The position numbers and the translations under genes were made by a program. A stretch of DNA of 39,561 nucleotides from Methylococcaceae bacterium (GTDB lineage Bacteria > Pseudomonadota > Gammaproteobacteria > Methylococcales > Methylomonadaceae), in NCBI GenBank assembly GCA_028748685.1, contig JAJRDU010000180.1, forward strand, positions 1 through 39,561, in the 5' to 3' direction. Position 1 is the stretch's first letter; every line of letters begins with the position of its first letter. The notes beneath the pieces were generated by a model that saw nothing but the letters and a program-made list of their open reading frames with translations, was not told the DNA's origin and made no database searches. Positions 1-39,561 of this stretch are shown in pieces.

Positions 1-1197
1 GAACGCGCCGAAATCGCCGAGATTCAGGAGCAACTGCTTTCCACCCTGGAAAGCCATAACAAAGCATTCCCGATCCCCGTCGACCTGAGCAATCTGCAGA
101 ATGTGTTTGCCAAGGCACTGACCGGCGACCAGCCCAGCCTGATTCGCGCCTTGGAACTGATCGAACAGGCTCTCGACAAGCAGGCCACCGAAGAAGAAAA
201 ACTGTTGATCAATGTCGAGGACGACAGCCGGCTGGAATTGCAGCTGGCGATTATCTTGCCGCTGCTGCTGTTCTGGATCGGCCATCGTTTTTTCAAGACC
301 AATGTATTGGAACCCTTGGATTCGTTGAAGGAATTATTGTCGGGGCTCGCGGAAGGCGACATGAGGCCGATCGAACGAGACACCTCCGACCCGCTGATGC
401 ATTCGTTGTTCGACCGCTATAACCATCTGGTGTCGAGACTCTTGGAGTTGGAACAGGAACATCTCGATCACACTACAGCCCTGGAGCATCGAGTCAGACA
501 GACTAGCCACGCCCTGCTGGAACAAAGCCAGCAACTCGCCAAGGCCGAACGGCTGGCCGCTCTGGCGGAGCTGGCCGCCAGCACCGCCCATGAACTGCGC
601 AACCCCTTGGCCAGCATTCAACTGGCGCTGGAAAACATGCTGCAGGACTGCCAGGACGCCGATCTGGCGGAGAGGATGAAGATGGTTTATCGCGAAGTAC
701 AGCGCCTGACCCGCAACCTCAATGACCTTTTGGCTTCCGCCCGTAGCAGCGCCGAATCCTCGCAACAAGTCAACGTCCGCCATGTGCTGGAAGATCTGTT
801 GATGCTGCTGAAATATCAGGCCGAGGAAAATATTGCTTTCAGCTACGACGTGGCACCCGATCTTTATGCGTTTTTACCAGAAAGCGAATTCCGGCAAATG
901 TTATTAAATCTGCTGCTCAACTCGATCCAGGCCATAGGCCCAAGCAGCGGCGAAGTCAGCGTGACTGCAACCCGGCAAGGCGGACAGCTGCAAATGACGG
1001 TCAGTGACTCCGGCCCAGGGTTTAGCGACGACTTTCTCCAACACGGCATTCGCCCCTTCGTCAGCCTGAAGGATGGTGGAACCGGCTTGGGTCTGGCGAT
1101 GATACAGCGTTTCGTCAAGGATCATCAGGGCCAGTTACAGCTGCAAAACAACCCGTCGGGACATGCTTGCGTGACTTTGTCTCTGCCCATCGCCTAA
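1..1197 (+). CDS. Sensor histidine kinase, 5'-truncated by window edge
   Basis: Frame is open from base 1; H-box AELAASTAHELRNPLASIQ; ATPase motifs (NLLLNSIQA, DSGPGFSDD, GGTGLGLAM); TM segment LAIILPLLLFWIGHRFF. Confidence 0.9.
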   Translation, partial: ERAEIAEIQEQLLSTLESHNKAFPIPVDLSNLQNVFAKALTGDQPSLIRALELIEQALDKQATEEEKLLINVEDDSRLELQLAIILPLLLFWIGHRFFKTNVLEPLDSLKELLSGLAEGDMRPIERDTSDPLMHSLFDRYNHLVSRLLELEQEHLDHTTALEHRVRQTSHALLEQSQQLAKAERLAALAELAASTAHELRNPLASIQLALENMLQDCQDADLAERMKMVYREVQRLTRNLNDLLASARSSAESSQQVNVRHVLEDLLMLLKYQAEENIAFSYDVAPDLYAFLPESEFRQMLLNLLLNSIQAIGPSSGEVSVTATRQGGQLQMTVSDSGPGFSDDFLQHGIRPFVSLKDGGTGLGLAMIQRFVKDHQGQLQLQNNPSGHACVTLSLPIA

Positions 1198-1263
1198 GAG
1201 CAAGATCAGTTGGAGAGTCAATTCTGCTAGACTAACACCCAATTTCGAAACTGTCCCAACACG

Positions 1264-2205
1264 ATGAGCGCCGAACAAAAATCGCTAACTATATATGGCT
1301 GGCTGTCTATCGCGGCGGCAATATCCACGATTGCCTTGAAGAGCTATGCTTACTGGCTGACCGATTCGGTCGGATTGCTGTCCGATGCGATGGAATCGTT
1401 GATCAATTTGGTGGCGGCAGTGATCATGTTGATCGTGCTGAGCATCGCCGCCCGTCCGCCCGATGATGGCCACGCTTACGGCCATGAGAAGATTGAATAT
1501 TTTTCCAGCGGCGCGGAAGGCATCATGATTCTATTGGCGGCTTTCAGCATAGGCTACACCGCCTGGGAGCGCTTGTTGGATCCGCAACCCTTGCAGAAAC
1601 TCGATGTCGGCATCGCGATTTCGGTGTTTGCCTCGCTGATCAATCTGGCGGTAGCCAGAATTCTGATCAGCGTCGGCAAGAGCCGGCAATCGATTACGCT
1701 GGAATCAGACGGCAAACATCTGATGACCGATGTCTGGACTACGGTCGGCATCCTGATCGGCATCGCCGGCATTTCCGTCGCCAATCACTTCGAAGCCAGC
1801 TTAGGCCTAGCCAGACAACTGGGCATGAACGGCTGGGAAATCCTCGACCCCATTATTGCCATTCTGGTAGCGCTCAACATCGTCTGGGCCGGCCTGCAAC
1901 TGATACGGCGGACGATTTCCGGCTTGATGGACGCCGCGCTCTCGGCGGATGAACAGGCGGAAATTGTCGCGGTACTCAATGAGTTCGCGGAATCCGAAGA
2001 CATTGATTATCACGCCCTGCGCACCCGTTATGCCGGCGCGCGGCGATTCATGTCGGTACACGTCCTGGTGCCGGGCAGTTGGACCGTACAACAAGGACAT
2101 GATCTGGTGGAAACTATCGAACAACGGCTGATGACTCTTTTCGACAATATCGATATCGATACCCACCTTGAACCGATTGAAGACATCGCCTCCTGGCGGC
2201 ATTGA
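1264..2205 (+). CDS. Cation diffusion facilitator (CDF) family transporter
   Basis: 313 aa; SDAMESLINL, HAYGHEKIEYFSSGAEG and SDGKHLMTDVWTTVGI are CDF metal-site signatures. Confidence 0.92.
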   Translation: MSAEQKSLTIYGWLSIAAAISTIALKSYAYWLTDSVGLLSDAMESLINLVAAVIMLIVLSIAARPPDDGHAYGHEKIEYFSSGAEGIMILLAAFSIGYTAWERLLDPQPLQKLDVGIAISVFASLINLAVARILISVGKSRQSITLESDGKHLMTDVWTTVGILIGIAGISVANHFEASLGLARQLGMNGWEILDPIIAILVALNIVWAGLQLIRRTISGLMDAALSADEQAEIVAVLNEFAESEDIDYHALRTRYAGARRFMSVHVLVPGSWTVQQGHDLVETIEQRLMTLFDNIDIDTHLEPIEDIASWRH

Positions 2206-3608
2206 GCAATCCCGTGACCGAAACCTTATTGATTATTGAAGACGAAGCGCTGCTGGGCTCCGAGCTGGCCCGCTTTTTCGGCAAACGCGACTGGGAAGTG
2301 ACGATAGCCCAGACCTTAAAGCAGGCCGAGGCGCATCTGTCGAAACAGGACATCGATCCTTTGGTGGTTCTGTCGGACATGAATCTGCCCGATGGCAATG
2401 CCCTGGACTTTCTGGAACGCATCAAGGACAAGACCGGCAGCAACGAATGGGTGTTTCTCACCGGTTACGGCAGCGTCGCCGACTCGGTGCGCGCCGTGCG
2501 GCTGGGCGCTTACGACTTCATCGAAAAACCCTGCGAACTGGAACGCCTGAATCTGTTGGTGGAAGGCGCGGCTCGCAGCGCCCGGGCGCAACGCCGTTTA
2601 CAGCAGCAGGCCGCCGCCCAAAGCAGCCGCCATACCGTCGATGCCTTGATAGGCAGCAGCCCACAGGCTTCGGCATTACGCAGCATGATTTCGCAAATGG
2701 CCAGGGTGCCGTTTTCCAGCCTGATCATCAGTGGCGAAACCGGCACCGGCAAAGGCTTGATCGCCCGCATCCTACATTGCACCGGCAGACGCGCCCAAGC
2801 ACCGCTGATCGAAATCAATTGCGCCGCGCTGCCCAGGGAGCTGCTGGAATCGGAATTGTTCGGCTACGAAGCCGGCGCCTTTACCGGCGCCAAGAAGCGC
2901 CATCGCGGCCTGTTCGAGCAGGCTCATACCGGCACGCTGTTCCTCGACGAAATCGGCGAGATGGACCTGGATTTACAGACCAAATTATTGAAGGCAGTGG
3001 AAGACTTCCGCATCCGCCGTCTCGGCAGCGAAACCGAAATCGCCATCGACGTACAGATCATCGCCGCCACCAACCTCGATCTGGTGCAAAAGGTCGAACA
3101 AGGCCTGTTCCGCGGCGATTTGTATCATCGCCTCAACGTGATGAGTTTGCGGGTACCGGCCTTGCGGGAACGCAAGCAGGATCTCGACGAACTGGTGCCG
3201 CTATTCATCGCCGATAGCAACAGCAAATCGGCGAAAAACGTCAAGAATATTTCCCAACGAGCCTGGGACATGCTGAAGCGTTACGACTGGCCCGGCAATA
3301 TCCGGGAATTGCGCAATGTGCTGGAGCGTTGCGTACTGCTGGCCACCGACGAAAATTTCCCGGAGCAATGGCTACAACTCCCCAATATTTCCAGCAAACC
3401 AGCGGCGGCCCAGACCCAACAAACCGAAAATGGCATCTTCCTGCCGCTTGACGGCAGCCTGAGCCTGCAGGACATGGAAAAATACCTGATCCAGGAAGTG
3501 CTGAACCGCACCGATGAAAATGTCACCGCGGCTGCCAGAATGCTGGGAACGACGCGGGAAACCTTGCGGTATCGCGTGCAGAAATATAATTTAAAGTGTA
3601 AGAACTAA
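2202..3608 (+). CDS. Sigma-54-dependent response regulator (NtrC family)
   Basis: Receiver domain (IIEDEALLGSELARFF, LSDMNLPDG), Walker A GETGTGKG, GAFTGA sigma-54 contact loop, C-terminal Fis-type HTH; TTG start overlapping the CDF stop. Confidence 0.93.
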   Translation: MSNPVTETLLIIEDEALLGSELARFFGKRDWEVTIAQTLKQAEAHLSKQDIDPLVVLSDMNLPDGNALDFLERIKDKTGSNEWVFLTGYGSVADSVRAVRLGAYDFIEKPCELERLNLLVEGAARSARAQRRLQQQAAAQSSRHTVDALIGSSPQASALRSMISQMARVPFSSLIISGETGTGKGLIARILHCTGRRAQAPLIEINCAALPRELLESELFGYEAGAFTGAKKRHRGLFEQAHTGTLFLDEIGEMDLDLQTKLLKAVEDFRIRRLGSETEIAIDVQIIAATNLDLVQKVEQGLFRGDLYHRLNVMSLRVPALRERKQDLDELVPLFIADSNSKSAKNVKNISQRAWDMLKRYDWPGNIRELRNVLERCVLLATDENFPEQWLQLPNISSKPAAAQTQQTENGIFLPLDGSLSLQDMEKYLIQEVLNRTDENVTAAARMLGTTRETLRYRVQKYNLKCKN

Positions 3609-4048
3609 CGGCCTTTGCGTTTGACCGGCTTGGGCGTTTTTTTGGCGGACTTCTTGACTGGTTTCTTGGAAGGTTTTTTATGCGCGGCGGCTTTTTTGGA
3701 TGCGCCCGACTCAAGCGCTTTGGCCGGCTGCTCGCCCTGCTCCTCGCCTGCATCCTCTTTCTCGTCGACTCCGCCAGGCATGTCCGGAACTACCGGTCCG
3801 GTTTGCGGAGGCTGCGTGGCTTTGAAGCTGTCGCTAACCGGCGGCTGGCTGCATTCGGGCAACATTTCGCCTTCTGGCGAACAAATCACCCGGTAAACGA
3901 TACTTCCCTCGCGATCCGCCTCAGGTTCGGCTTGATGGACTGGCGGCGCGGTTTCATCGGAGATGCCGCCCAACCTTTCCCCGCTTTCGGCCTGAATCGC
4001 ATGCAGCCCAAACACCAAGGCCAGCGAGCATTTAACACCTGCCCTCAT
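3605..4048 (-). CDS. Hypothetical secreted protein with Lys/Pro-rich C-terminal tail
   Basis: ATG at 4048 overlaps the mazG stop (ATGA); N-terminal signal-like MRAGVKCSLALVFGLHAIQA; C-terminus KKPSKKPVKKSAKKTPKPVKRKGR. Confidence 0.7.
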   Translation of the reverse strand: MRAGVKCSLALVFGLHAIQAESGERLGGISDETAPPVHQAEPEADREGSIVYRVICSPEGEMLPECSQPPVSDSFKATQPPQTGPVVPDMPGGVDEKEDAGEEQGEQPAKALESGASKKAAAHKKPSKKPVKKSAKKTPKPVKRKGR

Positions 4049-4863
4049 ACCGGGTTGCGCGGAGTTTTCTTTTCCACGGTTTTGGCCTCGCGCCACAGGC
4101 CGTCCAGTTCAGCCAGTTCGCAATCGCGCAAGGCCCGGCCGGAGATTTCGACCTGGCGTTCGATATAGTTGAAGCGGCGGGTGAACTTTCGGGTAGCTTC
4201 CCGTAACGCGATTTCCGGATTGACCTTCAGATGCCGGGCCAGATTGACCACGACCAGCAATAAATCGCCGACCTCTTCCTGAATATGCGGCTGATCACCG
4301 GACTGCCAGGCTTCGTGGACTTCCCGCAATTCCTCCCTGACCTTGTCGAACACCGGCTCGACCTCCGGCCAATCGAAGCCGTGGCTGGCGGCGCGGTTCT
4401 GAATCTTTTCGCACTGTACCAACGCTGGCAGGCTAGGCGCCACGCCGGCCAGCACGCTTTCCGGCTGTTGCTGGCGATTCTTTTGCCGTCTTTCACTAGC
4501 CTTGGCTTCCTCCCAGGCTTGCATGCGCTGTTCGTCGGTTTCGAACTTGATGTCGGCAAACACGTGCGGATGGCGGCTGACCAGCTTCTCGGAAATGGCG
4601 GAGGCCACCTGCTCGAAGTCAAACAGGCCACGTTCTTCGGCGATCCGCGAATGGAACACCACCTGCAACAACAGGTCGCCAAGCTCACCGCGCAAGTCCT
4701 CGAAGTCGTTGCGTTCGATGGCGTCGGCCACCTCGTAGGCTTCTTCGATCGTGTAGGGAATCAGGCTGTAAAAATCCTGCTTGACGTCCCAGGCGCAACC
4801 CGTTTCAGGGTCGCGCAGGCGGGCCATCAAAGCCAACAACTCCTGGGTTTTAGTCAGACTCAA
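4045..4863 (-). CDS. mazG: Nucleoside triphosphate pyrophosphohydrolase MazG
   Basis: Duplicated MazG domains (EEAYEVADAIERNDFEDLRGELGDLLLQVVFH; EEVGDLLLVVVNLARH). Confidence 0.95.
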   Translation of the reverse strand: MSLTKTQELLALMARLRDPETGCAWDVKQDFYSLIPYTIEEAYEVADAIERNDFEDLRGELGDLLLQVVFHSRIAEERGLFDFEQVASAISEKLVSRHPHVFADIKFETDEQRMQAWEEAKASERRQKNRQQQPESVLAGVAPSLPALVQCEKIQNRAASHGFDWPEVEPVFDKVREELREVHEAWQSGDQPHIQEEVGDLLLVVVNLARHLKVNPEIALREATRKFTRRFNYIERQVEISGRALRDCELAELDGLWREAKTVEKKTPRNPV

Positions 4864-5792
4864 AACGACGATCCGAAGGTATCCTGATAACGTTGTTTGA
4901 ACTCGGCCATCGTGAAAGTATGATTCTGGGTGCCGTGGTGCTCGATCTTGATCGCACCCAGCAATGAGGCGATGCGGCCCGTAACGGCCCAGTCATAATC
5001 GTTGATCAATCCATACAGCAAGCCGGCGCGATAGGCATCGCCGCAACCGGTCGGATCAAGAACCTGTTTGGGCTGGGCGGCCGGAATATCGATGATTTCG
5101 CCGTGCGTGTAAACCTTGGAACCCTTGCTGCCCAAGGTAATGATCAGCGCATCCACTTTCTCGGCGATTTGCTCCAGCGTCAGTCCGGTACGCTCCTGCA
5201 CCAGCTCGGACTCGTAGTCGTTGAAAGTGGCGTAGTTGGCCAGATCCAGGAATTTGAGCAACTCTTCGCCGTTGAACATCGGCATGCCTTGGCCGGGATC
5301 GAAGATGAACGGAATAGCCAACTCGGCGAATTGCTCGGCATGTTCCTGCATGCCCTGTTTGCCGTCCGGCGAAACGATGCCGATGGTGATACCGCTGTCA
5401 GCTGGCACTTCATTGAGATGGGAGAAATTCATCGCCCCCGGATGGAAAGCGGTAATCTGGTTGTCCTCAACATCGGTAGTGATATAAGCCTGACCGGTGT
5501 AATGGTCATCCAACACATTGATGTAACGGCTGGAGATGCCGCGCTGGCTGAGCCATTGCGCATACGGCTCGAAATCGTGGCCGACGGTGGCCATGATCAA
5601 TGGCTCTTCCTTCAGCAATTTCAGGTTATAAGCGATGTTACCCGCGCAACCGCCGTATTCCCTGCGCATCGCTGGCACCAGGAAGGAGACGTTGAGGATA
5701 TGCACCTTGTCGGGCAGGATGTGATTTTGGAATTTGTCGTGAAACACCATGATGGTGTCGTAGGCCATGGAGCCACAGATCAATGCATTCAT
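4860..5792 (-). CDS. PfkB-family carbohydrate/adenosine kinase
   Basis: GGCAGNIAYNL and DPTGCGDAYRAGLLYGL PfkB signatures; 4-bp overlap with mazG. Confidence 0.92.
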   Translation of the reverse strand: MNALICGSMAYDTIMVFHDKFQNHILPDKVHILNVSFLVPAMRREYGGCAGNIAYNLKLLKEEPLIMATVGHDFEPYAQWLSQRGISSRYINVLDDHYTGQAYITTDVEDNQITAFHPGAMNFSHLNEVPADSGITIGIVSPDGKQGMQEHAEQFAELAIPFIFDPGQGMPMFNGEELLKFLDLANYATFNDYESELVQERTGLTLEQIAEKVDALIITLGSKGSKVYTHGEIIDIPAAQPKQVLDPTGCGDAYRAGLLYGLINDYDWAVTGRIASLLGAIKIEHHGTQNHTFTMAEFKQRYQDTFGSSF

Positions 5793-5902
5793 TGTTTTCC
5801 TTATGTTTGGCTATTTCTTAATGATTTCGGGGCGCTAAGGTAACGGATGTTGGCGGTAGGTGCAAGGCACAAGGTTCAGGGTACAAAAAGCAGCACTTCA
5901 AC

Positions 5903-6042
5903 TTGGACCTTGGACCTTGGACCTTGGACCTTGGACCTTGGACCTTGGACCTTGGACCTTGGACCTTGAACCTTGAACCTTGAACCTTGAACCTTGAACC
6001 TTGAACCTTGAACCTTGAACCTTGAACCTTGAACCTTGAACC
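5903..6042. repeat. Tandem heptanucleotide array: 9 x TTGGACC then 11 x TTGAACC
   Basis: Direct reading: units start every 7 bp from 5903 to 6036, with one switch G->A between 5959 and 5966. Confidence 0.97.
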
Positions 6043-6401
6043 TACAAGAGTATCCAGCTCCAGACCACGCCGGCCCAGATCAACGACAGCATCACCGCCG
6101 CCGACCCGATGTCCTTGGCCCGCCCCGACAGTTCGTGGTGCTCGAATCCCACCCGGTCGACCACCGCTTCCACGGCCGAATTCAACAGTTCCACAAGCAG
6201 CACCAGCACCACGCTGCCGATCAACAAGACTTTTTCGATATTGGTGTGCCCCAGCCAGATCGCCAGCGGTGTGGTCACCACAAACAAGGCCACTTCCTGC
6301 CGGAAGGCCTCTTCGTGTTGCCAGGTCGCCTTGAAGCCGGCGACAGAAAAAAAACAGGCGTTGACCAAGCGTTTAAAGCCTTTTGCATTTTGATTAGCCA
6401 T
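6042..6401 (-). CDS. dgkA: Diacylglycerol kinase
   Basis: 119 aa with three hydrophobic segments; ELLNSAVEAVVDRVG is the DgkA signature. Confidence 0.93.
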   Translation of the reverse strand: MANQNAKGFKRLVNACFFSVAGFKATWQHEEAFRQEVALFVVTTPLAIWLGHTNIEKVLLIGSVVLVLLVELLNSAVEAVVDRVGFEHHELSGRAKDIGSAAVMLSLIWAGVVWSWILL

Positions 6402-6411
6402 CGTTAACCCG

Positions 6412-6795
6412 TTATTCCGCTATCATTTGTTGGTAGGCGGCGGCATCCATCAATTGCTCCAGTTCGGCCGGATTATCGGCCTTGACGGCAAACAGCCAAG
6501 TATTAAAGGCATCGTCATTGACCTGTTCGGGCGCATCCTCCAGCGTTTCGTTAACCGCCACCACGGTCCCGGCCACCGGGCTGAACAGATCGGACGCGGT
6601 TTTGACCGACTCCACCACAGCGATAGCTTCGTTACGGGCGACGGCCCGCCCAACCTCGGGCAAACCGATATAGACGATGTCGCCTAACTCCGACTGAGCG
6701 AAATCGGTGATACCAACCCGGACGATTTGCCCTTCTTCCAATTTTGCCCACTCGTGGGTCGATGCGTATTTCAAATTTTCCGGCATTTCATTCAT
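6412..6795 (-). CDS. gcvH: Glycine cleavage system H protein
   Basis: Lipoyl site AVVESVKTASDLFSPVAGTVVAVN; the ORF-track start at 6801 is TTG, ATG at 6795 follows a GGTGGAG Shine-Dalgarno. Confidence 0.95.
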   Translation of the reverse strand: MNEMPENLKYASTHEWAKLEEGQIVRVGITDFAQSELGDIVYIGLPEVGRAVARNEAIAVVESVKTASDLFSPVAGTVVAVNETLEDAPEQVNDDAFNTWLFAVKADNPAELEQLMDAAAYQQMIAE

Positions 6796-6927
6796 TTTCA
6801 ATCTCCACCTAGCCTCAACAATAACCGGGAAAGCATAACCGGCTATTTATATTACACAACAAAAAATTACAGCAGCCGCATCGCAAACTTTATAATCCCG
6901 GCCTAGCCTCACTCATGTTCCGATTCA

Positions 6928-7950
6928 ATGCGCACTCTCATTTTTCTGGCCTGCCTGATCCTCTGTTTATCGAGTCTCTCAGTAAAAGTAATAGCCGACG
7001 ACGATGACCCACCGCAATCGACCGGCGGCAGCGCAATGACGGCTGACGGAGAAGTGACTCTCAATCTGGCGCCAAAATCGCAACAACTGGCCGGCATCAA
7101 GACCCAGCCGCTGGAGGCGGCCCAACAACAACCAGAATTTACCGCATTCGGCACGATAGTCAGCCTGGAACCCTTGCTACAACTGCGCCAACAATACCTC
7201 GCCGCGCGTGCGCAACAGGACGGCGCCAAAGCCAAATATAACGAAGCCCATCTCAACCTTTCCCGCACCCGGAATCTGCATGACCAGGACATCGTTTCCA
7301 CTCGCCGCCTACAGGAACAACAAGCCCAATGGCAAGCCGACAAGGCCAGTCTCGATGCCAGCGGCTACCAGCAACAAACCATCCTGTCCACCAGCCGCCT
7401 GGAATGGGGCGACACCTTGACAGACTGGTTTATCCGGGCGCAGGGCAAGACCGCCGAACAGTTTTTGAATCACGGCGCGCAGCTACTGCAAGTCACCCTC
7501 CCCGCCAACACCCACCTCAATCCCGATATTCGCCGCATTTTCATCGACGAACACGGCCGGCGCGACACGGCAATCCAAGCCACACTAATTTCGGCCTCGC
7601 CAAGGATTGATCCTATCTCGCAAGGCGAACGCTTTTTTTTTAAAATCGAAGGCCGACGCATACCTTTCGGCACCCATGTCACGGCCTGGATAGCCGACGA
7701 TGCAGGACAAACTCCAGGCGTCATCGTCCCGGCATCGGCGCTGGTCTGGCATCTTGGGCAGGCATTTGTGTTTATCAAAACAGCCGACAATCATTTCAGC
7801 CGCCGCGCCTTGCCCGCCTATACGCCGGGTAGTCAAGGCTATTTTGTGACAAAATCGTTGCGGGCCGGCGAGGAAATCGTGACAACCGGCGCACAGACGC
7901 TGCTGTCACAAGAATTGAAAAACCTGATTCCGAACGAAGACAAGGATTAA
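6928..7950 (+). CDS. Efflux RND-type periplasmic adaptor (HlyD/CzcB-like)
   Basis: Signal peptide, short coiled-coil (LAARAQQDGAKAKYNEAHLNLSRTRNLHDQDIVSTRRLQEQQAQWQ), C-terminal PGVIVPASALVWHLGQAFVF. Confidence 0.8.
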   Translation: MRTLIFLACLILCLSSLSVKVIADDDDPPQSTGGSAMTADGEVTLNLAPKSQQLAGIKTQPLEAAQQQPEFTAFGTIVSLEPLLQLRQQYLAARAQQDGAKAKYNEAHLNLSRTRNLHDQDIVSTRRLQEQQAQWQADKASLDASGYQQQTILSTSRLEWGDTLTDWFIRAQGKTAEQFLNHGAQLLQVTLPANTHLNPDIRRIFIDEHGRRDTAIQATLISASPRIDPISQGERFFFKIEGRRIPFGTHVTAWIADDAGQTPGVIVPASALVWHLGQAFVFIKTADNHFSRRALPAYTPGSQGYFVTKSLRAGEEIVTTGAQTLLSQELKNLIPNEDKD

Positions 7951-7956
7951 TAAAAT

Positions 7957-8036
7957 GTAGGTTGGGTCAGGCGCTAGCCGTAACCCAACGCGTTGGCTGC
8001 GAAATGTCGGGTTACGCTGCGCTAACCCAACCTACG
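7957..8036. repeat. Imperfect inverted repeat between convergent genes (REP-like; possible bidirectional terminator)
   Basis: GTAGGTTGGG...GTAACCCAACG near 7957 pairs imperfectly with CGGGTTACGCTGCGCTAACCCAACCTAC. Confidence 0.7.
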
Positions 8037-8043
8037 CTTATGA

Positions 8044-9087
8044 TCAACCATGCCTTATCTGCAGCACTTCCACCGTATCCCAGATTTGCTCGGTAAACTC
8101 CCTGTCAATTTTCGGCATACCATCCTTCAGCCACTGCACCAACACCTTGGCGATATTGGGGTAGGTCACATGCACGGCATGGGGATTATGTAGCCAATCC
8201 TCGATCACGCCGCTGTCCATGTCGAACATGGTATGGCCGTAACCCAACTGCTCCAGCGCCGCGGCATTGGAAATCTGCTCCATCTGCGCATGTAAAGGTT
8301 TAACCAAAATCTTTTTACCCAATTGCAAGGATTCGCTAGCCAACTCGAAACCGGCATTGCTGATGATGCCCGCGCAATCGTACAGGTCCTTCTGAAAACC
8401 GTCCCGCGACAAAGGCTTGCAGATAATATGCGAATATTTCGACGGAACCACCTCCGGCGAATACACATGAAACTCGAAATTTTCAAACGGACACAGATGC
8501 CGAATCACTTCATTGGGATCTTCGAATGGCAAATAAACCACGATCTTGTTGGGCTGCGTGGTTTTCGGAAACTCCGGTGTTTCGATGATGGGCGGCAGAA
8601 TCGGCTGTCCGAAGTGATGCCAATGCAAGCCGATACCGATGTCGGCTGGCGCAAATTTTTTGATCACCTGGTCGGCGATTGGATCGGAACCCCTGCGGGG
8701 AATATCATGACCGAATGCATACTGATGACCGATACCGATCACCTGCTTTTTCTGCTTCTTAGCCGCCCAGGCCGTGACCGGCTCGAAATCGCTGATCACC
8801 AGATCATAGCCGCTTAAATCCAGGGTGGCGACATCCTTCACAAAGCGGATCGGCTTGGCTTGCAACGCCGTCTTCAGATAAGAAACCTGTCCCTTATGGG
8901 TATTGAAGGTCAAGCCTTCCTTCAGTTGATAACCGTTGAAGACGTCCATGTCGAAATATTTGTCGGCCGGACGGCCGCTAAACTGGAAGCTTACATCGAA
9001 ACCGGCCGCATAAAGCTCCTTGGCCATGACTCTGGCGCGGGTAATGTGGCCATTGCCGGTACCCTGCACCCCATAAAATATTTTCAT
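8044..9087 (-). CDS. Glycosyltransferase, MJ1255/VC2487-like family
   Basis: MKIFYGVQGTGNGHITRARVMAKEL N-terminus and ISNAGFELASESLQLGKKILVKPL nucleotide-sugar site typical of GT-B proteins. Confidence 0.8.
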   Translation of the reverse strand: MKIFYGVQGTGNGHITRARVMAKELYAAGFDVSFQFSGRPADKYFDMDVFNGYQLKEGLTFNTHKGQVSYLKTALQAKPIRFVKDVATLDLSGYDLVISDFEPVTAWAAKKQKKQVIGIGHQYAFGHDIPRRGSDPIADQVIKKFAPADIGIGLHWHHFGQPILPPIIETPEFPKTTQPNKIVVYLPFEDPNEVIRHLCPFENFEFHVYSPEVVPSKYSHIICKPLSRDGFQKDLYDCAGIISNAGFELASESLQLGKKILVKPLHAQMEQISNAAALEQLGYGHTMFDMDSGVIEDWLHNPHAVHVTYPNIAKVLVQWLKDGMPKIDREFTEQIWDTVEVLQIRHG

Positions 9088-9608
9088 AATAAAATGTAAT
9101 TCAGACTAAAAATTGCGACGCCAATGCCTAATCCAATACCGACCAGTGTATCGGTGGGAAAGTGCACACCCAACACCACCCGAGAGAAACCAACCAGCGT
9201 GGCCCACAGGTAAAGCCCAATCATTAACGATGGAAAAAAATAACCAAGCAGCGTCGCAACCATGAAGGCCGCGGAAGTATGCCCGGACGGAAAACTGAAA
9301 TGATCGGAAGGCGTAATCACGCTTCGAAAGTCCCGCAACGCCTGCTGAGGACGATTGCGCTTGAAGCCGTTTTTCAATACAAAATAAACTGGCCTTTCAA
9401 TCGCAAACGCCAGGATCAGGGTTTTCAACAATGGATCCGCGCCGCCCTGATCCCAGTAAAACCACGCCGCCAGCAACACATAAAGCAAACCGTCACCGGT
9501 TCTGGAAACGATTCGGCACAAGCGCACCAAAGTCGCATGGATGCTGACGTTGTTTAACCAGGTAAACATGAAAACATCGTATTTATGAATGGAATAAATC
9601 AGCTTCAT
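9084..9608 (-). CDS. PAP2-family phosphatase
   Basis: KNGFKRNRP, PSGHTSAAF and SRVVLGVHFPTDTLVG match the three PAP2 motifs; 4-bp overlap with upstream-read glycosyltransferase. Confidence 0.92.
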   Translation of the reverse strand: MKLIYSIHKYDVFMFTWLNNVSIHATLVRLCRIVSRTGDGLLYVLLAAWFYWDQGGADPLLKTLILAFAIERPVYFVLKNGFKRNRPQQALRDFRSVITPSDHFSFPSGHTSAAFMVATLLGYFFPSLMIGLYLWATLVGFSRVVLGVHFPTDTLVGIGLGIGVAIFSLNYILL

Positions 9609-9963
9609 GGCACTGCCCTCTTTGTTTGCCGAGCATGTCGACCGCGATCATGCGCTGGCGATGGAAATCATGGATTTTCCGTTTGATGTCGATTCCTTAA
9701 TTCTGCCCGCACAGCTTAAAAGCGCTATATGACAGTTAGATGAAGCTTTTTTTAAGATTGCATGACAGGCCGAGTAACAGCGGCAATGCGCGGGATAAAT
9801 TCGGATACCGGATAAGGCTCCTCCGGGCTAAACCGCACATTGAACGATGGGACTTAAGGGATAGTTTGTTACAATCCCCGCTAAATTTAGCGCAACGAAA
9901 CTACCCGGCCTTCAACCGGCAAACCTTGCCATTAATCATCCCGTTTTATTTCAACCAGCTGCC

Positions 9964-11421
9964 ATGCAACGTTTTTGTACTCTCGCCTTTGTGCTCGGCC
10001 TGATCTTGATGATCTTCGGCTTAACCTATGCATTGCCCATCGCCGCATCGCTATATTATGAAGATGGCATGACGGATCATTTCCTGCGCGGCATGTCCAT
10101 CAACATTGGCGTCGGCAGTATCCTGGCGGGACTGACGATGCGCTTTCGCGGCGACGTGAAAACCCGCGACGGCTATCTGCTGGTGGCATCGTTCTGGATA
10201 TTGATGTCGGCGGCGGCCACGCTGCCATTGCTCTGGGGCATTCCCGGACTATCGTTCACCGACGCCTTTTTCGAAACCATGTCCGGCTTTACCACCACCG
10301 GCGCCACGGTATTCGTAGGCCTGGATCATTTAGCGCCTTCCCTGAACCTTTGGCGCCACGAACTGAACTGGATAGGCGGCTTGGGCATCATCGTGCTGGC
10401 CGTGGCTATTCTGCCCTTGCTGGGCGTCGGCGGCATGCAGTTGTATAAAGCCGAAATCGCCGGCCCGGTCAAGGACACCAAACTCACGCCACGTATCACC
10501 GAGACCGCGCGTTTGTTATGGTTGGTCTACGCTGGCATCACCCTGACCTGCATCCTGTGTTTACATTTGGCCGGCATGAGTTGGTTTGACGCGGTTTGCC
10601 ACGCCTTCTCCACACTAAGTCTCGGCGGCTTTTCCACCCACGATGCCAAGATAGGCTATTTCGACTCTGACAGCATTGAACTGGTGTTAATCGTCTTCAT
10701 GCTGATCTCCGCCATGAACTTCGCGGTTCATTACCAAGCCTTGCATCAACGCAGCCTAAAGGCCTACCTACTCGACCCGGAAGCCATGCCGATGCTGGGC
10801 GTAATTGCCAGCAGTATTCTGTTGTGTGCCGGTTATCTTTGGCATTTTGAGACTTATCCGGATTTTTATACCAGTTTGCGCCATGTCACCTTCAATCTGG
10901 TTTCAATCGCCTCCGGATGCGGATTTGTCAGCGTCGATTTCAATCAATGGCCGCCGTTCGTGCCCTGGTGGATGCTTTATCTAAGTTGCGTGACCGCCTG
11001 TACCGGCTCCACCGGCGGCGGCATCAAGATGTTCCGCACCCTGCTGCTGTGGAAACAAGCCGGACGGGAAATGTTTAGCCTCCTGCATCCGCGCGCGGTC
11101 AACCCTATCCGCATCGGAAACATGCCCATCCCCAACAAAATCATTTTCGCGGTACTGGCCTTTATATTTCTGTATTTCATCTCGGTCGTGGTGATGACCT
11201 TCACGCTGATGTTTACCGGGCTAGACCCGATCTCGGCACTCAGCGCCGTTCTAGCCTGCATCAACAATACCGGTCCCGGATTAAATCAACTAGGCCCCGC
11301 ACACACTTATGCCGGCCTGAACGATTTCCAGACCTGGGTATGCTCGGTAACGATGCTGCTCGGACGACTAGAAGTCTTTACTTTGGTGGTGCTTTTTACT
11401 CCTACTTTCTGGAGAAAATAG
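9964..11421 (+). CDS. trkH: TrkH-family potassium uptake protein
   Basis: FFETMSGFTTTGATV, CHAFSTLSLGGFSTHD, TGSTGGGIKMFRTLLL selectivity-loop repeats. Confidence 0.94.
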   Translation: MQRFCTLAFVLGLILMIFGLTYALPIAASLYYEDGMTDHFLRGMSINIGVGSILAGLTMRFRGDVKTRDGYLLVASFWILMSAAATLPLLWGIPGLSFTDAFFETMSGFTTTGATVFVGLDHLAPSLNLWRHELNWIGGLGIIVLAVAILPLLGVGGMQLYKAEIAGPVKDTKLTPRITETARLLWLVYAGITLTCILCLHLAGMSWFDAVCHAFSTLSLGGFSTHDAKIGYFDSDSIELVLIVFMLISAMNFAVHYQALHQRSLKAYLLDPEAMPMLGVIASSILLCAGYLWHFETYPDFYTSLRHVTFNLVSIASGCGFVSVDFNQWPPFVPWWMLYLSCVTACTGSTGGGIKMFRTLLLWKQAGREMFSLLHPRAVNPIRIGNMPIPNKIIFAVLAFIFLYFISVVVMTFTLMFTGLDPISALSAVLACINNTGPGLNQLGPAHTYAGLNDFQTWVCSVTMLLGRLEVFTLVVLFTPTFWRK

Positions 11422-11517
11422 TACAATTCGCAGCCTTATCGTTTGCTAAGGCGTTAGAACATCGCACTTAAGGTGCAAGCCGTAACAAATTTTCAATATT
11501 TATCCAGGAACCTCGGT

Positions 11518-12447
11518 ATGAACTCCGCTCGACAAATTGATTTTCTCAGTAAAAGAAAGCTGGCTTTTTTCTTTTCCGGCACATTGTTTCTGATTTCGAT
11601 CATTTCTTTCTTCGCCAAGGGCATGGATCTGGGCATTGATTTTACCGGCGGCAGCGTCTTTGAAATGCATTACAACCAGTCAGTCGATCTGGACAAAATG
11701 CGGGGCACGCTGGAACAACAAGGCTTTACCGATGCGAATCTGCAACATTTCGGCAGCTCGGAAGATGTATTGATCCGCCTAAAACCGGTTGAAGGCATCA
11801 ATCAAAAGGAACTCAGCGAAAAGATACTCAGCGTCGCCAACAGCAGCCAGAGCCAACCTGGCGAATTGCGCCGCGTCGAATTCGTCGGCCCGCAAATCGG
11901 CGAAGAGTTGATCAACGATGGCGGTTTAGCCCTGTTTTTCTCTTTCGTTGGCGTGATGATTTACGTCAGCATCCGCTTCGAGTGGAAACTGTCGATAGGC
12001 GCTATCGCCGCCCTGTTCCACGACACCATCATCACCATGGGCTTTTTTTCGGTGTTCGGCTGGGAATTCGATATGACCGTGCTGTCGGCGATTCTGGCGC
12101 TGGTCGGTTACTCGATCAACGACACCATCGTCGTCTACGACCGAATCCGCGAAACCGTCCGCGCCAGCCGCATCAAGGAATCCATCCACGACATCGTCAA
12201 CCAAGCGCTTAACGATACCCTGAGCCGTACCATTCTGACTTCGTTGACCGTCTTCCTGACTCTGCTGGCCTTGGCCTTCCTAGGCGGAAAAACCATACAC
12301 GGCTTTGCGATTGCGATGCTGATAGGCGTCGTCAAAGGGACTTATTCGTCGATCTATATCGCCAGTTCCTTGGCGTTGAGCTTCGGCTTGAGCCGCCAAG
12401 ACCTGATGCCGGCGGAAAAAGACGCTACCGTCGATGAATTGCCGTAA
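11518..12447 (+). CDS. secF: Protein translocase subunit SecF
   Basis: GMDLGIDFTGGSVFEMHY; VGYSINDTIVVYDRIRE; ATG at 11518 preferred over the ORF-track start at 11473. Confidence 0.94.
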   Translation: MNSARQIDFLSKRKLAFFFSGTLFLISIISFFAKGMDLGIDFTGGSVFEMHYNQSVDLDKMRGTLEQQGFTDANLQHFGSSEDVLIRLKPVEGINQKELSEKILSVANSSQSQPGELRRVEFVGPQIGEELINDGGLALFFSFVGVMIYVSIRFEWKLSIGAIAALFHDTIITMGFFSVFGWEFDMTVLSAILALVGYSINDTIVVYDRIRETVRASRIKESIHDIVNQALNDTLSRTILTSLTVFLTLLALAFLGGKTIHGFAIAMLIGVVKGTYSSIYIASSLALSFGLSRQDLMPAEKDATVDELP

Positions 12448-12529
12448 ACCTTCGGACAAAATACATACCCTGTGAGGGCAAATTCATTCGCCCTCGCTAA
12501 CTTCAAGCGAACATTCATGGAATAACTTG

Positions 12530-15500
12530 ATGACAAAACAGATTAATACTCGCGAACTGACCCAACTGACCCTCGGCATCCCCGACTTTGAATACCAAGA
12601 CCTTTACGACGCAAAGCGCCTAGCGGATTTGCTGGCGGTATTCGACCAGTCGGTACAACAACACGACTCGGCTTTGTTCGAAGAAATCGTTGCCTACCGC
12701 GCCTGTGGCGGGGAAGGCATGAAGCCGGAAGAAATTTCCGAGTTATTGGTCAAGATGGCGCCGCTGGTCGGCAGCTTCGTCGCGCGTCTGTTCAAGGTCG
12801 GTGACGTTCGCGATCAACAGATAGTCCAAATTCGCGGCGAATTTGACAGCGTATTTGTTTACCGTACCGAGATCATCGGCAATCTAAGCAAGCTGTTCAA
12901 GGGCCAAACCATCGAAGGCTGGAATATCGCCGAATTGCAGGGGCAACTGGATGCCTTGCTTAGCGTAACCGGCAAAGGCGAGCTGTTTGCCGCCGACCCG
13001 GAACTGGCGGTCGGTCAATTGGCGGCCGATTTGTGGCGCTTATCGAAAAACGAGGCATTAACCGAGAAGGACGTCGCCGCGTTGAAACAATTGGTTGCCA
13101 CTTCCGCCTTGTTGAGCGAGGCCACCAATAGCGATACACCAGCCGCCTTCATTGCCGCATTGCTGGACATCGTCTGCCGCTGGAGCTTCGCCGCCAAGCA
13201 AGTTCCCGAACTGCAAGCCATCGTCAAAAAATGGCTGAGTTTCAAGATCGCCGAAAAAACCGATTTGGACAATCTGGTTGAACATGACAGCGTGGCCCAG
13301 AATGGCTACGACGTCTGGGTCTGCGACGAACACCATCACCGCCGCCGCGACGGCTTCGCGCTAACCGACAAACGCTTCAAGCAACGCCAAGCACTTTACG
13401 AAATCGATCACTGCATCTACTGCCACGACCGCGATAACGACTCCTGCTCCAAAGGCATCAAAAACAAGAAAGACGGCACCTTCAAGGCCAACCACCTGGG
13501 CTCGTTAATGACTGGCTGCCCGCTGGAGGAAAAAATCTCGGAGATGCATCTGGTCAAACGTCAGGGCGACAACATTGGCGCCTTGGCGATGATCATCATC
13601 GACAACCCGATGTGCCCCGGCACCGGCCATAGGATTTGCAACGATTGCATGCGCGGTTGTATTTACCAAAAAACCGAAGCGGTCAACATTCCTCAGATCG
13701 AAACCAATGTGCTAACCGATGTGTTGTTCATGCCCTGGGGTTTCGAGATTTATAGCCTGCTGACTCGCTGGAACCCACTGAACGTCAAGCGCTCCACCGC
13801 CCTGCCCTATAACGGCAAAAACGTGCTAGTCGCCGGCATGGGCCCCGCCGGTTACACGCTGACGCATTACCTGCTGAACGAAGGTTTCGGCGTGGTCGGC
13901 ATCGATGCACTGAAAATCGAGCCGCTGCCGCTGCACCTGACCGGCGACAAAAACAATTCGCCCATGCCTATCATGGATTTCCAAAGCCTGTACGAAGACC
14001 TGGACAAACGGGTCATGTTGGGCTTCGGCGGCGTCGCCGAATACGGCATCACGGTGCGTTGGGACAAAAATTTTTTGAAAGTGATTTACCTGACCTTGCT
14101 GCGTAGAGCCGCGTTCAAATGTTACGGTGGCGTGCGATTCGGCGGCACCGTGACCATAGACGAAGCCTGGGAACTGGGTTTCGACCATATCGCCATCGCC
14201 AGTGGCGCCGGCAAGCCGACCGTGATCGACCTGAAAAACAATATGACCCGCGGCATCCGCAAGGCCTCGGACTTTTTGATGGGCCTGCAATTGACCGGCG
14301 CGGCCAAAGCATCGTCATTGGCCAATCTGCAAGTGCGCATGCCGGCCGGCGTGATCGGCGGCGGCTTGACCGCGATCGATACCGCCACGGAACTCTTGGC
14401 TTACTATCCGCTGCAGGTCAGCAAGATCACCCATCGCTATGACAAACTGGTCGCCAAATACGGCGAAGCCGAAGTCCGCAAGCGTTACGACAAGGAAGAA
14501 CTGGAAATCCTCGAAGAATTCCTGGCACACGGCCGGGTGATCGAACAGGAACGCGCCCGCGCCAGAGCCGCCGGCGAAACGCCCAACTTCCTGCCCTTCC
14601 TCAAACAATGGGGCGGCGTGACCATGTTCTACCGCAAGGGCATCAAGGATTCGCCGGCTTACCGCCAGAATCACGAAGAAATTCACGAAGCCTTGTCGGA
14701 AGGTATTTACCTGGCCGAAGGCATGAGCCCCTTGGAAGCGATCAACGACGACTACGGTCACCTGAAAGCCGTGCGCTTCGAGAAATTGACCGAGCAGGAA
14801 GGCAAGTGGCGCAAGACCGGCGAGCAGGAAATCGCTTTGCGTGGCCTGTTCATCGCCGCCGGTACCGCGCCGAACACCATTTACCAGTCCGAGCATCCAA
14901 TGACGTTCTTGATGGATCACAAGTTCTATAAACGCCACGAGCCGGAATGGTTGCAAGGCAAGGCTGAACTGGTGGCCATGGCGGACGACACGCAAGTCAA
15001 GGTCGGTAAACCCGCGCCGTTTACTTCATACCACAGCGAAGGCCGTTACATCACCTTCTACGGCGACAATCATCCCGTTTACGCCGGCAACGTCGTTAAA
15101 GCCATGGCCAGCGCCAAGGACGGTTATCCCTACATCGTCAAATTGTTCGAAGGCGACATCGCCAAACTGGATGCCGCCAAGCAGGCCGAGCGCGATGCGC
15201 AATTGCGGTCCATGCAGGACAAGCTGGACGCAAACTTCAAGGCTCACGTTGTCGAAGTCAACCGCCTGACGCCGACCATCATCGAGGTGGTGATCAAGGC
15301 GCCGGCTGCGGCGAAGAACTTCGAGCCCGGCCAGTTCTACCGCGTGCAAAACTTCGAATCCCTGGCCCCGAAAATCGAAGGCACGGCCCTGGCGGCCGAA
15401 GGCTTGGCTTTGACCGGCGCCTGGGTGGACAAGGAAAAAGGCCTGGTATCGCTGATTGCGTTGGAAATGGGTAGCTCCAGCCGCTTGTGCGCCACCTGGG

Positions 15501-16210
15501 AAGCCGGCGACCCGCTGGTACTGATGGGCGTCACCGGCGCCCCGACCGAAATTCCGACCGGCAAGACCGTGTTGCTGTTGGGCGGCGGTTTGGGCAACGC
15601 GGTGCTGTTCTCGATCGGCAAGGCCATGCGCGCCGCCGGCAACAAAGTGCTGTATTTCGCCGGCTACCGTAACCGCGTCGATTTGTTCAAGGTCGCGGAA
15701 ATCGAGGAGGCCTCCGACGTGATCGTCTGGGCTGTCGATAATCTACCGGGCAACGAGGCGATACCGGTCACCCGCCCGCAGGACAAGACCTTCGTCGGCA
15801 ACATCGTCGAGGCGATGATCGCTTACGCCAATGGCGACCTAGGCGACACTACGCTGAAATTACAGGATGTCGAACACCTGATCGTGATCGGCTCCGACCG
15901 GATGATGGCGGCGGTGAAAGCAGCGCGTTTCGGCGTGTTGAAACCTTATCTGAAGGAAGGCCACGAAGCCGTGGCATCCATCAACTCGCCCATGCAGTGC
16001 ATGATGAAAGGCGTCTGCGCGCAGTGCATGTGCAAGCACGTCGATCCGGAAAGCGGCGAGGAAAGCTTCATGTATTCCTGCTACAACCAGGATCAGGGCT
16101 TGGATTACGTCGACTTTCCGAACCTGAACGCCCGCCTGCGGCAGAACACGGTACAGGAAAAATTATCATCTTTGTGGCTGACTTATTTGCTCGAAACCGA
16201 CAAGGGCTGA
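12530..16210 (+). CDS. Large multidomain FAD/Fe-S pyridine nucleotide oxidoreductase (GltD/NfnB-like domain fused to PyrK/NfnA-like domain)
   Basis: Cys-rich region CIYCHDRDNDSC...GCPLEEK...CPGTGHRICNDCMRGC; Rossmann GMGPAG and GVIGGGLTAIDTATE; FNR-like FEPGQFYRVQNF and LLLGGGLGNAVLFSIGKAM; C-terminal CMMKGVCAQCMC...SC Fe-S motif. Start ATG 12530 (12527 is TTG). Confidence 0.85.
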   Translation: MTKQINTRELTQLTLGIPDFEYQDLYDAKRLADLLAVFDQSVQQHDSALFEEIVAYRACGGEGMKPEEISELLVKMAPLVGSFVARLFKVGDVRDQQIVQIRGEFDSVFVYRTEIIGNLSKLFKGQTIEGWNIAELQGQLDALLSVTGKGELFAADPELAVGQLAADLWRLSKNEALTEKDVAALKQLVATSALLSEATNSDTPAAFIAALLDIVCRWSFAAKQVPELQAIVKKWLSFKIAEKTDLDNLVEHDSVAQNGYDVWVCDEHHHRRRDGFALTDKRFKQRQALYEIDHCIYCHDRDNDSCSKGIKNKKDGTFKANHLGSLMTGCPLEEKISEMHLVKRQGDNIGALAMIIIDNPMCPGTGHRICNDCMRGCIYQKTEAVNIPQIETNVLTDVLFMPWGFEIYSLLTRWNPLNVKRSTALPYNGKNVLVAGMGPAGYTLTHYLLNEGFGVVGIDALKIEPLPLHLTGDKNNSPMPIMDFQSLYEDLDKRVMLGFGGVAEYGITVRWDKNFLKVIYLTLLRRAAFKCYGGVRFGGTVTIDEAWELGFDHIAIASGAGKPTVIDLKNNMTRGIRKASDFLMGLQLTGAAKASSLANLQVRMPAGVIGGGLTAIDTATELLAYYPLQVSKITHRYDKLVAKYGEAEVRKRYDKEELEILEEFLAHGRVIEQERARARAAGETPNFLPFLKQWGGVTMFYRKGIKDSPAYRQNHEEIHEALSEGIYLAEGMSPLEAINDDYGHLKAVRFEKLTEQEGKWRKTGEQEIALRGLFIAAGTAPNTIYQSEHPMTFLMDHKFYKRHEPEWLQGKAELVAMADDTQVKVGKPAPFTSYHSEGRYITFYGDNHPVYAGNVVKAMASAKDGYPYIVKLFEGDIAKLDAAKQAERDAQLRSMQDKLDANFKAHVVEVNRLTPTIIEVVIKAPAAAKNFEPGQFYRVQNFESLAPKIEGTALAAEGLALTGAWVDKEKGLVSLIALEMGSSSRLCATWEAGDPLVLMGVTGAPTEIPTGKTVLLLGGGLGNAVLFSIGKAMRAAGNKVLYFAGYRNRVDLFKVAEIEEASDVIVWAVDNLPGNEAIPVTRPQDKTFVGNIVEAMIAYANGDLGDTTLKLQDVEHLIVIGSDRMMAAVKAARFGVLKPYLKEGHEAVASINSPMQCMMKGVCAQCMCKHVDPESGEESFMYSCYNQDQGLDYVDFPNLNARLRQNTVQEKLSSLWLTYLLETDKG

Positions 16211-16261
16211 TTTTTTAAGTATCTCCACCGCCATTCCCGCTATCTTGCCGGGATGACAAAA

Positions 16262-16306
16262 GCAACGATGGCTAGGGGGTTAGCCTAGCCATCGTTGCCG
16301 TCTTTT
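16262..16306 (+). terminator. Strong hairpin with T-rich tail
   Basis: 15-bp perfect stem GCAACGATGGCTAGG / CCTAGCCATCGTTGC, 7-nt loop GGGTTAG, then CGTCTTTT. Confidence 0.8.
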
Positions 16307-16322
16307 AGAAAGGAGTTCATTC

Positions 16323-17756
16323 GTGCTTCAACGCATTGCTTTATTTCTGTTGCTGGTCTCTTCACCCTTGTTGGCCTGGGCCGAGGCCGGACCTGCCATA
16401 CAAGCTTTAAATTTGACCACGCATTGGGTCGGTTATTTGGCGATCGCCATCTTCTCATTGGCTTACCTGCTGGCCATGACCGAAGAAGTCACAGAACTGA
16501 ATAAATCAAAACCCATGGTGTTGGCCGCCAGCTTGATCTGGGCTTTCATCGCCGCGATTTACGTAGGCGGTGGCATGGGCGAACAGGCAGGCCATGCCTT
16601 CCGCGCCTGCTTGGAAGGCTATGCCGAACTGTTTTTATTCATCATGGTGTCGATGGCTTATCTGAATGCCATGGAAGATCGCGGAGTGTTCGACAATCTG
16701 CGGACCTGGCTGCTAAGCAAGGGTTTCAGCTACCGTAAGTTGTTCTGGATCACGGGCGTGATGTCGTTCTTCATGTCATCAATCTGCAACAACCTCACCA
16801 CCGCATTGCTGATGGGTGCGGTGATCGTGGCGATGGGCAAGGATAATCGCCGTTTCGTGACGCTGGCCTGCATCAACGTCGTGGTGGCAACCAATGCGGG
16901 CGGTTCGTTCAGCCCATTCGGCGACATCACCACCCTACTGGTTTGGCAAAGCGGCGTGGTGCCGTTTATAGATTTTTATTCACTGTTCATACCGGCCGTG
17001 ATCAATTTCGCGCTGCCGGCCGCGATCATGCACTTCTGGATTCCAAACCAACATCCGGCCGCGGTTTGCAAGGCACCGGAGATGAAACGCGGCGCCCTGA
17101 CGATGATCCTGCTGTTTTTACTGACCATTGTCACGGCGGTTTGCTTTGAACACTTCCTGAAATTGCCGCCCGCGGCCGGCATGTTGGCGGGCCTGACCTA
17201 TCTGAAGTTCCTGGGCTATTACCTGCAAAAGACCGAAGACAAACAAAACACCGCCCATTTCGCCGACGACTACACGCTCCTGAATGTCGATATCTCCGAT
17301 ATTAATCCGCCCCACAGATTCGACGTTTTCAAGAGTATTGCCGCGCTGGAATGGGACACCTTGTTGTTTTTCTACGGCGTAATGGTCAGCGTCGGCGGCC
17401 TGAGTTTCATCGGCTACCTGACCATGGCTTCGGATATGCTATACGTCGGCATAGACCCTACCATCGCCAATATCCTGGTGGGGATGCTATCGGCCTTCAT
17501 AGACAACGGCACCATCATGTTTGCGGTGCTGACCATGCATCCCGACATATCCCAGGGGCAATGGCTGCTGGTCACGCTGACCACCGGCGTCGGCGGCAGT
17601 TTGCTGGCCATCGGTTCGGCGGCGGGAGTCGGCCTAATGGGACAGGTGAAAGGCATCTATACCTTTAGCGCTCATTTAAAATGGATGCCGGTGATTATGC
17701 TCGGCTATTTCGGCAGCATCGCTACGCACTTTGCGATGAATGGCCACTATTTTTAA
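16323..17756 (+). CDS. nhaD: Sodium:proton antiporter, NhaD family
   Basis: 477 aa polytopic; SSICNNLTTALLMGAVIVAMG, NAGGSFSPFGDITTLLVWQ, SAFIDNGTIMFAVL; GTG start after AAAGGAG. Confidence 0.92.
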   Translation: MLQRIALFLLLVSSPLLAWAEAGPAIQALNLTTHWVGYLAIAIFSLAYLLAMTEEVTELNKSKPMVLAASLIWAFIAAIYVGGGMGEQAGHAFRACLEGYAELFLFIMVSMAYLNAMEDRGVFDNLRTWLLSKGFSYRKLFWITGVMSFFMSSICNNLTTALLMGAVIVAMGKDNRRFVTLACINVVVATNAGGSFSPFGDITTLLVWQSGVVPFIDFYSLFIPAVINFALPAAIMHFWIPNQHPAAVCKAPEMKRGALTMILLFLLTIVTAVCFEHFLKLPPAAGMLAGLTYLKFLGYYLQKTEDKQNTAHFADDYTLLNVDISDINPPHRFDVFKSIAALEWDTLLFFYGVMVSVGGLSFIGYLTMASDMLYVGIDPTIANILVGMLSAFIDNGTIMFAVLTMHPDISQGQWLLVTLTTGVGGSLLAIGSAAGVGLMGQVKGIYTFSAHLKWMPVIMLGYFGSIATHFAMNGHYF

Positions 17757-17860
17757 GCATATCCCGCAGCCTTGTAGAAGTTTAGACACGCTAATCGCTC
17801 GCTATTCAATGAATAGACCGGCAACACATCCCACGCAAGCAATAGCGCATCGGTAAATCT

Positions 17861-17879
17861 TGTCACAAAGCGGTAATAT
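17861..17879 (+). promoter_or_regulatory. Possible partial Pho box upstream of phoB
   Basis: TGTCACAAAGCGGTAATAT resembles TGTCAT-N5-TGTCA half sites; second half site is poor. Confidence 0.25.
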
Positions 17880-17924
17880 GTTGTTGCTAAAGTATCAAGG
17901 TGATTGGACTTACATAAAATGATT

Positions 17925-18617
17925 ATGTCGAACTTGAATATTCTGGTCGTGGAAGATGAGGAAGCCATCAGGGAAATGCTGGTGATGGCGCTTGAACAGG
18001 CCGGCTTGACCGTCATCGCGGTTGCCAGCGCCGAACTGGCGCAAGAGACGCTGGCGGAAAACCTGATCGACATGATTTTGCTGGATTGGATGCTACCCGG
18101 CATCAGCGGAGTCGAACTGGCCAGGCGCCTGAAAAACGATGCCGGCTACAAGGATCTGCCGATTATCCTGCTGACCGCTCGCGGCGAGGAAGAAGACAAG
18201 ATTCGCGGCCTGGAAATCGGCGCCGACGACTACATCACCAAACCGTTTTCGCCCAAGGAACTAATCGCCCGGATCAAGGCGGTGATGCGCAGGAGCGGTA
18301 AGCTCAGCGAATCCGGCCAACTCAGCGTCGGCGACCTGACGCTGGATGCGGAACAACATCGGCTGACCATCGCCGGACACACACTGGAAGTCAGCCCCAC
18401 AGAATTTAGGCTGATGCAGTTTTTCATGACCAATCCCGACAAGGTTTACAGCAGAACCCATTTGCTCGATCAAGTATGGGGCCGCAGCGTTTATATCGAA
18501 GAACGCACCGTGGATGTCCATATTCGCCGCTTGCGTAAAATTCTGGCCGAATACGATCGCGAAGAACTGATCCAAACCGTGCGTGGTTTCGGCTACCGGT
18601 TTTCGATGGCCATCTGA
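17925..18617 (+). CDS. phoB: Phosphate regulon response regulator PhoB
   Basis: OmpR-type receiver and winged helix (VYSRTHLLDQVWGRSVYIEERTVDVHIRRLRK); paired with phoR. Confidence 0.9.
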   Translation: MSNLNILVVEDEEAIREMLVMALEQAGLTVIAVASAELAQETLAENLIDMILLDWMLPGISGVELARRLKNDAGYKDLPIILLTARGEEEDKIRGLEIGADDYITKPFSPKELIARIKAVMRRSGKLSESGQLSVGDLTLDAEQHRLTIAGHTLEVSPTEFRLMQFFMTNPDKVYSRTHLLDQVWGRSVYIEERTVDVHIRRLRKILAEYDREELIQTVRGFGYRFSMAI

Positions 18618-18622
18618 TTACG

Positions 18623-19897
18623 ATGCAGCGCTGGCAGAGAGAAATCAATAGCGTTATCGCTTTACTCGCGCTGGCTCTTCCCCTGGGTTATTTCACGGGC
18701 CATCTGTCGCTGATCCTGCTGGTCATCGTCACATTTCTGCTAATCCGGCAAACCCTGCACATCAACGCACTCGAGCACTGGCTGGCCCGCGGCGCATTCG
18801 GCGATCAACGCGAACAGAAAGGGATATGGGGAGACATTTACTACCATATCTGGAAAATCAAAAAAACCGAAAAAAAGCGCAAGAAGAAACTCAGCCGCAT
18901 GATAGATCGGTTCCGCACCTCGACCGATGCGCTGCCGGATGCGGCGGTGGTTCTCGGTAGCTATGGCGAAATCGAATGGACCAACAAGGCGGCCCGAGAG
19001 GTGCTGGGCTTGAAGAAAACCGACAAGGGCCAACGCATCCCCAACCTGATCCGCACCCCGCTCTTCATTCAATATTTAAAATCCAACGATTATCGGCAAA
19101 AAATCAGCATACCTTCGCCCGTCAACGAAAACATCATCCTGCAAATCAGCATCGTCCCTTACGGAGCCGGCTTACGGCTGTTGCTTGCTCAGGATATTAC
19201 CCATCTCAAGAACATCGAGCGGATGCGTACCGACTTTGTCGCCAATGTCTCGCATGAATTACGCACGCCGCTGACCGTACTGAAAGGCTATCTGGAAACC
19301 CTGCAGGAAATGGATAACGTTCCCAATATCTATTTCCGCTCCTTCGAGAACATGGCGACTCAGACCGAACGCATGCAATTGCTGATCGATGACCTGCTGC
19401 TGCTGGCGCGCCTGGAAACCAAGGCCAAAATATCGGAACCCGTCGCGGTTCCCGACCTGCTGAAGCAGATTTGCCAGGAAAGCGACTTGCTGGAAAAAGA
19501 CGAACGCCGGGTCGAACTCAGCATCAACACGGACGCTCATCTGCAAGGCGACGAAGAGGAATTGCGCAGCGCCTTCACCAATCTGGTCGTCAATGCGCTG
19601 AAATATTCGCCCGCCGACAAACCCGTTAAAGTCTGCTGGCATTCACTCGAGAACGGTGGGGTGTGCCTGGACGTGGAGGATTTCGGAGAAGGCATTTCAC
19701 CCGCCGACATCCCCCGCATCACCGAGCGTTTTTACCGGGTCGAAGTGAAGCGCAACCGCAAAATCAACGGCACCGGCCTGGGGCTGGCAATCGTCAAGCA
19801 TGTGCTGGTCAGACACGATGCCAAACTGGAAATTACCAGCCAACTGGGCAAGGGCAGCCGTTTCCGCTGTCTGTTTCCGGCCAAACGGCTTTGCTGA
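18623..19897 (+). CDS. phoR: Phosphate regulon sensor histidine kinase PhoR
   Basis: Two N-terminal hydrophobic segments, PAS-like region, H-box FVANVSHELRTPLTVLKGYLE, NINGTGLGLAIVKH. Confidence 0.9.
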   Translation: MQRWQREINSVIALLALALPLGYFTGHLSLILLVIVTFLLIRQTLHINALEHWLARGAFGDQREQKGIWGDIYYHIWKIKKTEKKRKKKLSRMIDRFRTSTDALPDAAVVLGSYGEIEWTNKAAREVLGLKKTDKGQRIPNLIRTPLFIQYLKSNDYRQKISIPSPVNENIILQISIVPYGAGLRLLLAQDITHLKNIERMRTDFVANVSHELRTPLTVLKGYLETLQEMDNVPNIYFRSFENMATQTERMQLLIDDLLLLARLETKAKISEPVAVPDLLKQICQESDLLEKDERRVELSINTDAHLQGDEEELRSAFTNLVVNALKYSPADKPVKVCWHSLENGGVCLDVEDFGEGISPADIPRITERFYRVEVKRNRKINGTGLGLAIVKHVLVRHDAKLEITSQLGKGSRFRCLFPAKRLC

Positions 19898-20119
19898 CTT
19901 AAGTCCTCACGGGATTCAGAACTTCAAGAGCGACAAGGCCCTCGGCAGGCTTTTCATCCTAAAATCTACAGTCGATCCGTGCGGCAACCGTTCGAGCCAA
20001 GCCAGACTCGGCATGAGCCATGAAAACCTTCAAACGTCCCCCATCCATCGACACGACATCAAGCCAAACGGCTATATCGGCCGACTATCAACCGATTGGG
20101 GTTGGATCAGGCCACAAAT

Positions 20120-20147
20120 ATGACAAATTTCCATGACTCCCTATAAT
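20120..20147 (+). promoter_or_regulatory. Candidate sigma-70 promoter for cydAB-like operon
   Basis: ATGACA - 16 bp - TATAAT, 34 bp before the ATG at 20182. Confidence 0.5.
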
Positions 20148-20181
20148 TGCAGGCTTTTCACGCATCACGAATGAGGTAGGA

Positions 20182-21582
20182 ATGATTTCCGAAACTGTCG
20201 TCGAGTTATCGCGCTGGCAATTTGCGATAAGCGCCATGTTCCATTTTTTATTCGTCCCACTGACACTTGGTTTATCGGTGTTGCTGGCATTGATGGAATC
20301 GGCCTATGTATTGAGCGGCCAAGCCATTTACAAAGCCGGCTGCCAGTTCTGGGGTCGCCTGTTTGCGATCAATTTCGTGCTGGGCGTAGCGACGCGGCTG
20401 ACCTTGGTATTTCAGTTCGGCATGAACGGCTCTTATTTTTCCCATTATGTCGGCGACATCTTCGCCTTGCCGCTGGCGATCGAGGCACTCAGCACTTTTT
20501 TTCTGGCCTCCTTGCTGTTCGGCCCTTATCTGTTCGGCTGGGAACGCTTCGGCAAGCGGCAACACCTGCTGATCACCTGGCTGATAGCCCTGGCGGTCAA
20601 CGTTTCGGCATTGTGGGTGTTGATCGCCAACGGCTGGATGCAGAATCCGGTCGGCGCCGCGTTTAATTACCAATCCTTCCGCATGGAACTGACCGACTTT
20701 ACCCAACTGCTGAATAATCCGGTCGCCGCCGCCAAGGCCTTGCACACCATCGCCGCCAGTTACGTCACCGCATCGGCAACGGTATTGGCGATCAGCGCCT
20801 GGCTGCTAATCAAAAACCCTAAGGACGCAATGGCCCACAGCAGTTACAAACTGGCGGCCCCCTTCGGATTGGCAGCCATGCTGCTGGTCGGCGGCCTGGG
20901 CGATGCCACGCCGCATCACGACAGTCCTGTACAGAACCGCAAACTTGCCACCCTGGCCGGTGACGATCTCGGCGCACTATTACCGGAGATCGAAGCGCGT
21001 ATCCGCAACGGCATTAAAGCCTACGCCTTATTGCAGGACCTGCGCGATAACAACACGGACCCGGCATTATTGGCCGACTTCGACCGGCGCAAGGCCGATC
21101 TCGGCTACGCCTTACTGCTGAATCGCTGGACCGAACATCCGGCCGATGCCAGCGACAAACAGATCGCATTGGCCGCTCAATTCGCTCTCCCCGGCTCGCC
21201 GGCGCTGCTTTACTGGACCTACCGCCTCATGATTGCTTGCGGCATCGTCACTCTGCTGCTGTTGCTGCTGGCGGTCTGGCGCATCCTGGATAAAAAATTG
21301 CCGCAACCCTGGCTGTTAAGACTCTGTCTCTACGGAGTGCCGCTGCCCTGGCTAGCCTGCATTGGCGGCTGGTTTATAGCCGAAGCCGGCAAACAACCTT
21401 GGGCGATCGCCGATACACTGCCGACCTTTTTAAGCGTTTCCTCGCTGTCGGCAAAAGAATTGATCTTTAGCCTGGTGGCTTATGCCATTACCTACGCCAC
21501 AGTGGCATTCATAGGTCTGTTTCTAATCCGGCGGACTATCCGGCCCCATATATCCAGCCCAGCGCAAGGAGCCGTGCAATGA
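20182..21582 (+). CDS. Divergent cytochrome bd-type quinol oxidase subunit I (CydA-like)
   Basis: SAMFHFLFVPLTLGL, SHYVGDIFALPLAIEAL, ANGWMQNPVGAAFN, LHTIAASYVTA, GWFIAEAGKQPWAI; shortened Q-loop. Confidence 0.88.
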   Translation: MISETVVELSRWQFAISAMFHFLFVPLTLGLSVLLALMESAYVLSGQAIYKAGCQFWGRLFAINFVLGVATRLTLVFQFGMNGSYFSHYVGDIFALPLAIEALSTFFLASLLFGPYLFGWERFGKRQHLLITWLIALAVNVSALWVLIANGWMQNPVGAAFNYQSFRMELTDFTQLLNNPVAAAKALHTIAASYVTASATVLAISAWLLIKNPKDAMAHSSYKLAAPFGLAAMLLVGGLGDATPHHDSPVQNRKLATLAGDDLGALLPEIEARIRNGIKAYALLQDLRDNNTDPALLADFDRRKADLGYALLLNRWTEHPADASDKQIALAAQFALPGSPALLYWTYRLMIACGIVTLLLLLLAVWRILDKKLPQPWLLRLCLYGVPLPWLACIGGWFIAEAGKQPWAIADTLPTFLSVSSLSAKELIFSLVAYAITYATVAFIGLFLIRRTIRPHISSPAQGAVQ

Positions 21583-22751
21583 ACTTCGATTACGAAACCT
21601 TACGCTTGGTTTATTGGGCATTGCTGGTGCTGGCAGTGACCGGCTTTGTGGTTTGCGACGGCCTGGTGATAGGTACAAACATGCTGCTGCCGTTGCTTGC
21701 CAAAACCGACGCCGACCGGCAAGCCATGATCGGCAGCATCGCTCCCACCTCACTGGGGCTACAAGCCTGGCTGGTCGTAGCGATTGCACTCTCGTTCGCC
21801 GCCTGGCCTATCGCTTATGCGGTGTTGTTTTCCTGCCTGCAATTCTTGTTGTTATTGATGCTGTTGGCCTGGATGGCTAGGCCATTAGGTCTGTACTTTA
21901 GAAACGCTAGCGAGAATCCGCTCTGGCGGCAAAACTGGGACAAAGTCTTGGCTGTCAGCGGCTTTTTGCTAGCATCATTGCTAGGCATACTCTGCGGCAA
22001 TCTACTAAAAGGCGTGCCTTTTCATCTCGATAGCGACATGCGGATTTTTTTCCTGGGTGATTTTTGGGGCCTGTTCAATCCCTTTACCCTGCTGATTGCA
22101 GCGGTTAGCCTGTCATTATTGCTGCTGTACGGCGCGGCCTATCAGCAACTGAAATGCCATGGCGAAATATATAGTCACGACAAAACCCTGGTGTATAAGG
22201 CTGGTGCGGCATTTCTGATCCTGTTCGCGCTGGCCGGTTTATGGATCACCCGCCTGGAAGGCTATCATGTCACCTCGGAAATTTTTCCCAATGGCGTGAC
22301 CAATCCGCTGAACAAATTCGCCAAGCGTAGCGAAGGTTTGTGGCTGGATAATTACGAACATCAGCCCGGCTTGTGGGCCGTGCCGATTTTGGCTTTCGTC
22401 GGCGCCGGCGCGACGCTGTACCTAACGAAACTGAATCGCGATTACTGGGCTTTTATTGCCGCCATTACCACGGTGATCATGGCCGTCTTGACTGCGGCAG
22501 TTTCGCTATTCCCGTTTCTGCTGCCCTCCAATCGCTCGCTGAACAGCTCGCTGACCATCTGGGACGCCAGCGCCAGCCATAACACCCTGTCTACGCTGCT
22601 ATGGATAGTAGCGTTCGCCTTTCCCTTGCTGATGATTGCCAGCCGCTGGGCATTCCGGTTCTGGGTGGATAGTGGCCGCTCGACCGTAACCGGAAACAGT
22701 ATCGATTCGCCAGACGCCAATAACCACTCCCCGAAAGACGATTATGCTTGA
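21579..22751 (+). CDS. Divergent cytochrome bd-type oxidase subunit II (CydB-like)
   Basis: GNLLKGVPFHLD, LFNPFTLL, NPLNKFAKRS, MPS-like LPSNRSLNSSLTIWDASASHNTL; 4-bp overlap with subunit I. Confidence 0.85.
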   Translation: MNFDYETLRLVYWALLVLAVTGFVVCDGLVIGTNMLLPLLAKTDADRQAMIGSIAPTSLGLQAWLVVAIALSFAAWPIAYAVLFSCLQFLLLLMLLAWMARPLGLYFRNASENPLWRQNWDKVLAVSGFLLASLLGILCGNLLKGVPFHLDSDMRIFFLGDFWGLFNPFTLLIAAVSLSLLLLYGAAYQQLKCHGEIYSHDKTLVYKAGAAFLILFALAGLWITRLEGYHVTSEIFPNGVTNPLNKFAKRSEGLWLDNYEHQPGLWAVPILAFVGAGATLYLTKLNRDYWAFIAAITTVIMAVLTAAVSLFPFLLPSNRSLNSSLTIWDASASHNTLSTLLWIVAFAFPLLMIASRWAFRFWVDSGRSTVTGNSIDSPDANNHSPKDDYA

Positions 22752-22797
22752 CCTGGAGACTTTGAAATTCAACAATTAGGAAACTCTGAACAAGTTG

Positions 22798-22873
22798 ATT
22801 CCGTTCATGGTTCGACAAGCTCACCACGAACGGAATCAGCCACTTACCGTTCGTCCCGAGCCTGTCGAAGGAC
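22798..22873. repeat. Inverted-repeat extragenic element
   Basis: ATTCCGTTCATGG...CCACGAACGGAAT (12/13 paired) followed by related CCGTTCGTCCCGAGCCTGTCGAAGGAC. Confidence 0.75.
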
Positions 22874-22923
22874 TTAACCAGAGTTTCCTTAAGCGGCCTT
22901 GGCATGGAACCATAGGAATAACC

Positions 22924-23328
22924 ATGAGCAAATTTATATGGCAAAATCATTATCGTATCGGTAACCAGATTGTAGACCAGCAACATCAGCAGATGTTTGA
23001 TTTGGCCAATCAACTGGTACAATCGAAAACTCAGGCCGATCTGGCCGAAAACGCGATGCGCCTGTACCAACATGTTAGGGAACACTTCCAGTACGAGGAA
23101 GCCTTTATGAAAGAACATGGCTATCCCGATTATCAAAAGCATGTTAAGGCCCATGATCTCATGCTGGACAAACTGGTCGATGTCAGCGACAAAATCAACA
23201 AGCATGACTGGCAACAGCAAGACGTGCTGAAATTCGTGCATGAGTGGATCAGCCATATTCTCGAAGAAGATGCCGCATTCAACGTTTATTTTCAAGCCCA
23301 CTCGGCTAGGCAAACCGTGGATATTTAA
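22924..23328 (+). CDS. Bacteriohemerythrin
   Basis: QIVDQQHQQMFDLAN, HVREHFQYEEAFM, HVKAHDLML, HILEED diiron ligand motifs; ATG 22924 preferred because ORF-track start lies in the repeat. Confidence 0.92.
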   Translation: MSKFIWQNHYRIGNQIVDQQHQQMFDLANQLVQSKTQADLAENAMRLYQHVREHFQYEEAFMKEHGYPDYQKHVKAHDLMLDKLVDVSDKINKHDWQQQDVLKFVHEWISHILEEDAAFNVYFQAHSARQTVDI

Positions 23329-23370
23329 GCCAGCGAAGTCTTATCATCTCAACAGCGTGGAGTTTCGATC

Positions 23371-23763
23371 ATGGATATGTTTACCTGGCAGGATCATTTC
23401 AAAATAGGCAATGTGGCGGTCGATACCCAACACCAACACCTTTTCGATCTGGCCAACCAGATTGTCGAAGCCACCGGTACCGATGAGCTGACCCGCCTGG
23501 TCATGCTGTTCTGCCAGCATATCCGCGAGCATTTCCAGGCCGAGGAAAGCCTGATGAAACTGCATCGCTACCCTTGCTATCCGGTTCACGTGGAGAACCA
23601 CAACCTAATGCTGAACAGGCTGATCGAAATCAGCAAAACCATACAGGAAAATCGCTGGAACCCCGCCGACATCGATACCTTTGTCAGCGACTGGGTACTA
23701 AGGCATATTCAGGAAGTGGATATGTTGCTTGGCGAATTTCTGACACAGCACGACCAAACATAA
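23371..23763 (+). CDS. Bacteriohemerythrin (second copy)
   Basis: VDTQHQHLFDLAN, HIREHFQAEESLM, HVENHNLML, HIQEVD diiron ligand motifs. Confidence 0.92.
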   Translation: MDMFTWQDHFKIGNVAVDTQHQHLFDLANQIVEATGTDELTRLVMLFCQHIREHFQAEESLMKLHRYPCYPVHVENHNLMLNRLIEISKTIQENRWNPADIDTFVSDWVLRHIQEVDMLLGEFLTQHDQT

Positions 23764-23825
23764 GAGTACAGCCATTCGGCTAGCGTTCGCCCATCGACCG
23801 TTTTTAACCCTACAACAGCAGGACA

Positions 23826-26198
23826 ATGGCCATGACCGATAACACACCTTCAGCCGACGAACTGGAAAAAATCAATGCCTACTGGCGAGCCTGCAATTAT
23901 CTCGCCGCCGGCATGATCTATCTGCGGGAAAACCCGCTGCTCAGGGAACCACTCAAGGCCGAACATATCAAGCGCCGTTTGCTGGGCCACTGGGGCGCCA
24001 GCCCAGGACTAAGCTTCAGTTATATTCATATCAACCGCTTGATCAACAAGTACGATCTCAACGCGATTTTCCTGGCCGGCCCCGGCCACGGCGCGCCTGG
24101 CGTGCTGGCGCCGGTTTATCTGGAAGGCACCTACAGCGAAATCTATCCCAACAAGGGCGAGGACGAAGAAGGCATGCTCAACTTCTTCAAGGAATTCTCT
24201 TTTCCCGGCGGCATCGGCAGCCATTGCACCCCCGAGACGCCAGGCTCTATCCACGAAGGCGGCGAACTGGGTTACAGCATAAGCCACGCCTTCGGCGCCG
24301 CTTATGACAATCCGGATTTATTGGTCGCGGTGGTAGTCGGCGACGGTGAATCGGAAACCGCGCCCTTGGCGACCTCCTGGCATTCAAACAAATTCCTCAA
24401 CCCTATCCGCGACGGCGCGGTGCTCCCCATCCTTCACCTCAACGGTTACAAGATCAACAACCCCACCCTGCTGTCGCGCATCAGCCATGAGGAACTGGAA
24501 AATCTGTTCCAGGGCTATGGTTGGACGCCTTATTTCGTGGAAGGCACGGAACCCATGGATATGCACGGCAAGATGGCTACGGTGATGGAAGAATGCGTGC
24601 TGGAAATCCGCCGTATCCAGAACGAAGCGCGCGGTAGCGGCCAGCCGATTCGTCCGCGCTGGCCCATGATAGTTTTGCGTTCGCCCAAGGGTTGGACCGG
24701 CCCGAAAGCAGTCGACGGCCACAAGGTGGAAGCTTTCTGGCGCGCCCATCAGGTGCCACTAGCCGGCGTGCGCGAAAACCCCGCCCACTTGGCGCAGCTG
24801 GAAATCTGGCTGCGCAGCTACAAGCTCGATGAATTGTTCGATGATCAAGGCCGGCTACTACCCGAATTGAAAGCCTTGGCCCCCAAGGGCCAACGCCGGA
24901 TGAGCGCCAACCTGCATGCCAACGGCGGCCGCTTGCGCAAGGCCTTGCGGATGCCGGATTTCCGCGATTATCATATCGAAGTCGCCAAACCTGGCACTAT
25001 TAGCGCCGAAAACACCCGGCCGCTGGGCAAGTTTCTGCGCGACATCATGCAAGACAACATGCAGAATTTTCGGGTTTTCGGCCCGGACGAGAACAGCTCC
25101 AACAAGCTCGATGATATTTACCAGGCCAGCAAGAAAACCTGGTTGGCGGATTACCTGCCGGAAGACGCCGACGGCGGCGAGCTGTCGCCGGATGGGAGGG
25201 TCATGGAAATGTTGTCCGAACACACGCTGGAAGGCTGGCTGGAAGGTTATCTGCTGACCGGCCGCCACGGTTTCTTTTCCACTTACGAAGCCTTCGTGCA
25301 TGTGATCGATTCGATGTTCAACCAGCACGCCAAATGGCTGGCGATGTCGAAAGCCGTGCCGTGGCGGGCGCCGATTTCCTCGCTAAACCTGCTGATTACC
25401 TCGACGGTCTGGCGCCAGGACCACAACGGCTTTACCCACCAAGACCCCGGCTTTCTGGACGTGGTGGTCAACAAGAGCCCGGATGTGACTCGCATCTATC
25501 TGCCGCCGGACGTCAACACCCTGCTGGCCGTCAGCGATCACTGCCTGCAAAGCACGAATTACATCAACGTCATCGTTTGCGACAAGCAGAAACATTTACA
25601 GTATCTGGACATGGACGCGGCAATCAAACATTGCACCAAGGGCATAGGCATATGGGAATGGGCCAGTAGCGACAACGGTTCCGAGCCCGACCTGGTCATG
25701 GCCTGCGCCGGCGACATCCCCACCAAGGAAGCCCTGGCCGCCGTAGTCATCCTGCGCGAACATTTCCCGGCGCTGAAAGTCAGGTTCGTGAATGTCGTCG
25801 ATCTCTACAAGCTGACGCCGGCTTCGGAACATCCGCACGGCCTGTCCGACAAGGATTTCGACAGCCTGTTCACGCTGGACAAGCCGATCCTGTTCAACTT
25901 CCACGGTTATCCTTGGCTGATTCACCGCCTGGCTTACCGCCGCAACAATCATAAGAATTTGCATGTGCGCGGCTACAAGGAAAAAGGTAGCATCAACACA
26001 CCGCTGGAACTGGCGATTCAGAACGAAATCGACCGTTTCAGCCTGGTGATCGATGCGATCGATCGAATTCCCGTGCTACGGGTGGCGGGAGCGCATGTGA
26101 AGGAAAAAATGCGCGACATGCAGATCGTCTGCCGCCATTACGCCTATGAATACGGCACCGATCTGCCGGAAGTCGACAGTTGGGTTTGGCCTTATTAA
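23826..26198 (+). CDS. xfp: Phosphoketolase (xylulose-5-P / fructose-6-P)
   Basis: 790 aa; [58 protein letters not shown]. Confidence 0.96.
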
Positions 26199-26568
26199 CG
26201 GGGTGTATTTGACGGCGCTGTTTCGGTTCTCAAAGCTCCGAACGCGCAAGTTTTGTTTTGGCGGAGATTTGTTTGTATTCCGGCATGGACGATATTGACT
26301 CCTACCGAAAGTCCCTAACTATCTAGCAGGCTCTGGGCTTCGACTGCCTTAATGACAGTCAGTTGCTTTCCGTCTTCTGGTTGCCAGCTTGTTGCAGTTC
26401 GGTCAATTGACGATTTAGCGCCGCAACAAGCTCGCTACCTCGCAATCATGGGCCGCAAGCGTTCGCCTGCGGCGCAATCGGCAATGTTACCGCGGCCTCC
26501 CCATCCCCGACTGCTCCGATGCCACCGGCTTTGCAGCGCGGTTTTTTGTCCATATGAGCTGAGAGACA

Positions 26569-28128
26569 CTAATGTCCGGTTGACGGCGCAACGCCATCAA
26601 CGCTGAAACCTTGCAGCCCGACGTGGATATTGCGATCCTGCGCCGCCAACAAAAAGTCGGCAATGGTTTCCAGGATGTCCTGATCGATGAATAATGCCTT
26701 GTTACCGTCGATTAGTAATTCACTGTCGTCGGATATGGCAGTTAGATGCTTGCGCAACAAGGCTTTATTGAGGAAGGAAACGTCTTTGTGCAGGCGCAGC
26801 AGATAATGCGAGCCGTGTTGCGTCAAGGTGATGGCTTCGTGGAAATTGGCGCGCAATACGAAAAAAATACCGATTGCAATGCCTATTACGATACCTTCCA
26901 GCAAATCCGTGAACAGAATCGCCACAACGGTGATCGTAAACGGTAAAAACTGATTCCAGCCTTTGCGATAAATCTCTGCAAACAACTTAGGTTTCGCCAG
27001 TTTGTAGCCGGTTTGCAGCAGAATCGCCGCCAAACAGGCCAGCGGTATCATGTTGAGATAATTGGCAAAAAACAACACGCTGATCATCAACAAAATACCG
27101 TGAAAGAAGGCGGACATCCGCGTATGACCGCCAGCATTGATGTTGGCTGAACTGCGGACGATGACGGCGGTAATCGGCAAGCCGCCTATCAGGCCACTAA
27201 TAATATTGCCTAAGCCCTGAGCCTTGAGTTCGCGGTTGGTGGGTGCGATGCGTTTATGCGGGTCCAGCTTATCGACGGCCTCAATGCTTAGCAGCGTTTC
27301 CAGGCTGGCGATGATCGCCAGCGTCACGGCAACGCTATAGACCTTGGGGTTATTGAAATAACTGAAATCCGGCCAACACAGCTGCGCGAGGAAACTGGAA
27401 GCAGAACCCAATTCCGGTAGCGAAACCAGATGCTGCGGTTCGATTGCCCACTCAGGGGCATGCGTTAATGCCCAACTGTTGTAGGCCACGCCCCAGACCA
27501 CTGCCAACAGCGGACCCGGTATCATTTCCAGCAAACGAAAGCGCTTAATAAAGCCGGTTTCCCAAACGATCAAAATCAGCAAAGCCGCGCCGCTGACCAG
27601 GGTCGCGCCGGGTGAAACACCTTCCAATGCGTCACGCAAACCGAAAAAACTCGACTTGGCGCTCTCATGCATATAACTTTCGTCGCCCGCAAAACTGGCA
27701 TCATAGCCGGTGGCATGAGGCGTTTGCTTGATGATCAAAATCAAGCCTATCGCAGCCAACATGCCTTTGATCACCGTGGCCGGGAAAAACGCGCCTATCA
27801 GGCCAGCCTTCAGGAAGCCAAGCACCATCTGCAAAACGCCGGCGACCACCAGACTCAGTAAAAACACGCTAAAGCTGCCGAGGTCTTTGATGGCTTCGAA
27901 TACGATTACCGTTAATCCGGCGGCAGGTCCGGAGACGCTAAGATGCGAGCCGCTGCCCCAGGCCACTACGAGCCCGCCTATAATGCCGGCAATGACACCG
28001 GAAAACAGCGGCGCGCCGGAAGCCAATGCGATACCCAGACACATGGGCAAGGCAACCAGAAAAACCACAACACTGGCCGGCAAGTCTCGGCGCAGATTGG
28101 TTAAATAAAAAAGTACTTGAGATTTCAT
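26569..28128 (-). CDS. SulP-family inorganic anion (possibly bicarbonate) transporter
   Basis: 519 aa polytopic; VVFLVALPMCLGIALASGAPLFSGVIAGIIGG, GPAAGLTVIV, LPITAVIVRSSANINAGGHTRMSAFFHG; next to carbonic anhydrase. Confidence 0.9.
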   Translation of the reverse strand: MKSQVLFYLTNLRRDLPASVVVFLVALPMCLGIALASGAPLFSGVIAGIIGGLVVAWGSGSHLSVSGPAAGLTVIVFEAIKDLGSFSVFLLSLVVAGVLQMVLGFLKAGLIGAFFPATVIKGMLAAIGLILIIKQTPHATGYDASFAGDESYMHESAKSSFFGLRDALEGVSPGATLVSGAALLILIVWETGFIKRFRLLEMIPGPLLAVVWGVAYNSWALTHAPEWAIEPQHLVSLPELGSASSFLAQLCWPDFSYFNNPKVYSVAVTLAIIASLETLLSIEAVDKLDPHKRIAPTNRELKAQGLGNIISGLIGGLPITAVIVRSSANINAGGHTRMSAFFHGILLMISVLFFANYLNMIPLACLAAILLQTGYKLAKPKLFAEIYRKGWNQFLPFTITVVAILFTDLLEGIVIGIAIGIFFVLRANFHEAITLTQHGSHYLLRLHKDVSFLNKALLRKHLTAISDDSELLIDGNKALFIDQDILETIADFLLAAQDRNIHVGLQGFSVDGVAPSTGH

Positions 28129-28159
28129 TGTTGATTGTTGAATTATGAAGATGAAAAGA

Positions 28160-28792
28160 TCAATCGGTGTATTGATAAATCGGATGAATCCGGGTGTTGT
28201 GATCGAGTTTAATCAGTTCTCTGATTAGCCCGTCCTGGGTATCGTAAATCCAGCCGTGCAGCGTTGGCTTATGCCCATGTTTCCAGACCGATTGTATGAT
28301 CGAGGTATGAGCCAGGCGGTAAACCTGTTCGACGACGTTCAACTCTACCAAACGATCAACTTTTTCCGCCGGGTCTATGGCCTCCAATTCTTCCTGATGC
28401 AACCGATAAACGTCCTTGATGTGTAGCAACCATTTGTTGGCTAACACCAACTTCGAGCTCTGCGGCTGTAATGCCGCCTTGACCCCACCGCAACCATAAT
28501 GGCCGCAAACGATGACATGTTTGACCTTCAACACCGCAATTGCGTATTGCAATACACTCAGGCAATTAAAGTTGGACATGATCACTTGATTGGCGAGATT
28601 GCGATGCTCGAAAATTTCGCCAGGTTGGGCATTGACTACGGTTTCCGCGGGCACCCCACTATCGGCACAGCCTACCCACAAAAATTCGGGTTTTGTTACC
28701 AATGCCTTTCGGCTGAAATATTCCGGATCTTTCCTGTTCATTTCTTCCGACCATGCCCGGTTTTCCAGGATTAATTTCTCAGGTGTTTGCAT
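28160..28792 (-). CDS. Beta-class carbonic anhydrase (altered CADSR motif)
   Basis: GCADSGVPAE, FEHRNLAN, CGHYGCGG; ATG at 28792 behind AAGGAGG. Confidence 0.93.
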   Translation of the reverse strand: MQTPEKLILENRAWSEEMNRKDPEYFSRKALVTKPEFLWVGCADSGVPAETVVNAQPGEIFEHRNLANQVIMSNFNCLSVLQYAIAVLKVKHVIVCGHYGCGGVKAALQPQSSKLVLANKWLLHIKDVYRLHQEELEAIDPAEKVDRLVELNVVEQVYRLAHTSIIQSVWKHGHKPTLHGWIYDTQDGLIRELIKLDHNTRIHPIYQYTD

Positions 28793-28958
28793 CTTATTCC
28801 TCCTTAATTGAATAATTTGATACGTTGTAACTAAAATTTGCTTGGGTTTGTTCAAACCCTACCGTGGAAATAAAGCCAATCTTAAATCGCATGAGGCATC
28901 GAATCGAAACCACATGCCAATTCATTATTCTGCTTGTCCTTTGTTCCAGCTCTCGCTG

Positions 28959-30533
28959 TCACTTAACCTCTCCGCTATCGCTTGGTTTTTCGATCACCTT
29001 GGATGGAGAATCGGTGAATGGCATTGCAGCCTGATCCAAGCGTTGCAGCCAAGCCCGCAACGTCGGTTCCTGACGAGACATAGTCCATTGCGGGTATAAG
29101 CCCAGCACCAACACCAACACGGCCGGTAGCATCAGTAAAAGCAATTCGCGAGACCTTAGATCCTGTGCCCGAATGACGGCGTCGCGTACAAGCGGACCGA
29201 AAAAAGCGCGTTTTATAAAACCCAACATATAGGCCGCGGCCAATACTGCGGTAAACAGCGCGACCATCGCTAGCGCCGAATTCGCCTTAAAGGCGCCTAG
29301 TAAGAGTAATAATTCCGCTGGAAAACCGTTCGTTCCGGGTACGCCCATGCTAGATAGTGCGAACAAAAAAAATAACGCTGTCAGACGTGGCATAGGTCTG
29401 GCTAGCCCTCCCAGATGAATCCAATCAGTACTGTCGAGGCGCTGTTGTATCATGCCGGCCATTAACATCAGGCTAGAGGCGACTATGGTAAAATTAAAGA
29501 GTTGCATGATCGCGCCCTGGATACCCTGCTGGTTAAGACCGGCTATCCCCATCATGACCAGACCGACGTGACTGATACTGGAATAGGCTAATAGGGATCT
29601 TAGATTGCTCTGTCGAAGTGCGATCAACGCCCCGTATATCAGGGTCACTGCTCCGACAATAGTTAATAGCCAATGATGTTCTACAGCCGCTGCCGGCGTT
29701 AGCGGTATCGCGAAGCGTACGATGCCGTATACGCCCAGCTTCAAAGCTAGCAGCAAAGCGCCAATTTGCGTCGGAGCCTCCATGGCCACAGAGGGCAACC
29801 ATGTGTGAAACGGTACCAAGGGCGCCTTGACCGCAAACCCCAACACCAGCAGCAGAAAAATCACCGGCTGTAAGTCATGGGCGACAGGCGTAGCCAATAA
29901 TAACGGTAGGCTGAAAGCCAGATCCTGGTGTATCGAGCCGCCGACATACTCCGCATGATTTATCGCCAACAAGATGATCCCAAACAGCAACGGTACGCCA
30001 CCGAACAACATGAACAACGTGTATTTCATCCCCGCATGTCGCCTTTCGGCACCTATCCCCCACAGACCGATTAGGAAGAACAGCGGAGGCAAGGTCAGCT
30101 CCCAAAACAGGAAAAATAGCACCATGTCCAGAGCGGTAAACACGCCGATAGTGACACTTTCCAACACCAGTATCAGCGCCAGATAAAAACGACTTAAGCG
30201 TTGCACCGTATTCCATCCGGCGAGTACAGTCATCAAAGTGACTAATGCTGTCATCGGCAGAAACAGAATCGATATGCCGTCGACACCGAGCTGATAATGG
30301 ATGTTCAGATTAGGTATCCAAGGGTGATCTTCCAGCAATTGAAACCCTTCACGATCGGATTCAAAACCTGCAAGCACAAAAATGCTTAGCAATAGCTCCG
30401 ATCCGGCGACCAACAATGCAACGCACTTGGCCAGATACCGATCACGGACAAAGATCAACGCTAGTGCGCCGAATATCGGCCAAACCAGGCACATCGATAA
30501 AAGCGGAAAACTGTCATTCATGAGGCGGGACAT
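28959..30533 (-). CDS. NuoM/MrpD-like proton-conducting membrane subunit
   Basis: FFLFWELTLPPLFFLIGLWG, FAVKAPLVPFHTWLP, LLAYSSISHVGLVMMG; start may be ATG at 30521. Confidence 0.88.
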   Translation of the reverse strand: MSRLMNDSFPLLSMCLVWPIFGALALIFVRDRYLAKCVALLVAGSELLLSIFVLAGFESDREGFQLLEDHPWIPNLNIHYQLGVDGISILFLPMTALVTLMTVLAGWNTVQRLSRFYLALILVLESVTIGVFTALDMVLFFLFWELTLPPLFFLIGLWGIGAERRHAGMKYTLFMLFGGVPLLFGIILLAINHAEYVGGSIHQDLAFSLPLLLATPVAHDLQPVIFLLLVLGFAVKAPLVPFHTWLPSVAMEAPTQIGALLLALKLGVYGIVRFAIPLTPAAAVEHHWLLTIVGAVTLIYGALIALRQSNLRSLLAYSSISHVGLVMMGIAGLNQQGIQGAIMQLFNFTIVASSLMLMAGMIQQRLDSTDWIHLGGLARPMPRLTALFFLFALSSMGVPGTNGFPAELLLLLGAFKANSALAMVALFTAVLAAAYMLGFIKRAFFGPLVRDAVIRAQDLRSRELLLLMLPAVLVLVLGLYPQWTMSRQEPTLRAWLQRLDQAAMPFTDSPSKVIEKPSDSGEVK

Positions 30534-32058
30534 CCATATGATGATTGTGATGGTTTTGGGGGTAATGCTCGCCAGTCTCGCTAACTTCCTGATCTATGAA
30601 TTTCAGCCATGGCGTGGTGTAAAAACCGGTGCCTATCAGTAGACCACAGATCGTCACCGCTATGATGCGCTCATTGGTCATTGAATGATGGCTACGGTTA
30701 TAGGACAGTACCTTGCGTCTGGGATGAGCGATAAACAAGCGTTGAAACGCCCAAAGCAGAAAAGCTGCAGCCAGCACGTTACCCATTAGAATAGCTATCG
30801 CAGTCAGCCAGCCTTGTCTCTCGACAGCACCCTCAATCAACAGATGCGCAGCGTCGAAACCAGGAGTGCCAGGCATCACCATAGTGCTCAATGCCGAAAT
30901 CAGAAACAGCAAGGCAATGGCGGTGTTGGTCTCAAACAGCCCCCCCAAACGCGGAAAGAACGAGGTACGGGTACGTTCGTAAATAAGACCTATGCTGAAC
31001 AGCATGCCAGCCATCGCCAAACCGTAGGCCATCGATAACAAGATGCTGCCTTCCAGCGCAAAGTCGTTGGACGAAAATCCTCCGATTACCAACATACCGG
31101 TGTGGCTAATCACCGCAAACGCCAGCATCCGCCGCATATTGATCTGCATCAGAGCCATCAAGGCACCGTAAAAAATACCGATCAGTCCCAGAGCTACCGC
31201 GAAATCCATCCATTGCTCAACGGCGCCAGGCAACAGTGGCAAAATAAACCGAATCAGCGCATAAATCCCCAACTTCAGGCCAAGCAGGAATATTGCCGCG
31301 CTCGCGGCAGTACCATGTTCGCACAGCACCGGCAACCAGGCATGAAACGGAAACAATGGCATGCGCACCGCGAACCCGAAAAATAGCAGAATAAAAATCA
31401 GCGCTTCGTTCGGGATAGCCAGATTGTGGTGTTTCAGCGCCAGCCAGTCAAAACTCAGCGCCATGCCATTTTGCGCCAGTCCGAAACTCAGAAGAAAAAA
31501 ACCGGCTAGCATCATAGACAACCCAAAAAGCCAGTATTGCAACAACGTTTTCACTGCCTGTGTCCGCAGATTGCTATTACCGGAGGAAACCGTCAGCAAA
31601 ACCACCGGCACCAGTTCCAGTAGACACCAGAACCAGAACTGCAAGGAATTCAGTGCCGCGAAAGCCCCGATCAAGATGCCTTGATAAACCAGGAGACAGG
31701 CGATGAATACACGATCATTTCGGTGATGGGTAATCAGGGTATAGACCAATGCCAACAACCCCAAAATCGCGGTCAATGGAATAAACAGGACGTTGGTACC
31801 ATCCACGCCGACCCGGTAACTCAGCCCGAGAAAATCGGCACTTTCGGCCAGATGAATGCCGGGCGCTTCCGAGTTGAACACCCACAGCAAATAAAGGCTG
31901 AGCGAGACATTCAGCAAAGCGCCGATAAACGCCAGTCGCAGGCTACTGGTCCACTTGCAGATCAACACCGCCGCGGCGGTCAACAAGGGCAGCAACGTCA
32001 GGACAGTTAAAATTGGCAACTCGGCCGCAGCCTGCCAATAAACAATATTGGTCATCAT
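30514..32058 (-). CDS. Divergent NuoM-like membrane subunit with His-rich C-terminus
   Basis: VDGTNVLFIPLTAILG, FFGFAVRMPLFPFHAWLP, MRRMLAFAVISHTGMLVIGG; C-terminus NHHNHHMDVPPHE. Confidence 0.82.
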   Translation of the reverse strand: MMTNIVYWQAAAELPILTVLTLLPLLTAAAVLICKWTSSLRLAFIGALLNVSLSLYLLWVFNSEAPGIHLAESADFLGLSYRVGVDGTNVLFIPLTAILGLLALVYTLITHHRNDRVFIACLLVYQGILIGAFAALNSLQFWFWCLLELVPVVLLTVSSGNSNLRTQAVKTLLQYWLFGLSMMLAGFFLLSFGLAQNGMALSFDWLALKHHNLAIPNEALIFILLFFGFAVRMPLFPFHAWLPVLCEHGTAASAAIFLLGLKLGIYALIRFILPLLPGAVEQWMDFAVALGLIGIFYGALMALMQINMRRMLAFAVISHTGMLVIGGFSSNDFALEGSILLSMAYGLAMAGMLFSIGLIYERTRTSFFPRLGGLFETNTAIALLFLISALSTMVMPGTPGFDAAHLLIEGAVERQGWLTAIAILMGNVLAAAFLLWAFQRLFIAHPRRKVLSYNRSHHSMTNERIIAVTICGLLIGTGFYTTPWLKFIDQEVSETGEHYPQNHHNHHMDVPPHE

Positions 32059-33626
32059 GGGTATCCCCGCGCCACCACAAGTGTGATCAAAACGAACAGC
32101 GCCAAATAGCTGGGGTTTAATAACAGGCGCTCAAAACGGATGGCTGCGCGGCCAAGGTGGCGACCTAAGCGGATCGAATCGCGACCCACGCCACGAAGAA
32201 TAAAGCGAAATTCAAACCAGTGCAGTAAGGCGGCCACCCACTCAGCCAACTTCCCCGCCAGACCGCTGCCTAGCGCGAAGCGGTCTTCTTCGCTGATCAA
32301 GTTAGCGCCCATTTTTTGCTCTTCCCATTGTGCCAACGAGGCAATTGCCTTGATGGCCGGCGCCGGTGCGCCTAAGGCCGAATCGACGATGTGCTCATCG
32401 AAATAGCGCATGTCCTTGGCCAATTGCTGAATCGGTTTGACCAGCGCCCAATCCAAGGCCGGTTCCAGCCAACCACGTTGCAATGAAGCCATGAACACCC
32501 AACGAAAATTGGCAAACGTAGGTGAGATGGATTTGGTTGGCCGCCCCTGAGTGTTGTAAAGAATCGACGGCGCGATCAACAGTAAATAGCTACGAACAAC
32601 GGCATGTGCACACAGATGCCAGGCCGCCAAGTTCCAGAAATCCAACCCGCATTCGACGAACATCAGGCCCAGTTGTGCCGACGTGGCAAAAATCTGCGAG
32701 CTTTTGATATCGGTCTGAGTCAAACCTACCCAATAACTGCAGAACGCGGTCAGTGCGCCAACCAAGGCCAGCACTAGCATCGCCAACGGTGCCTGCTCAA
32801 ATAGCGGGCGCGATTGAATGATCAAAAACACGCCGGCATGCGTCATGACTCCGCCATAAAACACCGCGCTGGAGGGCGTTGGCCCCTCCACCGCCCTCGC
32901 CAACCAAGGCGTAAAAGGAAACTGCGCCGACTTGGCGAACGCCGCTAACGCAAAACCTAGTGCCAGCAAAGTCGCGTCCATTTGAGTCAAGTCGGCGGCC
33001 CCGGTGTTGATAACCTGCCAGTCAGCACTTCCCAACCAGAATAAAGCCATGCTAATTGCAAGAATAAAGCCGCCATCACCAACCCGATTTGTGACAAAGG
33101 CACGAGTGGCATTTTGAGCAGCCACGGGCCTGTCATAAACATAGGCAATCAGCCAGTAAGAACACACGCCAGCAACTTCCCATCCCATGAAGGTGAACAC
33201 CGCATTTGCGGACAACACCAGCAGCAACATCGCAGCTGCAAATAGATTCAAGATGAAAAAGAAGCGATGAAAGCCTGCCTCACGATGCATGTAGTTCACC
33301 GAGAAGCGCATCACGATCAACAATAGCAGCGTAAACAAACTAGCCAGTGTCAAATTGAAACCGCTCGTCATTAACTTAAAATCGACGGCTAAACCGCCAC
33401 AGCTTAGCCAGTTACCGTAACTGTATGCTTCGTCCATCCCTGCAAACCAATTGGCTCCCAGCAATCCAAGACCTACTGCGGCCGAAAAACCTATGGCCGT
33501 CAACGCGATCCGCGCGGTGTATTTTTCGCCAGCTTCACCATCAAGGATTTTAAAAAAATTCAGGCCACCGATCAGCATCGCGGCAAGCAAGGGTAACAAC
33601 GGAATTAGAATCGTCCAGATCGCCAT
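32055..33626 (-). CDS. dabB: NuoL/DabB-like proton-conducting membrane subunit
   Basis: FMGWEVAGVCSYWLIAY, FVTNRVGDGGF, FAKSAQFPFTPWLARAVEGPTPSSAVFYGGVMTHAGVFL; ATG 33626 is 3 bp from dabA stop. Confidence 0.85.
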   Translation of the reverse strand: MAIWTILIPLLPLLAAMLIGGLNFFKILDGEAGEKYTARIALTAIGFSAAVGLGLLGANWFAGMDEAYSYGNWLSCGGLAVDFKLMTSGFNLTLASLFTLLLLIVMRFSVNYMHREAGFHRFFFILNLFAAAMLLLVLSANAVFTFMGWEVAGVCSYWLIAYVYDRPVAAQNATRAFVTNRVGDGGFILAISMALFWLGSADWQVINTGAADLTQMDATLLALGFALAAFAKSAQFPFTPWLARAVEGPTPSSAVFYGGVMTHAGVFLIIQSRPLFEQAPLAMLVLALVGALTAFCSYWVGLTQTDIKSSQIFATSAQLGLMFVECGLDFWNLAAWHLCAHAVVRSYLLLIAPSILYNTQGRPTKSISPTFANFRWVFMASLQRGWLEPALDWALVKPIQQLAKDMRYFDEHIVDSALGAPAPAIKAIASLAQWEEQKMGANLISEEDRFALGSGLAGKLAEWVAALLHWFEFRFILRGVGRDSIRLGRHLGRAAIRFERLLLNPSYLALFVLITLVVARGYP

Positions 33627-33628
33627 AG

Positions 33629-36600
33629 TCACCAAGCCTCCGCCCAAACAGGCTGCTTAATCAACATCGGCACGACCGGTTGTGTTTCATCGCGATAACA
33701 ATCCGGCGAATCGTTCCGCAACGGCAGTTGAACATCAAGCGGCCGCCAAGAAACGAAGCCCAGCCCACGCCGAAATATACTTATCTCGCCGCTATCGGGA
33801 TCTTTGGCGCTCAGATGTACCCAACCGCCGCCGATCAGTTCCCGCAGACTTTCTTGGCGAGCATAAATTTGCTCCAAAACAGCCGTCTTGGCTTCTACAA
33901 CGATCTGCAAACGCATCGCTTCGTGAATCTCGATCATCTGCCGTGGCAGACCGGTACGCAAGTCGCTGCTCGCCCCTTCCATCACACCGAAAAACCCGGT
34001 CAGGTTGTGCGGCACTTTCGTGCCGCAGCCCAGTCGTTCGTTGTTGACCGTGGAAAAATAATATTCCAGATTGATTCCGGCACCGACCGGACCAACGGCC
34101 AGCAAAATGCCTTCCAGCACCTTACCATCCGGGTCTTGGGTCGGATCGTATGAGATCAGGAACATACGGCGATCGAAGAATGCGCCCTGGGTCTGCGAAC
34201 GCCGCCCGATTAAGGCTGAAGCGTTGGTGGCGTGACCAAGCTCCGGACGCGCCTGTGAAAAATCGGTGGCACGCTGAAGAAAATGCCGCCATGCCAGATG
34301 CGGTGTCGGCTGCCGAGGAGCCGATGCTAAGCGCCTACAGCGTTCGTGGGCCGACATGCGCTGAGCATGTTGCATGTCCCGCTGAAAACGTTGTAATTTG
34401 ACCTGCCGGGAAGCCGGCACCGCATCGATGTCATACCAAGTGATATTTTCGTCGCAAGTGTTGTGTTCCGCGCCGACGAACCAAGTATCGTCGGGAACGA
34501 CGATGCCGCGCTCCGCCAGGAGTTGACGAACCTGCTGTCGGTTCGCCATCGCGGCGAACAAGCGGGCATTCGGCCCGCCGTGACGACCACTACAAGCTCC
34601 GCAGTCATAAGCGGCCAGATGAGGATTGTTCTGGCTCATCGAGCCGTGCCCCATCAGCACCACCAGTTCGGCAAAGCCGTAGGTAAGACCCGTGTTGCGC
34701 AAAAACGCGGCGACGCGCTCGGCCTGTTCCAGATCGGAAAAACCCAGTCGCGGTTGTTGCGGAGTCGGCAATGAGGCGCTGCCATCTGCCGTGAAATGCA
34801 AGCGCGTATCCAACACCGGGACAAGGAGACTCGCCGCCTTGACCAACATCCTTTGCAGCGCTTTTGGGAAAAAGCTTTTCGCCAGCAAACCTGCCAAGGT
34901 CAGTGGAGCGATGGCGCAAATCAATGGATAAGCCAACAGTGCATCACGCCGCAAACCGTGATTCAGCAGATCGGCGATACGCTGCGTGAATTTAACGCCT
35001 CGCCGATGGCGATGAAGTTGGGGCTCCTGTCCGGCAAGACCGTGTTCCCTGACATTTTGGGCCGGAGTCACCCCCACCGGACACAGGGCTGCAGGCTTAA
35101 TATCGTCCAGACCTTGATAATTCATCGGCACGCCGAAGAATCCGGCGGCCCCCAGGGTTTCGACCCGCGGATTGAATTCCTCAAGATGCCGACGTATACC
35201 CTCCTCTCTATCGTCCATGCAGAACACAATTTGCGCTTGCGGCCGCTGATCGCGCCGTGCCCATCGCCCCCGGTTATGATTGGCATGCAAGGCTTGCAGC
35301 AAATCTTGTTGGTAATGGCGTTCATATGCAATCAACCAGACATTACCGCGCTGTTGCTCGGTAAAACTATCGATAACATCCAGCCATTCGAGCAACTGGG
35401 ATTGAGTTAAAGCCTGTACCTCGAAGGCATCGAGTTTCAATTCCTGGCAGGCTCGGAATAGCCGCCAACCTTGATTGTATACACTAAGCCCGTTAACCCT
35501 AACCATCGGACTATGCCGCCAGGTCCAGATGCGTTCGGCCAGGATTCGCCAGGCCCTAGGTTGGCGCCTGGAATCGGCCAGCAAAACATGTCCAGCCTGC
35601 GTCAGATGTTCCGGCAATTCGCCCTGAAACAATGCCTGTCTGACGACAAACTCCGCCTGATTTCTCTGAAAATACGCCTGCAACTTGTCATAACGAGCAT
35701 CGCAACGCCATCGTTTACGGCAAAGCGGTTGCGCATAAAGCCTATCCAGTATCAGACGAATCGCCAGATAATCGGCCAACAGCGGTTGGGTGGCATCATC
35801 GGCGTGATAAGCCGGATGAGTTTGTCGCCAGTTGATCATGCCCGACCAACCGGGTAGTTCCAGCGCTAAGCGCTGCAGGTAGCTCGACCAACGTTCGATC
35901 GGAATGCCTAGCGCCTCAAGTTGTTGAATAATTGCCTCGACCGCATCCGCCGGGAGCGCATCGGTGACGGTTTTCCAATCGCCTAGTTCCTGAAAAAATG
36001 GCTGAGCATCAAAAACGAGACTATGCCGCCAAGCCCGATACAAACCCAGCTCCTGGCGCCGCGGAATGCGCCAGGCTGCTATACCTTCATCGAGCAACGA
36101 GGCGCATAAGCGCAGCAACTGTGGACGTACTTTGTCCAGAATGTCTGTGCCGGTCAAGGCCTGCAACAGGGTACGCAGGGTTGCCCTGTTGCCAACCTGG
36201 TTGAAAAACTGATCGATTGTCATGGTCGTTTGTTGCTGCATTTGTTGGTGCACCGTAGCGGCGCCACTGTCATCAATCCAGCTTTCCGCTTGCTCTTCGG
36301 ACAAATCGAGCAAATCTTCCGGATGAAGGTCAGGCATCTGCAATTCCAGTTTATTCAACACCGCGCACCACAAATCGCGTAGCGTTTCGCCGTTGGATTG
36401 GACGGTATCCAATAGTCCGAGCTCTTCCACTTGCCAGCGCAATTGGGCAGGCGTAACAGCCTGTAGATCGGACACGAGCGCCAAACGACAAAGTTGCCGG
36501 TGAGTCAAAACCTTGTCACCCACACAACAACCCGTCGCCGACTCGGTTCCAAATTCCTGTATCAGCGACGCGTCAATATCATCGTCGCTGATCCGTCCTT

Positions 36601-36826
36601 GTCGATAAAATTCGCGAAACTGCTGGCCGGACGCATAACAGTCTATGCCGGTCAGCGCCGAAAACTCGGACAATGCCTGTTCGAAACACAGATACTGAAA
36701 GCCATGCAGCGTATTGTGATGCACGAAGGCGTGTATCGGCGCCTGTCCCGGCAGCACATGTTCCAAATGATGGATAGCCTCCTGGATAAGTTGGCGCTGC
36801 GACTCGTTGAATGAACGTGTAGTCAT
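33629..36826 (-). CDS. dabA: DabA-family (DUF2309) inorganic carbon transporter / vectorial carbonic-anhydrase-like subunit
   Basis: 1065 aa; PIHAFVHHNTLHGFQ, IVFCMDDREEGIRRHLEE, LMGHGSMSQNNPHLAAYDCGACSGRHGGPNAR, GLPRQMIEIHEAMRLQIVVEA. Confidence 0.93.
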   Translation of the reverse strand: MTTRSFNESQRQLIQEAIHHLEHVLPGQAPIHAFVHHNTLHGFQYLCFEQALSEFSALTGIDCYASGQQFREFYRQGRISDDDIDASLIQEFGTESATGCCVGDKVLTHRQLCRLALVSDLQAVTPAQLRWQVEELGLLDTVQSNGETLRDLWCAVLNKLELQMPDLHPEDLLDLSEEQAESWIDDSGAATVHQQMQQQTTMTIDQFFNQVGNRATLRTLLQALTGTDILDKVRPQLLRLCASLLDEGIAAWRIPRRQELGLYRAWRHSLVFDAQPFFQELGDWKTVTDALPADAVEAIIQQLEALGIPIERWSSYLQRLALELPGWSGMINWRQTHPAYHADDATQPLLADYLAIRLILDRLYAQPLCRKRWRCDARYDKLQAYFQRNQAEFVVRQALFQGELPEHLTQAGHVLLADSRRQPRAWRILAERIWTWRHSPMVRVNGLSVYNQGWRLFRACQELKLDAFEVQALTQSQLLEWLDVIDSFTEQQRGNVWLIAYERHYQQDLLQALHANHNRGRWARRDQRPQAQIVFCMDDREEGIRRHLEEFNPRVETLGAAGFFGVPMNYQGLDDIKPAALCPVGVTPAQNVREHGLAGQEPQLHRHRRGVKFTQRIADLLNHGLRRDALLAYPLICAIAPLTLAGLLAKSFFPKALQRMLVKAASLLVPVLDTRLHFTADGSASLPTPQQPRLGFSDLEQAERVAAFLRNTGLTYGFAELVVLMGHGSMSQNNPHLAAYDCGACSGRHGGPNARLFAAMANRQQVRQLLAERGIVVPDDTWFVGAEHNTCDENITWYDIDAVPASRQVKLQRFQRDMQHAQRMSAHERCRRLASAPRQPTPHLAWRHFLQRATDFSQARPELGHATNASALIGRRSQTQGAFFDRRMFLISYDPTQDPDGKVLEGILLAVGPVGAGINLEYYFSTVNNERLGCGTKVPHNLTGFFGVMEGASSDLRTGLPRQMIEIHEAMRLQIVVEAKTAVLEQIYARQESLRELIGGGWVHLSAKDPDSGEISIFRRGLGFVSWRPLDVQLPLRNDSPDCYRDETQPVVPMLIKQPVWAEAW

Positions 36827-37027
36827 GATTGATCCGGTAGATTCGTATAGATTAATTTCTTAAAATGGCCCAAAGTCTTCAAAGAAATTCCGGCGCCACG
36901 GCGACATTTAATTTAATCGGGTCAGCGCCCACGAAGGCGGTCCGAAAGCCGTTTGATTCGATCGACCAGTGTCTCGCCAGCCGAGTGCGTTGTATAAACA
37001 TCGCATCGCTAAAGTTACCGACTACAT

Positions 37028-38509
37028 TTAGAACCATGCTGGCAACCTCTCCCCAATAAGCACAAACATTCTGCCGACCGTTGCCGTTGACAACTCGATC
37101 AACGGCCCAGGCAAAAAGCCGAACATCACAATGCCGCCAACCAATACCCCCGACGCTAACAGCTCTACCGGCCTAAGATCGGCAATATGCTGCATTTGCG
37201 GTTTGACGGGGCCAGTGAACAACAGGCCTATGGTGCGCATCGCGTAAGCAGCACTAATCAGGATACTGAGACTGAAGAACACCATTAAGCCACCCCATTG
37301 CTGAAAGCCGCCAATCAGGGTGTGAAGTTCGGCGACAAATCCGACCGACCCGGGCAGTCCCATCGCTGCTAACAAGGTCAGCGCGGTCAAAATGGCGAAG
37401 CGCGGCATCACCTGAGCCAGCGAACTATAGTCCTGAATATTTCGGGTATGGGTACGCTCGTACAGCAGGCCGACCAACAGAAACATCGCTCCGGCAATCA
37501 GGCCATGAGCCGTCATTTGCAATATTGCCCCAATAAAACCGGTTGGGTTGAGCGATGCAATCCCTAGAAGCACCACCCCCATGTGGCTCAACGAGGAATA
37601 AGCCACCATGGCCTTCAAGTCACTCTGTCGCCAGGCTAATAGACCGCCGTACAACATCCCAAATAAGGCCAGAAACACCAATAATGGCTGAATCACTTGC
37701 GCGGCGACCGGCAACATGACCACCGCTCTCAGCAAACCATAGGCCCCCATTTTCAGCAGGATACCGGACAGCAAAATGCTGACCGGGCTAGGCGCCTCGA
37801 CATGAGCCAACGGCAACCAACCATGTAGAGGAAATATCGGCATTTTCACTCCAAAGCCGACAACGAAACCCAGTAGCACCAATACTTGCTCAATCACTGG
37901 CATATTTTGTGCCGCCTGCCCCATCGAAACCATCAGCGAACCTTGATGTTCAAGGTCATACTGACTAATCGCCAGCAGACTGAGCAGCATGAACACCGAG
38001 CCACCCATGGTGTAAAGCACAAAATTCAGGCTGGCGGCATGACGACGCTTACCCCCCCAACGGTCAATAAGAAAGTACAGCGGTATCAGCGTCACTTCCC
38101 AGAAGATGTAGAACAGCGCCCAGTCCTGAGCCAGAAACACACCGAGCATGCCGAATTCGAGTAGTAAGATGGCGATGTGATAGCCCTTAATACCTTCGCT
38201 CACCGAAAAGGAGGCCAGCAGGGCGATACATGTTAGCAAGGTGGCCAGCAATAGCATCGGAATAGCCAAACCATCGACACCCAGCGCATAAGCGCTGCCT
38301 AGTTTAGGATTGAGAGGATAAATTTCGCTAAACTGCACTGCCGTGTTACTGGCATCGAATGAAACCGTCAGCCAACAGGCCATTAACAAGGCGCCGGTGG
38401 TAAACAGATTGCTCAGCGTTCTGATCACGCGAGTATTGTTCGCGGAAACGGGTATCAGCGATAACGCGCCTAGGGCGGGCAGCCAGAGCAATATGCTTAA
38501 AATTGTCAT
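37028..38509 (-). CDS. NuoM/MrpD-like proton-conducting membrane subunit (canonical motifs)
   Basis: FYIFWEVTLIPLYFLI, GFGVKMPIFPLHGWLPLAHVEAPSPVSILLSGILLKMGAYG, DLKAMVAYSSLSHMG. Confidence 0.92.
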   Translation of the reverse strand: MTILSILLWLPALGALSLIPVSANNTRVIRTLSNLFTTGALLMACWLTVSFDASNTAVQFSEIYPLNPKLGSAYALGVDGLAIPMLLLATLLTCIALLASFSVSEGIKGYHIAILLLEFGMLGVFLAQDWALFYIFWEVTLIPLYFLIDRWGGKRRHAASLNFVLYTMGGSVFMLLSLLAISQYDLEHQGSLMVSMGQAAQNMPVIEQVLVLLGFVVGFGVKMPIFPLHGWLPLAHVEAPSPVSILLSGILLKMGAYGLLRAVVMLPVAAQVIQPLLVFLALFGMLYGGLLAWRQSDLKAMVAYSSLSHMGVVLLGIASLNPTGFIGAILQMTAHGLIAGAMFLLVGLLYERTHTRNIQDYSSLAQVMPRFAILTALTLLAAMGLPGSVGFVAELHTLIGGFQQWGGLMVFFSLSILISAAYAMRTIGLLFTGPVKPQMQHIADLRPVELLASGVLVGGIVMFGFLPGPLIELSTATVGRMFVLIGERLPAWF

Positions 38510-39087
38510 TTCTTATCACTTTTATCAATTAGTATTTCAAGATTGCTTGTCAATAATTGAGGTCATTACCACACACCGAAACAAGCTCCAAAGACCAAAA
38601 AGAGCACCCATAGCGGGCCATATGACGAACTAAGAAGCACATCAAGCCCAAACAATACGCAACACCGCGCCTCGTCCAATGACACATCAGCCTAAAGGAC
38701 TGGGCTTATTTCATTAACAGTACGTTCAACTTCCGATAGTTTTTCTGGCCCGCATTTCGCGGGCTGGGTGCCTAGGAACATGCGGGCAACATATAAAGCA
38801 ACATCATTAAAACCGGCAGGAAAGAAAAGGTTTTGAATCCCGGAAGCACCTATATTTTTTATTTAATCCCACCGTAACGACACATCCTTGAGTCTAACTC
38901 GATAAATAATTCGCCCGGCAAGATTGCCCGCAGAAATATCTAACACATTAACTAAGCCGCCTAAATGGTACAGCATGATTCCTAGAAAACCATGAAACCT
39001 GAATCAACAAAAAAATTAAGGAAAAAGTCACGGCCCGAGAGCGAAAAGGAAGATAACCATGCCTAATTTGAACAATTTTCAACCGCT

Positions 39088-39561
39088 TTAGAACGCATAC
39101 TGAGCCCCAATCCAAATGTTGTTATTCACGATATGCTGTTCCTCCGTAGATAATTTTCGGCTGCCATGTTGCCAGCCTATCTTAACGGCGGTGGATTTAT
39201 CTACGGCATAATGAAGCTCAATTTCGCCCTGGTATAGATCTTCGGAAGCGCCGTGATGCTCATCATAGATATGATCACTAGTAAAAAACTTTTTCTCATA
39301 ATCCACTATGAAAATGGCGCTTAACCGATCCATTAACTCCAGTTTCAATTCCGCCGAAACGTAGTGGTTCTCATAAGAAGTGTCGTCTTGAAAATATATG
39401 GCTTTGTGGTCCGCAGAATCCCCTAGCTCATAGTGATAACCCAATAAGAGTTCCGCATCGGGGTTTATTTCCCATTCAATATGAGGCCCTAGTGTCCAAA
39501 ATTGCGTGTCACGATGTTGGAAGGGTGCATTGTAATCGCGTCTACCATAGCGGCTGAGTAG
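39088..39561 (-). CDS. Outer-membrane beta-barrel protein, C-terminal part (truncated by window edge)
   Basis: Frame open to window end; alternating strand pattern (LKLELMDRLSAIFIVDYEKKF, GEIELHYAVDKSTAVKIGWQHG) ending in WIGAQYAF with terminal Phe. Confidence 0.65.
   Translation of the reverse strand, partial: LLSRYGRRDYNAPFQHRDTQFWTLGPHIEWEINPDAELLLGYHYELGDSADHKAIYFQDDTSYENHYVSAELKLELMDRLSAIFIVDYEKKFFTSDHIYDEHHGASEDLYQGEIELHYAVDKSTAVKIGWQHGSRKLSTEEQHIVNNNIWIGAQYAF

Follow-up and report, generated by a model that had tools for sequence, protein, structure and literature searches.

Two adjacent genes in the window, the 39,561-nucleotide stretch of DNA analysed here, encode homologues of the two subunits of cytochrome bd, and the comparisons described below suggest that their product, CydA'B', very probably does not act as an ordinary quinol oxidase. 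The account that we favour, and regard as probable in its full form, is that cydA'B' encodes a pseudo-oxidase, kept because the periplasmic face of its CydB' subunit serves some function. A literature search found no earlier description of a cydA'B' paralogue or of a pseudo-oxidase branch of the bd superfamily.

The cydA' gene (20182–21582, forward strand) encodes a CydA homologue of 466 residues that matches PF01654 at 388 bits. The cydB' gene (21579–22751, forward strand), which overlaps the cydA' stop codon in an ATGA, encodes a CydB homologue of 390 residues that matches PF02322. AlphaFold (AF2) models, which the first-pass annotation of this DNA had proposed as a check, show that the CydA and CydB folds are kept: mean pLDDT is 90.9 for CydA', with E. 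coli CydA (6rx4_A) as the best fold match at a TM score of 0.93, and 86.9 for CydB', which matches 6rko_B at 0.91. Both subunits thus fit the family models and the fold of the cytochrome bd superfamily (PF01654 plus PF02322). A −10-like promoter element, TATAAT, is located at 20142–20147 on the forward strand, approximately 35 bases upstream of the cydA' start codon, and a TATAATTGC-like element is present at an equal distance (∼35 bases) from the cydA' start in nearly all of the 35 relatives.

The contig that makes up the window belongs, in its full length, to an incomplete genome (completeness 77%, contamination 4.1%). A second, canonical cydAB had been suggested as something to look for in this genome and was indeed found, its E. 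coli-type cydA carrying all of the canonical residues (L001), together with a third, CIO-type cydAB (L002), the cydA of which is cut by a contig end. No match to methane monooxygenase was found in the window's incomplete genome. A methane/ammonia monooxygenase family protein is present in complete genomes of the genus and in related genera, which are therefore methanotrophs; the genus itself is probably Methylomonas.

The first-pass annotation had reported four sequence changes relative to E. coli CydA and a deletion of some 46 residues in the Q-loop, and each was recovered at its reported place: KLAAIE reads KLATLA (E257A), FFLES reads FFLAS (E107A), TGLTMEFQFGTNW reads TRLTLVFQFGMNG and GRQPW reads GKQPW (R448K). 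In a multiple alignment, seven residues near 20956–20970 (forward strand) occupy the place of 53 in E. coli, and a phmmer match to E. coli CydA stops at query residue 259 (E. coli 257) and continues from residue 263 of the query (E. coli 307). The 46 missing residues correspond to approximately E. coli 259–305, that is, to the Q-loop lid including the catalytic R298. A 2026 cryo-EM study of E. coli bd-I defines the lid as residues 259–306 and assigns quinol catalysis to Y243 and R298; the Y243A and R298A exchanges each abolish activity, and E107 is the proposed terminal proton donor (PMC13189123). In the window CydA', R298 is gone with the lid, Y243 is replaced by His, and E74V, E107A, E257A and R448K are all present (E. 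coli numbering), the position of E107 being taken by Ala109 (20506–20508, forward strand). Residues E99, W441 and R391 are retained.

When 35 variants were aligned with 114 canonical CydA sequences, these changes proved not to be peculiar to the window. The Q-loop lid is absent from all 35 aligned variants, and the remnant at its site is seven residues long in 33 of them, the window's included, and five and 17 residues long in the other two. Several of the variants with this remnant come from single-contig genomes, and the shared remnant is therefore neither chance nor assembly error. E74, E240 and R298 are retained in none of the 35 variants, E107 and E257 in one each, N148 in 11, R448 in 13, Y243 in 16 and E99 in 18; each of these nine positions is kept in 97–100% of the canonical sequences. 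Over the clade of 37 (the 35 variants and two extra sequences), E107 is lost in 36. The loss of quinol-site and proton-path residues described for the window thus extends across the aligned variants. Loss of K53 was dropped as evidence because Q or R occupies that position in canonical relatives of the family as well.

Proton-path acids have been lost from the partner subunit too, D58 being replaced by L and D105 by Y in the window CydB'. Among 34 variant CydB' sequences D29, D58 and D105 are never retained, and W57 and K109 once each. In canonical CydB, W57, D29 and K109 are present in 108 of 108 sequences and D105 in 99 of 108, and position 58 is D or E. No cydX was found next to cydB', such a neighbour being a feature of only a subset of qOR1 long Q-loop oxidases; cydX adjoins cydB in E. 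coli and follows it in the canonical operon of the genus. E. coli bd-I dimerises through CydX (PMC13189123).

The heme ligands, which had been described as remaining, are indeed all present in the window CydA': H19 (heme d; His21, 20242–20244), H186 (heme b558; His188, 20743–20745), M393 and E445 (heme b595; Glu401, 21382–21384), with the coordinates on the forward strand. The description does not extend to the clade, where only 18 of the 37 members have all four, nine have H19Y alone and ten have other losses; H19 is lost in 12, H186 in four and E445 in six. In one relative (G210, locus L190) H19, H186, M393 and E107 have all been lost. Tyrosine is able to ligate heme, and H19Y in nine relatives was counted against the pseudo-oxidase account. 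The window's own copy may retain hemes b558 and b595.

Both CydA' and CydB' are under purifying selection. Their reading frames are open in the relatives fetched, and the median pairwise dN/dS, taken over pairs with dS between 0.05 and 1.2, is 0.15 for CydA', 0.09 for CydB' and 0.06 for canonical CydA; the two variant values and the lack of frame breaks led us to reject a pseudogene. The variants evolve several times faster than the canonical copy, with a dN between the window genome and G063 of 0.31 for CydA' and 0.36 for CydB', compared with 0.04 for canonical CydA.

Conservation in CydB' is concentrated on the periplasmic side. With topology taken from the AF2 models and from homology to E. 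coli CydA and CydB (N-terminus outside, Q-loop side periplasmic), the 51 positions that are invariant in all 37 variants comprise 38 of 90 periplasmic positions but only 13 of 273 elsewhere, which gives an odds ratio of 14.6 and a p-value of 4e-16 that serves as a guide only, alignment columns not being independent. In the periplasmic loops of CydB' 43% of positions are at least 97% conserved, compared with 14% in canonical CydB, whereas in the helices the figures are 6% and 21%. In CydA' the helices reach this level at 6% of positions (45% in canonical CydA) and the Q_N stub at 0% (57%). Among the invariant periplasmic residues of CydB' are K144, which sits at the edge of the membrane, and H149, E227, H230, F247, R250, D257, H261, N318 and S320. 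The patch lies in four segments of the forward strand: 22008–22025, with K144, G145, P147, F148 and H149 invariant; 22257–22268, with E227, G228, Y229 and H230 invariant; 22302–22361, with N242-P-L, K246, F247, K249, R250 and W255-L-D257-N-Y-E-H261; and 22524–22544, with P316-S-N318, S320, L321 and N322 invariant. At locus L190 the periplasmic patch is intact in a CydB' whose first helices can hardly be recognised. As judged from conservation and inferred topology, the patch may be a binding site: a metal site could be built from the three invariant histidines, D257 and E227, and the basic residues could fit an anion or a docking surface.

Matches to PF01654 occur in 37 of 37 genomes of the genus, nearly all of which have one canonical and one variant copy. 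In G168 the variant cydA' was found and no canonical copy, and G142 has the variant together with a 55-residue remnant of the canonical gene. Among 301 genomes of the order, full-length variant CydA' is present only in the window's genus and in two sister-genus genomes, and in a CydB' profile search of 369 genomes of the class the best score outside the window's genome was 373 bits, against 580. In G163 cydA' (L146) and cydB' (L189) lie approximately 218 kb apart and both are retained.

A CydA phylogeny with motif mapping, also proposed in the first-pass annotation, places the variants in one clade of long Q-loop ancestry, with the losses mapped across the 35. CydA' sits next to the long Q-loop CydA of related genera, and among relatives of solved structure it scores best against E. 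coli bd-I, at 481 bits, the M. tuberculosis protein reaching 237. These tree positions and profile scores bear out the earlier remark on E. coli-type similarity and rule out a short Q-loop or CIO origin. In quick trees with long branches, a branch with SH-aLRT support of 90–92 separates the variants from all other sequences when the patch-bearing loci are included; in the first tree its support was 99. In the trees of both subunits the variants lie closest to complete oxidases that bear the patch, the second tandem copy of G185 (L203:4488-7159) being nearest, and the present canonical cydAB of the genus belongs to another lineage. The G185 locus is a tandem cydABX-psiE-cydAB (L203:595-7159), of which the second copy keeps all catalytic residues, has a CydA tail that is partly missing, and resembles an evolutionary intermediate.

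The patch is older than the decay of the oxidase, as complete oxidases of related genera carry it. It is found whole in catalytically complete cydAB of two genera (L196, L201, both L203 copies and L205) and in part in the CydB of other genera. Among the 301 order genomes, the W-x-D-N-[YF]-[EQ]-H core is present in all 35 of the genus, in G163 and G202, and in some others; among 399 sampled genomes of the phylum this strict and narrow pattern was found in no other genome. A first comparison, against the genus's own canonical copy and against distant gammaproteobacteria, had made the patch appear specific to, or gained by, the variant, and was overturned by the patch-bearing complete oxidases. 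H149, which is common in canonical CydB, was likewise ruled out as a gained residue.

Among known systems, E. coli bd-I CydAB(X) (qOR1, long Q-loop; PDB 6RKO and 6RX4) resembles CydA'B' in both folds (TM 0.93 and 0.91), in gene order, in the Q_C half of the Q-loop and, for the window's copy, in the heme ligands. It differs in features that are missing from CydA'B', namely the Q-loop lid, R298, Y243 and E257, E74 and E107, CydB W57, D58 and D105, and CydX, and in heme ligands that many relatives of the window's copy have lost. The canonical cydABX of related methanotroph genera (both L203 copies, L205, L196 and L201) share the CydB periplasmic patch with the variants and are nearest to them in both trees, the second L203 copy also missing part of the CydA tail; unlike the variants they have all catalytic residues and a full Q-loop, and in the first copies CydX is present, fused to GGDEF. 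Short Q-loop bd and CIO oxidases likewise have a shorter CydA, but CydA' groups with long Q-loop proteins and retains their Q_C. Archaeal CydAA' and the families OR-C and OR-N, reportedly described by Murali et al. in 2021 (as cited in PMC8951039 and PMC13189123), appear similar in being superfamily members whose active site is altered or which have no quinol site; they appear to differ in being deep families or active oxidases.

The CydX-GGDEF fusion, of approximately 190 residues, occurs in about 14 canonical bd operons of the same bacterial family: L203:3304-3885, L205:7363-7941 and 12 others (L194-L202, L204, L207 and L210). PF08173 and PF00990 matched the L203 and L205 proteins and the remaining loci were recognised by sequence; the L203 protein appears to have a degenerate signature, with an RFDEA region where GGDEF is expected. 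The fusion directly links a subunit of a terminal oxidase to a domain of the cyclic-di-GMP type. In L205:2123-6168 (G141) approximately 4 kb with several unrelated ORFs separates cydA from cydB. A psiE-family gene (psiE standing for phosphate-starvation-inducible E) adjoins canonical cydAB at L203:3905-4348 (PF06146) and L001:3285-3707 (by similarity), and the variant adjoins phoBR.

Upstream of cydA', genes for a phoB-like response regulator and a phoR histidine kinase (PF11808) occupy 17904–19897 on the forward strand and are upstream in approximately 29 of 35 relatives. They stay there while other neighbours vary, an observation of adjacency only. It was not accepted as proof of phosphate regulation, and in one subclade (L127-L136, L139 and L148; for example L128:3737-5998, minus strand) a divergently read gene for a putative MASE1-type sensor lies between phoR and cydA'. 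Two tandem hemerythrin-domain ORFs lie directly 3' of cydB' (22795–23763) and are not kept there in most relatives; a phosphoketolase gene is also downstream of cydB' in the window. At 28160–38509, on the minus strand, several Na+/H+ antiporter or NADH dehydrogenase-like membrane subunits surround a 1065-residue protein, in what we take to resemble a DAB-type inorganic carbon uptake cluster, and a carbonic anhydrase-like ORF (28160–28855) and a SulP-type transporter (26569–28128) lie beside it. No other redox gene conserved beside cydA'B' was found in the neighbourhoods of the relatives.

In the mechanism proposed here, the likely order of events starts from a working oxidase that already carried the patch. 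Probably cydA'B' arose when this family's patch-bearing cydAB was duplicated, after which the CydX partner and the CydA tail would have been lost, followed by the Q-loop lid, CydA E74 and E107 and CydB W57, D58 and D105 of the quinol site and proton path, and last, lineage by lineage, by the heme ligands. Oxidase activity would thereby be absent from CydA'B'. The CydB' periplasmic face, with its ten invariant residues from K144 to S320 named above, would carry out a heme-independent task, most likely the binding of a metal ion, a small ligand or a partner in the periplasm; CydA' would serve as a membrane scaffold. It is because of this proposed role of the CydB' face that cydA'B' would still be selected. 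We put forward more tentatively the specific reading that CydA'B' is a non-respiratory membrane complex on a bd scaffold, that some members of the clade contain no heme, and that its function resides in a CydB' periplasmic site for a ligand or metal (H149, H230, H261, D257 and E227), which first arose in working oxidases. The patch is also present in catalytically complete oxidases, so a role in assembly or stability is conceivable and could be what it serves.

The first-pass annotation had suggested a changed electron donor, acceptor or function. A change of function is supported; a changed donor or acceptor fares less well, as the serial loss of heme ligands under continued selection and the conservation of the CydB' periplasmic face, not of the heme core, argue for loss of oxidase function rather than a new redox couple, and such loss appears the likelier of the two. 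The window's copy keeps its four heme ligands together with E99, W441 and R391, and some redox role is therefore possible for it and for the other members that keep all heme ligands. A complex that was still a redox enzyme would take electrons from a non-quinol donor, such as a periplasmic cytochrome c, and would not use the customary proton path in reducing O2, NO or peroxide. Families without a quinol site do exist in the bd superfamily (OR-C and OR-N; PMC13189123), and the full ligand set persists in 18 of 37 members as well as in the window, but half of the clade is without it while both subunits remain under selection, the Q_N stub has no conserved positions (0% versus 57%), the proton path is missing from both subunits and no further redox gene is conserved alongside. 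We therefore consider this reading unlikely.

The coexistence of canonical cydAB in most genomes, and a patch common to complete oxidases, would also fit a regulatory or assembly partner that associates with the canonical bd oxidase, or with another complex, and modulates it. Retention of the variant in G168 and G142, neither of which yielded an intact canonical cydA, and the lack of CydX, the route of dimerisation in E. coli bd-I (PMC13189123), make such a partner less probable still. That cydA'B' is a slowly dying duplicate, under relaxed selection and on its way to becoming a pseudogene with its function gone, would account for the fast evolution, the lost catalytic residues and the one pair split by ∼218 kb, but it is hard to reconcile with frames open in nearly all genomes, dN/dS values well below 1, a conserved −10 element, 51 invariant CydB' residues and persistence in G168, and is very improbable. 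The pseudo-oxidase account, with selection acting on the periplasmic face of CydB', is accordingly the one that we prefer.

The presence of cydAB in a genome is routinely taken to indicate microaerobic respiration, and one of the two or three pairs in this genus is probably non-respiring. The variants, their complete relatives and the intermediate-looking tandem copy form a natural mutational series that separates the roles of CydB from those of CydA, and the conserved patch offers specific residues with which to probe a role of CydB beyond that of a scaffold.
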